A DNA stretch of 64,000 nt from Alistipes sp. (lineage in GTDB: Bacteria > Bacteroidota > Bacteroidia > Bacteroidales > Rikenellaceae). Where the stretch lies: NCBI GenBank assembly GCA_017937765.1, contig JAGBCY010000023.1, positions 47,231 to 111,230 of the forward strand, in the 5' to 3' direction. Position 1 is the first letter of the stretch; every line of letters begins with the position of its first letter. Under the pieces are notes generated by a model. The model made no database searches and was not told the DNA's origin. It was given only the letters and a program-made list of their open reading frames with translations. A program made the translations under genes and the position numbers. Shown here piece by piece: positions 1 through 64,000 of the stretch.

Positions 1-797
1 GTATGGCCATCCCCGACTATTGGATTAAGATACTCAAGGAGAAGAGCGACGACGAGTGGAACATCTGGGAGATGTGGTCGGTGATGACCAACCGTCTGCC
101 GTCGGTGCGCACGGTGGCATATGCCGAGTCGCACGACCAGGCTCTCGTGGGCGACAAGACCCTCGCCTTCCGCCTCATGGACAAGGAGATGTACTTTGCG
201 ATGGATCGCGCATCCGAAAACCTCATCATCGACCGCGGTATGGCTCTGCACAAGCTCATACGCCTCTTCACCATCACCACGGGTGGCGAGGCATACCTCA
301 ACTTTATGGGCAACGAGTTCGGCCACCCCGAGTGGATCGACTTCCCGCGAGAAGGCAACGGCTGGTCGTATAAGCACGCACGCCGTCAGTGGTCGCTGGC
401 CGAAAACGGCTTCCTGCGCTACTCCTATCTCGGAGCCTTCGACAAGGCTATGATCGAGGCAGTCAAGGAGTATGGCGTCCTCGGCGACGGCTATCCCTAC
501 AACCACCAGATGGACGAAGAGAACAAGACGATGGTCTACTCGCACAAGGGGCTGCTCTTTGTCATCAACTGGCATCCGACGGCATCCATCCCCAACTATC
601 GACTCAACGTTCCGTGGCCGGGTAAGTACACCGTACTCTTCTCTTCGGACGAGGAGCGATTTGGCGGTACGGAGCGTGCCGACATCAGCAGCGAGCACTT
701 CACAACGACACACCGAGCCGACGACGGCACGGAGCACTATACCATAGATATATATAACACCTCGCGCACGGGCGTGGTCTTAAAGTGGGAGGAGTAG
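1..797 (+). CDS. glgB: 1,4-alpha-glucan branching enzyme, C-terminal part (cut by window edge)
   Basis: Makes alpha-1,6 branches in glycogen by cutting and transferring alpha-1,4 glucan chains in the cytoplasm. Only the last 264 or so residues are in the window; the frame is open to base 1, so the Met at base 3 is probably internal. The end of the GH13 barrel is visible (AESHDQALVGDKT, then NFMGNEFGHPEW), followed by the C-terminal all-beta domain. The HDQAL form and the GNEFGHPEW stretch resemble the eukaryote-type branching enzymes (subfamily GH13_8) more than the GlgB of E. coli; this is from memory of the families. No other glycogen gene is in the window. Confidence 0.93.
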   Translation, partial: MAIPDYWIKILKEKSDDEWNIWEMWSVMTNRLPSVRTVAYAESHDQALVGDKTLAFRLMDKEMYFAMDRASENLIIDRGMALHKLIRLFTITTGGEAYLNFMGNEFGHPEWIDFPREGNGWSYKHARRQWSLAENGFLRYSYLGAFDKAMIEAVKEYGVLGDGYPYNHQMDEENKTMVYSHKGLLFVINWHPTASIPNYRLNVPWPGKYTVLFSSDEERFGGTERADISSEHFTTTHRADDGTEHYTIDIYNTSRTGVVLKWEE

Positions 798-873
798 CCG
801 CCGTGGAGGCACACTACGCGCCACACCGAAACAACAACATCGAAACGTAAAACTTAAAAAAAAGAATAGACCT

Positions 874-1983
874 ATGAGTACAAAATGCAACCATTGCGGA
901 GAGAGCATCGCCGACGGTGCTACCTTCTGCCCCAAATGTGGAAACGACACTGGCCTCGATGCCACGCTTATCGACCGTAAGCCCGCAGCTGCACCTGCGA
1001 AGAGCAACAAGTGGACCACCATCTACGTCGTGGTTCTGCTCCTTGCCGCCATCATCGGTGGCGTGGGTGGCTACCTCTACGTGACCAACCGCGACAAGGC
1101 CCCGGCAGATGCTGTGGAGGAGGCTCCCGAGCTTCCGACAGTAATAGTCGAAGAGGAGGCGGAGGATATCGAGCACGACGCCCCTGAGGATAGCGATGTT
1201 GTCGCCTCGGAGGCATCGTTCGACTACGACAAGTGGAACGACCTCAACGACTTCTTCGATGCCGATGCTGTGGGTATGCTCGACTTGGGCCGTTACTCGG
1301 TAAATACCGCCGAGCTCTGCCGCGATAACCACTCGTGGCGTAAGACCACAATCGGCAAGAACGACCACGAGGCAATCATCTACGCACACCCCTCGTTGCG
1401 TCTGCGCAGCACCCCCTCGACTGCTGATAACTCCAACGTTCTCAACGGTATGCACTACGGCACAAGAGTGCGCGTGTTGGAGATTGTCAACAACGAGTGG
1501 GCAAAGGTTGAGTATATGGCTGGCGAGCTCGACAATATGAGCGTCGTGGCCAATGGCGAGCCCCTTGTTGGCTACGTGAACCTCTCGTTCCTCATCAACG
1601 TCAAGATGTTCTCGGTTATGGATCGCCACATCACTGGCACGGAGGAGGATCGCGATGAGTTCGACGTGAGCAAGTGGCGTCGTGCTGCTACCGACCTCAT
1701 CTACGCCCTCGGTGCTACGGCTACGGGCGCGAAGATCGACGTCGAGATCGAGGAGAACTGGACCTATAAGGACGATATGACGGGCGAGGAGATGGAGAGC
1801 CTCGTAGTATTCGGCCTCGAGCGCAGAGATAGCGACGTTAAGTTGCTGGCTTTCGTGGAGTTCTTCGCCGAGGACGAGGAGTATCGCATCCTCGGCATCG
1901 TTCCCGGCGAGGCCATCATCAACGTCAGGATGCTCGGCTCGGGTAACTACGACATCATCTACACCACCGACGTAGAGGAGTAA
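874..1983 (+). CDS. Zinc-ribbon, single-TM protein with bacterial SH3-like domain
   Basis: 369 residues. The N-terminus is a zinc ribbon with two CxxC knuckles (C5/C8 and C19/C22). A single transmembrane helix follows at about residues 48-70, then an acidic linker (about 76-115). A bacterial SH3-like segment lies at about 168-250 (LRLRSTPS, WAKVEY, GYVNLSFL). The C-terminal third is not recognised. The topology suggests the zinc ribbon is cytoplasmic and the SH3 part is periplasmic, perhaps binding cell wall. Only 19 nt separate it from the L,D-transpeptidase gene, so the two may form an operon concerned with the envelope. The exact function is unknown. Confidence 0.8.
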   Translation: MSTKCNHCGESIADGATFCPKCGNDTGLDATLIDRKPAAAPAKSNKWTTIYVVVLLLAAIIGGVGGYLYVTNRDKAPADAVEEAPELPTVIVEEEAEDIEHDAPEDSDVVASEASFDYDKWNDLNDFFDADAVGMLDLGRYSVNTAELCRDNHSWRKTTIGKNDHEAIIYAHPSLRLRSTPSTADNSNVLNGMHYGTRVRVLEIVNNEWAKVEYMAGELDNMSVVANGEPLVGYVNLSFLINVKMFSVMDRHITGTEEDRDEFDVSKWRRAATDLIYALGATATGAKIDVEIEENWTYKDDMTGEEMESLVVFGLERRDSDVKLLAFVEFFAEDEEYRILGIVPGEAIINVRMLGSGNYDIIYTTDVEE

Positions 1984-2002
1984 CCTAAATAGCATACTAT
2001 CA

Positions 2003-3166
2003 ATGAGATTCTATAACATTATACCTTTAGCGTCGTTGGCCGCGCTGGCCATCGCGTGCGGTGGTAACACCCCGAAGGAGAGCCCCGAGGCAACACCCAC
2101 CGCTGTGGCCGAGGAGCCTACGGAGGTGGTTATCGCTGAGCCCGAAGAGGCGGCCACGGGTGACCCCGCCTTGGCCGAGTATATCGTCATCTCGAAGGAG
2201 ACGATGACCCTGCGCCTCTACGACAGCAACGACGCCCTGATCTCGCGCTTCGAGGTTGCCACAGGTAAGAACCCCGGTAACAAGCAGCGTTCGGGCGATA
2301 TGAAGACCCCCGAGGGCGAGTTCACGATTCAGGAGATCGTCCCCGCAGCGCACTGGACCCACGACTTCGGCGATGGCAAGGGTGTGATAGAGGGTTGCTA
2401 CGGCAACTGGTTCATACGCCTCTACACGCCACCACATAAGGGCATCGGCATCCACGGCACGCACGCGCCCGAGTCTATCGGCACGCGCGCTACGGAGGGA
2501 TGTATTCGCCTACATAACAACGAGTTGGATAGTCTCAAGGTGATGGTGCGTCCGGGTATGCGCGTGGTTATCGAGGCAGGCTCACTGGACCGCGAGGCTG
2601 ATGGCGTAGCCACGCCCGAGGAGCCCGCAACCGAGCCTGCTGCCCCCAAGCCCGTGGAGACCACGACAAAGGATGTGAAGGCCGAGGCACCAAAGAGCGC
2701 GCCTGCACCAAAGAGCGAACCCGCGACGCCCAAGAGCACCGAGAGCGAGGTGTGGCACACGGTGGTGGATGGCGACCTTGTGGGCCGCATCGCACAGAAG
2801 TACGGCACAACGACGGCCGAGATTCGCCGCCTAAACCCCGATATCGACATCGACCGCATATCTATCGGACAGCGTATCAAGGTTAAGGATGCAACTTCCT
2901 CAAGCCCAACGACTAATCCCGAGGCGGAGACTCCGGCACAGCCCGCAACCCCAGAGGTAAAGCCCGAGGCTGCAAGCACTGCTGAGCCCGCTACAAAGGA
3001 GACCCCTGCAACAAGCAGCGAGGAGGTGTGGCATACGGTGGTGGATGGCGACCTTGTGGGCCGCATCGCACAGAAGTATGGCACGACATCGGCAAAGATC
3101 GCGGAGCTCAACCCCGACATCAACATCGACCGCATATCTATCGGCCAGCGTATCCGCGTAAAGTAG
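2003..3166 (+). CDS. L,D-transpeptidase (YkuD) lipoprotein with two LysM domains
   Basis: 387 residues. The signal peptide ends in a lipobox (LAIAC, Cys19), so it is probably a lipoprotein. The YkuD domain spans about residues 58-190, with the catalytic region HGTHAPES...TEGCIRLHN; the predicted nucleophile is Cys167. A Pro/Ala/Glu-rich linker leads to LysM 1 (about 250-295), a second linker and LysM 2 (about 342-387, the very end). The likely role is 3-3 cross-linking of peptidoglycan or attachment of protein to it, with LysM holding the enzyme on glycan. The two LysM copies are nearly identical even in DNA, which suggests recent duplication. It follows the zinc-ribbon/SH3 gene closely. Confidence 0.92.
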   Translation: MRFYNIIPLASLAALAIACGGNTPKESPEATPTAVAEEPTEVVIAEPEEAATGDPALAEYIVISKETMTLRLYDSNDALISRFEVATGKNPGNKQRSGDMKTPEGEFTIQEIVPAAHWTHDFGDGKGVIEGCYGNWFIRLYTPPHKGIGIHGTHAPESIGTRATEGCIRLHNNELDSLKVMVRPGMRVVIEAGSLDREADGVATPEEPATEPAAPKPVETTTKDVKAEAPKSAPAPKSEPATPKSTESEVWHTVVDGDLVGRIAQKYGTTTAEIRRLNPDIDIDRISIGQRIKVKDATSSSPTTNPEAETPAQPATPEVKPEAASTAEPATKETPATSSEEVWHTVVDGDLVGRIAQKYGTTSAKIAELNPDINIDRISIGQRIRVK

Positions 3167-3215
3167 GCTACAACAAGCAGGCGGCTGACACTATTGGCAC
3201 GCGATAAAATCCTTA

Positions 3216-3253
3216 AAATATGGCGTAATATTTCGGAATATTACGCCATATTT
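3216..3253 (+). terminator. Perfect 17-bp inverted repeat after L,D-transpeptidase
   Basis: Bases 3216-3232 pair perfectly with 3237-3253 around the loop TCGG. It lies 50 nt after the stop codon. There is no long T run directly after it, so termination is likely but not certain. Confidence 0.7.
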
Positions 3254-3285
3254 ATATCTATCTGTATATCAATGATTTACGCTTC

Positions 3286-3295
3286 GGGGGGGGGG
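3286..3295 (+). repeat. Homopolymer tract of ten G
   Basis: Ten consecutive G residues lie about 45 nt upstream of the -7 box TATCTTTG (3339-3346) that serves the next lipoprotein gene. Tracts of this length are prone to slippage, so it could be a phase-variation site acting on promoter spacing, or a sequencing or assembly uncertainty. Confidence 0.85.
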
Positions 3296-3338
3296 CTTTT
3301 TTATTAAATTTTATGGTGATATTTAGAAAATAATACAT

Positions 3339-3346
3339 TATCTTTG
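3339..3346 (+). promoter_or_regulatory. -7 promoter box TATCTTTG for lipoprotein gene
   Basis: Exact match to the Bacteroidota -7 consensus TAnnTTTG, 33 nt before the ATG at 3379. The -33 region (around 3311-3317) matches poorly. Confidence 0.65.
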
Positions 3347-3378
3347 TAAGTAGAAACACAACATAAAACCAGGTGTAT

Positions 3379-4188
3379 ATGAGAAACTTACTACTTAGCG
3401 CGTTCATCATACCTCTGATGGTGTTCGCGGCGTGCGAGAAGCCAAGCACGGAGACTCCGAAAAACGAGAATCAGAACAACGAACAGCAGCTACCCGACGA
3501 GCCCAATGAGCCTCAGCAGCCCGACGAGCCACAGCAGCCCGACGAGCCCAGCGTGGATACATACAAGGGGGCGTTGATGCCTGACAAGAGTGATGGTCGC
3601 GAGCAGATGGAGGCGATACTATCGCTTGTCGAGGAGCAGGAGGGCGCAATCGACAGCGAGCAGCTCATCGCCACACTCACATCACAGCTCTTCGTTTGTA
3701 CACAACGCTTTATGCTTATCCACGATCTGAAGGGCGAGGAGGCCGACCACTGGTCTTGGGGAAATGAGTGGGTTGGTGGAAAAATGTGTTATACGCTATC
3801 TCTTGGTGATGACGGCAAGCTATGCTATACAGATTTGTGCGGATGTGCCTATATAGACTTTGATAGCTACCTCCACGAAATAGGATACTATGGCTATCAC
3901 GTCACAACCCAATGGACATATGAGAACGACACGCTCTACACGGGCAAGGACAAAAAATACGCAGCAAAGGTACTCTACTTCGATGGCCAGCGCGCTGTGC
4001 TCGAGGGTCACGTAGTGCCTATGTCGCTATACGAGGGCGAGGGCTACAAAGTGACAAGCCCCGAGGAGCTCTACCTCTTCGAGTTCAAAGATGGCCGCGA
4101 CACATTCCTCAATGGCTTCGAACTCACGTACGAGGAGTTTAGAGCTATGCTCGAGGAGTTTTACGCTAACCTCTACGAGGGGATTTAA
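3379..4188 (+). CDS. Lipoprotein of unknown function with PDEPQQ repeats
   Basis: About 269 residues from ATG 3379; an in-frame GTG at 3373 would add two. The signal peptide has the lipobox VFAAC. A short low-complexity stretch of repeated QQPDEP units follows, probably a spacer from the membrane. The remaining globular part is acidic and aromatic-rich, contains four cysteines and is not recognised. It stands alone between a perfect inverted repeat and a strong terminator, so it is probably monocistronic. The G10 tract upstream of its promoter is a possible site of variable expression. Probably located at the outer membrane. Confidence 0.8.
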   Translation: MRNLLLSAFIIPLMVFAACEKPSTETPKNENQNNEQQLPDEPNEPQQPDEPQQPDEPSVDTYKGALMPDKSDGREQMEAILSLVEEQEGAIDSEQLIATLTSQLFVCTQRFMLIHDLKGEEADHWSWGNEWVGGKMCYTLSLGDDGKLCYTDLCGCAYIDFDSYLHEIGYYGYHVTTQWTYENDTLYTGKDKKYAAKVLYFDGQRAVLEGHVVPMSLYEGEGYKVTSPEELYLFEFKDGRDTFLNGFELTYEEFRAMLEEFYANLYEGI

Positions 4189-4224
4189 ACGTATGAGTTG
4201 AGTAAAAATGTAAGTAGTTACGGA

Positions 4225-4266
4225 GTATGCGAGTGGCACAATTGGATGCCTCTCGCATACTTTTTT
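4225..4266 (+). terminator. Rho-independent terminator
   Basis: A 14-bp stem (4225-4238 with 4247-4260, one mismatch) is followed directly by six T. It ends the lipoprotein transcript. Confidence 0.85.
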
Positions 4267-4342
4267 ACTCATCACTGAAATAGGCCATTTTGCACCTTAA
4301 GAAAAATAGTCCAAAGAAAACTCCAAAAACTATAAAACTTTT

Positions 4343-4373
4343 TTTGTTTTTCAAGTTTTCTTGCGTATCTTTG
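4343..4373 (+). promoter_or_regulatory. Promoter of tetR-efflux operon (TTTG-N19-TATCTTTG)
   Basis: A -33 TTTG at 4343-4346 and a -7 TATCTTTG at 4366-4373 are spaced by 19 nt, which is the Bacteroidota consensus. It lies 23 nt before the regulator's ATG. Confidence 0.85.
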
Positions 4374-4396
4374 CACCGTAAAATTAGGTTTAAACA

Positions 4397-5014
4397 ATGG
4401 CTCATAAGGAGGAAATAATCAAACACGCATCAAAGATGTTCGTCGAGCAGGGCATTAAGGCTGTGCGTATGGACGACATCGCTCAGGAGCTAAGTATCTC
4501 GAAAAGAACCCTTTACGAGATATTTGGAGACAAGGAGGAGCTTATCTACCAGAGCATTCGCTACTACTCGGAGCAGTCGCGCGACCGTCGCCTAAGCCAG
4601 ATATCGAGCGAGACGACAGCCCTCGAGACTATGGTCTGCAACCTCAAGGGTATGATGGATTCTGCCCCCATTGCCGGCCGTATGCGCAGAAATATGCGAC
4701 GCTTCTACCCCTCGGTCTACGAGCGACTCGAGCGCGACGTGCAGTCGAAATCGTTGCAGGACCTCGAGAACTGGGCAGATAGTTGCATAAAGAATGGCCA
4801 CTTCGAGGCCAATATCAATAAGGAGTACGCCATAAAGTTGCTGCACAACTCGGTACACGGTATGCTTATAAACACGCTGCACGAGGAGACACCGTCGGAC
4901 GAGCTCATCGAGATGATTTTCTACGCACTACTGATCTTCATCCGTGGACTCTGCACCACGGAGGGCCAGGTCGTGTTTGACAGCTGCAAGAGTAAATATT
5001 TTAAAAATATTTAG
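4397..5014 (+). CDS. TetR/AcrR-family transcriptional regulator
   Basis: 205 residues. The N-terminal helix-turn-helix is clear at about residues 25-45 (MDDIAQELSISKRTLYEIFG), followed by KEEL at the start of the next helix. The helical C-terminal part, about 150 residues, would bind a ligand. It is the first gene before a TolC-adaptor-RND pump operon, and such regulators commonly repress the adjacent pump until a substrate or toxic compound binds; this role is inferred from context. A small palindrome lies just after the gene at 5030-5040. Confidence 0.92.
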   Translation: MAHKEEIIKHASKMFVEQGIKAVRMDDIAQELSISKRTLYEIFGDKEELIYQSIRYYSEQSRDRRLSQISSETTALETMVCNLKGMMDSAPIAGRMRRNMRRFYPSVYERLERDVQSKSLQDLENWADSCIKNGHFEANINKEYAIKLLHNSVHGMLINTLHEETPSDELIEMIFYALLIFIRGLCTTEGQVVFDSCKSKYFKNI

Positions 5015-5029
5015 GGTTGGCAATAATAT

Positions 5030-5040
5030 TACACGGTGTA
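5030..5040. promoter_or_regulatory. Palindrome TACACGGTGTA, candidate TetR operator
   Basis: Perfect 5-1-5 palindrome in the 82-nt gap between the regulator and the TolC gene. TetR-family proteins bind palindromes close to the genes they control. It is short and no promoter with both boxes is evident beside it, so the assignment is tentative. Confidence 0.35.
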
Positions 5041-5096
5041 CGTTTGTTGGAGATAGGAACGTGCGAAGAATAGAAAACAAATAAAACTAAAATAGT

Positions 5097-6458
5097 ATGA
5101 AAAGATTATTAATGACGATCTGTTTGGCATTTGCCTCGCTTGGCGTGGCAGAGGCTCAGGTGCAGCTCACGCTCGACAAGGCGATAGAGATTGCACTAAA
5201 CGACAACCCCACCATCAAGGTGGCCGACTTGGAGATCGAGCGTTACGACTACGTCTATAAGCAGGCAGTGTCGACGCTCTACCCCCAGATCGAGGCATCG
5301 GGCCAGTATGCACTGGCTATCCGCCGACAGGAGATGACTCAGGGCTTCTCGTTCGGTGGTAAGAACACGTTTAACGTATCGGGCAACGTTTCGCTGCCGC
5401 TCTTCGTTCCCTCGGTCTACCGCCAGATGAAGATGACACGCACGCAGATGGCTACGGCCGTGGAGAGCGCACGTGCCAACCGCATCGACCTTGTGGCTAC
5501 CGTACGCTCGGCATACTACAACGTGCTGCTCGCCGAGCAGTCGCTCACAGTACTTCAGGAGGCAATCGCAACGACACAGCGCGTTGTGGACAACACCAAG
5601 GATCTCTACGACAACGGTCTTGCTGCCGAGTATGACTACCTCACAGCTCAGGTACAGCTCTCGAACCTCAAGCCCCAGGCTCTTCAGGCCGAGAGTGCAA
5701 TAGAGATCACCAAGCTCCAGCTCAAGATGTACCTCTCTATCCCCGAGGACGTGGATATCGAGGTTAGTGGCACGCTCGACGACTTCCGCACAAAGGTACT
5801 CCTCGGCGAGGACTACACGATGGATATCTCGGAGAACACTACGCTTAAGACCCTCGATCTTCAGCGCGAGCTCTTGGAGCATCAGGAGAAGATGATTCAG
5901 ACCACACGTATGCCCACGATTGCAGCATTCGGCTCGATCTCGTATATCGGTCAGGAGCGCATCGACCTTAGCGGCCTTATGGGCGGCGGTATGGGCGGTG
6001 CAACGGCTGCTCCTGCCAACCAGTCGAAGTTCTGGTGGCAGTACCCCATCTCTGTTGGTGCACAGATCTCAATCCCAATCTTCTCGGGATTGAAGAAGAC
6101 AAACCAGCTTCGCGAGGTGCGCAACCAGATGGCTCAGCTCGAGCTCCAGCGCGACTACGCCGAGGAGGGTATCCGTTTGCAGGTGCAGGCGTCGGTGAAC
6201 ACGCTGCTCACCGCACGCGAGACAATGCTTGCCAACGAACTCACGGTCGAGCAGGCCGAGAAGGCATACGATATCTCGCTCACGCGATATAACGCCGGCG
6301 CGGGTACAATCATCGAGCTTAACACTGCACAGCTCTCGCTCACACAGGCACAGCTCAGCTACTCACAGTCGATCTACGACTACCTTTCAGCCTACGCCGA
6401 GTACGAGAAGACTCTCGGCACGGAGACATTCCTCGATGGCACGGCAAGCGTAGAGTAG
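5097..6458 (+). CDS. TolC-family outer-membrane efflux protein
   Basis: 453 residues with a cleavable signal peptide (ends near AEA-QVQLT). The start LTLDKAIEIALNDNP and the two repeated long-helix blocks (conserved YNVLLAEQ and later LTARETMLANELTVEQAEKAY) are typical of the OEP family. It should form the trimeric outer-membrane channel of a tripartite pump. A Gly/Met-rich insertion lies near residues 295-310. The adaptor gene follows after 37 nt and the pump after that, so the three genes form one operon. The family length matches and no disruption is seen. Confidence 0.94.
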   Translation: MKRLLMTICLAFASLGVAEAQVQLTLDKAIEIALNDNPTIKVADLEIERYDYVYKQAVSTLYPQIEASGQYALAIRRQEMTQGFSFGGKNTFNVSGNVSLPLFVPSVYRQMKMTRTQMATAVESARANRIDLVATVRSAYYNVLLAEQSLTVLQEAIATTQRVVDNTKDLYDNGLAAEYDYLTAQVQLSNLKPQALQAESAIEITKLQLKMYLSIPEDVDIEVSGTLDDFRTKVLLGEDYTMDISENTTLKTLDLQRELLEHQEKMIQTTRMPTIAAFGSISYIGQERIDLSGLMGGGMGGATAAPANQSKFWWQYPISVGAQISIPIFSGLKKTNQLREVRNQMAQLELQRDYAEEGIRLQVQASVNTLLTARETMLANELTVEQAEKAYDISLTRYNAGAGTIIELNTAQLSLTQAQLSYSQSIYDYLSAYAEYEKTLGTETFLDGTASVE

Positions 6459-6495
6459 CCCACAACCGCAAATAAATTAAAAAAGATAAACAATT

Positions 6496-7515
6496 ATGAA
6501 GAAAAGTTTTATGCTTATCGTTGCAGCTGCCGCTCTCGTGGCCTGCAACTCTAACCAGAAGTCTACTGCTACGACTGACGCCGAGACTGAGAGTGCCGTT
6601 CAGGTTAAGACCGTGACTGCCGAGGTCGTGACAATCGACCTCACCGAGACCTACACCTCGGAGATCCTCCCCTTCAAGGAGAACGACATCACCCCCGCAG
6701 CTCAGGGTCTGCACATCGACCAGATTAAGTTCGACGTGGGTGACCGCGTGCAGGAGGGTCAGGTTGTTGCAACGCTTAACCGCACAAGCCTCAAGCAGCT
6801 GGAGATCAACCTCTCGACGGTGGAGGATACCTACAACCGTATGAAGCCCGTACACGAGGCCGGTGGTATCTCGGACCAGCAACTTATCGAGATCGAGAAC
6901 ACACTCAACCTCCAGCGCGAGATGGTCGAGCAGATGCGCAAAAACTCGGTGATCGTATCGCCCATCTCGGGTATCGTTACGGCTCGTAACTACGAGAATG
7001 GCGACCTCTTTGCCGGTATGCCCATCTTGCACGTTATGCAGATCAACAAACTCAAGGTTATGGCCAACGTATCGGAGCAGTACTACCCCAACGTTAAGGT
7101 GGGCCAGACTGTGGAGATCCACGTCGACATCTTCCCCGGCGAGGTATTCGAGGGTAAGGTATCGCGCATCAACCCCGCGCTGGATGCTGCAACACGCACC
7201 TTCGGCGTGGAGGTTACCATCCCCAACGCAAACGAGCGTCTCCGCCCTGGTATGTACGCACGCGCTACGTTTAATATGGGCCAGCGCGAGGCTATTATGA
7301 TCGACGACATCGCCGTGCAGAAGCAGGCAGGCTCGTCGGAGCGTTTCGTCTACGTCGTAAACAACGGCGTTGCGGAGTATCGCTTGGTTGACGATGGCCG
7401 TAAGGTTGATGGCAAGGTCGAGATTCGTAAGGGTATTGAGGCTGGCGAGCAGGTTGCCACCACCTCGTTCGTACGCCTTATGGATGGCAAGGCTGTGGAG
7501 GTTGTGAACGAGTAG
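6496..7515 (+). CDS. RND efflux periplasmic adaptor (HlyD/AcrA family), lipoprotein
   Basis: 339 residues. The lipobox LVAC gives a lipid-anchored periplasmic protein. The order is a short lipoyl/barrel-sandwich half (around DVGDRVQEGQVVATLN), a short helical hairpin (about 100-145), the returning lipoyl half (VSPISGIVTARNYENGDLFA), a beta-barrel domain and a membrane-proximal domain. It links the pump to the TolC channel. It sits 37 nt after the TolC gene and 42 nt before the pump gene. Confidence 0.94.
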   Translation: MKKSFMLIVAAAALVACNSNQKSTATTDAETESAVQVKTVTAEVVTIDLTETYTSEILPFKENDITPAAQGLHIDQIKFDVGDRVQEGQVVATLNRTSLKQLEINLSTVEDTYNRMKPVHEAGGISDQQLIEIENTLNLQREMVEQMRKNSVIVSPISGIVTARNYENGDLFAGMPILHVMQINKLKVMANVSEQYYPNVKVGQTVEIHVDIFPGEVFEGKVSRINPALDAATRTFGVEVTIPNANERLRPGMYARATFNMGQREAIMIDDIAVQKQAGSSERFVYVVNNGVAEYRLVDDGRKVDGKVEIRKGIEAGEQVATTSFVRLMDGKAVEVVNE

Positions 7516-7557
7516 TTCACAAGGCTAAGTTGTTAAAGAATAAAGACTTAACAAAAG

Positions 7558-10500
7558 ATGAAAATTTACGAATCAGCGGTACGAAAGCCGATTTCTACCG
7601 CGCTAATATTCATAGCGGTCATCGTCTTCGGTATATTCTCTGCCGGAAAGCTCGGCGTTGACCAGTTCCCCGATATCGAGGTGCCCTACATCAGTGTTAT
7701 CACTATGTACCCGGGCGGTAATGCCGAGGATATCGAGACCAACATCACCCGAGTGTTGGAGGATCAGCTCAACTCGGTCGACAACCTCGACAAGATCACC
7801 TCGAAGTCGTCGGACAACGTATCAATCGTCTCACTTGAGTTTGAGTACGGATGCGATATGACCGAGGCGGCGAACGACGTTCGTGACGTTGTCAGCCGCT
7901 CACAGTCGCTCCTTCCCGACAACGTGGAGTACCCCACGGTTATGAAGTTCTCGACATCGATGATGCCTATTATGATGCTCTCTGTCACTGCGGATGAGAG
8001 CTACACGGCCCTTGCTAAGATCCTCGACGACAAGATGGTTAACGAGCTTAACCGTATCAATGGTATTGGTTCAGTTGCCGTTATCGGTGCCCGTGAGCGC
8101 GAGGTGCAGGTGAACGTCGATCCTAAGAAGTTGGAGGCTTACGGCCTTACGGTCGAGTCGCTCGGCGGTATCATCGCAGCGGAGAATATCAATATCCCCG
8201 CAGGTACGCTCGACCTTGGCAACCAGACCTTCAACCTCAAGTCGGACCTCGAGTTCGACGACTCGCGTGAGTTGCGCGACATCGTTATCTCGAACATCGG
8301 CGGCCGCACCGTAAAGCTCACCGACGTTGCCGAGATTCGCGATACGCTCGAGAAGGCTACGATGGATGAGCGTATCAACGGTCGTCAGGGTGTGCGTGTT
8401 ATCGTACAGAAGCAGACGGGTGCCAACACCGTGCAGATCATCGAGGATGTGCAGGCTAAGCTCGAGGAGATCATCCCCACGCTGCCACCCGACTGTAAGG
8501 TTGAGACCATCTTCGAGTCATCGCGCGAGATTAACGACGCCATCAACTCTCTGGCCGAGACCATTATGTTCGCCTTTATCTTCGTGATCTTGGTGGTTAT
8601 GATCTTCCTCGGACGTTGGCGTGCGACGTTTATCATCTGTCTTACTATCCCCATCTCGTTGATCTGTGCCTTTATCTACCTTTATGCCTCGGGCTCAACG
8701 CTTAACATCATTTCGCTCTCGGCCCTCTCGATCGCTATCGGTATGGTTGTGGACGATGCTATCGTGGTGTTGGAGAACATCACCACGCATATCGAGCGAG
8801 GCTCGAAGCCTAAGGAGGCAGCTATCTACGCTACCAACGAGGTATGGCTCTCGGTTATCGCCACAACGCTGGTTGTCGTTGCCGTGTTTATGCCTCTTAC
8901 GATGCTCCCCGGTATGTCGGGTATTATGTTTAGAGAGCTCGGTTGGATCGTTACGATCGTTGTCTGCGTGTCGACAACTGCAGCTATCACCCTTACGCCT
9001 ATGATGTCGGCCTATATGCTTAAGCTCGACGGTGGCGAGCACACCTACAAGGGCATCGGTATTGTCTACAAGCCTATCGACAAGGCCCTCAGATGGTTGG
9101 ACCGCGTGTACGAGAGCTCGTTGCGCTTCGTTGTTCGCTGGAAGAAGACCACCATACTGGTTCTTATGGGCATCTTTGCCGTGTCGTTGATGCTTATCCG
9201 TCAGGTGCCCACTGAGTTCTTCCCACCCTCGGATAACGCACGTATCACGATGATGATCAAGATGCCGCAAAACGTCCACGTGGACTACACCACGAAGATC
9301 GCTCGTCAGGTAGACTCGATCATCGCCGAGAAGTATCCCTACATCTTTATGGTGTCGACCTCGGCAGGTAAGAGCTCATCGGAGAACGCCTTTGCAGCTA
9401 TGCAGACTACCGGCTCGCACATCATCAACTACAATATGCGTATGCCTCGTCTCTCGGATATGGACCGTCCTACGATCTTCGAGATCGCCGACGGCCTGCG
9501 TAAGGAGCTCGCCGCAATCCCCGAGATTCGCGAGTTCACCGTAACGCCCGGTGGTCAGGGTGGCGGTATGGGTGGCGCAAGTACCGTAGATGTCAAGGTG
9601 TTTGGTCACAATATGGATAACGCTATGGCTACGGCTAAGGATCTCCAGAAGCGACTCTCGGAGCTCAGCACTATGCGTGACGTGCAGCTCTCGCGTGAGG
9701 ATCTGCAGCCCGAGTACAACGTGATCTTTGACCGCGAGAAGTTGGCATACTTCGGTATGAACAGCGCAACAGCAGCGCAGTTTATCCGCAACCGTATCTA
9801 TGGTTACGAGTGCTCGAAGTACCGCGAGGATGGCGACGAGTACGACATCGTTGTTCGCTACGACGAGCCCTTCCGCGAGAGCATCGAGGAGGTTGAGAAC
9901 ATCATCCTCTACTCGGCCACGGGTCGCCCCGTACGCCTCAAGGAGGTTGCCGAGGTGAAGGAGACATTCTCATCTCCCGAGATCGAGCGCGAGAACCGTC
10001 AGCGTATCGTCACCGTGAAGGGTATGGTTGGTGCTAACGTGGCTCTCGGTGACGCTGTTACGGAGGTTAACGCCATATTGGCCGACTACGAGACACCCTC
10101 GGGTATCACCCTCGAGCTCGGTGGTTCTATCGAGGATCAGGGCGAGGCATTCGGCGACATCGGTACACTTCTCGTGCTTATCATCATCCTTGTTTACATC
10201 GTGATGGCTACACAGTTCGAGTCGCTCCTCTACCCCTTCATCATTATGTTTACGCTGCCGTTCGCTATGTCGGGTGTGTTTATCGCCCTCTGGCTCACCA
10301 GCACGCCGCTCTCGATCATCGCGCTTATCGGTGCCATTATGCTTGTGGGTATCGTTACGAAGAACGGTATCGTGATGGTTGACTATATGAACCTCTTGGT
10401 TGAGCGAGGTATGCCCGTTGGCGACGCTGTTATCGCCGGTGGTAAGAGCCGTCTGCGCCCCGTGCTTATGACCTCACTCACTACGATCCTCGGTATGGTG

Positions 10501-10731
10501 CCTATGGCTATGGGTATCGGTGAGGGTTCGGAGCTCTGGCAGCCGATGGGTATCTCGGTAGTAGGCGGTCTGCTTATGTCGACGCTTCTTACGCTCTTCA
10601 TCGTCCCCGCCCTCTACGCTATGCTCGAGGGCCGCAAGGAGCGCAAGGCAGCACGCAAGGCTCGCCTTTTAGCCGAGCAGGAGGCCTTCATCCGCGCACA
10701 GAAGCGTAAGGCTTTGGAGGCTAACAATTAA
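7558..10731 (+). CDS. RND-family efflux pump permease (AcrB-like)
   Basis: 1057 residues, full length for the HAE1/AcrB family. It has the expected two-fold layout: a first TM helix near residues 12-30 (ALIFIAVIVFGIF), a large periplasmic loop (DQFPDIEVPYISV), a TM bundle with the proton-relay motif GMVVDDAIVVLENI, a second periplasmic loop from about 545, and a second TM bundle from about 870. It uses the proton gradient to export drugs or other hydrophobic compounds. The substrate cannot be read from sequence. A Gly/Met-rich stretch (TPGGQGGGMGG) lies in the second loop. Confidence 0.95.
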   Translation: MKIYESAVRKPISTALIFIAVIVFGIFSAGKLGVDQFPDIEVPYISVITMYPGGNAEDIETNITRVLEDQLNSVDNLDKITSKSSDNVSIVSLEFEYGCDMTEAANDVRDVVSRSQSLLPDNVEYPTVMKFSTSMMPIMMLSVTADESYTALAKILDDKMVNELNRINGIGSVAVIGAREREVQVNVDPKKLEAYGLTVESLGGIIAAENINIPAGTLDLGNQTFNLKSDLEFDDSRELRDIVISNIGGRTVKLTDVAEIRDTLEKATMDERINGRQGVRVIVQKQTGANTVQIIEDVQAKLEEIIPTLPPDCKVETIFESSREINDAINSLAETIMFAFIFVILVVMIFLGRWRATFIICLTIPISLICAFIYLYASGSTLNIISLSALSIAIGMVVDDAIVVLENITTHIERGSKPKEAAIYATNEVWLSVIATTLVVVAVFMPLTMLPGMSGIMFRELGWIVTIVVCVSTTAAITLTPMMSAYMLKLDGGEHTYKGIGIVYKPIDKALRWLDRVYESSLRFVVRWKKTTILVLMGIFAVSLMLIRQVPTEFFPPSDNARITMMIKMPQNVHVDYTTKIARQVDSIIAEKYPYIFMVSTSAGKSSSENAFAAMQTTGSHIINYNMRMPRLSDMDRPTIFEIADGLRKELAAIPEIREFTVTPGGQGGGMGGASTVDVKVFGHNMDNAMATAKDLQKRLSELSTMRDVQLSREDLQPEYNVIFDREKLAYFGMNSATAAQFIRNRIYGYECSKYREDGDEYDIVVRYDEPFRESIEEVENIILYSATGRPVRLKEVAEVKETFSSPEIERENRQRIVTVKGMVGANVALGDAVTEVNAILADYETPSGITLELGGSIEDQGEAFGDIGTLLVLIIILVYIVMATQFESLLYPFIIMFTLPFAMSGVFIALWLTSTPLSIIALIGAIMLVGIVTKNGIVMVDYMNLLVERGMPVGDAVIAGGKSRLRPVLMTSLTTILGMVPMAMGIGEGSELWQPMGISVVGGLLMSTLLTLFIVPALYAMLEGRKERKAARKARLLAEQEAFIRAQKRKALEANN

Positions 10732-10739
10732 GATTAATC

Positions 10740-10765
10740 CCGTGGGGCGAGTGTTCGTCCCACGG
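10740..10765 (+). promoter_or_regulatory. Short GC-rich hairpin between pump and PG0541-like gene
   Basis: CCGTGGGGC and GTCCCACGG pair over 9 bp, one pair being a G-U wobble, around an 8-nt loop. No T run follows, so it may damp read-through or stabilise the upstream mRNA rather than terminate fully. Confidence 0.45.
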
Positions 10766-10780
10766 ATAAATACACGACTT

Positions 10781-11074
10781 ATGAAAGCATTCTTTTTATC
10801 ATACAATCAGGCACTTACCGACCGTATCAACAAGATGTTGGACGACCACGGCGTGCGAGGCTTTACACGCTGGGCACTCACCGAGGGTCGCGGCTCTTTC
10901 AACGGCGAGCCCCACTATGGCACCCACGCGTGGCCCTCGATGAACACCTCTATCCTTGCTATCGTCGAGGACGACAAGATCGAGCCGCTGTTGAATGCCG
11001 TGCGCGAGATCGACTCTACAACCGAGCAGCAGGGCTCACGCGCATTTGTTTGGGATATCACTCAGGCGATGTAG
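10781..11074 (+). CDS. PG0541-like transporter-associated small protein
   Basis: 97 residues from ATG 10781; a longer in-frame start at 10742 would put the hairpin inside the gene and lacks support. It begins MKAFFLSYNQALTDRI and has a ferredoxin-like beta-alpha-beta appearance similar to PII-type proteins. From memory it matches the small family that NCBI calls PG0541 transporter-associated, which sits beside RND pumps in Bacteroidota. Here it directly follows the pump gene, so a sensor or regulator role for the pump is plausible but unproven. It is cytoplasmic, with no signal peptide. Confidence 0.75.
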   Translation: MKAFFLSYNQALTDRINKMLDDHGVRGFTRWALTEGRGSFNGEPHYGTHAWPSMNTSILAIVEDDKIEPLLNAVREIDSTTEQQGSRAFVWDITQAM

Positions 11075-11117
11075 CTCGATGGCGGCCACGGCCGCATAAC
11101 ATACTAAACGCAACCTT

Positions 11118-11147
11118 ATGGGCGACTCCGGAGATGGAGCCGCCCAT
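11118..11147 (+). terminator. Probable terminator of efflux operon
   Basis: A 12-bp stem with one mismatch (11118-11129 with 11136-11147) lies 43 nt after the stop codon of the PG0541-like gene. The T run after it is weak. Confidence 0.6.
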
Positions 11148-11280
11148 TGGCTTTGAGTGAGGGCGGCACGTCTAACGATATGATTGTAGAGGAGGGGGCG
11201 AGATAGACACAAATGACATCCGCCGGCCGAGTATATATTAAAAAATTGGGGATTTATGAACAACATTCCTAAAAAAATCG

Positions 11281-11288
11281 TATATTTG
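11281..11288 (+). promoter_or_regulatory. -7 promoter-like box TATATTTG
   Basis: Matches TAnnTTTG, about 70 nt before the orphan ORF at 11359. No good -33 box is seen at the expected spacing. Confidence 0.45.
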
Positions 11289-11358
11289 CGCGGTAGTAAT
11301 TATATATAGAGATCGTTGGCTTAACGATCACACAACTCCGACGCCAACGCTTAGACTA

Positions 11359-11817
11359 TTGCTCACGAATGAAGAGGTACGTATTGTCGAGGAGATTAGC
11401 ATCCCTTCCCCCATTGAGATGATTACCAATACACCCACTTCATTCTCATTTGGTTTACGCATAGGTTTGCAAGGAGTTTATGCAATTGAAGAATACGCAT
11501 ACAGAGACAATAAATGTTTAGAGGCACGTCTTGGGTATGACTGGGGCATTGAAGGTATATGGATAACCGTACTACACAACTGGCGGACGTTTAAACATAA
11601 TAATCTATTCTTGGACTTTGGGTGCGGCATAGACTTTTCACCTACGCATACGCCCAGAGTTGGTATAGCAGCGAAGATAGGCGTAGGCTACAAATTGAAA
11701 AATACGCCTATTAGCCTATCATTAGATTATACTCCAAGTATCTTGTATAATATGAATCACAGAGAAATATTGTCAAATCTTGCTAATATTGGCATCTCCT
11801 GCACATTTAACCTATAA
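11359..11817 (+). CDS. Orphan barrel-like ORF, possibly 5'-truncated
   Basis: 152 residues if TTG 11359 is the start; the frame is open back to a stop at 11257 but contains no ATG upstream. No signal peptide is visible. The alternating polar and hydrophobic strands (LEARLGYDWG, NLFLDFGCGID, KIGVGYKLK, ISLSLDYTP) and the final residues CTFNL look like the last strands of a small outer-membrane beta-barrel protein of OmpW/PorT type. Codon use is more AT-rich than in the neighbours. It may be a remnant of a longer gene whose N-terminus is lost, or a gene with an unusual start. No function is assigned. Confidence 0.45.
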   Translation: MLTNEEVRIVEEISIPSPIEMITNTPTSFSFGLRIGLQGVYAIEEYAYRDNKCLEARLGYDWGIEGIWITVLHNWRTFKHNNLFLDFGCGIDFSPTHTPRVGIAAKIGVGYKLKNTPISLSLDYTPSILYNMNHREILSNLANIGISCTFNL

Positions 11818-11857
11818 TCCAATATATATCACATAACTCGCCTACAACTCGGGGTGA

Positions 11858-12289
11858 CTACTCCGCGGCGACGGCCTGCATAATGGCCACAAGCGTACCG
11901 TTGCTTAAGAGCAGCATATTCTCGGCCGACATCTCGTAATGCGTGACACGCTCAAGAACATCGTAGTACTCATTCTCGGCCTCGAAATTAGGACATAGGC
12001 GACGCGTCGAGCCTAGGTTCTCGATTCTCAGCACGCGCGACTCGGTCGCGGTATAGGTAGCAGTCATTCGGTTGCAATCGCCCGCGCCCGACACCGTGCC
12101 ATCGGCGTGGAACATAAGCGTATAGCTATCGGGCGAGGGCTGCACCTCGCGACCCATAATCTGAACGAGTTGCCACTCGGTGCCGACAAGCGGCTTCTCG
12201 AGCTTCTGGAGCTTGCGGCAATCGCAACAGCCCGCGGTAGTAAGTGTCATAATTATTGCAGTTGTGAAAAATAAAATCGCACGTTTCAT
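11858..12289 (-). CDS. META/HslJ-domain lipoprotein
   Basis: 143 residues from the ATG at 12289; a longer frame to 12397 would run through the promoter. The signal peptide ends in the lipobox TTAGC. The META domain (HslJ-like) begins at LVGTEWQL and contains GDCNRMTATY and NLGSTRRLCPN, all typical of the family, which is linked to envelope stress and to lipoproteins of unknown role. The gene is transcribed away from RidA, and the two promoters overlap. Confidence 0.85.
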   Translation of the reverse strand: MKRAILFFTTAIIMTLTTAGCCDCRKLQKLEKPLVGTEWQLVQIMGREVQPSPDSYTLMFHADGTVSGAGDCNRMTATYTATESRVLRIENLGSTRRLCPNFEAENEYYDVLERVTHYEMSAENMLLLSNGTLVAIMQAVAAE

Positions 12290-12309
12290 ACTATTTCCTA
12301 AATTATAAT

Positions 12310-12334
12310 TATCTTTGTAGTCGCAACAAAGATA
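12310..12334. promoter_or_regulatory. Face-to-face overlapping promoters of META lipoprotein and RidA
   Basis: The plus strand has TATCTTTG at 12310-12317 (for ridA) and CAAAGATA at 12327-12334, which is TATCTTTG on the minus strand (for the lipoprotein). Nine nucleotides separate the two -7 boxes, forming a near-perfect palindrome. The transcripts would start within or across each other's -7 region, so use of one promoter should interfere with the other. Confidence 0.8.
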
Positions 12335-12362
12335 ATACAAAACAACTAAAACTAATACGAAA

Positions 12363-12737
12363 ATGAAAAAAGTTATCGCTTCGCCTTTGGCACCCAAGGC
12401 CGTAGGTCCCTATTCACAGGCTATCGCTCACGACGCAACTCTCTACATCTCAGGCCAGCTGCCCATCGACGGCGCAACAGGTCAGATGGCCGAAGGCGTT
12501 GAGGCTCAGACACGTCAGGCTCTCACTAACCTCGGTTACATCCTCGAGGAGGCAGGCTACACGTTCGACAACGTAGCTAAGACCACCGTGCTCTTGGCCG
12601 ACATCGCCGACTTCGGCGCGATGAACGCCATCTACGCTGAGTTCTTCACAGGTGACAAGCCCGCACGTATCTGCTATCAGGTGGCTGCACTTCCTATGGG
12701 CGCACGCGTTGAGATCGACGCTATCGCCATTAAGTAA
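12363..12737 (+). CDS. ridA: RidA family enamine/imine deaminase
   Basis: 124 residues, the family's standard length. It hydrolyses reactive enamine/imine intermediates, such as 2-aminoacrylate from PLP enzymes, to keto acids and ammonia. The family signature is clear: APKAVGPYSQAI near the start, YISGQLPID, and near the end PARICYQVAALPMGARVEIDAIA, with the conserved Arg of the active site. It is cytoplasmic and forms trimers in known members. It stands alone, followed by a hairpin and a terminator. Confidence 0.96.
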   Translation: MKKVIASPLAPKAVGPYSQAIAHDATLYISGQLPIDGATGQMAEGVEAQTRQALTNLGYILEEAGYTFDNVAKTTVLLADIADFGAMNAIYAEFFTGDKPARICYQVAALPMGARVEIDAIAIK

Positions 12738-12761
12738 CGGCCACGAGGCACAACAGCGGCA

Positions 12762-12807
12762 CGGCTGATGCTCGATAAAAAGACTCGAGCTAAGGAGAGC
12801 ATAGCCG
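12762..12807 (+). other. Long imperfect hairpin downstream of ridA
   Basis: CGGCT pairs with AGCCG and ATGCTC with GAGCAT (11 bp with one bulged base). It lies between the ridA stop and its terminator and could protect the mRNA 3' end. Confidence 0.45.
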
Positions 12808-12820
12808 CACACCGATTATC

Positions 12821-12862
12821 GGAGTAATGGAGGTTGACCCTCTGTTACTCCTATTCTTTTTT
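12821..12862 (+). terminator. Rho-independent terminator of ridA
   Basis: A 13-bp stem (12821-12833 with 12839-12851, including two G-U pairs) is followed by a T-rich tail ending in six T. Bases 12863-13040, up to the capsule promoter, show nothing that can be assigned. Confidence 0.85.
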
Positions 12863-13045
12863 GGGCGGGGCACTCCATTTTCGACTCGCGATAGCGTATG
12901 CGAACACCCAAAAATATACTGCATAACATTGCATACTACCGTCGCGCAGGAATGGTATATGACTCGATTTGGCCGAAGAAATTGGTCACCGACGAGCCAA
13001 AATCGTTATTATAATATAGGTATTAGCTGAAAAAGGGCCATTTTG

Positions 13046-13077
13046 TTTTGCCAAATGCGAAGTTTGCATTATCTTTG
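13046..13077 (+). promoter_or_regulatory. Promoter of capsule/exopolysaccharide operon (TTTTG-N19-TATCTTTG)
   Basis: -33 TTTTG at 13046-13050, 19-nt spacer, -7 TATCTTTG at 13070-13077. The spacing and both boxes match the Bacteroidota consensus. The first gene begins about 250 nt downstream, leaving a long leader. Confidence 0.85.
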
Positions 13078-13083
13078 TAATGT

Positions 13084-13333
13084 TGTATGTCTTGGCCTCA
13101 CGAGGCCAGGCGAGGCGGGCTCGTTGCGTGGCAACCACGGAGTCGTGGGGTGCTATGCAAGACGCGATATGAGGGTGTGCAATCAATCTATTACAACCAT
13201 CGGGGCAAAGGCTACGGTGGGTAAAGAGTGGCTGTACACTGCGAGCGTGAGTCTCGGGTGCTGCGCGGGAAGAGGCATTGGCCCTTCTCGACGAGTGAGG
13301 AGAGGGTATGCCCATAAGTAAACTAACGGAGTG
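13084..13333 (+). promoter_or_regulatory. Structured 5' leader of capsule operon, probable UpxY antitermination target
   Basis: About 250 nt of untranslated leader rich in stems. GTCTTG (13089-13094) can pair with CAAGAC (13158-13163), enclosing TGGCCT-CACG-AGGCCA and CCACG-GAGT-CGTGG. A further stem near 13278-13308 pairs CCCTTCTC with GAGGAGAGGG. In Bacteroides, UpxY proteins act on the leader of their own capsule operon to stop early termination; that this leader works the same way is inferred from position and structure. An ORF at 13043-13321 in this stretch looks spurious. Confidence 0.6.
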
Positions 13334-13858
13334 ATGACAAACGGAGATGAGATACGATGGTACGCCCTGCGCACCTTTCACAACAAGGCCTCGGTAGTAT
13401 GCCGCGAAGCGACCAGCGCAGAGGTTGAGTGGTTCACGCCCGAGCGCGAGGTCGAGGAGGTCGTAGATGGCAGGGTTACGACACGCCGCGAAGCTCTGAT
13501 GCCATCGCTTCTGTTCCTCAGATGCACGGCCGACTACATCGCGCGGCTGCGCCGGACGACGGGCGACAACATCCTCCCCTACTGCTACCCGAGGAGCGCG
13601 CGACCGCAGCCCATCGACGATGGCGAGATGGAGATATTTCGCCTCGTGACACGCACGGCGGCACGCACCTTGGAGCTTGTAGACGACGCCGAGCTCGACA
13701 ACGACAAGCGCGTACGCATAACGGGCGGGCTCTTTGCCGGCAGCGAGGGTTACATCCGCCGCGTGCGCGGCACGAAACGTTTTGTGGTCCGCATCGAGGG
13801 CATCGCCGCCATAGCCACGACATACATCCCCCGACAATATATCGAACCGATAGAGTAA
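13334..13858 (+). CDS. UpxY-type NusG-like transcription antiterminator
   Basis: 174 residues from ATG 13334; GTG 13331 is directly adjacent. The NusG N-terminal (NGN) domain starts at RWYALRTFHNKAS and a KOW-like C-terminal domain starts near DNDKRVRITGGLFAGSEGYIRRV. NusG paralogs of this kind bind RNA polymerase and promote elongation through long polysaccharide operons in Bacteroidota. It is the first gene after a long structured leader and 11 nt before the sugar transferase, which fits. No UpxZ-like partner gene is seen beside it. Confidence 0.9.
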   Translation: MTNGDEIRWYALRTFHNKASVVCREATSAEVEWFTPEREVEEVVDGRVTTRREALMPSLLFLRCTADYIARLRRTTGDNILPYCYPRSARPQPIDDGEMEIFRLVTRTAARTLELVDDAELDNDKRVRITGGLFAGSEGYIRRVRGTKRFVVRIEGIAAIATTYIPRQYIEPIE

Positions 13859-13869
13859 AACTCAGAGAT

Positions 13870-14880
13870 ATGAGTAATGAACTTATAAACCAAAGTGAAT
13901 TAAACAATTCTGGTCATTTTATACATTGCCACTATCACTCGAGTAACGAAACATGGATCGCATACGGCAAATCGGCGTATGTTCTTCAGACATTAGTCAA
14001 GAATGTCGGTCTACATTCCATAGACAGATTCTCGCCAGAGCTAGACATGGCAAGTGTGATGGTTGGAAATAAGGTAATATCTTCAATCTGTACAGAATGT
14101 GGTACTGTGCAAAAACAAGAGCGAGGATACATGTGCATCAGCCACAACCAAGGTTTTGATAACAACAAATACAAGGAATGGGTGACGTGCATAAAGGAAG
14201 CCAGCTCAAAAAAGAATAACCAATGGGTACACACTATAATTAGCGATGAAGTATCTCACAATGAGTTCATTGCCGATGGCATGTCGGCATTCGCTCGTAA
14301 CACGAAACGCCTCGTAGACTTCTTTGCCTCGCTATTTGCGTTGATAGTATTCTCACCCCTTTTTGCGATTACCTTTCTACTGGTAAAACTCGAAGATGGA
14401 GGGCCAGCCATATTTAAACAGGAGCGCATCGGCCGCTTTGGACGTCCTTTCAACATCTACAAGTTCCGCTCAATGCGACTGGATGCCGAGAAATATGGAC
14501 CACAGCTAAGTCATAGCGGCGGAGATAACGACCCCAGACTAACAAAGGTTGGCAGGTTTATCCGCGCACATCATCTCGATGAGCTTCCTCAGCTGTGGAA
14601 TGTGTTCTGCGGCGATATGGCCTTTATCGGGCCTCGTCCCGAACGCAAGTTCTACATCGACCAGATTATGGAGTACGACAAGCGTTACGCGTACCTCTAC
14701 CAAATACGCCCAGGTGTTACGAGCTATGCAACGCTCTACAATGGCTACACAGACACCATGGAGAAGATGTTGCGACGATTGGAGTTCGATCTCTACTATT
14801 TAAGTCACAGATCGTGGGCGTTCGATATAAAGATACTCTTCAACACCTTTTGCGCCATAATGTTTGGCAAGAAATTTTAG
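13870..14880 (+). CDS. Initiating sugar phosphotransferase (polyprenyl phosphate) with zinc-finger-like N-terminus
   Basis: 336 residues from ATG 13870; an in-frame extension back to 13429 overlaps UpxY and is not used. The C-terminal part (about 144-336) is a bacterial sugar transferase of the WcaJ/PglC type: a membrane hairpin (LVDFFASLFALIVF), FKQERIGRFGRPFNIYKFRSM, the Asp-Glu pair in HLDELPQLWNVFCGDM, and GPRPE. It moves a sugar phosphate from a nucleotide sugar to undecaprenyl phosphate, the first step of the repeat unit. The first 140 residues lack the usual multi-TM region and instead hold C74-x2-C77-x11-C89-x2-H92, a possible metal site. That part is unrecognised. Confidence 0.9.
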   Translation: MSNELINQSELNNSGHFIHCHYHSSNETWIAYGKSAYVLQTLVKNVGLHSIDRFSPELDMASVMVGNKVISSICTECGTVQKQERGYMCISHNQGFDNNKYKEWVTCIKEASSKKNNQWVHTIISDEVSHNEFIADGMSAFARNTKRLVDFFASLFALIVFSPLFAITFLLVKLEDGGPAIFKQERIGRFGRPFNIYKFRSMRLDAEKYGPQLSHSGGDNDPRLTKVGRFIRAHHLDELPQLWNVFCGDMAFIGPRPERKFYIDQIMEYDKRYAYLYQIRPGVTSYATLYNGYTDTMEKMLRRLEFDLYYLSHRSWAFDIKILFNTFCAIMFGKKF

Positions 14881-14912
14881 ATAGAAACCCTAACGCACAT
14901 TACTCTAACTAA

Positions 14913-16214
14913 ATGAAAATAGCAGTTGCAGGCACAGGATACGTGGGACTCAGCATCGCTACACTGCTGGCCCAACATAACGACGTCGTGGCCGTGGATG
15001 TCGTGGCCGAAAAGGTTGCAATGATCAACCGCCGACAATCTCCAATTCAGGATGACTACATCGAGCAATACCTGCGCGAGAAGCCTCTTTCGCTCCGCGC
15101 CACACTCGATGCCCGCGAGGCATATCGCGATGCCAGCTTTGTGATTATCGCCGTGCCCACGAACTACGACCCGCAGCGCAACTTCTTCGACACGCACAAC
15201 ATCGAAGATGTCATCGACATAGTGCTCGATGTCAACCCCGAGGCCGTGATGATAATCAAGTCGACAATCCCCGTGGGCTACTGCCGTAGCCTCTACCTTA
15301 AGTATGCCGAGCGTGGCGTAAAGCGTCTCAACCTGCTCTTCTCGCCCGAGTTCCTGCGCGAGAGCCGCGCACTGGAGGACAACCTCTACCCTTCGCGCAT
15401 CATCGTGGGAATACCACGCCACATCAAGGGCGAGGAGTTCAAGGCTGAGAATGAGGCCATTATGAGCATCTCGGACGCGCCGTATCTCGAGGCTAAGGCC
15501 CACGAGTTTGCAACACTGCTCCAAGAGGGCGCACTCAAGGAGAATATACCCGTGCTCTATATGGGCATCAAGGAGGCTGAGGCTGTTAAGCTCTTCGCTA
15601 ACACCTACTTAGCCCTCCGCGTGAGCTACTTCAACGAGCTCGACACCTATGCCGAGATCAAGGGTCTCGACTCTGAGGCTATCATCGAGGGCGTGGGCCT
15701 CGACCCCCGCATCGGCACGCACTACAACAACCCGTCGTTTGGCTACGGCGGCTACTGCCTGCCGAAGGATACGAAGCAGCTTTTGGCCAACTACGAGGAT
15801 GTGCCACAGAATATGATGACGGCCATCGTCGAGAGCAACCGCACGCGCAAGGATTATATCGCCGACCAGGTGTTGCGCAAGGCGGGCTACTATACGGGGT
15901 CGAGTCAGTGGGACTCGTCGCGCGAGCGTCAGGTGACTGTTGGCGTCTATCGCCTCACGATGAAGGCGGGCTCGGATAACTTCCGCCAGTCGTCGATCCA
16001 GGGCGTAATGAAACGTATCAAGGCAAAGGGTGCGAAGGTTATCATCTACGAGCCTACGTTGGAGGATGGCACGATGTTCTTCGGCTCGGAGGTGGTGAAC
16101 GACCTCGCGCGCTTCAAGAGGGAGAGCGATGTGATCATTTCGAATCGCCACCACCCCGACCTCGACGACATCAGCGAGAAACTATACACCAGAGATATAT
16201 TTAGGAGGGATTAA
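14913..16214 (+). CDS. UDP-glucose/GDP-mannose dehydrogenase family protein (likely UDP-glucose 6-dehydrogenase)
   Basis: 433 residues. The N-terminal NAD-binding fold starts at once ([15 protein letters not shown]). The central part has IKSTIPVGY and FSPEFLRES, and the catalytic motif [10 protein letters not shown] gives the predicted nucleophile Cys282. The family oxidises a nucleotide sugar twice, e.g. UDP-glucose to UDP-glucuronate, so the polymer probably contains a uronic acid. The C-terminal region is longer than in short Ugd proteins of about 390 residues, with an extra stretch near residues 315-345. The operon position 33 nt after the sugar transferase supports a role in capsule precursor supply. 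Exact substrate unproven. Confidence 0.9.
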
Positions 16215-16216
16215 AA

Positions 16217-17746
16217 ATGGCTCTTCAGAGTGGCATTTCAGCGGATAATAGCAGAGTTCTCAAAAATAGTGTCTACATATATTTGAGGCTCGGAGTTGTG
16301 ATGTTTATCGCGCTCTACTCCACTCGAATTCTTTTACATTCACTCGGAGTTGTAGATTACGGAATATATAATGTCGTTTGCGGATTCGTATCGATGTTTG
16401 GCTTTATCAACATCTCTATGTCCAATGGTATACAACGCTTTTATAATTACACCCTTGGCAAAGAGGGAGATAAACAATTATCCGATGTGTATAGTGCTGC
16501 GGTTGTAATCCAGATAAGCATTATCGCCATTATAGTGTTGCTGGCCGAGACAATAGGATTATGGTATCTTAACAACGTAATGGTTATACCAGCAGATAAG
16601 GTTACGGATGCTAATTGGATATTTCAGCTGTCGATACTCTCATTGGTACTAACAATATTACAAGGCCCGTATAGTGCAGCAATATTGGCATACGAACGTA
16701 TGGATTTTTATGCTATTGTGAGTATTATAGATGCTGCATTGAAACTATCTGCGGCATTCATATTACGATATGTCAACAATAGCCACCTAATAGCATATGG
16801 CTGGTTCATCACAGGCATTAGTTTTATTATGTTTGTTTTATACTACACTTATAGTAAGCGTAAAACACAAAACTTGGTACTAAACAGAAAGATAAATAAG
16901 ACATTGCTTAGGGAGATGTTCTCGTTCTTGGGCTGGAACATATTTGGCTCATTCTCCTATGTATTCAAAGCTCAAGGCACAAACCTCTTACTAAATAACT
17001 TTTTCGGCACTATTGTAAATGCTGCAAACGGAATTACCACGCAAGTAACATATGCGATACAATCATTCGCATCAAATCTTGTTATAGCATTTAAACCTCA
17101 GTTAACCCAAGCATACGCAATTGGAGATTACGACAGAACCCGAAAGCTCCTATATAGTATGTCAAAATTATCATATCTACTATTTTGTATTATCGCGATA
17201 CCAATAATTTGCGAAATTGACTATATACTAAATATATGGATAGGAGACTCCGTACCTCCATTCACCGCAACATTTTGCATCTTATCCATTATCGCAACGG
17301 GTATTGGTTGTTTTAACACTCCTATCACACAGGTAATTCACGCCACAGGGCAAATGCGAAGATACCAATTGATAACAAGTTGCATAATTTGCAGTATCAT
17401 TCCCATATCTTGGATTGCTCTTATGTTGGGAGCAGACGCCAACTCGGTATTTATTATTACGATTGCTGTTACAATAATAAACCAGATTGCCTGCGTATAT
17501 ACATTAAATAGAATCTTTTGCATTGATTTGAAACGATACTTTACAGAGGTCGCCAAATGTTTGACCTTTACCTGTATTGCTTTAATTGCCCCATACCTCA
17601 TAAGCACAACAATGGAGGCATCGTTCACAAGACTCGTGGTGGTATGTCTAAGTATATTACTCTCTTTCGGGGCTATACCATTAGTACTTAATCACACTGA
17701 AAAGCAGACATTAATGTCATTCATTAAACGGGTTGTTAAGATATAA
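16217..17746 (+). CDS. wzx: Polysaccharide flippase (Wzx/MATE-like)
   Basis: 509 residues, nearly all hydrophobic, with about 12-14 predicted TM helices. The N-terminal pattern (VLKNSVYIYLRLGVVMFIALYSTRI...YGIYNVVCGFVSMFGF) is typical of the polysaccharide biosynthesis flippase family, which moves lipid-linked repeat units across the inner membrane. It starts 2 nt after the dehydrogenase gene. Composition turns sharply AT-rich here and remains so until about 21.86 kb, which suggests that this serotype-specific block was acquired separately. Confidence 0.88.
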   Translation: MALQSGISADNSRVLKNSVYIYLRLGVVMFIALYSTRILLHSLGVVDYGIYNVVCGFVSMFGFINISMSNGIQRFYNYTLGKEGDKQLSDVYSAAVVIQISIIAIIVLLAETIGLWYLNNVMVIPADKVTDANWIFQLSILSLVLTILQGPYSAAILAYERMDFYAIVSIIDAALKLSAAFILRYVNNSHLIAYGWFITGISFIMFVLYYTYSKRKTQNLVLNRKINKTLLREMFSFLGWNIFGSFSYVFKAQGTNLLLNNFFGTIVNAANGITTQVTYAIQSFASNLVIAFKPQLTQAYAIGDYDRTRKLLYSMSKLSYLLFCIIAIPIICEIDYILNIWIGDSVPPFTATFCILSIIATGIGCFNTPITQVIHATGQMRRYQLITSCIICSIIPISWIALMLGADANSVFIITIAVTIINQIACVYTLNRIFCIDLKRYFTEVAKCLTFTCIALIAPYLISTTMEASFTRLVVVCLSILLSFGAIPLVLNHTEKQTLMSFIKRVVKI

Positions 17747-17748
17747 CT

Positions 17749-18336
17749 ATGATTAATCGCATAATTGATTTCATCCTAAAAATACGCTCCCGCAGTAGGG
17801 TAAAAAATAATACTACGATAACTGGCAAAAATCACATTATTGGAGCGCGTGCTAATGTTATGCTATCCGACGGTGCGCAAAAGGAACAAGTGACAATTGA
17901 CTCAGATTGTTGGTTGTACGGAAAGATTGCCGTTCAAAATGGAGGAACCGTCGCACTACATAAACACGCCCAAATAGGAGAAAACTCCTACATACTATGT
18001 GTTAATCATATTGAAATAGGAGCCTATACTGCTGTTGCGCCAAATGTTACAATATGCGATAACAACAACCACCCCATTAGTCCCGAGCAAAGAAAAATAA
18101 TGAGGGTCTATCCTCCAGGTCACGACTCAAAGATGTGGAAACACTCTGCGAATGCCCCTATTATCATTGGCGAAAACTGCTGGATTGGCACCAATGTCCG
18201 CATCTGCAAGGGTGTAACGATCGGAGATAACTCGATTGTTGCTGCTTGCTCAGTGGTGACCAAAGATGTTCCCGCCAACTGTATTGTAGCGGGAAATCCT
18301 GCGAGAATTGTAAAAACGAATATTGATAAATTGTAA
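17749..18336 (+). CDS. Left-handed beta-helix acyltransferase (CatB/MaaT-like)
   Basis: 195 residues with hexapeptide repeats from about residue 40 onward (GENSYILCVNHIEIGAYTAVAPNVTI; later IGENCWIGTNVRICKGVTIGDNSIVAACSVVT). The segment CDNNNHPIS carries the likely catalytic His. The end AGNPARIVK is typical of sugar O- or N-acetyltransferases using acetyl-CoA. Being inside the AT-rich capsule cassette, it probably acetylates a sugar of the repeat unit. The donor and position cannot be read. Confidence 0.87.
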   Translation: MINRIIDFILKIRSRSRVKNNTTITGKNHIIGARANVMLSDGAQKEQVTIDSDCWLYGKIAVQNGGTVALHKHAQIGENSYILCVNHIEIGAYTAVAPNVTICDNNNHPISPEQRKIMRVYPPGHDSKMWKHSANAPIIIGENCWIGTNVRICKGVTIGDNSIVAACSVVTKDVPANCIVAGNPARIVKTNIDKL

Positions 18337-18366
18337 AGTTGGCCGTGTTGGTCGATACAAGCACCA

Positions 18367-19557
18367 ATGGAAATAACAACACGACATCAAGTACGATTCA
18401 GTGAGATTATATCATTCTGCTGTATATTCTTTGCAGCAGCATCTATGCTGTACGAAGAACTGAACTCGTACGCATTATTTATGGCAATACCTATTGCATT
18501 CTGCTTCTGCTTCTTATCACACGACACACTATCGGAGAATAAACATATGCGGTTGTTGCTACTGTTATATGCCTGGTTATGTGTTAGCTACGTGTTCACG
18601 TGGAATGTTGCAGCAGCCAATGGCGAAATGCGAAAAGTGCTTGGGTGTTTTATTTTATCATATATAGTAGCATCACTTGCACAAAGGCCCAAAAATATAC
18701 CGTGGCTTTACATATTGTACTGCGTTCTACTTATATTCACTTGGAAATACGCTTATGATAATATTATTGATGATATTATATTTGGAGAAAATCGTCTCAG
18801 CGACGACACTCTCAATGCTAACCATTTAGCATATTACACTTTCTACACGACCATTAGTATATTTATCCTGGGAGACATCATATCTGCATCTTGGTTAAGG
18901 CAGATATTCCGAATACTATTCTGTGGTACGTTGGTTCTAAGTTTTTATACGGCTATTTTTACTGCTTCGCGCCAGATTCTCATAATCCAGATACCGCTAT
19001 TTATCGTATTGATCCTATACAGATATATAGTGATGAACAAGACATCAGCATTTATGCATATCTCGCTGGTGGTGATCTCCATCGGCATAGCGATATACGC
19101 TTACAACCAGTATGGCCAGAGCATTTATGATGATAGTCTTCTGAAAGAGAGAAGTAGCACACGCATTGAGGATGATGACCGTATGCGCATTGCCAAAGAG
19201 GCATTGGAACTATCCACAGAGCGACCAATAGTCGGATATGGGCCTGGCAACGCAATGTACAATATTTCGAAACACGTATTCACACATAATACCTTCTTAG
19301 AGCTTCTTGTAAATAGTGGATATGTAGGTATGCTGATATTCGTATTTATGCTGTTTAATTTTCTAAAAACACAGTATAATCGCTTAAGGCAAACCAGGGA
19401 TAAGACTTATCTAATATTTCTAATCTTTGGATTGTTTTGGCTCGTAGACCAATTCTTCTACGTATTCTACGTCGATTTATGGTTGATATCATTCTTTATT
19501 TTGGTGGCAACACACTCAGATACTTACTACAAGACTCACTATGCAAGTCTAAGATAA
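18367..19557 (+). CDS. wzy: Polysaccharide polymerase (Wzy/O-antigen ligase-like)
   Basis: 396 residues, about 10-12 TM helices. Between the TM blocks is a larger periplasmic loop (about 250-310) with ERPIVGYGPGNAMYN and HNTFLELLVNSGYVG, the region in which Wzy_C/O-antigen ligase proteins keep their conserved residues. It would join flipped repeat units into a chain at the outer face of the inner membrane. Sequence similarity in this family is low, so the call rests on topology, the GYGPGN/HNTFLE motifs and the position between flippase and glycosyltransferases. Confidence 0.8.
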   Translation: MEITTRHQVRFSEIISFCCIFFAAASMLYEELNSYALFMAIPIAFCFCFLSHDTLSENKHMRLLLLLYAWLCVSYVFTWNVAAANGEMRKVLGCFILSYIVASLAQRPKNIPWLYILYCVLLIFTWKYAYDNIIDDIIFGENRLSDDTLNANHLAYYTFYTTISIFILGDIISASWLRQIFRILFCGTLVLSFYTAIFTASRQILIIQIPLFIVLILYRYIVMNKTSAFMHISLVVISIGIAIYAYNQYGQSIYDDSLLKERSSTRIEDDDRMRIAKEALELSTERPIVGYGPGNAMYNISKHVFTHNTFLELLVNSGYVGMLIFVFMLFNFLKTQYNRLRQTRDKTYLIFLIFGLFWLVDQFFYVFYVDLWLISFFILVATHSDTYYKTHYASLR

Positions 19558-19570
19558 ACAACGAAGCGGT

Positions 19571-20662
19571 ATGAAAATAATACATTTTTGTGAAAGTTTA
19601 GCAAGTGGTGGTGGTATCGCTTCATTTATTGCAAATTTAACACACGAACAATCAAAGACAAATAATGTAACTGTCTGCTCAATATTTCACTCTAATGGTG
19701 AGGTCGACCTCAATACGAATGTAACCACTTATAATCTTGGCAAAACCGAAGCAGGGTTCTCCGTAAAATATCCTTTAAGAGTATTACGTTTCCTAAGTAA
19801 GAACCACTATGACATAGTTCACATTCACTCTGCATTTCTCTATTATGCGCTTGCAGTTGTCTTCCTACACCGACGTTCTAAGTTTGTATATACGATTCAT
19901 ACGGATGCCAGACGAGAAAACAGTAATCAATGGGACAGACTGTTCTTATGGTTAAAACGCTGGTGCTTTAAACACCATTGGATGCATCCGGTGACAATAT
20001 CACAGGTTTCAAAAGAATCATTTGATGACCTCTATGGAATGGAGAGTCACTTGATATACAACGGTATCCGCAAGAGAGTGCCAACGCCAAACATTGTAAA
20101 TCTTTCTCAATATAAGGTAACCAGCAAGACTCGAGTATTTATCCATCCAGGCAGAATATCCGAGGCAAAAAATCAAGTGGTTCTGTGTCGGGCTTTTAAA
20201 AAAGTTATAGATGATGGACACGACGTTGTACTCCTTATAGCCGGGACTGTTCAAGATAAGCAGATATTTGACCAAATAAATAACTTCCTATGTAATAGAA
20301 TAATTTATATTGGGCAGAGGAGTGATGTCCTGGAATTACTATCTGAGGCTGATGCTATGTGCTTATCCTCAATATGGGAGGGATTACCTATAACTCTTCT
20401 TGAGGCGATGTCCGTTGGATGTATCCCAATATGTACGCCAGTAGGGGGAATAGTTGATGTGTTAAAGGACAATCACAATGGAGTATTGGCATCCTCGACT
20501 GACGAGACTGATTATTATTTAGCTCTATGTCGTTTTTTAGAATTAGGCTCTCAACAAATAGAGGACATCAAAAGTGCTTGTCTCGAAGAGTTTGAAGAAT
20601 ATAATATCACTAAAACATCTGCATTGTATATTGATTACTACAAGCGTATTGCTTGCGATTAA
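19571..20662 (+). CDS. Glycosyltransferase family 4
   Basis: 363 residues, GT-B fold. The N-terminal domain starts KIIHFCESLASGGGIASFI, with the Gly-rich loop typical of GT4. The C-terminal domain has HPGRISEAKNQ and the donor-site block WEGLPITLLEAMSVGCIPICTP, which includes the E-x7-E type motif. It adds one sugar to the lipid-linked repeat in the cytoplasm, with retention of configuration in this family. Donor and linkage are unknown. It lies in the AT-rich cassette, and its end overlaps the annotated upstream part of the next frame but not its likely start. Confidence 0.88.
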   Translation: MKIIHFCESLASGGGIASFIANLTHEQSKTNNVTVCSIFHSNGEVDLNTNVTTYNLGKTEAGFSVKYPLRVLRFLSKNHYDIVHIHSAFLYYALAVVFLHRRSKFVYTIHTDARRENSNQWDRLFLWLKRWCFKHHWMHPVTISQVSKESFDDLYGMESHLIYNGIRKRVPTPNIVNLSQYKVTSKTRVFIHPGRISEAKNQVVLCRAFKKVIDDGHDVVLLIAGTVQDKQIFDQINNFLCNRIIYIGQRSDVLELLSEADAMCLSSIWEGLPITLLEAMSVGCIPICTPVGGIVDVLKDNHNGVLASSTDETDYYLALCRFLELGSQQIEDIKSACLEEFEEYNITKTSALYIDYYKRIACD

Positions 20663-20679
20663 CAAGGGATGATATCAGT

Positions 20680-21861
20680 ATGAACATAATCTTCATAGGA
20701 CAAATATATTTCGACGGACAGCTCGAATACTTCAAATCTAAGGGATCGAATATAGATGTTGCAGCACACACATTCCAGAGTGTCCTGCTGGATGGGATTA
20801 AACTTCACTCCCACACAGTTCATATTATATCCACCCCGTATGTTTCGTGCTACCCAAAAACGAAACTACTACGCATTCAAGGACAAGATTTTAGCGATGG
20901 TAGCGGACTGAAATACTCTATACCATTTTTGAATATCAGTGGTATTAAACACCTAACAAAGATATTTTATATTAGACGTAAACTCAAAAAGTTGTTATCT
21001 GAAGGCAAAGAGTATCGCATCATTGTATATGGCATTCACTCACCATTTCTTCTTAGCCTTATTGGGCTGAACAGGCACCACCGGCACAAGACTTGTTTGG
21101 TAGTGCCAGACTTACCGGAGTATATGTCCGAGAAAGGAAATCCTATATATAAAATTGCGAAGAAGATAGATCGTAAATTTATTAATATTGGATTAAAGGA
21201 TATTGACTCATATGCCTTGTTTAGCAATCTAATGACCGAACGCATAGCTATTAACAAACCTTACATAGTCATTGAGGGCATTTATAAGGATGATGGCAAT
21301 AATAGCTCGACTCCAAAGGCGAATAATAAGATAATTCTATACTCTGGGAATCTCGATGCCAGATATGGAATTTTGATGTTAATAGAGGCATTTTCTTCAA
21401 TAAATGACAACAATTTCCGCCTCTGGATATGTGGTAATGGCAACTCAATTAAGCAGATTCAAGAGTATGCTAATAATGACAATAGAATCACATATTGGGG
21501 TGTTTTACCCAGAGAGAAGGTACTTGAAATGCAGCGACAAGCGACAATACTTGTTAACCCACGTAAAAGTAGCGAGACATATACCAGATACTCTTTCCCA
21601 TCAAAAACGATGGAATACCTCGCTTCTGGGACTCCGACTATAATGTCACACTTGGCGAGCATACCACCTGAGTACGATTCACACATCTACTACATCGATC
21701 AGGAGGATGCAGAAGGTCTTAAAAAGAAAATTATCGAAGTCGCAAGCCAATCGCAAGATGAACTCAACGATTTTGGAGCCAGAGCCCGAGAATTCATATT
21801 AACAACTAAAAATAGTTATAAACAAGCTGGTAAGCTGTTATCACTACTCGAAACATTATAA
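20680..21861 (+). CDS. Glycosyltransferase (GT4-like)
   Basis: 393 residues from ATG 20680, chosen because MNIIFIGQIYFDG begins the first beta strand; the frame opens 27 nt earlier, overlapping the previous gene. GT-B layout: a C-terminal domain with LYSGNLDARYGI, LWICGNGNS, and YSFPSKTMEYLASGTPTIMS. It probably transfers a second sugar in repeat-unit assembly. The N-terminal half is poorly conserved, so acceptor and donor are unknown. It is the last gene of the AT-rich cassette; a 50-nt gap separates it from fnlA, where GC content rises again. Confidence 0.83.
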   Translation: MNIIFIGQIYFDGQLEYFKSKGSNIDVAAHTFQSVLLDGIKLHSHTVHIISTPYVSCYPKTKLLRIQGQDFSDGSGLKYSIPFLNISGIKHLTKIFYIRRKLKKLLSEGKEYRIIVYGIHSPFLLSLIGLNRHHRHKTCLVVPDLPEYMSEKGNPIYKIAKKIDRKFINIGLKDIDSYALFSNLMTERIAINKPYIVIEGIYKDDGNNSSTPKANNKIILYSGNLDARYGILMLIEAFSSINDNNFRLWICGNGNSIKQIQEYANNDNRITYWGVLPREKVLEMQRQATILVNPRKSSETYTRYSFPSKTMEYLASGTPTIMSHLASIPPEYDSHIYYIDQEDAEGLKKKIIEVASQSQDELNDFGARAREFILTTKNSYKQAGKLLSLLETL

Positions 21862-21911
21862 CAAATAATCATCTCCCTCTACAACGAATTATTAACTAAA
21901 AAACAACAATA

Positions 21912-22985
21912 ATGTCTGTATTCAAGGATAAAGTCCTGCTTATAACAGGCGGTACGGGGTCGTTCGGTAATGCCGTGCTCCGACGATTCCTCGACTCCGA
22001 TATCAAGGAGATTCGTATATTCTCGCGCGACGAGAAGAAACAAGACGATATGCGTCACCGTTTGCAGAATCCAAAGGTGAAGTTCTACATCGGCAACGTC
22101 CGCGACAAGGCCTCCGTCGACATCGCTATGCGCGGTGTGGATTACGTCTTTGCCGCCGCGGCACTCAAGCAGGTACCATCGTGCGAGTTCTTCCCGATGG
22201 AGGCGACGATGACAAACGTCGTCGGCACGAACAACGTGCTGCTCTCGGCCATCGAGCACGGCGTGAAGAATGTCGTGGTACTCTCTACCGACAAGGCTGC
22301 TTACCCCATCAACGCAATGGGAATATCGAAGGCCCTTATGGAGAAGGTTGCCATTGCGAAGGGCCGCGAGCTCGGCGACGGTGCCCCCACAACGATATGC
22401 TGCACGCGCTACGGCAACGTGATGGCATCACGCGGCTCGGTGATTCCGCTCTGGGTGGAGCAGATGATATCGGGCAAGCCCATCACCATCACCGACCCCA
22501 ATATGACGCGCTTTATGATGACCTTAGACGATGCTGTCGACCTTGTCATCTACGCCTTCACTCACGGCAAGAATGGCGACCTCTTCGTTCAGAAGGCCCC
22601 GGCCGCAACGCTCACCACGCTTGCCGAGGCACTCAAGCAGCTATACTCGCAGGTAAAGCCCGAGTATGGTCAGACCGAGGTGCGCGTCATCGGCACACGC
22701 CACGGCGAGAAACTCTACGAGACGCTCGTCACACGCGAGGAGATGGCCAAGTCGATAGATATGGGCGACTACTACCGCATCCCGTGCGACACACGCGACC
22801 TGAACTACGACAAGTTCTTCTCCGTGGGTAACGAGGAGGTGTCGCGCATCGAGGACTACCACTCGCACAACACGCGTCGCCTCGACGTCGAGGGGATGAA
22901 GGAGCTACTTCTAAAGCTGCGCTTCGTGCGCGAGGACCTCGGCCTTGTGGAACGACAGAAGAGTGCCGAGATTCGTAGCGAATAA
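21912..22985 (+). CDS. fnlA: UDP-GlcNAc 4,6-dehydratase/5-epimerase (FnlA/CapE/WbjB)
   Basis: 357 residues. Extended SDR enzyme: TGGTGSFG for NAD(P), the STDKAAYPINAMGISK segment in which Met replaces the usual catalytic Tyr, as in the FlaA1/CapE group. It converts UDP-GlcNAc to a 4-keto-6-deoxy sugar with C5 inversion, the first step toward UDP-N-acetyl-L-fucosamine. The next four genes are the matching FnlB, FnlC, WbuB and WbuC, the order known from the E. coli O26 cluster, so the assignment is firm by context. GC content is high, in contrast with the preceding cassette. Confidence 0.92.
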   Translation: MSVFKDKVLLITGGTGSFGNAVLRRFLDSDIKEIRIFSRDEKKQDDMRHRLQNPKVKFYIGNVRDKASVDIAMRGVDYVFAAAALKQVPSCEFFPMEATMTNVVGTNNVLLSAIEHGVKNVVVLSTDKAAYPINAMGISKALMEKVAIAKGRELGDGAPTTICCTRYGNVMASRGSVIPLWVEQMISGKPITITDPNMTRFMMTLDDAVDLVIYAFTHGKNGDLFVQKAPAATLTTLAEALKQLYSQVKPEYGQTEVRVIGTRHGEKLYETLVTREEMAKSIDMGDYYRIPCDTRDLNYDKFFSVGNEEVSRIEDYHSHNTRRLDVEGMKELLLKLRFVREDLGLVERQKSAEIRSE

Positions 22986-22994
22986 CACACGTAG

Positions 22995-24209
22995 ATGCGT
23001 ATGAATATTCTTGTTACTGGAGCACGCGGCTTCGTGGGACGCAACCTATGCGCTCAGCTACGCAACATCGCCGAGGGTAAGAACCGCAGTTATGGCGATG
23101 TAGCCATTGGCGAGATCTTCGAGTACGACATCGACTCCACGCCCGAGGAGCTCGACGACTACTGCCGTCGTGCCGACTTTGTCTTTAACCTCGCGGGCGT
23201 CAACCGCCCGAAGAACAACGAGGAGTTTATGAGCGGCAACTATGGCTTTGCCTCGACGCTGCTGGCAACACTCCGCAAGCACAACAACACCGCTCCCGTC
23301 GTGCTCTCCTCATCGATTCAGGCGACGCTCATCGGCCGCTATGGCGAGGGAGACTATGGCCGCAGCAAGCGTGCGGGCGAGGAGCTGTTCTTCGACTACG
23401 GCCGCGAGACGGGCACACGCGTACTCGTCTACCGCTTCCCTAACCTCTTTGGCAAGTGGTGTCGTCCGAACTACAACTCCGTGGTTGCGACCTTCTGCCA
23501 TAATATCGCTCACGACCTACCGATCACCGTCAACGACCGCACGACGTCGCTCGAGTTACTCTACATCGACGACCTTGTCGACGAGATGATCGCAGCCCTC
23601 AAGGGCGAGGAGCACCGTGCCGAGTACGAGGGTCTCGAGCCTCGCGCCACGGTCGATGGCCGTTACTGCTACGTGCCTACTACTCATCACGTTACACTTG
23701 GTGAGATAGTCGACCTCTTGGAGCGTTTCCACCGTCAACCAGCAACGCTTCTCCTCCCCGAGATACCCGCTGGGAGCTTTGCCAAGAAGCTCTACTCGAC
23801 GTATCTCTCCTACCTCCCCGCCGAGCGCGTTGCATTCCCGCTCAAGATGAACACCGACGAGCGCGGCAGCTTCACCGAGATTCTACGCACCGCGAGCAGT
23901 GGTCAGGTGAGCGTCAACATCTCGAAGCCGGGCGTTACAAAGGGCGAACACTGGCATAACACCAAGTGGGAGATGTTCGTCGTCGTCAGCGGCCACGGCC
24001 TTGTGGAGATGCGCCGCATCGACAGCGACGAGGTCCTGCGCTTCGAGCTCTCGGGCGAGAAGATCGAGGTTGTGCAGGCACTCCCGGGCTACACCCACAA
24101 CATCGTAAACCTCTCGAATACCGAGGACTTAGTTACGCTCATCTGGGTGAACGAGCCCTTCGATCCGAGCCACCCCGATACCTACCAAGAAAAAGTAAAT
24201 AAAAGATAA
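22995..24209 (+). CDS. fnlB: UDP-sugar 4-reductase/epimerase with C-terminal cupin (FnlB/CapF/WbjC)
   Basis: 404 residues; ATG 22995, with a second ATG two codons later. The N-terminal SDR domain (NILVTGARGFVGRNL) covers about residues 1-260; the C-terminal cupin domain (about 280-400) has the metal-type KGEHWHNTKWEMFVVVSG. This fusion is the hallmark of CapF: the cupin epimerises C3 and the SDR part reduces C4, giving UDP-N-acetyl-L-talosamine. It starts 9 nt after fnlA. Confidence 0.93.
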   Translation: MRMNILVTGARGFVGRNLCAQLRNIAEGKNRSYGDVAIGEIFEYDIDSTPEELDDYCRRADFVFNLAGVNRPKNNEEFMSGNYGFASTLLATLRKHNNTAPVVLSSSIQATLIGRYGEGDYGRSKRAGEELFFDYGRETGTRVLVYRFPNLFGKWCRPNYNSVVATFCHNIAHDLPITVNDRTTSLELLYIDDLVDEMIAALKGEEHRAEYEGLEPRATVDGRYCYVPTTHHVTLGEIVDLLERFHRQPATLLLPEIPAGSFAKKLYSTYLSYLPAERVAFPLKMNTDERGSFTEILRTASSGQVSVNISKPGVTKGEHWHNTKWEMFVVVSGHGLVEMRRIDSDEVLRFELSGEKIEVVQALPGYTHNIVNLSNTEDLVTLIWVNEPFDPSHPDTYQEKVNKR

Positions 24210-24212
24210 GTT

Positions 24213-25394
24213 ATGGAGCTAAAGAGTGATTACAGCGACGTACAATTCCGCAACGACGGACGACTTAAGTTGCTCATAATCGTGGGCACACGTCCCGAGA
24301 TTATCCGTCTCTCGGCGGTGATCAACAAGTGCCGCAACTATTTCGACTGCCTCCTGGCACACACGGGCCAGAACTACGACTACAACCTCAACGGCATCTT
24401 CTTCCGCGACCTAAAGCTCGCCGACCCTGATGTCTATATGGATGCCGTGGGTAGCGATCTCGGCGAGACTATGGGCAACATCATCAACGCCTCGTACAAG
24501 CTGATGGTGGCCACGAAGCCCGATGCCGTGCTGGTCCTCGGCGACACGAACTCTTGCCTGTCGGTCATCGGAGCCAAGCGTCTCCACATCCCTATCTTCC
24601 ATATGGAGGCCGGCAACCGTTGCTTCGACGAGTGCCTCCCCGAGGAGACCAATCGCCGTATCGTCGACATCATCTCCGACGTAAACCTCTGCTACTCGGA
24701 GCACGCACGCCGCAACCTCAACGCTTCGGGCGTAGCTAAGGAGCGCACCTACGTGACGGGCTCGCCAATGGCCGAAGTGCTGCACAACAACCTCGCCGAG
24801 ATTGAGGCCTCGGATATCCACGCGCGCTTAGGACTCGAAAAGGGCAAGTACATCCTACTCTCGGCACACCGCGAGGAGAATATCGACACCGAGAAGAACT
24901 TTACGTCGCTCTTCACGGCCATCAACCATATGGCCGAGAAGTACGATATGCCGATCCTCTACTCGTGCCACCCACGCTCACGTAACCGACTGGCCGCGAG
25001 CGGCTTCGAGCTCGACAGACGCGTGATACAGCACGAGCCCCTCGGCTTCCACGACTATAACTCACTGCAAATGAACGCCTTTGCCGTCGTGAGCGACAGC
25101 GGCACGCTGCCCGAGGAGAGCTCGTTCTTCACCTCCGTCGGCCGTCCGTTCCCCGCGATCTGCATACGTACCTCGACCGAGCGTCCCGAGGCCTTGGACA
25201 AGGGTTGCTTCGTGCTGGCGGGCATCGACACGGCGTCGTTGCTTCAGGCCGTAGACCTCGCCGTGCGTATGAACAAGTGCGGTGACAACGGCATCCCTGT
25301 GCCGACGTACACCGACGAGACCGTCTCGACGAAGGTCGTAAAGCTCATACAATCGTACACGGGCATCGTTAACAAGATGGTGTGGAGAAAGTAG
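24213..25394 (+). CDS. fnlC: UDP-N-acetylglucosamine 2-epimerase family (FnlC/CapG/WbjD)
   Basis: 393 residues of the non-hydrolysing UDP-GlcNAc 2-epimerase family: IVGTRPEIIRLS at the start, HTGQNYDYNL, MEAGNRCFDECLPEETNRR in the middle and SDSGTLPEES near the end. In this operon it should epimerise C2 of UDP-N-acetyl-L-talosamine to give UDP-N-acetyl-L-fucosamine, completing the pathway begun by FnlA and FnlB. It starts 3 nt after fnlB, and wbuB follows 2 nt after its stop. Confidence 0.93.
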   Translation: MELKSDYSDVQFRNDGRLKLLIIVGTRPEIIRLSAVINKCRNYFDCLLAHTGQNYDYNLNGIFFRDLKLADPDVYMDAVGSDLGETMGNIINASYKLMVATKPDAVLVLGDTNSCLSVIGAKRLHIPIFHMEAGNRCFDECLPEETNRRIVDIISDVNLCYSEHARRNLNASGVAKERTYVTGSPMAEVLHNNLAEIEASDIHARLGLEKGKYILLSAHREENIDTEKNFTSLFTAINHMAEKYDMPILYSCHPRSRNRLAASGFELDRRVIQHEPLGFHDYNSLQMNAFAVVSDSGTLPEESSFFTSVGRPFPAICIRTSTERPEALDKGCFVLAGIDTASLLQAVDLAVRMNKCGDNGIPVPTYTDETVSTKVVKLIQSYTGIVNKMVWRK

Positions 25395-25396
25395 CG

Positions 25397-26623
25397 ATGA
25401 CGAGACGTGTATTGCTTGTAGCTCAGAACTTCTACCCCGAGTTCTTCAAGAGCAACGACATAGCCACCGAACTTGTGGCACGCGGCTATAAGGTCGACGT
25501 CTTGGCTGGCATCCCCAACTATCCCGAGGGTGTCTTCTACGATGGTTACGGCCTCTTCCGCCGCCGTGTCGACAGCTACAACGGGGCTAAGGTTTACAGA
25601 GTCTATCAGGTGCCGCGCGGTCGCCGACCGGGATCGTTGCGTCTGTCGATAAACTACCTATCGTTCCTCTTCTGCTCGACATTCTGGATACTCTTCTACT
25701 TTGTTTTCAAGCGTCGCTACGACGCCATCATCGTCCACCAGACCTCACCCATCACGCAGGCGTGGCCCGCGCTGCTACTCGGCGCCCTGCGCCGCACGCC
25801 CATATACACCTGGGTATTAGACATTTGGCCCGACTCGGTACTCGCCTTTATGCAGCGACCTAAGCGTTTCGTGAGCGCACCACTCGGCTGGTTCACAAAC
25901 CTTGTCTATCGCCGCTCGAAGCGTATCCTGATAAGCTCGCCGGGCTTTCGCGGTCTTGTCAATCGCGATGCTTCGTACGACGACAAGATCGTCTACTTTC
26001 CCAACTGGTGCGAGGATATGCTGAAGATGGAGTGCCACGAGGTACGCACGCTGCCTGAGGGCTTCCGCATTATGATGGCTGGCAATCTGTCGGATGCCAC
26101 GGGCCTCGACGGTGTTGTGGAGGTCATCAAGCGCACGGCCCAGAATCCCGAGATAAAGTGGATATTCGTAGGCGGAGGTAACCGCGAGGAGTGGTTGCGT
26201 GAGACCATCAAGGAGTGTGGCTTGGAGAGCTGCTGCGAGGTGCTCGGGCGATTCCCGTTCGAGGATATGCCGTCGCTCTATAAGCTTGCAGATGTGATGT
26301 TTATAAGCCTCAAGCCCACGACATACCAGCACCTCGAGCAGACGATCCCCGCACGACTTCAATCCTACATCGCCGCTGGTAAGCCCGTCGTGGGAATGAT
26401 CGGCGAGGGTGTCACGAAGCTCATCGACGAGATCGGCTGCGGTGCTACGGTAGATGCCGGCGACTACGAGGCCTGTGCCAAGAAGATTCTCGAGATTGCC
26501 GCCGACCGCTCGAAGCTCGCCACGTGGAGCGCGAACGCCCGCAACTACTACCTTAAGAACTACACCAAGGGTTTGTGTATCGACAACCTCGTATCAATCA
26601 TATCTAACACCTCCGACAGATGA
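25397..26623 (+). CDS. wbuB: WbuB-family glycosyltransferase (predicted L-FucNAc transferase)
   Basis: About 408 residues from ATG 25397; an earlier in-frame start overlaps fnlC. GT4 fold: VAQNFYPEFFKSNDIATELVARGYKVDV at the N-terminus, with a hydrophobic membrane-associating stretch at residues 95-115 (FLFCSTFWILFYFVF) and HQTSPITQAWPALLL. The WbuB family follows fnlABC in other species and is thought to transfer L-FucNAc. Its stop overlaps the wbuC start by ATGA. Confidence 0.88.
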   Translation: MTRRVLLVAQNFYPEFFKSNDIATELVARGYKVDVLAGIPNYPEGVFYDGYGLFRRRVDSYNGAKVYRVYQVPRGRRPGSLRLSINYLSFLFCSTFWILFYFVFKRRYDAIIVHQTSPITQAWPALLLGALRRTPIYTWVLDIWPDSVLAFMQRPKRFVSAPLGWFTNLVYRRSKRILISSPGFRGLVNRDASYDDKIVYFPNWCEDMLKMECHEVRTLPEGFRIMMAGNLSDATGLDGVVEVIKRTAQNPEIKWIFVGGGNREEWLRETIKECGLESCCEVLGRFPFEDMPSLYKLADVMFISLKPTTYQHLEQTIPARLQSYIAAGKPVVGMIGEGVTKLIDEIGCGATVDAGDYEACAKKILEIAADRSKLATWSANARNYYLKNYTKGLCIDNLVSIISNTSDR

Positions 26624-27012
26624 TCTTAGACAAGGCTCTATTGGACAGCATCACGACTAAGGCGCGCGAGAGCGAACGCCTGAGGATGAACTACAACCTG
26701 CACGACTCGCTCGATGCCAAGGCGCAACGCCTCTTCAACGCACTGGAGCCCGGCACCGAGCTACCCATACATCGCCATCAGCACACGGCCGAGACCTACA
26801 TCCTCCTGCGTGGTCGTATCGACGTGCTCTTCTACGACGACTATGGCAACCTCACCAAGAGATATGAGCTTGATCCTGAGCGCAGTAACTACGGAGTGCA
26901 TATCCCCAAGGGGCAGTGGCACACGCTCACGGTCCACGAGTCGGCCGTGATTTTCGAGGTTAAGGATGGCCCATACGCACCGCTCGAACCGTGCGACATT
27001 CTCACGATATAG
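26620..27012 (+). CDS. wbuC: WbuC-family cupin-fold protein
   Basis: 130 residues, a single small cupin domain. Metal-type motif: PIHRHQHTAETYILLRGRIDVLFYD and the second His block PKGQWHTLTV. WbuC is the usual last member of fnlABC-wbuBC modules; its reaction is not established, but a sugar-modifying or isomerising role is plausible. It overlaps wbuB by 4 nt, so translation is probably coupled. No signal peptide; cytoplasmic. Confidence 0.88.
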   Translation: MILDKALLDSITTKARESERLRMNYNLHDSLDAKAQRLFNALEPGTELPIHRHQHTAETYILLRGRIDVLFYDDYGNLTKRYELDPERSNYGVHIPKGQWHTLTVHESAVIFEVKDGPYAPLEPCDILTI

Positions 27013-27015
27013 TCT

Positions 27016-28128
27016 ATGAGTGCAGTAAAAGAGACAACCGCCAATGTGCTGATGCACCTCCTGCGTGTGGCACTCGGCACACCCACTGCGACAGCCGTGA
27101 CGATACACTCGGGGCTATGGCCCGAGGTCTATCGTCTCTCGGCGCGTCAGGGTGTGGCCGCCATTGCGTGGGATGGCCTCCAGCAGCTCGCAAGCGAGGG
27201 TGCGATATCGCCTGAGCAGGCTCCCGACAGAGCCACAAAGCTCCAGTGGGCACTTGCCGCGGAGCGCACAAAGGAGCAATACCTCAAGCATCGCAGGGCT
27301 ATCGTTCGGCTCGCCACAATATACACTGAAGCCGACATCAAGATGATGATACTCAAGGGGTTCGGCCTCAGTCTACTCTACCCCACGCCCGAGCACCGCT
27401 CCTGCTCCGATATCGACATCTGGCTCTTTGGCGAGCAAGAGCGCGCCGATGAGCTCCTCCGCCGTAGGCTCAACATCAAGATCGACGAGGACAAGCACCA
27501 CCACACGGTATTCTACCTCGATGGCGTTATGGTCGAGAACCACTACGACTTCCTAAACATCCACGCCCACCTATCGAATCGCGATATCGAGGAGCAGCTA
27601 CGCGAGCGTGCCGAGCACCCCGATATCGTTGAATTTGAGGGATGTACGATATACGTCCCCAATGCCGACTGCCACGCGCTCTTCCTCCTTCGCCACGCCG
27701 CGGCACACTTCGCTGCCGCGGAGATAGTCCTGCGCCACGTGACCGACTGGGCTATGTTCGTCAAGCACAACCACGCGAAGATCGACTGGGTGTGGCTCCG
27801 CGATGTTGCCCGACATCATAATATGGATAGGTTCCTCGACGCGATGAACGTCATCAGCTCCGAGCTATGCAACATAGACCTCGCACTTATGCCCGACACC
27901 GTGCGTCGTCCCGAGCTCGAGAGGCGCATCCTCGGCGACATCCTCTCGCCCGAATTCGATGAGACGATGCCCGAGCGTGGGCTCCTACGCATCGTCTGGT
28001 TCAAGTATCGCCGCTGGTGGGCCAACCGTTGGAAGCACCGTCTCGTCTACCGCGAGGGCCTCATAAGCACCTTCCTTGTGCAGCTGCGTAGCCACCTGCT
28101 TAAGCCTAAGAGCATCACGCACAAATAG
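27016..28128 (+). CDS. Nucleotidyltransferase-fold protein (NTP_transf_5-like)
   Basis: 370 residues. The recognisable part is the nucleotidyltransferase core: KMMILKGFGLSLLYPTPEHRSCSDIDIWL, where the SDIDIW Asp pair would bind metal, followed by VENHYDFLN. It matches the family often found near polysaccharide loci in Bacteroidota (Pfam NTP_transf_5, from memory). The substrate is unknown. It starts 3 nt after wbuC in the same operon, which suggests a role in modifying or regulating the polymer, but the family may also act elsewhere. The C-terminal part is helical and basic (WFKYRRWWANRWKHR). Confidence 0.75.
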   Translation: MSAVKETTANVLMHLLRVALGTPTATAVTIHSGLWPEVYRLSARQGVAAIAWDGLQQLASEGAISPEQAPDRATKLQWALAAERTKEQYLKHRRAIVRLATIYTEADIKMMILKGFGLSLLYPTPEHRSCSDIDIWLFGEQERADELLRRRLNIKIDEDKHHHTVFYLDGVMVENHYDFLNIHAHLSNRDIEEQLRERAEHPDIVEFEGCTIYVPNADCHALFLLRHAAAHFAAAEIVLRHVTDWAMFVKHNHAKIDWVWLRDVARHHNMDRFLDAMNVISSELCNIDLALMPDTVRRPELERRILGDILSPEFDETMPERGLLRIVWFKYRRWWANRWKHRLVYREGLISTFLVQLRSHLLKPKSITHK

Positions 28129-28153
28129 CCGCACGGCACCTCCCCACCCCGCA

Positions 28154-29020
28154 ATGTATCAGCAACAGATAAATCATATAAATCGCACGGCGATAGTTCT
28201 TGTTGTGGACGGCTCGCTGTCGATGAAGAAGATGACCTCGATAAACACGATGCGGAGGCCACGCGCCGAGGCAGCAGCTTTGGTCTGCAACTACATCATC
28301 GACGAGCTGTTGGAACGTGCAACACGCTTCGACACCGTGCGCAACTACTACGACATCGCCGCCATTGGCTACTCGGGCGAGGGTGTTGTGTCGTTGCTGC
28401 CGGGTGATGGCAAGGGCTTCGTCGCGATCAATAGGCTTGCCGAGATGGCACCTCAGCCCACGACAACATACGTCGAGCACCGTACGCCCGAGGGTGAGAC
28501 GATCGAGGTTCCCTTCGTGCTTCACCCGTGGGTAACGCCCACAGCCACGGGCGCGACACCGATGTACGAGGCTTTAGTCGAGGTTAGGGATATGGTCAAG
28601 GCGTGGTGCGAGCATCCCGACAACCGCGACAGCTTCCCGCCCATCGTCTTTCACATCACGGATGGCACGGCGAGCGACGCATCGGAGAGCGAGCTTATCG
28701 ACATCGCCCAGCGCATCACCAAGACCTCGACACGCGACGGTAACACACTCTTTATCAACGTACACCTATCGTCTACCGACCGCACCGACGCATTTTGCGA
28801 GGTATTCCCCTCGGAGGCGACATTCCACACCGACGACCCCGAGCGACTACTACTCTACCGTATGTCGAGCGTCATACCGCAAAGGATGGAGCCCCAGATT
28901 GCCGATATGCTCCACCCCATCTACAAGGGTCCTTACCGCGCCGTGGCGTTCAACACCACGGTCTACGAGATACTATCAATCATCAGCATCGGCTCGGAGA
29001 GCATCAACGCCATACGATAG
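28154..29020 (+). CDS. von Willebrand factor A domain protein (TerY-like)
   Basis: 288 residues from ATG 28154 (an upstream in-frame extension overlaps the preceding gene). The vWA MIDAS metal site is complete: DGSLSMK (DxSxS), the Thr in TGATPMYEAL, and the Asp in HITDGTASD. No signal peptide and no TM segment are seen, so it is cytoplasmic. The arrangement resembles TerY-type vWA proteins, which occur with phosphatase and kinase partners. Here the next gene, 2 nt away, encodes a kinase-like/WG protein, so the two probably act together. The link to the capsule operon may be only positional. Confidence 0.85.
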   Translation: MYQQQINHINRTAIVLVVDGSLSMKKMTSINTMRRPRAEAAALVCNYIIDELLERATRFDTVRNYYDIAAIGYSGEGVVSLLPGDGKGFVAINRLAEMAPQPTTTYVEHRTPEGETIEVPFVLHPWVTPTATGATPMYEALVEVRDMVKAWCEHPDNRDSFPPIVFHITDGTASDASESELIDIAQRITKTSTRDGNTLFINVHLSSTDRTDAFCEVFPSEATFHTDDPERLLLYRMSSVIPQRMEPQIADMLHPIYKGPYRAVAFNTTVYEILSIISIGSESINAIR

Positions 29021-29022
29021 CA

Positions 29023-29973
29023 ATGGGCATCACAACATTCTCACAATTCCGCAACGCTATGCGCTCACCGGAGTTCTATCTGCGTACGCTGCGCGACATA
29101 GAGCCCGACCCCGCGAGCGTGACTACGCGCAAGTACTTTGCCGAGTGCAGCGCACTTAGAGGCTCACATCCCGTGCTTATCTATGCACCCACGGCACTGC
29201 AGTCGATGGAGTATATCGAGCGGGCCGAAGTGGCTCTTCGTCGTGCAGGAGGCGCGCTCGGCAAACTCGAGATCATTCGCGACGAACTTATTTCGGGTGG
29301 CGCGCGACCGTCCTACGCGGACCTCATCATCGAGCCCATCGTGGAGGGCACGCTCCTGCGCGAGGCGATTCACACCTTTTCGTACGACCATCTGATGCGC
29401 GGATTGGAGGAACTGCGCGAGCGACTAAGACGCCACGACACAAGCCATAACCACCTATATATCGGCAACATAACAATCGACAGGAACTATATCTGGCACC
29501 CCTTTCGCAGCTACTACACGACCGAAGGGTACGGTGGCGACGAGGCAACGCTCTACCACCTCGCATCGCTAATCGAGGAGTATGCGCTGCGCGACAGCGT
29601 TGCGGGCGACTACCGTTTCCACGAGCCGCTATCGGCCTATCGGACGCACAGCGAGGACTCGGTAACGCGCTACGAGCTCCGCGAATACCGCCGACGTTTT
29701 GCTTCGTCGCGCGGTGTAGGCTTCGAGGACGAGAAGGGGCGCGTGGTTATCAGCGATGAGTTTCTCAGTGCCACGGACTTCTCCGAAGATCGCGCCATCG
29801 TCACCACCCGCGACCATAAGATGGGCATCATTGATAGGAACGGCTACGTGATCATCGCACCAATATACGACCACCTCGAATTCAGCCTCGAGGACGGAGT
29901 AACGGTTGCACGCTCGGGCGATATAACCACGCGTTTCGACTACTTCGGCGACATCATCAAGGAGCAATTTTAG
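29023..29973 (+). CDS. Kinase-like (probable pseudokinase) protein with C-terminal WG repeats
   Basis: 316 residues from ATG 29023, 2 nt after the vWA gene. Residues 95-190 resemble a protein-kinase core: LIIEPIVEGTLLREAI (hinge), HNHLYIGNITID where a kinase has HxDLxxxNIxxD, then HPF where DFG is expected, and a helix DEATLYHLASLIEEY. The catalytic Asp is replaced by His and the glycine loop is not apparent, so it is probably inactive. The C-terminal 90 residues have WG-repeat-like units (MGIIDRNGYVIIAPIYDHLEF). The kinase relationship is an inference from motif spacing only. Confidence 0.65.
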   Translation: MGITTFSQFRNAMRSPEFYLRTLRDIEPDPASVTTRKYFAECSALRGSHPVLIYAPTALQSMEYIERAEVALRRAGGALGKLEIIRDELISGGARPSYADLIIEPIVEGTLLREAIHTFSYDHLMRGLEELRERLRRHDTSHNHLYIGNITIDRNYIWHPFRSYYTTEGYGGDEATLYHLASLIEEYALRDSVAGDYRFHEPLSAYRTHSEDSVTRYELREYRRRFASSRGVGFEDEKGRVVISDEFLSATDFSEDRAIVTTRDHKMGIIDRNGYVIIAPIYDHLEFSLEDGVTVARSGDITTRFDYFGDIIKEQF

Positions 29974-30003
29974 GCAACGCAAAAGAATATATTTCACTAA
30001 ACC

Positions 30004-30042
30004 AGCGAGGGTGCCCGGCCAAATGCCAAGCACCCTCGCTTT
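30004..30042. terminator. Bidirectional terminator between convergent genes
   Basis: A perfect 11-bp stem (30004-30014 with 30030-30040) lies between the end of the capsule-side operon and the end of the beta-galactosidase gene on the other strand. Short T runs are present on the plus strand only (TTT). Confidence 0.75.
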
Positions 30043-30060
30043 ATGCTAACAAGCTATCCT

Positions 30061-33171
<3,111 letters not shown>

Positions 33172-33801
33172 TTATTTAAGTATTAAGTCGTCAGTTGTAA
33201 TCTTCGGCACGTAGTGCTTACCGCCCTCGCGGTAGTAGTTAAGGTTGTCACCCGGATGGCAGTCGCGAAGCTCGATATCCTCCTTCGGGCGGCCGATGGC
33301 AAGGACCAACAGCGGCTCGTACTCCAAGCCGAGCTCCTCCCTAAGTGCCGCGTGGTCGAAGGCACCGATACATATGCCGCCCAAGCCAATCTCCACAGCT
33401 TGAAGGAGCATCGACTGAGCCACGATGCCGAGGTCCATATCGACATATTTCGACTCCTCGACCGTCGAGCATATCACCACAAAGGCATTGGGCTCGGTGC
33501 CGGGGAAGGGGAGCTTTAGCTCGGGGAGCGCACCGCCGAGGCGTATATGTCGAAGCACACGCGGAGCCTCATCCCTAAGCACGGGACGGAAGCGCAACAC
33601 CTGCTGGTTGCGGGCCGAGGGGCAGAGGCGTGCCACCTCGATAATCCTACGCAGCTGATCCTCGCGCACCGTAAACGATGCGTCGTAGCCGCGATAGCTA
33701 CGGTTATGCTTCAGCAATCGCACGAGCGATGCCGTGCGCTTAGCACGCGGCTGTTGCTGAGCGTAATCCTCCATTCGTTTTTCAAGGTAGTTGTCTGCCA
33801 T
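33172..33801 (-). CDS. Nitroreductase-family flavoprotein
   Basis: 209 residues from the ATG at 33801. FMN-dependent oxidoreductase fold: NRSYRGYD near the start, the Arg-Ser-x-Arg type region, RLCPSARNQQVLRFRP, and the later GLGGICIGAFDH with the helix that follows. The substrate is unknown (nitro compounds, quinones or flavin are usual). It precedes the beta-galactosidase in one operon, probably without a functional link. Family length is normal. Confidence 0.9.
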   Translation of the reverse strand: MADNYLEKRMEDYAQQQPRAKRTASLVRLLKHNRSYRGYDASFTVREDQLRRIIEVARLCPSARNQQVLRFRPVLRDEAPRVLRHIRLGGALPELKLPFPGTEPNAFVVICSTVEESKYVDMDLGIVAQSMLLQAVEIGLGGICIGAFDHAALREELGLEYEPLLVLAIGRPKEDIELRDCHPGDNLNYYREGGKHYVPKITTDDLILK

Positions 33802-33903
33802 AACCCACACATCTTATTTAGAGCCCCGTCGCGCACCACTATATCGACGCGAGCCTCCGTTATCGTGTTATTTCATACCGCCACACAACGGTCAATTTGA
33901 CTG

Positions 33904-33933
33904 CAAAGATAATATAAAAAACTAAAAATACAA
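33904..33933 (-). promoter_or_regulatory. Promoter of nitroreductase-beta-galactosidase operon
   Basis: On the minus strand TTG (33931-33933), 19-nt spacer, TATCTTTG (33904-33911). This leaves a leader of about 95 nt. Confidence 0.8.
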
Positions 33934-33949
33934 CCGCCGAGACACAATC

Positions 33950-33991
33950 CACCAAAAATATGGGGTCGACCCCACGAAGGATCGACCCCAT
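33950..33991 (-). terminator. Terminator of large lipoprotein gene
   Basis: ATGGGGTCGA (33960-33969) pairs perfectly with TCGACCCCAT (33982-33991). On the minus strand the stem is followed by ATATTTTTGG. It lies 26 nt after the stop of the lipoprotein gene. Confidence 0.75.
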
Positions 33992-34016
33992 AATTTAAAG
34001 AGTGAACTACCAAGAC

Positions 34017-36818
34017 TTACTCGAGCTCGATGCCGTAAGTCTTCTTGATCAACTCCTTAGCGCGGCGGTGGAATGCCTCCGAACCGTGCTCAATCTTCTG
34101 CTCGGGAACAACGCGCGTGTACTCCTTAATCTCGATCGAACGAACAGGCGTGATAGAGTATGCACGCTGCATAGGCACGGGAGCCTCGCCCAACGACTTG
34201 ATAGCAGGAGCGTCGCACTTAGCAACCGATGCGTTAGCCTTTGTGGCTGTGCGAGTTGCGCCCTTACGCGTGAGGACTACGTCGCTACATACGCGAGGTG
34301 ATGTAGGAGTAGCCTGACCATACTGGAGCTGCGTTACGCAAGGATAGTAGATCTCCTGAGCGGCGTTACCCGCAGCATCCTTATAGTTGTAGATGATAGG
34401 CTTGATAGTGATCGTGTTGCGATCCTCCGACACCTCCACGGGGAAGCGTGAGTCGAGCAACAACGAGCCATCCTCGCGGTAAACGGGAGCACCGATATAT
34501 GACTTCTGGCCTACACCAAGCATATAGAACGTGTACTCCAAACCGAAGTTGAAGGTCTCGAGCGGGAACTCGCGCTCGATGTTGATAGGCAACCATACGT
34601 TACCATCGGCATCAATCTCGAGGTTCCACTTAGGACCGAAGTCGTAGAACATATGGCTAACCTTGCTCGACGAGTAATCATCAGCGGTGAAGAGGTCGTA
34701 AGGCGTAGCCACCAAATCCAACATATATGTAGGATCGGTAAGGTCGTAACCGAGGCAGAGGAGGCGGTTGAAGCCACGTGTACGGTTGTTATACTGCTCA
34801 GCCAACTCAACGAACTCCTCCCAGAGAGCATCAGTAGCATCGCGGCTAACGCCCATAGATGCGTAGAGGTCGTAGATCTCCTTAGGCAATGTCTCGGGAT
34901 ACTCCACACCAGCAGCGATAGTTACATCCGAAGTGTAGGTCTCACCGATAGGCAACCAAGCCTGAGCATCAGCATCGTAAGCTGTCATCTCGGCCGAAGC
35001 AACCCACTCACCTACGAGCTCGTCGAAGAGCGGCGAGTTAACGCGTACGGGGTAGTTAGCCTGAGGTGTAGTGTACTCAGCGATAGCAGACGAGCCGGTA
35101 GCGTTGAGGTTGTTGTTCGTACCCTCGTCGTTGTATACGAGCACTACGAGACGTGTTGTGGCGTTCTCGCGGCTTGCTACCGTGAAGTTAAGACCTGCGG
35201 CAGAGTTGATTGCCGAGATCTCGGCCGAGCCAAACTGGTTACCAGCACCCATCGACTTCATAAGTGCGAGGTAGGTGGTATTCTTAAGTGCAGCGTCGAA
35301 CTCACGAACATAGTCGCAAGCGAAGTAAACCTCGTAAGCATCCTTGTTGGGAGCCTTGATGTTGAAGGTTGCGGTGTAAGGATCCGAGCTCTCGACGGGA
35401 GTAACCACGATCTCGGGAGCGGGCTTAGTAACCTCGGGCATAGTGAACTTGTAGGTATCGAATGCCTGAGTCTTACCCTCGTTGTCGCCCATAGATGAGC
35501 AGAGCACACGGATCTCCTTGCCAGCCAAGCCCTTAGTGTCAACGAACCAGTCAGAGAGGTAGATCTCGCTGTCGCCACTCATAACCTGCGAACCGAAGGT
35601 ATAGAGTGCGAAGTACGAGCCGGTGAACCAACGCAAGTACTCCTCGTTGTTGTCGAGCAAGGGGAGGATGTTAACCTGATACTCCGACTCCTCCATAATC
35701 ATCACGTTGTAGAACGCAACATTCTCAGTGGGAGTGAACGAGATGATACCGTCGATAGGACGCAAATCGTAGGTCTTAATCTCCACGCCGCCATCGAGAT
35801 CCTCGGGCTCGAGGGTGTCAACCTGAATACGCTCGTAATAGCCTGTCCAGTACTTCTCCGAGTCGAAAGCATCGGTACCACTCTCATTAGCCCAAGCCGT
35901 CCAGTCGAACATAGGCATATAGTAGCCAGCCTGCCAGCCTGCAGGGTACGACCAGATTGCGTGTGTTACGTAGTCTACGTAGTTAGGATCGCTCTCAGGA
36001 ACGCTAACAACAGATATCTCACCATCCATATATACTACCAACTCATCGGGATCGCCCATATAGCTATACTCACCGATAAGGAAGATGCCGGGCTCGCCGG
36101 GAACCTTCGGGTCAGAGTAGCTTGCGCCATTCTCTACGATGTTGCCATCCTCGTCGCGCTCGTAGCTGTTCTCCTCGTCGTAGCGGATAGTCTTGTCATT
36201 CAAGGTGTACTGCTGAGCGTTGTAGAGAAGCATATCGATCTCCAACGAACCCTCGCTCTTAGCGTAGTTATAGAAAGGAAGCGATGTTGTGGTGTAGCGC
36301 AAAGCGTTGCCGCGAGCCTTAACCTCGGCGGGAACCACCACGTGAACAGCGAAACCATCGTAGCGACGGTCTACAACCGTAAGCGTACCCTCGTAGTTAG
36401 TCGTAGTGAACTCCACCTTGATAACCTCACCATAGAAGCTGTTGTCGCTCTTACGGAATGCGAAGTAGTAGGTGTAGGTAGTAGCTACCTCCTTACCAGT
36501 GATAAGGATGCTTGTGGTTGTCTCAACGGCGGGATCGGCGATAGTCTTAACCTCGCCACCAGCGAAGATTGCCGACTCGGGCAACTCGCCATCAATCTCG
36601 ATGTAAGCGATCTCGCTGATGCCCTCGCTCACGATGTCGATAGTTGCACCACCGGGCTCAACCGATGCCACAGTTACATCAACGGCGGCCTCAACAGGCT
36701 TCTTGTCGTCGCCACCGGTGCCAGGCTTCTCGTCGATGGGATCATCGCCACACGATGCGAGGCACACACCCAAAACGAGCGTCGCAACCGCAAATAAATA
36801 ATGTTTAAAGTTTTTCAT
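34017..36818 (-). CDS. Large surface lipoprotein with fibronectin-like repeats
   Basis: 933 residues from ATG 36818; an upstream extension to 36953 reaches the promoter and lacks a signal peptide. Signal MKNFKHYLFAVATLVLG with the lipobox CLASC. The body is a series of beta-rich modules of about 90-100 residues (VDVTVASVEPGGATIDI; later PAPEIVVTPVESSDPYTATFNI), resembling Ig/fibronectin-III folds. The end is basic with KKTYGIELE. Its style matches two other lipoproteins (40386-42548 and 43404-45380), suggesting one paralogous family. Role unknown; probably outer-membrane, surface-exposed and glycan- or protein-binding. Confidence 0.8.
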   Translation of the reverse strand: MKNFKHYLFAVATLVLGVCLASCGDDPIDEKPGTGGDDKKPVEAAVDVTVASVEPGGATIDIVSEGISEIAYIEIDGELPESAIFAGGEVKTIADPAVETTTSILITGKEVATTYTYYFAFRKSDNSFYGEVIKVEFTTTNYEGTLTVVDRRYDGFAVHVVVPAEVKARGNALRYTTTSLPFYNYAKSEGSLEIDMLLYNAQQYTLNDKTIRYDEENSYERDEDGNIVENGASYSDPKVPGEPGIFLIGEYSYMGDPDELVVYMDGEISVVSVPESDPNYVDYVTHAIWSYPAGWQAGYYMPMFDWTAWANESGTDAFDSEKYWTGYYERIQVDTLEPEDLDGGVEIKTYDLRPIDGIISFTPTENVAFYNVMIMEESEYQVNILPLLDNNEEYLRWFTGSYFALYTFGSQVMSGDSEIYLSDWFVDTKGLAGKEIRVLCSSMGDNEGKTQAFDTYKFTMPEVTKPAPEIVVTPVESSDPYTATFNIKAPNKDAYEVYFACDYVREFDAALKNTTYLALMKSMGAGNQFGSAEISAINSAAGLNFTVASRENATTRLVVLVYNDEGTNNNLNATGSSAIAEYTTPQANYPVRVNSPLFDELVGEWVASAEMTAYDADAQAWLPIGETYTSDVTIAAGVEYPETLPKEIYDLYASMGVSRDATDALWEEFVELAEQYNNRTRGFNRLLCLGYDLTDPTYMLDLVATPYDLFTADDYSSSKVSHMFYDFGPKWNLEIDADGNVWLPINIEREFPLETFNFGLEYTFYMLGVGQKSYIGAPVYREDGSLLLDSRFPVEVSEDRNTITIKPIIYNYKDAAGNAAQEIYYPCVTQLQYGQATPTSPRVCSDVVLTRKGATRTATKANASVAKCDAPAIKSLGEAPVPMQRAYSITPVRSIEIKEYTRVVPEQKIEHGSEAFHRRAKELIKKTYGIELE

Positions 36819-36855
36819 AAAGTTAATAATTTGGTTTTTAATGTGTCTTATTTCG

Positions 36856-36863
36856 TATCTTTG
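36856..36863 (+). promoter_or_regulatory. Orphan -7 box TATCTTTG on plus strand
   Basis: TTTG at 36830-36833 and TATCTTTG at 36856-36863 (spacing 22 nt) point to the right, into a 200-nt stretch with no convincing plus-strand gene. It could be a promoter for a small RNA or a chance match. Confidence 0.3.
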
Positions 36864-36879
36864 TCGTATGTCCAACGTG

Positions 36880-36887
36880 CAAATATA
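36880..36887 (-). promoter_or_regulatory. -7 box TATATTTG for large lipoprotein
   Basis: On the minus strand TATATTTG, 62 nt before the ATG at 36818. The -33 region is weak. Confidence 0.55.
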
Positions 36888-37101
36888 TGTAAATTTTTCG
36901 TAACTCACACTTTGACACGACATTTTTCCTGCATACACAGAATTTTTATTCACGCTAAAAGCTCATATTTTATATCAAATTGGGGGATATTTACAGGATT
37001 ACGAAGAGCGATAAAAGATAATAATATGGTCTTTTTACAGCCCAATATCATTACTAAAGAGAGGTATCACACCCCTCATCACACCATCGCCACCCGACAG
37101 G

Positions 37102-37305
37102 CTACCTCAGCACCCGCACATTACGGGCCTCCACGCGGCCACCCTCGTCACGAACGATGTCGTACTCCACACGCCAGTTGTGCTTCAGCGTGCGGTAACC
37201 GTCGCGCACAACGGCCGTGAAGTGGACGTATGTATCGACACCATCCTCACCGGTTATGAAGCCATAACCCCGCTTATCGTCAAACCATTTCACCCTGCCG
37301 ACCAT
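37102..37305 (-). CDS. Cold-shock domain protein (CspA family)
   Basis: 67 residues, the standard size for one cold-shock domain. The RNA-binding motifs are present: VKWFDDKRGYGFITGEDG (RNP1 region) and TYVHFTAVV (RNP2 region). It binds single-stranded RNA/DNA and acts as an RNA chaperone. The C-terminal end (GGRVEARNVRVLR) completes the last strand. It has its own minus-strand promoter box. Confidence 0.95.
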   Translation of the reverse strand: MVGRVKWFDDKRGYGFITGEDGVDTYVHFTAVVRDGYRTLKHNWRVEYDIVRDEGGRVEARNVRVLR

Positions 37306-37328
37306 ACCTCGCTAAAGTTTTGATACTC

Positions 37329-37336
37329 CAAAGTTA
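37329..37336 (-). promoter_or_regulatory. -7 box TAACTTTG for cold-shock gene
   Basis: Minus-strand TAACTTTG, 24 nt upstream of the ATG. The -33 region is not clear. Confidence 0.55.
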
Positions 37337-37386
37337 CAAATTTTCTCCCAAGTGGCAATACCATAGCGGCTCTTTTTTTCGTTAGA

Positions 37387-37418
37387 TTTGTAGATTCGCA
37401 AAAAATAGCATATATTTG
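37387..37418 (+). promoter_or_regulatory. Promoter of rSAM/lipoprotein operon
   Basis: TTTG at 37387-37390, 20-nt spacer, TATATTTG at 37411-37418; the first ATG is 33 nt downstream. Confidence 0.8.
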
Positions 37419-37451
37419 TATTGTATTTAAGCATACTAAAATTTAGAAACT

Positions 37452-37904
37452 ATGAACGTTAGATGGAAGATTGCACTTTTGACCCTGCTCGGCTTCTCGA
37501 CAGCGGCGTGCTGTAGCACCAAGAAGGCATCGAAGAAGCAGGATAAGGCAGAGACCAATATCGAGGTGGAGGGCGTCGACAACCGCATTATGCTTATGTA
37601 TGGCGTACCTATGCCCGATGGCAGTTTCCCAACGCCTGTTGACGATAACTCGCCCCAGCCCCTGCGTCCTGGAGCTCCGTTCCCCGATGGCCGCCGTGCT
37701 GTGGTTATGACCGAGGAGCGTGCCCTCGAGATTCTCGAGAGCGTAAAGGCCGAGGATGCCGCTGCGGAGCTTATCCGCGAGGTAGATGGCGTTCCCTTCC
37801 CCGATGGTCGCGTGGCTATCGTTATGACCGAGGAGCGTGCCGCCGAGATTATGAAGGCTATCGAGGAGGAGGAGAAGGCTCGCGCCGAGAAGGAGCAACA
37901 GTAA
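37452..37904 (+). CDS. Small lipoprotein of radical-SAM/lipoprotein system
   Basis: 150 residues. Signal peptide with the lipobox TAAC (then CSTKKASKK). The mature part carries three motifs of the form G(V/A)P(M/F)PDG: YGVPMPDG at about 50-57, GAPFPDG and GVPFPDG. The last two are followed by RxAVVMTEERAxEIL-type sequence, so the protein contains two copies of a repeat of about 40 residues. The tail is charged (EEEEKARAEKEQQ). The next gene, 12 nt on, encodes a radical SAM/SPASM enzyme. I recall NCBI families TIGR04134 (lipoprotein) and TIGR04133 (enzyme) for such a pair; this protein is probably the enzyme's substrate. Confidence 0.82.
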   Translation: MNVRWKIALLTLLGFSTAACCSTKKASKKQDKAETNIEVEGVDNRIMLMYGVPMPDGSFPTPVDDNSPQPLRPGAPFPDGRRAVVMTEERALEILESVKAEDAAAELIREVDGVPFPDGRVAIVMTEERAAEIMKAIEEEEKARAEKEQQ

Positions 37905-37916
37905 CCTCGTATCGCT

Positions 37917-38993
37917 GTGAAGGGCAAGAGATTAGGTCTCCGCAAGCGCATAGGTCTTAAACTGTTCAACGAGCTTTACGACGGCGTGGTGGAGCGTCAC
38001 GAGTTGCGTACACTCTTTTGGGAGTGTACGCTTCGTTGTAATCTGAGGTGTAGGCATTGTGGCAGCGACTGCCGCACGGATGCTGCCGAGAGCGATATGC
38101 CGCTCGAGGACTTCCTCCACGTACTCGACCGTGAGGTAACGCCCCACGTCGACCCCAGCCGTGTGCTTATCATCTTCTCGGGTGGCGAGGTGCTCGTGCG
38201 TCACGACCTCGAGGAGGCGGGCCGCGAGGTGACGCGCCGAGGATATATGTGGGGAATGGTGACTAACGGTATGGGCCTCACGCGCGAGCGACTGCGCAGC
38301 CTCGTGGCCGCGGGGCTACGCTCCGTGTCGGTGAGCTTCGACGGCTTCAGCGACATCCACAACCACATACGCCAGAGCCCCTTGAGCTTCGAACGTGCCC
38401 GCGCTGCTGTGGGCTACATCCGTGAGATTGAGGATCTTACCTACGATGTCATCACCTGTGTGACACCGTCGCTGATGCCACGTCTCGAAGAGTGGCGCGA
38501 CTATCTCATCGCCGAGGGTATCACCCACTGGCGCATATTCTCGATATTCCCTGCGGGGCGTGCGAAGAAGGATGAGTCGCTCCACCTCAACGCCGAGCAG
38601 TTCCGCACGCTTATGGAGTTCATCCGCCGTACACGTCGCGAGGGGCGCATAAAGCTGAACTACGCCTGCGAGGGCTTCCTCGGGGGCTACGAGGCCGAGG
38701 TGCGCGACCACTTCTATATGTGCAACGCAGGCGTGTCGGTGGCCTCGATACGTGTGAATGGCGACATATCGGGATGCACGAGCGTGCGCGGTAACTACAC
38801 GCAGGGCAACATCTACCGCGACAGCTTCTGGGATGTGTGGCAAAACCGCTTCGAGCCCTTCCGCAACCGAGAGTGGACTCGCGAGGGCGAGTGCAAGGAT
38901 TGTCGCGTGTGGGAGTTCTGCCGCGGTGGCGGTATGCATCTACGCGACGACGAGGGGCAGCTGATGTACTGCCACTACAATATGTTAAAATAA
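37917..38993 (+). CDS. Radical SAM/SPASM enzyme of rSAM/lipoprotein system
   Basis: 358 residues. The start is GTG 37917; the upstream stop in frame at 37902 leaves no other choice. The radical SAM cluster motif is CNLRCRHC (Cys at positions 1, 5 and 8 of the motif), in the core from about residue 35, with SGGEVLVR as the SAM-binding GGE motif. The C-terminal SPASM-type cysteines (YMCNAG, DISGCTS, ECKDCRVWEFCRGG, YCHYN) would bind a second iron-sulfur cluster. Enzymes of this type modify peptides. No peptidase or exporter is beside it, so the neighbouring lipoprotein is the obvious substrate. Cytoplasmic. Confidence 0.9.
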   Translation: MKGKRLGLRKRIGLKLFNELYDGVVERHELRTLFWECTLRCNLRCRHCGSDCRTDAAESDMPLEDFLHVLDREVTPHVDPSRVLIIFSGGEVLVRHDLEEAGREVTRRGYMWGMVTNGMGLTRERLRSLVAAGLRSVSVSFDGFSDIHNHIRQSPLSFERARAAVGYIREIEDLTYDVITCVTPSLMPRLEEWRDYLIAEGITHWRIFSIFPAGRAKKDESLHLNAEQFRTLMEFIRRTRREGRIKLNYACEGFLGGYEAEVRDHFYMCNAGVSVASIRVNGDISGCTSVRGNYTQGNIYRDSFWDVWQNRFEPFRNREWTREGECKDCRVWEFCRGGGMHLRDDEGQLMYCHYNMLK

Positions 38994-39027
38994 GATTAGG
39001 GGTATCAAGTGATACCCCTAATCTTAT
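38990..39027. terminator. Bidirectional terminator overlapping rSAM stop codon
   Basis: An 18-bp perfect inverted repeat (38990-39007 with 39010-39027) with only a 2-nt centre, so the stem must open slightly to form a loop. It covers the TAA stop and lies 14 nt from the end of the convergent OmpA-type gene. On the minus strand it is followed by TTTTAAC. Confidence 0.8.
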
Positions 39028-39040
39028 CATTATACACAAT

Positions 39041-40240
39041 CTATTTAATTACCACACAGCGGTTTACGGTCGGCGAATCGGGAGAGTTGAAGGCCTTAGC
39101 CGTGTCGCCCACCCACTTCGCGGTGATACGCTCCGCAGCGATGCCTCCGTCGATGAGGTATGCCCTCACAGCCTCGGCGCGCTCCTTCGAGAGCTGCTCG
39201 TTGCGGGCGGCACTTCCCGTCTCCTTATCGGCATAACCCGTAACCACCATCGGGGCCTTGCTCCCCGTCTCCGACTCGATATATCCATCGAGCGTTGCGC
39301 GTGCATAGTCCGAGAGCACGGCCTCGCCAATAGCGAAGAATACGACGCACTCACCCATCTGCACATACTCCGTCACGGGCTTCTTAGCCTTGCAGGCATC
39401 CAAGTCGCTCTTTAGGCGCGTATTCTCCGTCGTGAGGCTCTCGACACGCTTGTTCGCACCCGCCAGACGCTCGCCGTTTATGAGCAATGCCTCCTCCAGC
39501 TCGACGATTGCTGCCAGATAGCCATCGACCTCCACCGCAGGGTACGCCGGCATCCACTCACGCTGGTTGAAGCGGTAGGCCACGCCGAGCGATGCCGAGA
39601 GTGCAAAGGCATAGCGGCCGCCACTCTGAATCTCCTCGGGCAACGACCGCTCGGCAAAGAGCCACGAGCGCAGGTCGAGCTCGATATCCCACTGCGGACT
39701 CACGCGGAACTTGTTGAGCAGGCCCGACGAGAAGGCGAACTCGCCATTATACTCTCCAGCCGACTTCTTGGTCCACGACATTGCCGTATAGCCAAAGCCC
39801 ACGTACGAGATGGCACTATATACACGGTTAGGTCGGTAGCCGCCAATCCAGTTCGACATATTCACGAGGATGTCGCCGTGGGCAAAGATGTATGGCGTCT
39901 TGAAGATGCCATCGCCATAGCTCTGCTTCGCGAACGAGTAGTTCTGGAACTCGCCGCCGTCGACCTGCAAACGCATACCGACGATGGGCACCACCCACTT
40001 CGTGAGGCTCACGTTGGCATTCCAGCCCACACGGTCGAGGAACTTACCCGGGTCCTTATCACCGCGGTTAGCCACCTGGAGCATAGAGCCGCCACCCGCG
40101 ACACTAATCTCCCAATTATCCCAAAAACGGTTTGTCTCGTATCCCTGCCAGCGCAACGGGCTACGCTGCTCCTGCGCAACGGCATCGGTTGCCGACATCA
40201 ACGACATCGCCACAACAACACTCAGTAAAATCTTTTTCAT
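39041..40240 (-). CDS. OmpA-family outer-membrane protein
   Basis: 399 residues with a signal peptide (AVAQEQRSPLR). The N-terminal part (about 25-240) is a predicted beta-barrel of strands such as WEISVAGGGSMLQVA and GIGFGY-type sections. A coiled-coil-like linker (about 245-285: EELLING..NKRVESLTTENTRLKSDLDACKAK) leads to the C-terminal OmpA domain (about 295-399: GYADKETGSAARNEQLSKERAEAVRAYL), which binds peptidoglycan. It tethers the outer membrane to the cell wall. The final C-V-V-I-K end is typical. Monocistronic. Confidence 0.92.
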   Translation of the reverse strand: MKKILLSVVVAMSLMSATDAVAQEQRSPLRWQGYETNRFWDNWEISVAGGGSMLQVANRGDKDPGKFLDRVGWNANVSLTKWVVPIVGMRLQVDGGEFQNYSFAKQSYGDGIFKTPYIFAHGDILVNMSNWIGGYRPNRVYSAISYVGFGYTAMSWTKKSAGEYNGEFAFSSGLLNKFRVSPQWDIELDLRSWLFAERSLPEEIQSGGRYAFALSASLGVAYRFNQREWMPAYPAVEVDGYLAAIVELEEALLINGERLAGANKRVESLTTENTRLKSDLDACKAKKPVTEYVQMGECVVFFAIGEAVLSDYARATLDGYIESETGSKAPMVVTGYADKETGSAARNEQLSKERAEAVRAYLIDGGIAAERITAKWVGDTAKAFNSPDSPTVNRCVVIK

Positions 40241-40334
40241 AGGCCTAAATCTTTAAAGGTTCGCACTATCAGTTATCGCCTTAGCCTATGTCAAATACCG
40301 AGCCACGCACCACAGTCCCGCCACCACGAGCAAC

Positions 40335-40363
40335 AAAAAGGGCCCACCTTGACGGGTGGACCC
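40335..40363 (-). terminator. Terminator of lipoprotein gene 40386-42548
   Basis: GGGCCCACC and GGTGGACCC pair with one mismatch; on the minus strand the stem is followed by CTTTTTG. It lies 23-50 nt after the stop codon. Confidence 0.75.
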
Positions 40364-40385
40364 AAGAATTATAGAGACTTGGCTA

Positions 40386-42548
40386 TTAGCGTGTTGCGTT
40401 GAGTGTAGTAACCTCGGGCTCCACGCACTTAGTCTCGAAAGTCATCTCCGAAGCCTTCACGCGGTTAGACTTCACCACGCGGTTCGAGATGCTTGCATCA
40501 ACCTCGATAACGTTGCTGTTCTTCTCAGCCACGGGAGCCTCCGATACTACGAGGCTCTGGAGCGAACCGCCGCCATTGTGCCAAGAGTTCCACCAGCCAA
40601 CGAAGTCCTCAGCGGGACGAACGCCGTCGTAAGAGGGAACGTACTCACGCTTGAAGAGCTTGCTGTACTGACCGTTAACGTCAACAACGATAGCAACGAT
40701 CACATAGCGACCACCCCAGTTGAGCATTGTGTAGGTGTCGGTAGTAGAGTATGAACCGTGAGTCTCGATCTGCCAGATAAGACCTGAGAGATACTGCGAA
40801 TCGTCGTACTCGTCGTAGCGACCTGTCCAGTCGTAAATCTCAAGGAAGTAGTCACCGTGGTTCTTCTTCGAGAACTCGATTGAGAGGGGCACGATAGCTA
40901 CGCCGCTATAAGAGTCGTTACCGAAGAACTCGAGACCGGGCTCCATAGAGATATCAGCGGGATCGTAGTAGCCGAGGTCCTTCAACGTGATATCAACCTC
41001 ACCGGGAGCATCCGACTTAGTTCTGAACGTTGTGGTCCAGAGCTGAGTGGTAACAACGCCACCATAGAGACCGAAAACATAGGCTACGTACTCGGTATCG
41101 GGCTTGATGTTGCTATACGAGATAGTGTGGTCGCCCCACATATACTCGAGAGCAAAGTTGTTCTTGATGTAGTTCATACGAGCGGTGTCGTTATTACCAA
41201 ACGTATTCCACTCATCAGCAGTAGCGATATGCGTTACATAAGCGTGGCGGTAGTTATCCTCGCTCTTATCGTACGTAGCCTCGATGTTAACCGATGCGCG
41301 GTAAGCCGTGATGTCATCAACCGAGATAGAGATCTGGTTATCAGAGGGCTCCACTGCACCCGTTGTGAACTTCACGAACTGAGGAGTAGTCACGCAGAGA
41401 GCGTTCTCGTCCATATTGAACGCGAAGAGGTAGTAGTTGGTGTTGGCCAAGAGATCGTATGACCACTGGCTACGAGGTCTGCCCGTTGCGCTATCGGTAC
41501 CCTGGCAAGTGTTCTGTGCCACGATATCGTAGGTCGAGTAGCCATCGTTGTGGTACATATTACCAACGATGTTTGCCCACCACTTCTTGATATACTCCTC
41601 CTTAGTGTAACCAACCGACTCAGCGTAGTTGAGCTCAGCCTCCGACATTACGTCGAAGTAGTAGTCAACGTCGGTCGACGACTTAACATCGGTGTGAACG
41701 CGAGGGCCAATGATCTCGTGGTCGAAGGTAAAGTAGTTAGCATCAACATCCTGCATTGCGGGGTGATCAACCGTAATCTCGAAGCGCGAGATATCCGAGA
41801 GTAAAGCACCCGAGTCGTAGTCGAAGTAGTAGCAGTAGAAGATGTAAGTCTCACCGGGGATAGCCTTACCAACGGTCAAGTTACGCACGTCGCCCATCTT
41901 AGCACGATCCTGCATAATCTCAACTGCCGTCATACCGTGGAACGAGCCAAGATACTCGAAGTAAGAGTAATCATCCTCGTATAGTGCCTGATCAGATTCG
42001 AGCTCCCACTCTGCAATATAGCTGGGCGATGCCGACATCACGATGTAGGGCAACTGCTTGTTTGAGGGGAATACGTTTACGGTAAACGTGAAGAAATCGC
42101 TGCCGGTCTCAACCTTCTCAACAGAGAAAGTAGCATTGGTCATAGCACCCTGCTTAACAACAAACGTTACATCCTCAGCAAAACGGTAGCTTACGGTAAC
42201 AAGTGTCTCACGCTCAACATCACCATCGTTAGGAGCAACCTTGAAACTAATAGCACCACTGATTGTTGTATCAAAATCGTAGACCCACTCCTCTGCAGCT
42301 ACTGCACTAAGCTTCTCGCCCTGGTGTGCGTTCTCAATCTCATACTCAATGAGATACGAACCACCTGACACAGCAGCCGTCACCGTTTTCTTAGCAAGAC
42401 GGATCGTAGCATCCTTCTCTACGGGAGGCGGAACCACAGGCTGATTGCCATCATCCACATTGTCAGGAGTCTCACCACAACCTGCCAAGAGGGCAACGCT
42501 AACGAGGGACATTAGTCCCATCAACAGAAAATTCTTGAAATTTCTCAT
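40386..42548 (-). CDS. BACON-like surface lipoprotein, paralog of the gene at 43404
   Basis: 720 residues. Signal MRNFKNFLLMGLMSLVSVALL with the lipobox LAGC. After a Pro-rich spacer, residues about 45-130 look like a BACON domain (ATIRLAKKTVTAAVSGGSYLIEYEI ending VKQG), then several Ig/Fn3-like modules. It shares with the protein at 43404 a SNKQLPYIV/RDMEMPYIV block, a DDYSYF/DDYNYF block and YVFGLYGGVVTT/LIFGYYGGVITT. No enzyme motif is seen. Probably on the outer membrane, perhaps binding carbohydrate. The two genes are divergently transcribed from a repeat-rich spacer. Confidence 0.78.
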   Translation of the reverse strand: MRNFKNFLLMGLMSLVSVALLAGCGETPDNVDDGNQPVVPPPVEKDATIRLAKKTVTAAVSGGSYLIEYEIENAHQGEKLSAVAAEEWVYDFDTTISGAISFKVAPNDGDVERETLVTVSYRFAEDVTFVVKQGAMTNATFSVEKVETGSDFFTFTVNVFPSNKQLPYIVMSASPSYIAEWELESDQALYEDDYSYFEYLGSFHGMTAVEIMQDRAKMGDVRNLTVGKAIPGETYIFYCYYFDYDSGALLSDISRFEITVDHPAMQDVDANYFTFDHEIIGPRVHTDVKSSTDVDYYFDVMSEAELNYAESVGYTKEEYIKKWWANIVGNMYHNDGYSTYDIVAQNTCQGTDSATGRPRSQWSYDLLANTNYYLFAFNMDENALCVTTPQFVKFTTGAVEPSDNQISISVDDITAYRASVNIEATYDKSEDNYRHAYVTHIATADEWNTFGNNDTARMNYIKNNFALEYMWGDHTISYSNIKPDTEYVAYVFGLYGGVVTTQLWTTTFRTKSDAPGEVDITLKDLGYYDPADISMEPGLEFFGNDSYSGVAIVPLSIEFSKKNHGDYFLEIYDWTGRYDEYDDSQYLSGLIWQIETHGSYSTTDTYTMLNWGGRYVIVAIVVDVNGQYSKLFKREYVPSYDGVRPAEDFVGWWNSWHNGGGSLQSLVVSEAPVAEKNSNVIEVDASISNRVVKSNRVKASEMTFETKCVEPEVTTLNATR

Positions 42549-42617
42549 AAGTTTAATTAATTAGTGTTTTATGTATAAAGTTTTATTCTCTTGCAACTAT
42601 GTTCACTCGTCACATCA

Positions 42618-42945
42618 CCCGATTGCCACTCTCCGTTAGTTCTGATGCCGCATTTTCCCAACCCGATTGCCACTCTCCGTTAGTTCTGACGCCGCATTTT
42701 CCCAACCCGACCGCCACTCTCCGTTAGTTCTGACGCCGCATTTTCCCGACACGACCGCCACTCTCCGTTAGTTCTGACGCCGAATTTTCCCGACACGACC
42801 GCCACTCTCCATTAGTTCTGACGCCGCATTTTCCCAACCCGATTGCCACTCTCCGTTAGTTCTGACGCCGAATTTTCCCGACACGACCGCCACTCTCCAT
42901 TAGTTCTGACGCCGCATTTTCCCGACCGCCACTCTCCTCTGTTAC
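42618..42945. repeat. Tandem array of a 44-bp repeat (7 copies plus a partial)
   Basis: Copies start at 42618, 42662, 42706, 42750, 42794, 42838 and 42882, exactly 44 nt apart apart from single base changes; an eighth, shortened copy ends near 42945. The core is GCCACTCTCCGTTAGTTCTG followed by ACGCCGCATTTTCCC; variants change CGTTA to CATTA and the GATTGCC part to GACCGCC. CGTTA-GTTC-TGACG can form a small hairpin. The array lies between two divergent lipoprotein genes. It has no ORF. Its function is unknown. Confidence 0.92.
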
Positions 42946-43298
42946 AACCACCCGGGGTCTGACGTTTGCACAAATCTCATTGCATTCCAAAAACAAACCC
43001 CGCACTACAACTTCCACTTATATAGCAGCAAGTTACTCAAATAGCCGCGAGGCGGGTGTAGTTAGTAATTTTTTTTATAAAAAACTACCCCTTCAAGTGG
43101 CAAATATAGTAATAAAATCCAACTTATGAATTATTTTCCACCTTAAATTTGGCGCGGCTATAATTTTTTTCGTGTCACACAACGATATACCACGAAAATG
43201 GGAATACGCGCCAGAGTTAATTATAACGATATTTGCGATATTCGCAACCATAACAAAATCATTTTTAGAATAAAAAACTAATATAGTATCTCTATCTC
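42946..43298. other. Unassigned AT-rich spacer upstream of lipoprotein gene
   Basis: After the repeat array the sequence is AT-rich up to the promoter of the next gene, with poly-A/T stretches. I see no gene, RNA gene or strong hairpin in it. It may contain upstream promoter elements. Confidence 0.6.
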
Positions 43299-43329
43299 TT
43301 GCATTTTAAATATAATAATCATATCTTTG
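43299..43329 (+). promoter_or_regulatory. Promoter of lipoprotein gene 43404
   Basis: TTG at 43299-43301, 20-nt spacer, TATCTTTG at 43322-43329, 75 nt before the ATG. Confidence 0.8.
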
Positions 43330-43403
43330 CGTTGAAAGTAACACCTCGAGTGACAAAACAGAGAACTTTAGATACACGAGAATTATAAATTAAACTAACG
43401 ACA

Positions 43404-45380
43404 ATGAGAAATTTTTCACTACTCTATGCCCTGATGATCCTTATGGGCGTTGCTACATTTGTAGGATGTACCGAGGACACACCCCAGACACAGACTCCCC
43501 CCGATCAGGTGACCCCACGCCTACTGCTCAGCACACAGAGCGTCGACGTTGAGGCCGATGGCGGCAACTACTCCGTGGGCTATGCTCTCGAGAATGGCTA
43601 CGACGGCATCGGCATACAGATAGCCTGCGACAATCAGTGGATTACGAACATCACCACCGACGAGAATACCATCGCTTTTGATGTCGCAACCAACGCCGAC
43701 ACTGCACCCCGAACCGCAGAGCTTATGGTTAAGTATCCCGGCATCGAGTCGGTGGTAATCACCGTGGTACAGAGGGCTAACGAGAAGTTCTTCGAGATGG
43801 CCATCTCGAACGAGACCTCGACGAGCTGCCAGTCGACCGTCCTGCCGCGCGATATGGAGATGCCATATATCGTCTATCTGGCAGAGGTTGACTACTTTGC
43901 AGCTGCGGGTATCACCACAGCCGAGGAGCTCTTCGCCGACGACTACAACTACTTCACAAGCCTTGCCGAGGAGTATGACTCGAACCTCGGTCAGTTTATG
44001 ATGATCAATCAGATATCGTTTATCGGACAGAGCGACATCAGCTGGACGGGTATGACACCCAATAAGGAGTATGTGCTCTACGCCTATGGTATCGAGTTCA
44101 ATAATGATATGACCGACTACACGATGGCAACGCCCATATCATATATGATGGTGACGCTCGAGAGTGGCACATTGCGCACCGTGGAGTTCGATGTCACGGT
44201 GACGGTTGATGGTCCCGAGGTCTTCTACGAGTTTGAGCCTATCAACTGGGACGGTAAGTACTACATCGACATCTACGCCGAGGGCGACTACCTCTACATC
44301 CCCGAGGGCGAGAGTCCCAGTGCAGAGTATAGCCAACTCGTTGTGGATAACTGGCTTGCGATGATGAACCAGTATATGATGTCGGGCTATTCTGGCGAGC
44401 AGCTCATCAACATTATGTGTCTCCAGGGCCACGACTCTTATACCGAGATTCGCGAGGCTGACCGCCGATATATGATGTCGTTCTACGCCATTGACCTCGT
44501 CGATGGCATCCCACAGGTCGTATCGCACCCCTACATCGTGCACTTCAAGACCGACCCCGTGTTGGCGTCGGATATGACCTTCGATGTGGATCTTAGCAAC
44601 GTATATACGCGTGTTGCCGACATACGTATCACCCCCTCAGCAAACGACCCCTACACCGTTGCTTTGGTACTCTCGGATCAGGTTCCCGAGGGTAGCAACG
44701 AGGAGATAATCAAGTGGGTAACAGACTCATTCTATGTATCGCTCTTCGAGGGCGAGATTGTCACACACGTCAACACGCTCGATCCCGAGACCGACTACTC
44801 GTTGCTTATCTTCGGCTACTACGGTGGCGTCATCACAACAGACCTCACACGCATCGACTTTAAGACCGACCCCGAGAGCGAGTGCGAGAACAGCGTCGTG
44901 CGCGTCGACTTCTTAGGTCCATACAGTCCTATGGAGCTTGCAAGCCGTTTCCCTGATATTCTGAATGGTATGGAGGCTATGTATGAGCAGTATGGCTTCT
45001 ACGTTATGTGGGCCGAGATCATCACCGAGAAGCCCTCGCAGGATGTGTTCTTCTTCCACTACGACGAGAGCGAGATGGCCCTCGGCGATGGTTACGTCTT
45101 CAACGACTTGATTATGTACCCCTCTACACAAATTGCTACGCTCACGGCACGCTCGGGCGTTGAGTTTACGATGTGCGGCGTCACGATGGACTACCGTGGT
45201 AATTATAGCGAGATGTGGAAGTCGGAGCCGTTTATGTATGAGTATAACGAGGAGACGAAGCGTCCTATCGAGGAGTTTATCGCTAAGTTCAACACGCCAA
45301 ATACGTCCGGTAAGATGCTGCTCGTAGCACCCGGCGAGCGCGCAGCTAAGGAGCAGACACTAAGCGTGATGAAGCTCTAA
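43404..45380 (+). CDS. BACON-like surface lipoprotein
   Basis: 658 residues. Signal MRNFSLLYALMILMGVATF with the lipobox VGC. A BACON-like domain (about 38-125: RLLLSTQSVDVEADGGNYSVGY, ending ITVVQRANE) precedes Ig/Fn3-type modules, with Asp/Tyr-rich strands. It is clearly related to the lipoprotein on the other strand at 40386-42548. Such lipoproteins often bind mucin or dietary glycans in gut Bacteroidota, but no SusC/SusD pair or glycosidase is beside these genes, so the role is open. A perfect terminator follows. Confidence 0.78.
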   Translation: MRNFSLLYALMILMGVATFVGCTEDTPQTQTPPDQVTPRLLLSTQSVDVEADGGNYSVGYALENGYDGIGIQIACDNQWITNITTDENTIAFDVATNADTAPRTAELMVKYPGIESVVITVVQRANEKFFEMAISNETSTSCQSTVLPRDMEMPYIVYLAEVDYFAAAGITTAEELFADDYNYFTSLAEEYDSNLGQFMMINQISFIGQSDISWTGMTPNKEYVLYAYGIEFNNDMTDYTMATPISYMMVTLESGTLRTVEFDVTVTVDGPEVFYEFEPINWDGKYYIDIYAEGDYLYIPEGESPSAEYSQLVVDNWLAMMNQYMMSGYSGEQLINIMCLQGHDSYTEIREADRRYMMSFYAIDLVDGIPQVVSHPYIVHFKTDPVLASDMTFDVDLSNVYTRVADIRITPSANDPYTVALVLSDQVPEGSNEEIIKWVTDSFYVSLFEGEIVTHVNTLDPETDYSLLIFGYYGGVITTDLTRIDFKTDPESECENSVVRVDFLGPYSPMELASRFPDILNGMEAMYEQYGFYVMWAEIITEKPSQDVFFFHYDESEMALGDGYVFNDLIMYPSTQIATLTARSGVEFTMCGVTMDYRGNYSEMWKSEPFMYEYNEETKRPIEEFIAKFNTPNTSGKMLLVAPGERAAKEQTLSVMKL

Positions 45381-45401
45381 TTGAGTAGGCCGCGGCTATT
45401 G

Positions 45402-45440
45402 AACACCAACGCCCACCGCTAAACGGTGGGCGTTGGTGTT
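45402..45440 (+). terminator. Rho-independent terminator of lipoprotein gene
   Basis: A perfect 17-bp stem (45402-45418 with 45424-45440) around CTAAA, 22 nt after the stop codon. Confidence 0.85.
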
Positions 45441-45523
45441 TACAAATTAGTAATGAGTAGTGAGTAATTAGTAATAATCATAACTGGAGGTATAACGATT
45501 AGGGACAGCACACCCTAATTTTT

Positions 45524-45654
45524 TGTCAGAAGTCGTGAGATGCGGTGCCAAAGGAAAGAGCCTCGGATGGGACATACTCGAAAGTATTTCTCATTCGGGG
45601 CTCTGAGATTTGGGGCCGCAGATTGCGGCTTATCACGAGAAAGACACAATTTCT
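45524..45654. repeat. Structured 131-bp element, copy 1
   Basis: First of two nearly identical direct copies with a period of 131 nt. Closing inverted pair TCGTGA (45533-45538) with TCACGA (45633-45638). Inside is a long hairpin, 45557-45578 with 45583-45604, 22 bp with one mismatch and three G-U pairs in the plus-strand reading, loop CGAA. A second hairpin GCCGCA-GAT-TGCGGC follows. No coding potential is convincing; frames through it are accidental. Confidence 0.85.
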
Positions 45655-45780
45655 TGTCAGAAGTCGTGAGATGCGGTGCCAAAGGAAAGAGCCTCGGATG
45701 GGACATACTCGAAGGTATTTCTCATTCGGGGCTCTGATGTTTGGGGCCGCAGATTGCGGCTTATCACGAGAAAGACACAA
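45655..45780. repeat. Structured 131-bp element, copy 2
   Basis: Direct repeat of copy 1 shifted by 131 nt, with a few base changes. One of them (A to G at 45714) keeps pairing with the opposite U as a wobble, so the long hairpin (45688-45735) is preserved. Confidence 0.85.
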
Positions 45781-45909
45781 TTTCTTGCGAGAGGGGTGCC
45801 GAGTGCTACACTCGGCAAAAATCCCGGCGATGGGTAGTACTTAAACGTACGTCCCATTGTCGGGATTTTTTGTTAGGGGCCACAATCGACCCCTTATCAC
45901 AAGAAATTA
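45781..45909. repeat. Structured element, copy 3 (129 nt, diverged), ends at nrdJ stop
   Basis: Begins TTTCTTGCGAGAGGGGTGCC and ends ACAAGAAATTA, where TTA is the nrdJ stop on the minus strand. TTTCTTG and CAAGAAA form the closing pair. Inside: GCCGAGTG-CTA-CACTCGGC, then a 24-bp hairpin (45817-45840 with 45847-45870, two mismatches and two G-U pairs on the plus strand) that ends in TTTTTT. It probably also ends transcription of nrdJ on the minus strand, since the hairpin has T/A runs on both sides. Confidence 0.8.
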
Positions 45910-48459
45910 GCTGCACTTAGAGTAACCACACGCCATACAAGTCAAGCAACCATTCTGATATGCCATATTCTCCTGACCACACTGGGGACAACGACCCTTG
46001 CCACGTGTGCCGTCGGCGATGTACTGCTTCAGCGCGCGCTCAACACCGTTCTTCCACGTGTTGATGGTCTCAGAGTCGAGGTGGAGACCGTCTACGAGCT
46101 GCACAACCTTGTCGATAGGCATACCGTAGCGAAGCACACCCGAGATGAGCTTGGCGTAGTTCCAGAACTCCTCGTCGAAGAGTCGCGAGATACCGCCGAT
46201 GGTGTTGATGTATCCGTAGCGATCCTGATACTGGAAATCGTAACGCTTAGATCCATCGGGCTCGCACACCTTGAGGATGTGGCCACACTTGATGGTCTTG
46301 GGGATATACATAGCATCCTCCTCGATCTTACCCGTGAAGATCTCGTAGGGACGCTCATCCTGCTTACCCACGAATGCTATCCAGTCCTCCGAGCCGTTCT
46401 TGAAGCGGACGATATCGGCAGGGATAGACTCCGGACGGCGGATAGCCGAGCCATCCGAGCACTTCTTCGTGCCCTTTGACGAGCTCTTGACATCGAGCAA
46501 CACGCCATCGCGACAGCCATCACGATAGACGGTGATACCCTTACATCCCGACTCCCACGCCGTGCGATATACGTCGGCAACGAGCTCCTCGGTAACCTCG
46601 TTGGGGAGGTTCACCGTAACCGAGATAGAGTGGTCGACCCACTTCTGGATTGCACCCTGCATCTTTACCTTTGCCACCCAGTCGATGTCGTTAGCCGTAG
46701 CCTTGTAGTAGGGCGACGCCTTGAGCCACTTGTCGAGTTCCTCCTCCGAGATAGACTGCAGACGCGATGTGTCGTATCCGTTGATCTCCAACCACTTAAC
46801 AAACTGATGGTGGAACACGTAGTACTCGATAAACTTCTCGCCAGTCTCGTCGATGAACGATGCCTGCTGGTCCTTATCCGAGGGGTTGATCTTACGGCGA
46901 CGCTTATAAACGGGGCGGAACACGGGCTCGATACCCGATGTCGTCTGCGACATAAGCGATGTCGTTCCCGTGGGGGCGATGGTGAGCATAGCGATATTAC
47001 GACGGCCATACATCTTCATCTCCTCCCTAAGCTCGGGAGCTGCCTCCAAGATACGCTCGACCATAGGGTTACCCTGCTCCTTCTCGAAGTTAAAGACGCC
47101 GAACGCGCCTCGATCCTTAGCCATAGCCACCGACGCACGGTAAGCCTCCACGGCGAGGGTCTTATGTACGTTTACAGCGAAGTCGATAGCCTCCTCCGAA
47201 CCATAGCGCAGGCCGAGAGCCGCGAGCATATCGCCCTCAGCAGTGATACCCAAGCCCGTACGGCGACCCTTGAGAGCCATATCCTTGATCTTCTTCCAGA
47301 GCTCGAGCTCGACGCGACGAACGTCGTCGTCCTCGGGGTCCGAAGCGATCTTATTGATGATGAGCTCAACCTTCTCGAGCTCCAGATCGATGATGTCGTC
47401 CATCAAGTGCATAGCCTTAGCCACGTGCTCCTTGAACTTTTCGAAGTTGAACGTAGCAGACTCGGTGAAGGGGTTGTCGACATAGCTCAGGAGGTTCAAC
47501 GCCAGCAAGCGACAGCTATCGTAGGGGCACAACGGAATCTCGCCACAAGGGTTTGTCGACACCGTGCGGAAGCCCTCGTCGGCATAGCAGTCGGGCACGC
47601 TCTCCCTAAGGATTGTATCCCAGAACAGCACGCCGGGCTCGGCCGACTTCCAAGCGTTGTGGATGATCTTATCCCACAACTTCTTAGCGTCGATATCCTT
47701 AACATAGGTCGGAGTATTCGAGCTGATGGGGAACTGCTGACGGTATGACTCGCCCGCCAGAGCAGCACGCATAAACTCGTCGTCGATCTTAATCGAGACG
47801 TTGGCACCCGTAACCTTACCCGTGTCGACCTTAGCGTCGATGAAACGCTCGGCATCAGGGTGCTTGATAAGGAGCGAGAGCATCAGCGCACCACGGCGAC
47901 CATCCTGCGCCACCTCGCGCGTTGAGTTAGAGTAACGCTCCATAAAGGGCACGATACCCGTAGAGGTGAGTGCCGAGTTCAAAACGGGGCTTCCCGTGGG
48001 ACGGATGTGCGAAAGATCGTGACCCACGCCACCACGACGCTTCATAAGCTGCACCTGCTCCTCGTCCATACGGAAGATACCGCCATACGAGTCGGCGGGA
48101 TTCTTATGACCGATAACGAAGCAGTTTGACAGCGATGCCACCTGAAGGTTGTTACCGATGCCGGTCATCGGGCCACCCTGAGGGATGACATAACGGAAGT
48201 GGTCGAGGAGCTCGAAGATCTCCTCGTGGGTCAAAGCGTTGGGGTAATTACGCTCGATACGCGCAAGCTCCGAGGCAATACGATTGTGCATATCGCGCGG
48301 TGAGGTCTCGTAGATGTTACCGAACGAGTCCTTCAGAGCATACTTGCTCACCCAGACCTGTGCAGCGAGGTCGTCGCCAGCGAAGTACTCCTTCGAAGCG
48401 GCCACAGCATCCTCATACTTCACCGTCTTAAGTTGTTCATTTTTAGGCTTTTGAGTCAT
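45907..48459 (-). CDS. nrdJ: Adenosylcobalamin-dependent (class II) ribonucleoside-diphosphate reductase
   Basis: 850 residues from ATG 48459; the frame extends to 48546 without support. It reduces ribonucleotides to deoxyribonucleotides using adenosylcobalamin for radical generation. Cysteines expected for the active site are present: SLSNCFVIG near residue 120 and NPCGEIPLCPYDSCR in the middle. The C-terminus has the redox/zinc-type pattern CPQCGQENMAYQNGCLTCMACGYSKC. No small subunit gene lies nearby, as expected for class II. The protein length suits the single-chain TIGR02504-like group. No cobalamin riboswitch is recognisable in the short upstream region. Confidence 0.95.
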   Translation of the reverse strand: MTQKPKNEQLKTVKYEDAVAASKEYFAGDDLAAQVWVSKYALKDSFGNIYETSPRDMHNRIASELARIERNYPNALTHEEIFELLDHFRYVIPQGGPMTGIGNNLQVASLSNCFVIGHKNPADSYGGIFRMDEEQVQLMKRRGGVGHDLSHIRPTGSPVLNSALTSTGIVPFMERYSNSTREVAQDGRRGALMLSLLIKHPDAERFIDAKVDTGKVTGANVSIKIDDEFMRAALAGESYRQQFPISSNTPTYVKDIDAKKLWDKIIHNAWKSAEPGVLFWDTILRESVPDCYADEGFRTVSTNPCGEIPLCPYDSCRLLALNLLSYVDNPFTESATFNFEKFKEHVAKAMHLMDDIIDLELEKVELIINKIASDPEDDDVRRVELELWKKIKDMALKGRRTGLGITAEGDMLAALGLRYGSEEAIDFAVNVHKTLAVEAYRASVAMAKDRGAFGVFNFEKEQGNPMVERILEAAPELREEMKMYGRRNIAMLTIAPTGTTSLMSQTTSGIEPVFRPVYKRRRKINPSDKDQQASFIDETGEKFIEYYVFHHQFVKWLEINGYDTSRLQSISEEELDKWLKASPYYKATANDIDWVAKVKMQGAIQKWVDHSISVTVNLPNEVTEELVADVYRTAWESGCKGITVYRDGCRDGVLLDVKSSSKGTKKCSDGSAIRRPESIPADIVRFKNGSEDWIAFVGKQDERPYEIFTGKIEEDAMYIPKTIKCGHILKVCEPDGSKRYDFQYQDRYGYINTIGGISRLFDEEFWNYAKLISGVLRYGMPIDKVVQLVDGLHLDSETINTWKNGVERALKQYIADGTRGKGRCPQCGQENMAYQNGCLTCMACGYSKCS

Positions 48460-48621
48460 AGTATTGTATGTTATTATTGTTCGTTCAACGCTTTGTATTG
48501 CCTCAGCACAGCGCACACTTGCGCTATTGGTGCGGATTATGAGCATACAAAATTCGTGATTTTTCGCGGGATAAAGCCCCTTATCAATCCAAAATTTTCG
48601 ACACTTTATTCACAAAAAACA

Positions 48622-48657
48622 AAAAGATGCGCTACATCCATCTGTAACGCATCTTTT
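48622..48657 (-). terminator. Terminator of SGNH-MBOAT-PAP2 operon
   Basis: AAAAGATGCGCTACA and TGTAACGCATCTTTT form a 15-bp stem with one mismatch (48622-48636 with 48643-48657). On the minus strand it is followed by TTTTTGTTTTTTG. It begins at the stop codon of the PAP2 gene. Confidence 0.85.
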
Positions 48658-49261
48658 ATCTTTTGGCTCCCAATTTCAGGCGGAGCACCCACCGAAAGAG
48701 CCCGACTCCGACCAATCCCGATACAAGGCCGACAAGTGCGCCGAGGAGTATATCCTGCGGGAAGTGGCAGGCGAGATATATGCGCGAGTAGCAGATGAGC
48801 ACCGCAACCACCATCATAAGCCATACGAACCACCTGCGTCCCACAGCCACCGAGCTGAGGATGGCGATGGCAACGATCGTCGCCGTATGGCCCGACACCG
48901 TGCCATAGATATAACCCGTATCATAGCCATTGGCGAAGAACTCCAGCCCCTCGGGTGTGTGCATCGGGCGTAGGCGCGCGGGGAACGAGGGCCACAGGTC
49001 GGCAAGCGGACCTTGGTGCTTGAAGATTCCGGCTGTGAGGTCGGCCATAGCGATAGCCACGCCCAGGCCCACAACAAGAGCCAAGAGCCCTCGCCACGAG
49101 TAGCGTCGCCATACCATATATATAATAAGGAGATAGAGCGGCACCCACACCTTCATACCCGAGGCGAGCACCATAGTCTGGTCGAGCCACTCGGGGCCGT
49201 CGAAGTTCAGGGCCTCGAAGAGCGGCCAATCCCACGTCACATTATTCATATCCAAAAACAT
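48656..49261 (-). CDS. PAP2-family membrane phosphatase
   Basis: 201 residues; ATG 49261, with another at 49249. About five to six TM helices. The three phosphatase motifs are present in a variant form: KHQGPLADLWPSFPARLRP for the first (longer spacing between Lys and Arg-Pro than usual), VSGHTA (second, Val in place of Pro) and SRIYLACHFPQD (third). It may remove phosphate from undecaprenyl diphosphate or from lipids. Located 5 nt after the MBOAT gene. Substrate unproven; the variant first motif lowers certainty about activity. Confidence 0.82.
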   Translation of the reverse strand: MFLDMNNVTWDWPLFEALNFDGPEWLDQTMVLASGMKVWVPLYLLIIYMVWRRYSWRGLLALVVGLGVAIAMADLTAGIFKHQGPLADLWPSFPARLRPMHTPEGLEFFANGYDTGYIYGTVSGHTATIVAIAILSSVAVGRRWFVWLMMVVAVLICYSRIYLACHFPQDILLGALVGLVSGLVGVGLFRWVLRLKLGAKR

Positions 49262-49266
49262 TACAA

Positions 49267-50802
49267 TTAGAATGCAGCATACATCGGCAGACCCGTCTGT
49301 GCACCGCTCTCGGCGGCAAGCATAGCGTCACACTGCATAACCATCCATATGGCCACGACGACAAGCAGCCATTGTCCCACGAAGCCGAGGCGCGTTACCA
49401 CACGCTGCACCCCGAGGTCGAAACCGTGAGGCAGGGCATGCATCACATAGCCCACAGCCATAAGCACCATAGCCACACCCGAGCCCGAGACAAGCGCATC
49501 GGCCTCGGCAAACGAGAAGTTGTTGGCGATGCGGCTGAGCATATCCTCCACAACACCCATATCCTCAGCCGTGAAGAGCAGCCAACCGAAGGCCACGAGG
49601 TTAAACGTGAAGGCCGTAGCGAGCCACCTCCACACGGGCTTCATATCGCGCCCTAAGGTCTTAGCCCCGGGAACGACCTTCAGCCACACCTTATGCAACG
49701 CCAATGCTACGCCGTGGAGCATACCCCACGCGATGAACGTGATACCCACACCGTGCCACAAGCCACCGAGGAACATCGTGATTATCAGGTTGATATATGT
49801 GCGGAACGCACCCTTACGATTTCCTCCGAGCGAGATATAGAGGTACTCCCTGAGCCACGTCGAGAGCGATATGTGCCAGCGTCGCCAGAACTCCGTGATC
49901 GTGGCCGACTTATACGGCGCATCGAAGTTATCGGGCAAGCGGAAGCCCATCATAAGTGCCACGCCCACAGCGATATCCGAGTAGCCAGAGAAGTCGCAAT
50001 ATATCTGAAGCGTGAAGCCGTAGATGGCCATCAGCGCAACCAGTCCTCCGTCGCCTAACTCGCCATCGAATGCCGGGGCCACGAACAGCACACCGAGAGC
50101 CTTAGCTATGACGGCATACTTCACAAGTCCACCCACGATGAGCGTCACGGCACGACCGAAGTCCTCGCGCGAGACAGCGATCTCGCGTGCCTCGATCTGC
50201 GGTATAAACTCGCGAGCCTTGACCAGCGGGCCGAGGAACATCTTAGGGAAGAAGGATAATAAAAAGATGTAGTCGGTGAATCTGCCGAGAGGCTTAATCA
50301 CACCGCGCGCAATATCAACAACATAGGCAATCGACTGGAACACGAAGAACGAGACACCCGCAGGCACCACGACACTCTCCCAGCTAAGCGTACCCGAGCC
50401 GTAGAGGTCGTTGATGACGCCCACGAAGAAGTCCGTGGCCTTGAAGTAGCTAAGGATCGCAACGTTCACCACGACACTCAGCGCAACCCATCCCCGAGTA
50501 CCGCGTCCGTGCTCTCTGCGGCGCGCCACGCGTCTGCCGATGAGGTAGTCGCTAAGTGCCACAGCAAGGAGTAGAAGGACGTACACGCCCGATAGTTTAT
50601 AGTAGAAGTATAGCGAGAAGAGTACGACGTATATATTCCTAAGATTCACGCTGTTACGCACCAGAAGGTAACCAACGCCAAAAACCAAGAAGGCAAAGAG
50701 GAAGAAGCCCGTTGTGAGCGTCAACGGCGATGTAGGGTCGTACTCCAAGAGCGACACCACACGCTGCCATACATCACCATCAAACTTCAGAAAATCCATC
50801 AT
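49267..50802 (-). CDS. MBOAT-family O-acyltransferase (AlgI-like)
   Basis: 511 residues from the first ATG at 50802 (a second ATG follows directly, a GTG lies at 50811). About 10-12 TM helices. It matches the AlgI/DltB group: LPDNFDAPYKSATITEFWRRWHISLSTWLREY, and the conserved His in LGGLWHGVGITFIAWG. Such proteins pass acetyl groups across the membrane for O-acetylation of a polysaccharide. The preceding gene encodes an SGNH hydrolase-like protein, which would act as the periplasmic partner (like AlgJ/AlgX), and PAP2 follows. The polymer modified is unknown. Confidence 0.9.
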   Translation of the reverse strand: MMDFLKFDGDVWQRVVSLLEYDPTSPLTLTTGFFLFAFLVFGVGYLLVRNSVNLRNIYVVLFSLYFYYKLSGVYVLLLLAVALSDYLIGRRVARRREHGRGTRGWVALSVVVNVAILSYFKATDFFVGVINDLYGSGTLSWESVVVPAGVSFFVFQSIAYVVDIARGVIKPLGRFTDYIFLLSFFPKMFLGPLVKAREFIPQIEAREIAVSREDFGRAVTLIVGGLVKYAVIAKALGVLFVAPAFDGELGDGGLVALMAIYGFTLQIYCDFSGYSDIAVGVALMMGFRLPDNFDAPYKSATITEFWRRWHISLSTWLREYLYISLGGNRKGAFRTYINLIITMFLGGLWHGVGITFIAWGMLHGVALALHKVWLKVVPGAKTLGRDMKPVWRWLATAFTFNLVAFGWLLFTAEDMGVVEDMLSRIANNFSFAEADALVSGSGVAMVLMAVGYVMHALPHGFDLGVQRVVTRLGFVGQWLLVVVAIWMVMQCDAMLAAESGAQTGLPMYAAF

Positions 50803-50827
50803 CTCCCTCACCTCTAAGAATCAATCT

Positions 50828-52483
50828 TTACTCCTCAATCAAGCCCTCGTGATACTCCTCCTCGGTGGCCTCGGCAGCCTCAACAACTACCTCAGCCTCA
50901 ATAAGCGTATCGAGCAGGATGGTAGTAGCCTCGAGGTTACGGCTGAGCATCATCTCATACTCCATCTGACGACGGCGTGCCGCCTCGGCCTCACGTTCAG
51001 CCTCGGCCTCACGCTCGACAAGAAGTTCGTATAGCGATGCGCGGAGCGACAGGGCCAAAGCCTCAGCAACGCGCTTTCCACCCGCAAAGTTGATATGCGT
51101 ATAATCCTTTGCAGCCCAGCCATTTGCCACGAACTGAGGCATACCGCCAAACTCGGCCATAGCAGCCGAAGTGTTCCAGAAAGCCACGTGTGTACTGTCG
51201 GCCGCAGCACGCTGATATGCCGTTAGGGCATCGACCGAGCCGATAGGCTCATACGCACCCGTCTCCTCGTTCTTTATCCAACGATCGCTGACGCCTAACA
51301 CAAGGATAGCCGCATCGGGGAAGCATCGCTCGGCATAGGCAATCATATCGCGCAGCTGGTCGCGATAGCGCGAGAAGGCGCGTTGGCCCGGCTGCATAAT
51401 GTTCAGGCCGTACTGCAACACAACGAGGTCGTAGCCGAGCATCTCGTCGATCTGGCGGTTAACCGTAGCTCCCGTGCCGAAGATCGCGTGGCCGTTGTTG
51501 CTACGCACCGAGAAGTTGTCGACCATGATGCCGCGCTCGCCCTCGAGCGATGCACCATAGCATAACACCTTGCCCTCGAGCACCTTAACCCTCAGAGCCT
51601 CGATTAGTGCCTCGACGTAAATCTCCCTCACGCGCTCGTCGCCCGCAATCTCGAACTCCGAGCTCAGCGAGTCGTTCACCTCAATAAGCACACGGCTCGT
51701 ATCGCGGCTGTAAAGCAACACGCGGCCGCGCGTGCAACCACCGAGCGAGGGGTAGACGTCGGTTGATTCCCAGCGCGTCGTAGCACCACTACCTCCCTCA
51801 GCTAAGTAGCCGGAGATGAAGAACTTATCGCCAAGATGTGAGGGTGTGCTCTTAGGCTTCATCACGCTGTACGCCGTCCATCCCGACGACGTGCGCTTGA
51901 CGCTCTTACGCACCGTGGCGAATGGTATGTCGCACGCAACGAAGCCAACGCCACGACCGCCAAGCAACTCCTGAAGCTCGCGACGGAGGTCCGACGTAAG
52001 GATATCGCCCTCAACAAACGAGTCGCCCATAAAGGCGATGCGCACATCCTCGCAATCAGCCATCTTCTCAATAAGACGCTCATAACGAGATAGTTCCACC
52101 GTATCGAAGTCCTCGATGGGAATTATCCTCATATCGCTCACGGGGCGCACCTCATCGCTTCGTGGCAGGCGGCGTTTCACCATAGGCTCCTCCTCGAGAA
52201 TCCACTCATAGCACACAGGTATCGGCTCGGGCAACGTATCCACCGCTTCGACAGCAGGCGCGCTCATAGCCGCCAACTCCTGCTCCAAGCGTGCGATATC
52301 AGCCTCATACTCAACAGCTTCGCCTCCATCAGTATCATCCGCGCGGAGCGAGCTAAGGATGTCTACACTCTCGAAGTGCATACCGAAAAGCTCGAACGGC
52401 GGCACGAGGCCCACAGCTGCAATGCCGAGCACAACAGCGGCGGTAAACCAACCTAAGCGAGGCGTATAATCGCGTTTCTTCAT
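50828..52483 (-). CDS. SGNH/GDSL hydrolase-like protein (partner of MBOAT)
   Basis: 551 residues. A signal anchor TM (LGWFTAAVVLGIAAVGLVPP) is followed by a linker and a SGNH domain from about residue 145 (MGDSFVEGD, containing the catalytic Ser; later GYDLVVLQYGLNI and DYTHINFAGGKR with the Asp-x2-His pair). The C-terminal 60 residues form a charged coiled coil (EAEAEREAEAARRRQMEYEMM). It is probably periplasmic and accepts the acyl group from the MBOAT partner, by analogy with AlgI-AlgJ/X. Its stop lies 25 nt before the MBOAT ATG. Confidence 0.85.
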   Translation of the reverse strand: MKKRDYTPRLGWFTAAVVLGIAAVGLVPPFELFGMHFESVDILSSLRADDTDGGEAVEYEADIARLEQELAAMSAPAVEAVDTLPEPIPVCYEWILEEEPMVKRRLPRSDEVRPVSDMRIIPIEDFDTVELSRYERLIEKMADCEDVRIAFMGDSFVEGDILTSDLRRELQELLGGRGVGFVACDIPFATVRKSVKRTSSGWTAYSVMKPKSTPSHLGDKFFISGYLAEGGSGATTRWESTDVYPSLGGCTRGRVLLYSRDTSRVLIEVNDSLSSEFEIAGDERVREIYVEALIEALRVKVLEGKVLCYGASLEGERGIMVDNFSVRSNNGHAIFGTGATVNRQIDEMLGYDLVVLQYGLNIMQPGQRAFSRYRDQLRDMIAYAERCFPDAAILVLGVSDRWIKNEETGAYEPIGSVDALTAYQRAAADSTHVAFWNTSAAMAEFGGMPQFVANGWAAKDYTHINFAGGKRVAEALALSLRASLYELLVEREAEAEREAEAARRRQMEYEMMLSRNLEATTILLDTLIEAEVVVEAAEATEEEYHEGLIEE

Positions 52484-52520
52484 CTCTAAATTTCAAGTTA
52501 ACTATCTAAATATTTGCACA

Positions 52521-53462
52521 TTAGATAAGCGTATAGACATACGCTGCATAGCACACGAGGAAAATCACACCCTCCACGCGCGTGAGCTTATCGCGGCCGA
52601 TAACGTAGGCCGAGAGCATAACCGCAGCAACAGCGGCAACCGCCACCCACACATCTGTCATCGTAACCTCGCCCATCGTCAACGGCGTCACCGTCGAGCA
52701 GGTGCCGAGGACCAGAAGGATGTTGGCGATGTTCGAGCCGAGGACGTTACCGAGTGCCAGCGACGTGCTACCCTTGAGGATCGACACAACGCTCGAGGCA
52801 AGCTCCGGAAGCGACGTACCGCCAGCCATGAGCGTGATGGCAATGGTAGCCTCCGAGACACCCCACGCACGTGCAATGTCCGAGGCACTCTCGACAAAGA
52901 TGCTACCGCCGTAGATAAGCCCCGCGAGGCCCAACACGATCCACACAGGAATCTTCCACACGGCCATCTGCCTGACGCCATCCTCCGATTGCTCCGCCTG
53001 ACCGCTTGCGGCCATAGCCTTGCGGTCGGCACGGATCGTAAGCCATATCATCACAACGTAGCCAACGAGCAAGATTATACCCTCCACGCGCGTAATATCC
53101 TGATTTAGATAGGTTACGCCGAGCAGCGCGAGTGTTGCGAGGATGCACGTAGGGATATCGCGACGGACGTTTGTCTTGGTAAAGACAATCGGTGCACAGA
53201 GCGCGCACACGCCCAAGGTGGCGAAGATGTTAAATATATTCGAGCCCACGACATTACCGATAGCCATATCGCCCTTGCCACCGATGGCCGAGAGGAGACT
53301 AACAACCAACTCGGGCATCGACGTACCCACAGCCACAACCGTAAGACCCACGATAAACTCGGGCACACGGAGACGCTTAGCCATAGCTACCGAGCCGTCG
53401 GTGAGTAGCGACGCACCCACGATGATAAGCACAAGTGAGCCGACAAGAATCAAATAGTTCAT
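52521..53462 (-). CDS. Calcium/sodium antiporter (YrbG/CaCA family)
   Basis: 313 residues with about 10 TM helices in two inverted halves. Each half has the alpha-repeat: VGTSMPELVVSLLSAIGG...GNVVGSNIFN and GGTSLPELASSVVSILKG...GNVLGSNIAN. It exchanges Na+ (or H+) for Ca2+ across the inner membrane. Monocistronic, with its own promoter; family length is normal. Confidence 0.94.
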   Translation of the reverse strand: MNYLILVGSLVLIIVGASLLTDGSVAMAKRLRVPEFIVGLTVVAVGTSMPELVVSLLSAIGGKGDMAIGNVVGSNIFNIFATLGVCALCAPIVFTKTNVRRDIPTCILATLALLGVTYLNQDITRVEGIILLVGYVVMIWLTIRADRKAMAASGQAEQSEDGVRQMAVWKIPVWIVLGLAGLIYGGSIFVESASDIARAWGVSEATIAITLMAGGTSLPELASSVVSILKGSTSLALGNVLGSNIANILLVLGTCSTVTPLTMGEVTMTDVWVAVAAVAAVMLSAYVIGRDKLTRVEGVIFLVCYAAYVYTLI

Positions 53463-53493
53463 ATCTACCTAATTTTAATAACGAATAATTGCG

Positions 53494-53523
53494 CAAAGTT
53501 ATAAAACAATTCGCAAACTACAA
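53494..53523 (-). promoter_or_regulatory. Promoter of antiporter gene
   Basis: Minus strand TTG (53521-53523), 19-nt spacer, TAACTTTG (53494-53501), 32 nt before the ATG. Confidence 0.75.
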
Positions 53524-53536
53524 CTATGATCGCGAA

Positions 53537-54331
53537 TTAATTATAGACCTCCGGCGGAATGCCACAGAGGGCTTCGACAGCACGCCGTCCCTCGTCGCCA
53601 AGCGACAGCGAGAAGTTGTTGACAAAGAGCGCGATATGGCTGTCGATGACGCTATCATCGAGCTCCTGAGCGTGCTCCTTGATATAGTCGCGCGAGGCCT
53701 CGCGATGCTCGAAGGCATAGGCTATGCTTCTACCGAGCAGTGCCTCGAAATCAGCCTTGCACCCCTCACCCAAGTCGCGCGCCGCAACGATAGAGCCAAG
53801 CGGCAGAGGTAGCCCCACGCGCGCCTCCCACTCGAGACCTAAGTCGGCAACGAGCTCTAAGTTGCGCCTATGGTAGACAAAACGACCCTCGTGGATTAGG
53901 ACACCTCCGTCATACTCACCGCGCTCAACAGCCTCGGCAATCTCCGAAAAGAGCCTCGGCGTGCGATGCTCAATCTCGGGGAATAGTCTGCGAACCAGCG
54001 CATTAGCCGTCGTATGTTCTCCCGGCACGGCGATATGGCCGAGTGCGGAGCTTTCACCACGACGGCGCACAAGCAACGGGCCGTTACCGCGTCCAAGGGC
54101 CGAGCCACTATCAAGCAGGCGGTAGCTCGCGGCGATGGCCGGAAGCAGTGCCGTGCTGCACTTCGTGATATCGTACCTACGCTCCAACGCCGCAGCGTTA
54201 AGTTGCTCGATGTCGAGGTAGTCGACCTCGATGTCGAAATCGCCCAAGTCGATGCGGCCATTGATGATGGCATCGAACATAAAGGTGTCGTTCGGGCAGG
54301 GCGATATTGCCAATCTTACTCTCCTACGCAT
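53537..54331 (-). CDS. mqnD: 1,4-dihydroxy-6-naphthoate synthase (MqnD)
   Basis: 264 residues. The start LAISPCPNDTFMFDAIINGRID is diagnostic for MqnD, which converts cyclic dehypoxanthinyl futalosine to 1,4-dihydroxy-6-naphthoate in the futalosine route to menaquinone. Further conserved parts: YDITKCSTALLP, GNGPLLVRR, VPGEHTTANALVRRL and GGVLIHEGRF. It overlaps mqnB by 8 nt in the same operon. The rest of the pathway (mqnA, mqnC, mqnE) is not in the window. Cytoplasmic. Confidence 0.95.
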   Translation of the reverse strand: MRRRVRLAISPCPNDTFMFDAIINGRIDLGDFDIEVDYLDIEQLNAAALERRYDITKCSTALLPAIAASYRLLDSGSALGRGNGPLLVRRRGESSALGHIAVPGEHTTANALVRRLFPEIEHRTPRLFSEIAEAVERGEYDGGVLIHEGRFVYHRRNLELVADLGLEWEARVGLPLPLGSIVAARDLGEGCKADFEALLGRSIAYAFEHREASRDYIKEHAQELDDSVIDSHIALFVNNFSLSLGDEGRRAVEALCGIPPEVYN

Positions 54332-54845
54332 TATCCTCGATCTTTATAAGTATCTCAGTAAGAGCCTCAAGGGCCTCGTCGACTTTCCACTCCGCAAAGG
54401 GTTCGCCTACGCGATTCGAGATGGCGCGCACCTCGACGGCCTCGAAGCCCAAAGCCTCGGCCACGGCGAACAACGTCGCGCCCTCCATATTCTCAACATC
54501 GGCATCGGCCACGCCATCCACACCGCGATGCACGCAAGCACTACGCACCGCACGGAGCTCCGTTTTGGCCTCCACGCGATAGCTACGCAGGAAACGCTCG
54601 GGGAGCTCCAGACAGCACTCCTCCGTAACCTCGACGACCTCGCCAACGGCAACACGCCCATCATACGCCCCAGCGATACCCGCCAAGACCACACGTCGCC
54701 CCTCAAGCGCGCCCGCGCGCGCAAGTTCCGCAAGCGTTGCGGCCGTGGCCGCCATACCCACGCCCGAGACTACCACGTGTGCCGAGGGCCTCAGTCGCAC
54801 GAAGCGCGCAGCCTCTAACTCGGTGGGAAAGAGATAGATATTCAT
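54324..54845 (-). CDS. mqnB: Futalosine hydrolase (MqnB)
   Basis: 173 residues from ATG 54845; the frame extends upstream through a hairpin to 54917 but the start MNIYLFPTELEAARF fits better. Purine nucleoside phosphorylase fold with VVSGVGMAATAATLAEL, LAGIAGAYDG, and VENMEGATLFAVAEALGF. It releases hypoxanthine from futalosine. Short for the family (usually about 200-230) but complete in motifs. It overlaps mqnD by 8 nt, which supports the operon. Confidence 0.88.
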   Translation of the reverse strand: MNIYLFPTELEAARFVRLRPSAHVVVSGVGMAATAATLAELARAGALEGRRVVLAGIAGAYDGRVAVGEVVEVTEECCLELPERFLRSYRVEAKTELRAVRSACVHRGVDGVADADVENMEGATLFAVAEALGFEAVEVRAISNRVGEPFAEWKVDEALEALTEILIKIEDNA

Positions 54846-54916
54846 AATACAATAGATAAGAATGGGGCAAGAGAGCCGAGTCGTCCAGTGACGCCCGAGG
54901 CTCTCCCTCCCCATCA
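54846..54916 (-). terminator. Imperfect hairpin after formate-THF ligase
   Basis: GAGAGCC pairs with GGCTCTC and GGGG with CCCC with a short internal mismatch. It lies between the stop of fhs and the start of mqnB and could end fhs transcription in part; the T run is weak. Confidence 0.5.
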
Positions 54917-54935
54917 TTTACATTCGCACGTCGTG

Positions 54936-56606
54936 CTATACGATACCCTCGACGTTGCCATCCTCGGCAAGGCGGATATTGCCAGCCTGAGGCGTCTTGC
55001 TAAGACCCGGCATACGCATAATATCGCCCGCGAGGGCTACCACGAAGCCAGAGCCAGCGTTGAGCTCGATATCCTTGATGTTGATCTCGAAGCCCTCAAC
55101 CGAGCCGTAACGCTTGGCGTCGGCCGAGAACGAGAACTGCGTCTTGGCGATACATACAGGCAGGTTACCCATACCCCACTTCTCCAACAGAGCAATCTCC
55201 TTCTGCGCGCGCGGACCAAAGACAACAGAGCCTGCACCGTAGATGTTCTTTGCCACCTTCGTGATCTTCTCCTTGAGGCTATCCTCGAGGTCGTAGGCAT
55301 ACTTGATAGGCTCCGAGGGCTGCGTCTCGATAAGCTCGACAGCCGCCTGTGCCAACTCAGCAGCACCAGCACCACCCTCAGCATAGGCGTTGTTGATTAC
55401 GCAACGTACGCCGAGCGACTCACAATGCTCCATAACCATAGCGATCTCGTCGTCGGTATCGCTTGCGAAGCGGTTGAAGCATACGAGCACCGTCTGGCCG
55501 AACTTTCTGAGGTTAGCAACGTGACGGTCGAGGTTGGCGAAGCCCTGCTTCAGACCCTCGGCATTGGGGAGCTTGATCTCCGTCTCGGGGACACCACCGT
55601 GCATCTTAAGCGCGAGCGTAGAGGCAACGAGCACTGTGAGGTCGGGCTTGAGACCTGCCTGGCGGCACTTGATGTCGAGGAACTTCTCAGCACCCAGATC
55701 GGCACCGAAACCCGCCTCTGTAACGGTATAGTCGGCATAGGTCATAGCCATACGCGTGGCAATCACCGAGTTACAGCCGTGAGCGATATTTGCAAAGGGA
55801 CCGCCGTGGATGATTACGGGGTTGTGCTCCGTGGTCTGCACGAGGTTGGGGTTGATAGCATCCTTCAAAAGGGCTACCACAGCACCTGTCACGCCGAGAT
55901 CGTTAACCGTGAAGGGGGTGTCGTCGTAGCGAACACCGAGCACGATACGGCCGATACGAGCGTAGAGGTCGTCGACGTTACGCGCGAGGCACAAGATGGC
56001 CATAATCTCCGATGCGGGTGTGATGTCGAAGCCCGTCTCCGTGGGGATGCCGTTAGCCGAGCCACCCAAGCCCGACACGATGTTACGCAACGAGCGGTCG
56101 TTCATATCGAGCACACGACGCCACATAACCTTCTTCAGACCCACCTGCTTCGAGCGGTTGTGGTAGAGGTAGTTATCCAAGAGCGCAGCGATGAGGTTGT
56201 TGGCTGAGGTGATGGCGTGGAAGTCGCCCGTGAAGTGGAGGTTGATATCCTCCGACGGGAGCACCTGAGCGTAGCCACCACCCGTAGCACCACCCTTCAT
56301 ACCGAAGCAGGGACCCAACGAGGGCTCGCGCAGTGCGATGATGGCATTCTTGCCGATGTGGTTAAGGCCCATACCGAGGCCGATGCTCACGGTGGTCTTA
56401 CCTACACCCGCCTTCGTAGCGGTGATGGCCGTAACGAGGATGAGGTGGTTCTTGGCAACCTTCTTCTCGTCGATGAGCTTGTAAGGTATCTTTGCGATAT
56501 ACTTACCGTAGTTAAATACCTCGTCCTCGGGGAATCCAACCTTTGCTGCTACCTCGCGAATATTCTTAAGTTTCGTTTCACGAGCAATTTCGATATCTGT
56601 TTTCAT
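54936..56606 (-). CDS. fhs: Formate-tetrahydrofolate ligase
   Basis: 556 residues from ATG 56606. It makes 10-formyl-tetrahydrofolate from formate, THF and ATP for one-carbon metabolism. Family motifs: [22 protein letters not shown] (P-loop), [25 protein letters not shown], and [17 protein letters not shown]. Full length, no interruptions. It has its own promoter (TATCTTTG on the minus strand at 56643-56650). Confidence 0.97.
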
Positions 56607-56642
56607 CTCTCTCTTTGTTTTATTGTTGTTATTATTTTGTCG

Positions 56643-56650
56643 CAAAGATA
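56643..56650 (-). promoter_or_regulatory. -7 box TATCTTTG of fhs
   Basis: Minus-strand TATCTTTG, 37 nt upstream of the ATG at 56606. No clear -33 box. Confidence 0.6.
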
Positions 56651-56751
56651 TATATAAAAAAGATATTTAGTCTTATAATTTTATAACATATTTTTATATC
56701 TATATAGAAGCCTCTTATAAGTTCGTATAGCTTTTAGACTTATTAGGTAAT

Positions 56752-56786
56752 AGGGCATGTTACCAAATGATGGTTGCACATGCCCT
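56752..56786 (-). terminator. Terminator after Xaa-Pro aminopeptidase
   Basis: AGGGCATGT (56752-56760) pairs perfectly with ACATGCCCT (56778-56786); an inner ACCA/TGGT pair extends the structure. About 30 nt after the stop codon. Confidence 0.6.
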
Positions 56787-56814
56787 TACACACATAAAGA
56801 AAAACTTCTCAAAG

Positions 56815-58209
56815 CTACTCCTTGCCGACAACAGCCTCGAGCTCCTCTACGGTGAGCGGAAGGAGCTTGTCGCCGATAAAGCGACTGCCGGTATCGGTTA
56901 CGAGCACGTCGTCCTCGATACGGATGCCGCCGAAGTCGCGGTAGCCATCCAACTTAGCATAGTCGACGATACCCTCGAACTTACCCTCGCTCTTGAACTT
57001 GTCGATAAGTGCGGGGATGAAGTAGATACCCGGCTCGTCAGACATCACGGTGCCGGGCTCCACGCGCCACGTAGCGCGGTGTACGCACGTTGCCGACTTC
57101 TGGGCACGCTCCAATACGGTAGCGAAATCGAATGAACGCTCGCCGATATTCTCGCAGTCGTGAACATCCATACCCATACCGTGTCCCAAGCCGTGGGGCA
57201 TAAACATATAGAGAGCACCCGCCTCGACAGCCTCCTCGGGAGTCGACTTGATAAGGCCTACGCCCTTAAGGCCCTCGGCCAACGACATATACGCCGCCTT
57301 GTGAATCTCGGGGTACATCATACCGGGCTTAATCATATCCTTAACCTGGCTATGAGCACGAAGGACAATGTTATAGATATCCTTCTGGCGATCGGTGAAC
57401 TTACCACTTACGGGGTAGGTACGCGTGTGGTCCGAGCAGTAGCCCTCGACCGACTCGCCACCGCCATCAACCAAGAGCAGACGGCCAGCCTCGAGGACGC
57501 CATCGTGGTTGTGGTTGTGGAGAATCTCGCCGTGCTGCGTGACGATCGTGGGGAACGATACACCCTGACCATACGACTTAGCGATACCCTCTACACGACC
57601 TGCAATCTCGCGCTCGACAACACCGGGACGACACATACGCATAGCCGTCATATGCATCTGATAGCCAATCTTGAAGGCACGCTCCAGAGCCTCGATCTCC
57701 TCGGCCGACTTCTTCTCGCGCATCTCCGCCACGGCAAACATCAAATCCAACGACTTGCGCTCGTGGAGCATATCGAGACGTATGCCGAGCATATCGGCAA
57801 CGCTGATCTTAAGCTCCGAGCGGTAGGGAGGGAGATAGTGTACAGGGCGATTCTGCTCGATAGCCTTGCGTAGCAAGCCACGCACCTCGGCCAGCGGATA
57901 GCTCTTCTCAACGCCCACCTCCGCAGCCTGATCGGCGATCGTGGGCATAGGACCTGTCCAGATGATATCCTCCACGGTGAAGTCATCGCCGAAGAGCATA
58001 GCCTCGCCCGACTCTGCGTCGATAACGCCAATAAGCGACGGCACGTCGAGGCCGAAGTAGTAGCGGAACGTAGAGTCCTGACGGAAGTAGTAGGTATTGT
58101 TTGGATAGTTGTTGGGCACCTCGGGATTACCGGGCAGGAGAATCAAGCCCTTACCCACTCTGCGTGCCAACTCGGCACGACGGCCAATGTAAGTCTCTTT
58201 TGCAAACAT
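56815..58209 (-). CDS. pepP: Xaa-Pro aminopeptidase (aminopeptidase P family)
   Basis: 464 residues. The N-terminal domain (about 1-170) and C-terminal pita-bread peptidase domain are both present. Metal ligands are visible: Asp in LLVDGGGESVEGYCSDHTRTYPV (two Asp), His in MPHGLGHGMGMDVHD, Glu in SDEPGIYF and Glu in GIRIEDDVLVT. It removes N-terminal residues preceding proline, using two metal ions. Length and motif order are normal. Cytoplasmic, no signal peptide. Confidence 0.95.
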   Translation of the reverse strand: MFAKETYIGRRAELARRVGKGLILLPGNPEVPNNYPNNTYYFRQDSTFRYYFGLDVPSLIGVIDAESGEAMLFGDDFTVEDIIWTGPMPTIADQAAEVGVEKSYPLAEVRGLLRKAIEQNRPVHYLPPYRSELKISVADMLGIRLDMLHERKSLDLMFAVAEMREKKSAEEIEALERAFKIGYQMHMTAMRMCRPGVVEREIAGRVEGIAKSYGQGVSFPTIVTQHGEILHNHNHDGVLEAGRLLLVDGGGESVEGYCSDHTRTYPVSGKFTDRQKDIYNIVLRAHSQVKDMIKPGMMYPEIHKAAYMSLAEGLKGVGLIKSTPEEAVEAGALYMFMPHGLGHGMGMDVHDCENIGERSFDFATVLERAQKSATCVHRATWRVEPGTVMSDEPGIYFIPALIDKFKSEGKFEGIVDYAKLDGYRDFGGIRIEDDVLVTDTGSRFIGDKLLPLTVEELEAVVGKE

Positions 58210-58313
58210 AGTTATTGTAGTTTTAGTTGTTTTATTTTTTCACTGTTTTCGGATGCTCGGCCCATTGCCTCACCCGTTTTTTGGTCACTGCAGCTGCCTA
58301 CCTCCACGCCCCG

Positions 58314-58442
58314 TTTTCTTGGGAGAGTGGTGCAGATGTAGCGGCGGGTCGCAGGCGTTGAAAGCGGAGCATACTCTGACGTATGTGAGCATTTCAACGA
58401 CAAGCCCGATGCCGCAGATACGCCATTACCACAAGAAAATTA
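58314..58442. repeat. Structured element, copy 4 (129 nt), ends at U32 gene stop
   Basis: Begins TTTTCTTGGGAGAGTGGTGC and ends ACAAGAAAATTA, the same ends and the same length as copy 3 at 45781-45909. TTTTCTTG/CAAGAAAA close it; TGGT/ACCA continue the stem. The middle pairs GTTGAAA with TTTCAAC and CATAC with GTATG, and GCGGC with GCCGC. The final TTA is the stop codon of the U32 gene on the minus strand. The middle sequence is unrelated to that of copy 3, although the ends are conserved. Confidence 0.75.
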
Positions 58443-59681
58443 ACGCGGAACCTCCTTGTAAACCTTATCGCCTCGACGCACCTCCTCAACGGTCTTGAGC
58501 GATATGTAGTCGCCCTGCTTAGCAGACTTGGTGGGCCGCTCGTGGAGCATAATGCCCAATGCCTGCTGCTCGACAACGCCGGTCTTTTCGCCCATAAAGA
58601 GGAGCGCATCGCCCTCCTCGATCTCGCACGCCTCGACCAATACCTCGGCCACGCCGATACGCTTGAAGTAGTTGGTGACCTTACCCATATAGACCTTCTT
58701 CAACGTCGCCGACGAGCCATAGTGCTGGCTGTGCTCGACCATAGTCTTAGCGGCGTAGTAGCCACCCCAGAAGTCGCGGTTGAATACGGTGCGAAGCCTC
58801 TCCTTGATGGGGGCAACGCTCTCGGGTCCATACTCGCCACGCTCCAAGAGGCGCAGTGCCTCGTCGTAGCTCTCAACAACACGCTTGACATACTCGCCAC
58901 CGCGCGCACGACCCTCAATCTTTAGCACACGCACGCCTGCCTCGATAAACGTATCGAGGAAGTCGACAGTACACAGATCCTTAGGCGAGAGGACATACTG
59001 ACCATCAATGTCGAGCTGCTGGCCACTCTCCTTATCCGTGATCGTATACTTGCGACGGCATATCTGGCGACAGGCACCGCGGTTTGCCGAGTGGTGTGAC
59101 TCGTGTTCCGAGAGGTAGCACTTGCCCGACATCGACATACACATCGCGCCGTGGGCAAACATCTCAATCTTGACGAGCTCACCTCGAGGGCCACAGATGT
59201 GTTGCTCCTCGATCTGCTTCGAGATATAGCCAATTTGCTCCAACGACAGCTCTCGCGCGAGCACCACGACATCGGCCCACTGCGAGAAGAACCTCACTGC
59301 CTCGATGTTCGAGATGTTGCTCTGCGTCGATATGTGCACCTCCATACCCACCTCGCGGGCGTAGAGGATGGCGGCAAGGTCGGTGGCGATGATGGCATCG
59401 ATACCCTCGGCCTTAGCCCTGTCGATGATACGGCGCATAACATCCATCTCCGTGTCGTAGATGACGATGTTCACCGTGAGGTATGTCTTGACGCCCGCGG
59501 CGTGCGCCGTGCGCACAATCTCTGCGAGGTCGTCGAGCGTGAAGTTAACGCTCGAGGCGGCACGCATATTGAGCTGCTCGACGCCGAAATATACCGAATC
59601 GGCACCCGCCGAGATGGCGGCATTAAGTGCCTCGTACGACCCCACAGGGGCCATAATCTCTATATCTTGTCTACGTATCAT
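58440..59681 (-). CDS. U32-family protein (TrhP/RlhA-like hydroxylase)
   Basis: 413 residues from ATG 59681; a longer frame overlaps the upstream gene. The family signature is complete: EMFAHGAMCMSMSGKCYLS, with other cysteines in GACRQICRRKY that bind a cluster or metal. N-terminal TIM-barrel like part: IMAPVGSYEALNAAISAGADSVYFG. Members hydroxylate tRNA U34 (TrhP) or 23S rRNA (RlhA), using prephenate; older annotation calls them peptidase U32 or collagenase. Which RNA is modified here is unknown. The ATG is 1 nt after the stop of the polyprenyl synthase gene, so translation is probably coupled. Confidence 0.9.
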   Translation of the reverse strand: MIRRQDIEIMAPVGSYEALNAAISAGADSVYFGVEQLNMRAASSVNFTLDDLAEIVRTAHAAGVKTYLTVNIVIYDTEMDVMRRIIDRAKAEGIDAIIATDLAAILYAREVGMEVHISTQSNISNIEAVRFFSQWADVVVLARELSLEQIGYISKQIEEQHICGPRGELVKIEMFAHGAMCMSMSGKCYLSEHESHHSANRGACRQICRRKYTITDKESGQQLDIDGQYVLSPKDLCTVDFLDTFIEAGVRVLKIEGRARGGEYVKRVVESYDEALRLLERGEYGPESVAPIKERLRTVFNRDFWGGYYAAKTMVEHSQHYGSSATLKKVYMGKVTNYFKRIGVAEVLVEACEIEEGDALLFMGEKTGVVEQQALGIMLHERPTKSAKQGDYISLKTVEEVRRGDKVYKEVPR

Positions 59682-59682
59682 T

Positions 59683-60657
59683 CTACTTCTTTCGTCCCAT
59701 AAGGTTACGCGCAAACTCCACTAAACGCACCGCACCCTCCGAGCCTATCGAGAGGGTGTCGAGCACGGCCAGAGCGCGCTCGAAGCGGAGCTCTATCTGC
59801 TGCTCGGTGGCACGCTTCACGTCGAGGCGGTTGTATATCTCCTTGACCGTTGCGATCTTCTCCATATCGCTGAGTGCGGCGTTAGTGTGCGTCGTGCGCA
59901 GGATTTCGCGCTCCTCATTCGTGGCACGGCTCATAGCCTGCACCATAAGGTATGTCTGCTTACCCTCGAGGATATCGCCTCCGATCTTCTTGCCGAGTGC
60001 CTCGTCGCCATAGCTATCGAGCATATCGTCCTGCAACTGGAACGCGAGGCCCAACTCCGTAGCAAAGCGGTAGACCTTCTTGATATCATCCTCCGACGCG
60101 CCTGCGAGCGTGGCACCGATGGTTGCCGAGCCCGAGAGCAGTGCCGAGGTCTTGCGCTCGATCATCTGTATGTACTCCACGACCGAGACCTTCTCCTTCG
60201 TCTCGAAGTCCATATCGTACTGCTGGCCCTCGCACACCTCCAACGCCATATCGTTGAAGAGCTGCATAACGCGCGGCAGACGGTCGGGCGCAATGCGAGC
60301 AAGGTGTTTGTAGGCCGTGATGAGCATAGCATCGCCCGAGAGAAGGGCGACGTTACCACCCCACTTAGCGAAAACCGAGGGCTTGCCACGGCGCACCGCA
60401 GCGTTGTCCATAATATCGTCGTGCAGGAGCGTGAAGTTGTGGAACACCTCCACAGCCATAGCTGCCGGCATTGCCTCCTCGATGCTACCACCGAAAGCCT
60501 CGGTGGTGATGAGCAACAACACGGGGCGCAGACGCTTGCCGCCACCCGACATTGAGTAAATAATCGGAGCGTAGAGCAACTCCGGCTCCTCGGGGGTCTG
60601 CATCTGGCCGAGCGCAGCCTCGAAGAGCTCAAGTATCTGGTCGTTTGTGTGTATCAT
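59683..60657 (-). CDS. Polyprenyl diphosphate synthase
   Basis: 324 residues from ATG 60657. The first Asp-rich motif is LLHDDIMDNAAVRRGKPS and the second LAFQLQDDMLDSYGD, both typical of trans-isoprenyl synthases such as farnesyl, geranylgeranyl or octaprenyl diphosphate synthase. GGKRLRPVLLL is the upstream substrate-binding motif. Chain length is not decided from sequence here. It leads the U32 gene in one operon. Confidence 0.94.
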   Translation of the reverse strand: MIHTNDQILELFEAALGQMQTPEEPELLYAPIIYSMSGGGKRLRPVLLLITTEAFGGSIEEAMPAAMAVEVFHNFTLLHDDIMDNAAVRRGKPSVFAKWGGNVALLSGDAMLITAYKHLARIAPDRLPRVMQLFNDMALEVCEGQQYDMDFETKEKVSVVEYIQMIERKTSALLSGSATIGATLAGASEDDIKKVYRFATELGLAFQLQDDMLDSYGDEALGKKIGGDILEGKQTYLMVQAMSRATNEEREILRTTHTNAALSDMEKIATVKEIYNRLDVKRATEQQIELRFERALAVLDTLSIGSEGAVRLVEFARNLMGRKK

Positions 60658-60764
60658 AATCAAACGGTTATTACTACGTTTCGCCCTCTGTCGACTACCA
60701 CGCGCCACCAATCAGAGTAGCTTTAGCCGACAATTAGGGATATTATGGCTCAAAAATAGTAATT

Positions 60765-60799
60765 TTTTTGCATAGATTAAAATAATTTTGGTAACTTTG
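60765..60799 (+). promoter_or_regulatory. Promoter of ROK sugar kinase gene
   Basis: TTTTTG ending at 60770, 21-nt spacer, TAACTTTG at 60792-60799; the ATG is 31 nt further on. Confidence 0.75.
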
Positions 60800-60830
60800 A
60801 CCAATTAATTTTTTAAAAACTGAAACTGCT

Positions 60831-61859
60831 ATGATGAAAAAGCTTGCAATGGGTATCGACATTGGCGGTACAAATACGGCATTCGGTCTTGTAGACGAGG
60901 ACGGTAACGTGGTTGCCGAGAGCAAGATCTCAACCGATAAGTTTAAGTATTTCGACGAATATAAACCCTACATCGCAACACTGGCCGAGGCTATGAAGGA
61001 GCTCATCGCCACACAGCCCGAGTGCGAGCTTATCGGCATTGGCGTGGGTGCCCCGAACGCTAACATCCACACCGGCCGCATCGAGACCCCCGCAAACCTC
61101 TGGAAGTTTGAGGATCCGGCCGATCCACGTCCCAACTCTATACGTACCTTCGCTTTTGTCGAGGACCTCGGCAAGCACTTCGGTGGTGTTAAGGTGATGA
61201 TTACCAACGATGCTAACGCTGCGGCCATCGGCGAGATGGTGTTCGGTAACGCTCGCGGTATGAAGGACTTTGCAATGATTACACTCGGCACCGGCCTCGG
61301 CTCGGGCATCGTATGCAACGGCGAGATGGTATATGGCCACGACGGCTTCGCGGGCGAGTATGGCCACATCGCTGTCGACTCACGCGAGACAGGCCGCCAG
61401 TGCGGTTGCGGTCGCAAGGGCTGCCTCGAGGCTTACGTCTCGGCTACGGGTATCAAGCGTACAGCCTTCGACCTTATGGCCACGATGACCTGCGACAGCG
61501 AGCTCCGCTCGATTCCCTACGATAAGTTCGAGGCAAAGATGCTCTCCGACGCAGCCGCTAAGAACGACCCCATCGCTTTGGAGGCGTTCGAGCGCACGGG
61601 TAAGGTTTTGGGATTGGCACTCGCCGACCTCACGGCAACAACGTCGCCCGAGGCGATCATCCTCTTCGGCGGCTTGGCAAACGCTGGTGACTACATTATG
61701 CGCCCGACGCACAAGTATATGGAGGAGAACCAGCTCTCTGTTTTCAAGGGCAAGGTTAAGCTCCTTATGAGCGGTATTCAGGATAAGAATGTGGCTATTT
61801 TGGGTGGTGCTGCTCTTATCTGGAAACAGTACCTCGAGGCCGTTATCGAGAACTACTAA
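60831..61859 (+). CDS. ROK-family sugar kinase (glucokinase-like)
   Basis: 342 residues. ATP-binding phosphate loop AMGIDIGGTNTAFGLVDEDG, the ROK region GIGVGAPNANIHTG, ITNDANAAAIGE, GTGLGSGIVCNGEMVYGHDGFAGEYGHI, and the zinc Cys motif CGCGRKGCLEAYVS. It phosphorylates glucose or a similar hexose such as N-acetylglucosamine or fructose; the exact sugar is not set by these motifs. Cytoplasmic, monocistronic, with its own promoter. Confidence 0.95.
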   Translation: MMKKLAMGIDIGGTNTAFGLVDEDGNVVAESKISTDKFKYFDEYKPYIATLAEAMKELIATQPECELIGIGVGAPNANIHTGRIETPANLWKFEDPADPRPNSIRTFAFVEDLGKHFGGVKVMITNDANAAAIGEMVFGNARGMKDFAMITLGTGLGSGIVCNGEMVYGHDGFAGEYGHIAVDSRETGRQCGCGRKGCLEAYVSATGIKRTAFDLMATMTCDSELRSIPYDKFEAKMLSDAAAKNDPIALEAFERTGKVLGLALADLTATTSPEAIILFGGLANAGDYIMRPTHKYMEENQLSVFKGKVKLLMSGIQDKNVAILGGAALIWKQYLEAVIENY

Positions 61860-61880
61860 CAGCATTGGCCGGAGGTAAAT

Positions 61881-61948
61881 ACCGAGGCCGAGCTAAGTGG
61901 TGATGCTCGGTGGGGAGAAAAAGCAACAAAGGGCTGTGAACACCGAGC
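61881..61948 (+). other. Two mutually exclusive stems downstream of ROK gene
   Basis: ACCGAG (61881-61886) can pair with CTCGGT (61906-61911); GCTCGGTG (61905-61912) can instead pair with CACCGAGC (61941-61948). The same bases are used in both, so only one can form at a time. A simple hairpin follows at 61976. Confidence 0.4.
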
Positions 61949-61975
61949 GTTAACACTGATGATCAATAAATTAAG

Positions 61976-62008
61976 AAAGCGCGGAGCATATTTGTTCCGC
62001 GCTTTTAT
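61976..62008 (+). terminator. Terminator downstream of ROK kinase
   Basis: A perfect 10-bp stem, AAAGCGCGGA (61976-61985) with TCCGCGCTTT (61996-62005), followed by TATTA. Situated 117 nt after the stop. Confidence 0.75.
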
Positions 62009-62059
62009 TATGCCATTTATAGGCTACGAATTATCAAAAACCTCGACCGCTGATCACCC

Positions 62060-62680
62060 TTATTCCACGCTCGCTCTACTATACCTGCGGCGCATAACGT
62101 GTGACGGCGTGTCGCCAAAACGACGGCGGAATGTGGCTATAAAATGAGACACGTTGATAAAGCCGCACAACGCCGCAATAACATTAATCGGCAACCGCGC
62201 CTCGCCTAAAATCCGAGCCGCGATGTCGAGCCGACAGCGCAACATCCAGCGGTGAGGCGACATACCATAACGCCCACGAAAACGACGCTTGAAGGTCGAC
62301 ACCGAGTAGCAACACATAGAGGCTAAATCCTCGATCGAGACGTTCGACGATATACCGCTAAGTATCGCTGACTCAAAGCGTTGCTCATCCCTATCGGACA
62401 CCTCGACACGCCCGAACAGCGCATCACGGTCGATGTGCATCAGCACCTTCTCAAAATGTCCCGAGCTACCCACGCGGTACTCCACAACGCGGCTACCGGG
62501 CGTAAGGATGTGAATACAATTCTTATCAACCTCCACCTCGGCATCGCCATCGCGATATACGCAGCTGCCGCTCACAACGCAGACAAGATCGTAACTATCG
62601 GCGAAACGCTCCACCCGACGATCCGAATCAACAGTAATAAACTCCAATATTGCATTGGTTATTGGCCCATTTTCCTCCAT
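62060..62680 (-). CDS. AraC-family transcriptional regulator
   Basis: 206 residues. Two helix-turn-helix units at the C-terminus: SIEDLASMCCYSVSTFKRRF and INVIAALCGFINVSHFIATFRRRF, with GMSPHRW between. The N-terminal 100 residues are a short cupin-like or ligand-binding part with no clear match. It has its own promoter, and between it and the small secreted gene to the right is a direct repeat TTGACCTA spaced by 22 nt, a typical AraC binding pattern, so it may control itself and/or the next gene. Confidence 0.92.
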   Translation of the reverse strand: MEENGPITNAILEFITVDSDRRVERFADSYDLVCVVSGSCVYRDGDAEVEVDKNCIHILTPGSRVVEYRVGSSGHFEKVLMHIDRDALFGRVEVSDRDEQRFESAILSGISSNVSIEDLASMCCYSVSTFKRRFRGRYGMSPHRWMLRCRLDIAARILGEARLPINVIAALCGFINVSHFIATFRRRFGDTPSHVMRRRYSRASVE

Positions 62681-62712
62681 CCTGATATCATTAATTTGAA
62701 TGTTCTACACAA

Positions 62713-62743
62713 CAAAGATATCGAATAAATTGCTCTACGCAAA
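62713..62743 (-). promoter_or_regulatory. Promoter of AraC-type gene
   Basis: Minus strand TTTG (62740-62743), 19-nt spacer, TATCTTTG (62713-62720), 33 nt before the ATG. Confidence 0.85.
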
Positions 62744-62767
62744 CGATTTACAGCCGAAGAGAGCAGA

Positions 62768-62797
62768 TTGACCTAATCACGACATTAGGTTGACCTA
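62768..62797. promoter_or_regulatory. Direct repeat TTGACCTA, candidate AraC operator
   Basis: TTGACCTA occurs at 62768-62775 and 62790-62797, 22 nt apart (about two helix turns). CCTAAT (62772-62777) and ATTAGG (62784-62789) are also inverted. The site lies upstream of the AraC-type gene's -33 box and upstream of the promoter of the next gene. Confidence 0.55.
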
Positions 62798-62933
62798 TAT
62801 GTGATAATTTTGTAGCGGAATGTCCCCTTCTGGCGCAGCAACAAGCCATCATTTTACCACGCGATCGGGTCGATTCACCCACAGGATATGGGTGTTCAAC
62901 CCAGATGTCAATAACACCGCGCTATCCTTATAT

Positions 62934-62941
62934 TAACTTTG
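62934..62941 (+). promoter_or_regulatory. -7 box TAACTTTG for small secreted protein
   Basis: TAACTTTG at 62934-62941, 58 nt before the ATG at 63000. The -33 region is weak, which would fit a promoter that needs an activator. Bases 62721-62933 otherwise contain the direct repeat above and competing small hairpins (CACCCA/TGGGTG and TGGGT/ACCCA). Confidence 0.6.
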
Positions 62942-62999
62942 TAATAGGAGACAAAAGAGCGTGTACTCGATCGAATGACTAACATAAACATTTTGCGCT

Positions 63000-63395
63000 A
63001 TGAAGAGATTAACGACACTAAGCCTCGCACTGCTCGTGGCAACAATCGCCCTCGCCGAAGGGCCCCGAACCGCCTATTGCGGCATTACACACAGCGGCAC
63101 ATATGCCTACCTCGACAACGGTCAGCGACAGAAACGCCGCAACTGGATAGTGGATAGCAACGGAGAGACGATACATTTCTACTCGATAGTGGGCATCCTA
63201 AACTATATGTCGGAACGCGGCTGGGTGCTCGACGAACACTGCACCAGCTACGCAAGCGTGGAGTCTACCCTAACCGAAGAGAATAAGATAAACAGCAAGA
63301 CGATATGGCTATTTAGGAAAGAGATAACCACGGACGAAGAGATACTGTCGGGCATCACGACACGCCAAATGTGGCTCGACAGCAACGCGGAATAG
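63000..63395 (+). CDS. Small secreted protein of unknown function
   Basis: 131 residues with a Sec signal (LSLALLVATIALAEGPRTAY), probably cleaved after ALA. The mature part is about 110 residues, with two cysteines (YCGITHS and EHCTSY), a GETIHFYSIVGILNYMSERGW segment and a charged C-terminus. It is not recognised. It lies beside an AraC-type regulator and a promoter with a weak -33 box, suggesting it is the regulated target. Probably periplasmic or exported. Confidence 0.75.
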   Translation: MKRLTTLSLALLVATIALAEGPRTAYCGITHSGTYAYLDNGQRQKRRNWIVDSNGETIHFYSIVGILNYMSERGWVLDEHCTSYASVESTLTEENKINSKTIWLFRKEITTDEEILSGITTRQMWLDSNAE

Positions 63396-63490
63396 GGCTA
63401 CCGTTATTTCATTTAAGTAATAGAATAATAACATCCTCAGATGAGACGAATGAGCAGACGAAAACTGTGGCTGCACACGTGAATAGACAA

Positions 63491-63858
63491 ACGAATATCA
63501 CCAAAAAGCCAAACCATTAACGCAAATAGATACACAAGACAGGCAAAAACCATATCACGAATACACACAAAACACCAAGCCTGCATCGGAAATATATACA
63601 CACAAAAACGCCAGAGGGCTAACACAAATATATATCTACACAAAGATCCCGAACCGGTATCACCAATACACAAAAAATACGCCGAACAGCTAACTCAAAT
63701 ATATACAGAAAAATACCGAACCGCTACGCAAATATATACAGAAAAAAGCCGAACCCCTACGCAAATATGCACAAAAAATACGCCGAGCAGCTAACGCAAA
63801 TATGCACAAAAATAGCCGAACCCCTACGCATATACATACAAAAAAAGCCGAACCCTTA
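63491..63858. repeat. Degenerate tandem repeat, unit about 29-40 nt, beside rRNA terminator
   Basis: About 11 units with the consensus CGCAAATATNNACANAAAAA followed by NCCGAACCCCTA. The best copies are near 63693-63858; units become shorter and less similar toward 63491. The last unit supplies the left arm of the rRNA terminator. On the minus strand each good unit contains TATATTTGCG, which looks like a -7 box, and GGTTCGGCTTTTTT. Open frames across it are accidental. Bases 63396-63490 show nothing assignable. Confidence 0.8.
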
Positions 63859-63871
63859 TCGGATTCGGCTT
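63838..63871 (-). terminator. Terminator of rRNA operon
   Basis: On the minus strand AAGCCGAATCC, loop GATAA, GGGTTCGGCTT (63861-63871 with 63845-63855; 11 bp, one mismatch), followed by a run of T. It lies just after the 5S rRNA 3' end. Confidence 0.9.
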
Positions 63872-63875
63872 GAAG

Positions 63876-63983
<108 letters not shown>

Positions 63984-64000
63984 AAAAGAACGTTGTTTTA

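Follow-up and report, generated by a model that had tools for sequence, protein, structure and literature searches.

X-Tyr-Gly sites in proteins encoded beside TIGR04133 radical SAM enzymes suggest a possible protein-splicing system in Bacteroidales

In the window (the whole stretch of 64,000 nucleotides of Alistipes sp. DNA that was analysed), the gene of a short lipoprotein directly precedes that of a radical SAM/SPASM enzyme. This raises the question of whether the enzyme modifies its neighbour, at which residues, and what the product would be.

A two-gene locus with a named enzyme

The lipoprotein, the proposed protein substrate, is encoded at 37452-37904 (+ strand; ORF call of 150 aa), and the enzyme follows after a gap of 12 bases at 37917-38993 (+ strand; 358 aa, GTG start). 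A pattern search with the Bacteroidetes promoter consensus placed a match, TTTG-N20-TATATTTG, at 37387-37418 (+ strand), ahead of the lipoprotein gene. The window holds 8 matches of this type where 0.29 would be expected, and none of 100 shuffles reaches 8; a sigma-70 promoter scan returned nothing useful. A hairpin of 17 pairs (38990-39027, + strand; -26.2 kcal/mol) lies over the enzyme stop codon. Its z-score is -8.54 and 0 of 200 shuffles fold as well. It is likely the terminator of the unit, and the list produced by a consensus terminator scan does not contain it. Since the promoter match lies on the 5' side, the hairpin on the 3' side and both flanking genes on the opposite strand, the pair looks like a two-gene unit. 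These neighbours encode a cold-shock protein (37102-37305, - strand) and an OmpA-like protein (39041-40240, - strand). Classical RiPP loci carry a leader peptidase and an exporter beside the precursor. ORFs and profile searches of the adjacent genes found no peptidase, exporter or plpY-like gene next to the pair, and with such neighbours the locus is, as originally predicted, not a normal RiPP cluster.

The enzyme matches the NCBIfam profile TIGR04133 ('rSAM_w_lipo') with 568.3 bits (cut-off 425), as well as the Pfam profiles Radical_SAM (59 bits, cut-off 29.5) and SPASM (36.5 bits, cut-off 21.5). The motif C41-x3-C45-x2-C48 and the SPASM-region cysteines 269, 287, 326, 329, 335 and 352 are invariant in alignments of 39 and 36 sequences. 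The N-terminus contributes 30 residues, with one helix, before the barrel. The nearest relatives come from Alistipes/Rikenellaceae MAGs. The system had been called undescribed, which is too strong: NCBI already names both the enzyme family and a partner family, TIGR04134 ('lipo_with_rSAM'), and the pairing itself is thus not new. The name of the enzyme family comes without a function. In the open literature searched, no paper was found on TIGR04133 or on 'radical SAM-associated putative lipoprotein', none of the papers listed dealt with these lipoproteins as far as titles and opening lines of abstracts show, and no link of TIGR04133 to X-Y-G splicing, a subject on which Scott et al. 2022 (Chem) may cover the same ground; the title of that work reportedly speaks of 'peptides and proteins'.

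The lipoprotein consists of a signal peptide (aa 1-19), the lipid-bearing Cys20 and a mature part whose structure model is of low confidence (two C-terminal helices, mean pLDDT 68.5, pTM 0.24). K6, L13, G14, S16 and C20 are invariant among 19 aligned proteins, and L13, G14 and S16 also in an alignment of 29. The pattern L[GA][FLI] stands before the Cys in 52 of the 63 distinct signal peptides of partners; among other lipoprotein-like ORFs it does so in 8 of 37, and some of these 37 resemble partners themselves. No NCBIfam profile matched the window lipoprotein up to an E-value of 10 and no Pfam profile up to 0.001, so that TIGR04134 (cut-off 39.8 bits) and other named families were ruled out for it. 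A second TIGR04133 gene lies on another contig of this genome, and two TIGR04134-like lipoproteins are encoded upstream of it. With the TIGR04134 profile one scores 67.5 bits, over the cut-off, and the other 25.2 bits, below it; the TIGR04134-type lipoproteins of this genome carry CYGIP and AYGTP.

Among 395 Bacteroidota genomes sampled evenly, only 3 have a TIGR04133 match over the cut-off, one being the genome of the window; further TIGR04133-like matches fall below it, and examination covered the matches that pass the cut-off and the top ones among the rest. Within the genus, 76 of 101 sampled genomes possess TIGR04133 over the cut-off (110 matches) and 65 possess a lipoprotein of the window type. 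For 62 of the 65, the top lipoprotein match and a TIGR04133 gene share a strand, with the lipoprotein immediately upstream and a median gap of 60 bases between the two matches. The three exceptions are a locus with an enzyme ORF of just 230 aa (L192), one at a contig end (L193) and one with a window-type lipoprotein and no enzyme in the fetched stretch (L194). Because the gene pair recurs across the genus, the association is more than chance. The check proposed with the original prediction, that the two genes be conserved together, gave the expected outcome, and its claim that the enzyme modifies the adjoining lipoprotein is retained as most likely.

The constant site of the partner proteins

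As originally reported, the translated lipoprotein beside the SPASM enzyme has the motif G(V/A)P(M/F)PDG three times and the repeat MTEERA twice. The PDG copies are GVPMPDG (37602-37622, aa 51-57), GAPFPDG (37671-37691, aa 74-80) and GVPFPDG (37788-37808, aa 113-119), and the MTEERA copies lie at 37707-37724 (aa 86-91) and 37824-37841 (aa 125-130), all on the + strand. In the alignments the invariant stretch is a different one: Met49-Tyr50-Gly51 (37596-37604, + strand), written here as X-Y-G, is followed by Val-Pro and is proposed as the modification site. These three residues are invariant in 29 of 29 aligned lipoproteins and in 19 of 19 in the second alignment, and V52 and P53 are each conserved at 97% among the 29. 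The Met-Tyr-Gly site overlaps the start of the first PDG motif, which had gone unnoticed.

The PDG repeats had been regarded as the target of the enzyme. They are indeed repeated and conserved among the Alistipes-type proteins: every one of the 26 window-type lipoproteins with an LG(F/L)S signal carries P(D/E/N)G or EDG, in 1 to 4 copies, and in the first copy P55, D56 and G57 are conserved at 97%, 79% and 93% of the 29 aligned proteins. Against this, the copy number varies, and among partner ORFs of the enzyme loci P.PDG was flagged solely in Alistipes-type loci and in none outside them. Eight related lipoproteins of the same group (L025, L192-L198) also possess X-Y-G and no P(D/E/N)G. A modification placed on the PDG (and MTEERA) repeats is therefore very improbable, and PDG was rejected as the target, X-Y-G being constant where PDG is missing. 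Because these eight relatives keep X-Y-G in its absence, the first PDG is a local companion of the X-Y-G site; the second and third copies have no Tyr.

The best 80 enzyme loci of the genome collection were then surveyed for features common to the same-strand ORFs beside the enzyme. With a fixed filter, YG.P was found near the enzyme in 76 of 80 loci, compared with 6 of 80 when far ORFs of matched size (more than 2.5 kb from the enzyme) were searched. The densities were 151 sites in 76,468 residues near and 21 in 207,680 far. In an unbiased count over the 80 loci, YG.P ranks first among all 3-letter patterns spanning up to 5 residues. Three of the four misses carry X-Y-G as well: VLYGVRRP in L024, LMYGVRMP in L078, and CTYGPPP in L074, which the ORF filter had overlooked. 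The fourth, L028, begins inside the enzyme at its contig start and is unassessable, so that on inspection X-Y-G is present in the partners of 79 of 79 assessable loci.

These partners look unrelated to each other. They include the short Alistipes lipoproteins with LMYGVP, TIGR04134 lipoproteins with MYGQP or CEYGSP, and lipoproteins from the rumen in which REGACVYGSPE is repeated. The partner in Bacteroides and Muribaculaceae is encoded downstream, has no lipobox and carries YGGP or YGPPP. A set of 121 distinct sites was selected by requiring a Pro after YG, and a few of its ORFs are there by chance. In this set X is V in 39, M in 31, L in 15, I in 12, E in 6 and Y in 5, and Pro stands two residues after Gly in 100. 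The set contains 37 Alistipes-type ORFs, 26 with a lipoprotein signal and 11 that are other or chance ORFs.

All other enzyme copies of the sampled genus were also fetched (47 loci of a second enzyme type), and 41 of these have an X-Y-G lipoprotein. In 37 loci a YG..P match lies within 1.4 kb upstream, those in L167 and L182 being fortuitous. The 41 include L167 itself by virtue of CYGVEY farther upstream, and five loci (L160, L161, L164, L171, L179) where the XYG lipoprotein lies beyond a second rSAM gene. Two other loci have X-Y-A instead (CYACP, CYAMP), three are cut by contig ends (L150, L163, L176), and the fetched stretch of L182 contains no X-Y-G lipoprotein. All four further loci of the window type (L195-L198) read MYGV. 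As far as the sequences go, the constant feature of TIGR04133 partners is X-Tyr-Gly, mostly as X-Y-G-x-P, and the partners are mostly lipoproteins.

Control loci temper this result. GPYG(V/N)P occurs in 10 of 11 AhbD-like loci, inside one homologous neighbour of 444-482 aa, which is probably a single shared event. Among the plasmid outgroup loci, 1 of 5 assessable ones has YG...P in a neighbouring rSAM protein (in this check of neighbouring loci L102, L103 and L138 gave no enzyme ORF). The motif alone is thus no proof, since control loci show it too.

The survey also bears on the idea that the enzyme targets a small molecule or another protein and that the lipoprotein is merely a co-transcribed neighbour. 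The nearest solved structure by sequence is cytosylglucuronate decarboxylase (2e-10), and at some loci there are several lipoproteins or a second rSAM gene, both of which would fit such a target. However, the lipoprotein is directly upstream in the 62 of 65 genus genomes described above, and X-Y-G stays constant while the side and the type of the partner vary. We regard this alternative as improbable.

Relation to the splicease class

X-Tyr-Gly is also where the splicease PlpX excises. PlpXY is described as acting natively on MYG and LYG (PMC10533398, PMC11002830), with PlpY as the RRE partner of the splicease PlpX (PMC11002830). A minimal ten-residue PlpA2 core tag is reported to be spliced without a leader, and many insert sites in FtsZ to have failed (PMC10533398).

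The comparison with TIGR04133 was made by way of an annotated relative. A Nostoc plasmid gene is annotated as 'nif11-class peptide radical SAM maturase 3' (TIGR04103), the NCBI class to which PlpX presumably belongs, and its Nif11 precursor ends in ALYGLPPELF. In a tree of 45 enzymes (L038, L109 and L143 were left out of the tree and of the signature count, and L102 gave no enzyme ORF), a branch with support 97/97 unites TIGR04133 with this Nostoc PlpX-class enzyme. It holds 33 of the 45 enzymes, including TIGR03913, L089, L135 and the groups f19 and f19b. NirJ, AhbD-like enzymes, TIGR04053, TIGR04347, MftC and PqqE fall outside. The 19 TIGR04133 sequences form a group with support 100/100 on a long stem (2.15).

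Of the residue signatures, E36, G49, S50, W205, G253 and S289 are present in 19 of 19 TIGR04133 enzymes and in 7 of 7 other enzymes paired with X-Y-G, and E259 in 19 of 19 and 6 of 7, respectively. Among 12 outgroup enzymes, E36 was found in 3, S50 and G253 in 2 each, W205 in 1, and G49, S289 and E259 in none. By sequence, TIGR04133 thus has both a branch and residue signatures in common with the splicease class of PlpX. The window enzyme is 28% identical to the Nostoc enzyme and 21-27% to the outgroups. Because the stem is long and this identity is barely above that of the outgroups, the reaction may have changed in TIGR04133.

Other profiles score the window enzyme as high as TIGR04103 does: it reaches 120 bits with TIGR03913, 118 with heme AhbD, 115 with NirJ2, 113 with TIGR04053 and 111.4 with TIGR04103, the last far under its cut-off of 725. 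The sequence search of solved structures gave weak matches, and no chain named PlpX or splicease was among the 9 matches listed. In the fold comparison many SPASM enzymes score alike, and it therefore gives no choice of reaction.

Other members of the branch have X-Y-G partners of different kinds. The L089 enzyme, from the same order, is in between by score (TIGR03913 233, TIGR04103 218 and TIGR04133 178 bits) and adjoins a 214-aa protein with six KYGYP repeats. TIGR03913 ('GDL motif' rSAM) lies on the same branch, and its DUF1843 or DUF1843-like peptides carry MPYGVAI, VLYGVGI, MLYGGAM and PYGAGI. Unlike the window lipoprotein, these peptides are about 56-64 aa long and have no lipobox, and some read LYAAGI or MYMATM. 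Two further groups of the branch, f19 and f19b, lack a clear X-Y-G partner. In f19, L124 has LLYGTPP and its homologue in L123/L098 reads LYM. In f19b, 2 of 6 loci have a putative ORF of 44 or 47 aa with V(R/Q)YGRP about 0.75 kb downstream, and G49 and E259 are missing in 4 of 4 enzymes.

The locus thus resembles PlpXY in the X-Tyr-Gly sites of the partners, in the supported common branch and in HCGS and Glu259. It differs in that the enzyme would act on a lipoprotein, where PlpXY has a precursor with a Nif11 or nitrile-hydratase-like leader, and in the lack of an adjoining plpY-like gene, peptidase or exporter. The TIGR04133/TIGR04134 systems agree with it in the enzyme family and in the lipoprotein directly upstream, but the window lipoprotein is short, has PDG repeats and does not match TIGR04134.

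A proposed reaction and its alternatives

One reading suggested by the conserved Met-Tyr-Gly is that part of the Tyr may be removed by the enzyme, with a reactive ketone left behind. In the proposed mechanism, the TIGR04133 enzyme would excise tyramine at Met49-Tyr50-Gly51 before export, after which the lipoprotein would be exported and anchored by Cys20. The result would be an electrophilic ketoamide at Met49, some 30 residues from the membrane. By analogy with spliceotides, whose products are described as protease inhibitors (PMC11117315), the likeliest use of such a ketoamide lipoprotein would be as a tethered, reversible-covalent protease inhibitor. We lean, if only slightly, towards this combination of a lipoprotein with a dedicated maturase, splicease-type excision and inhibitor use. 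For a family that has a name and no function, it yields an exact prediction, a loss of 135.07 Da at Met-Tyr-Gly.

Recognition would probably rely on a short motif of the lipoprotein, because no plpY-like RRE gene adjoins and the N-terminus of the enzyme is too short for a fused RRE. The anaerobic sulfatase-maturating enzyme (anSME) likewise finds its protein from a short motif. The window enzyme differs from anSME in its motif and is 17-18% identical to it, and the products would differ as well if the splicing reading holds.

A lesser, though by no means negligible, chance is given to a modification of X-Y-G that involves no excision, such as a C-C or C-O crosslink, epimerisation or oxidation of the Tyr side chain. 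Three-residue cyclophane formers use an aromatic-x-x core and need a side chain at the third residue. In the window lipoprotein that residue is Val, which would fit, but across the family it is Gly in 8 of the 121 distinct sites (YGGP, in partners of L059, L075, L076 and L079), which may argue against a crosslink from Tyr to the third residue. Thioether chemistry was rejected, since the 29 aligned lipoproteins have no constant Cys near the X-Y-G site. Two TIGR04133 partners (L032 and L038) read LLYGVPPVDF and LLYGVPPRNF. The near-identity of LYGVPP in these partners to LYGLPP in the partner of the PlpX-class enzyme favours a chemistry shared with that class.

A wider proposal is that the whole TIGR04133 family consists of stand-alone protein spliceases that excise tyramine from X-Y-G without a leader or an RRE partner, in exported and mostly lipidated proteins. 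In the envelopes of Bacteroidales, membrane-tethered ketoamides would then capture proteases or other nucleophiles through covalent bonds. This extension is tentative and in our estimate falls a little short of an even chance. Elastase-like targets would suit the residues that mostly occupy X (V, M, L, I). Should the proposal hold, membrane-anchored proteins of gut Bacteroidales would undergo backbone splicing to ketoamides, which would then no longer be confined to secreted peptides. The TIGR04133 enzymes, for which no adjoining RRE partner was found, might in that case also be of use as tools for placing ketones in proteins.

A further observation concerns the anchored end of the lipoprotein, whose originally predicted surface location is tentative. 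Surface-export signals of lipoproteins in Bacteroidetes are acidic; unlike these, the residues from the lipid-bearing Cys onward (CSTKKASKK) are basic.

X-Tyr-Gly motifs in partners of related enzymes

The X-Tyr-Gly (X-Y-G) motif is the feature shared by TIGR04133 partners and is the excision motif of the splicease PlpX (TIGR04103 class). At L089, a radical SAM locus from the same bacterial order as the window, KYGYP is repeated six times in a protein of 214 aa (L089:3003-3647), which is present in L117 too. The adjoining enzyme is a radical SAM/SPASM protein with scores intermediate between TIGR03913 and TIGR04103, and the repeat protein looks like a multi-site splicease substrate. In four further loci (L094, L120, L133, L136), TIGR03913-type systems include 'GDL' peptides of the DUF1843 or a DUF1843-like kind, and these peptides have X-Y-G (or X-Y-A, X-Y-M) near the N-terminus. 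The presence of these motifs suggests that TIGR03913-type systems may be spliceases too.

Among the AhbD-like control loci, whose enzymes fall outside the TIGR04133/PlpX branch, GPYG(V/N)P was found in 10 of 11 (L100, L101, L104-L108, L110, L111, L113), within a cytochrome-like neighbour of 444-482 aa. This is probably a single shared chance motif.

X-Y-A replaces X-Y-G in two TIGR04134-like lipoproteins: one with CYACP (L170:2589-2972; 27.7 bits, under the cut-off) and one with CYAMP (L184:2649-3035; 42.4 bits, above the cut-off).

A hairpin within the enzyme gene

Inside the TIGR04133 enzyme gene of the window, a perfect 11-pair hairpin (38006-38031, + strand) spans the codons for RTLFWECTLR. 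It was retained in all eight close relatives compared, with variation mainly at the wobble position in the loop, and the 11 pairs were also detected in further rows, including L134 (P. distasonis) and L087. It fades in rows that are more distantly related. The hairpin could regulate enzyme versus lipoprotein levels, or its conservation could be a mere reflection of the conserved protein motif.

Neighbouring genes

Upstream of the pair lies a cold-shock-domain gene (37102-37305, - strand); of 26 Alistipes-type loci, 17 have a similar gene no more than 2.5 kb upstream. Three large lipoprotein-like proteins are also encoded near the pair. Those at 34017-36821 (-) and 40386-42548 (-) had no Pfam or NCBIfam matches at 0.001, and the third (43404-45380, +) has a weak BACON match under the Pfam cut-off.

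At second-type TIGR04133 loci of the sampled genus, at least 9 of 47 (L157, L160, L161, L164, L167, L171, L176, L179, L182) possess a second radical SAM gene directly upstream in the same cluster, encoding 341-350 aa with CNQxCxFCYNxFKG. The L160 protein, the only one tested, reached a top NCBIfam score of 93.5 bits, far under the cut-off of 400.
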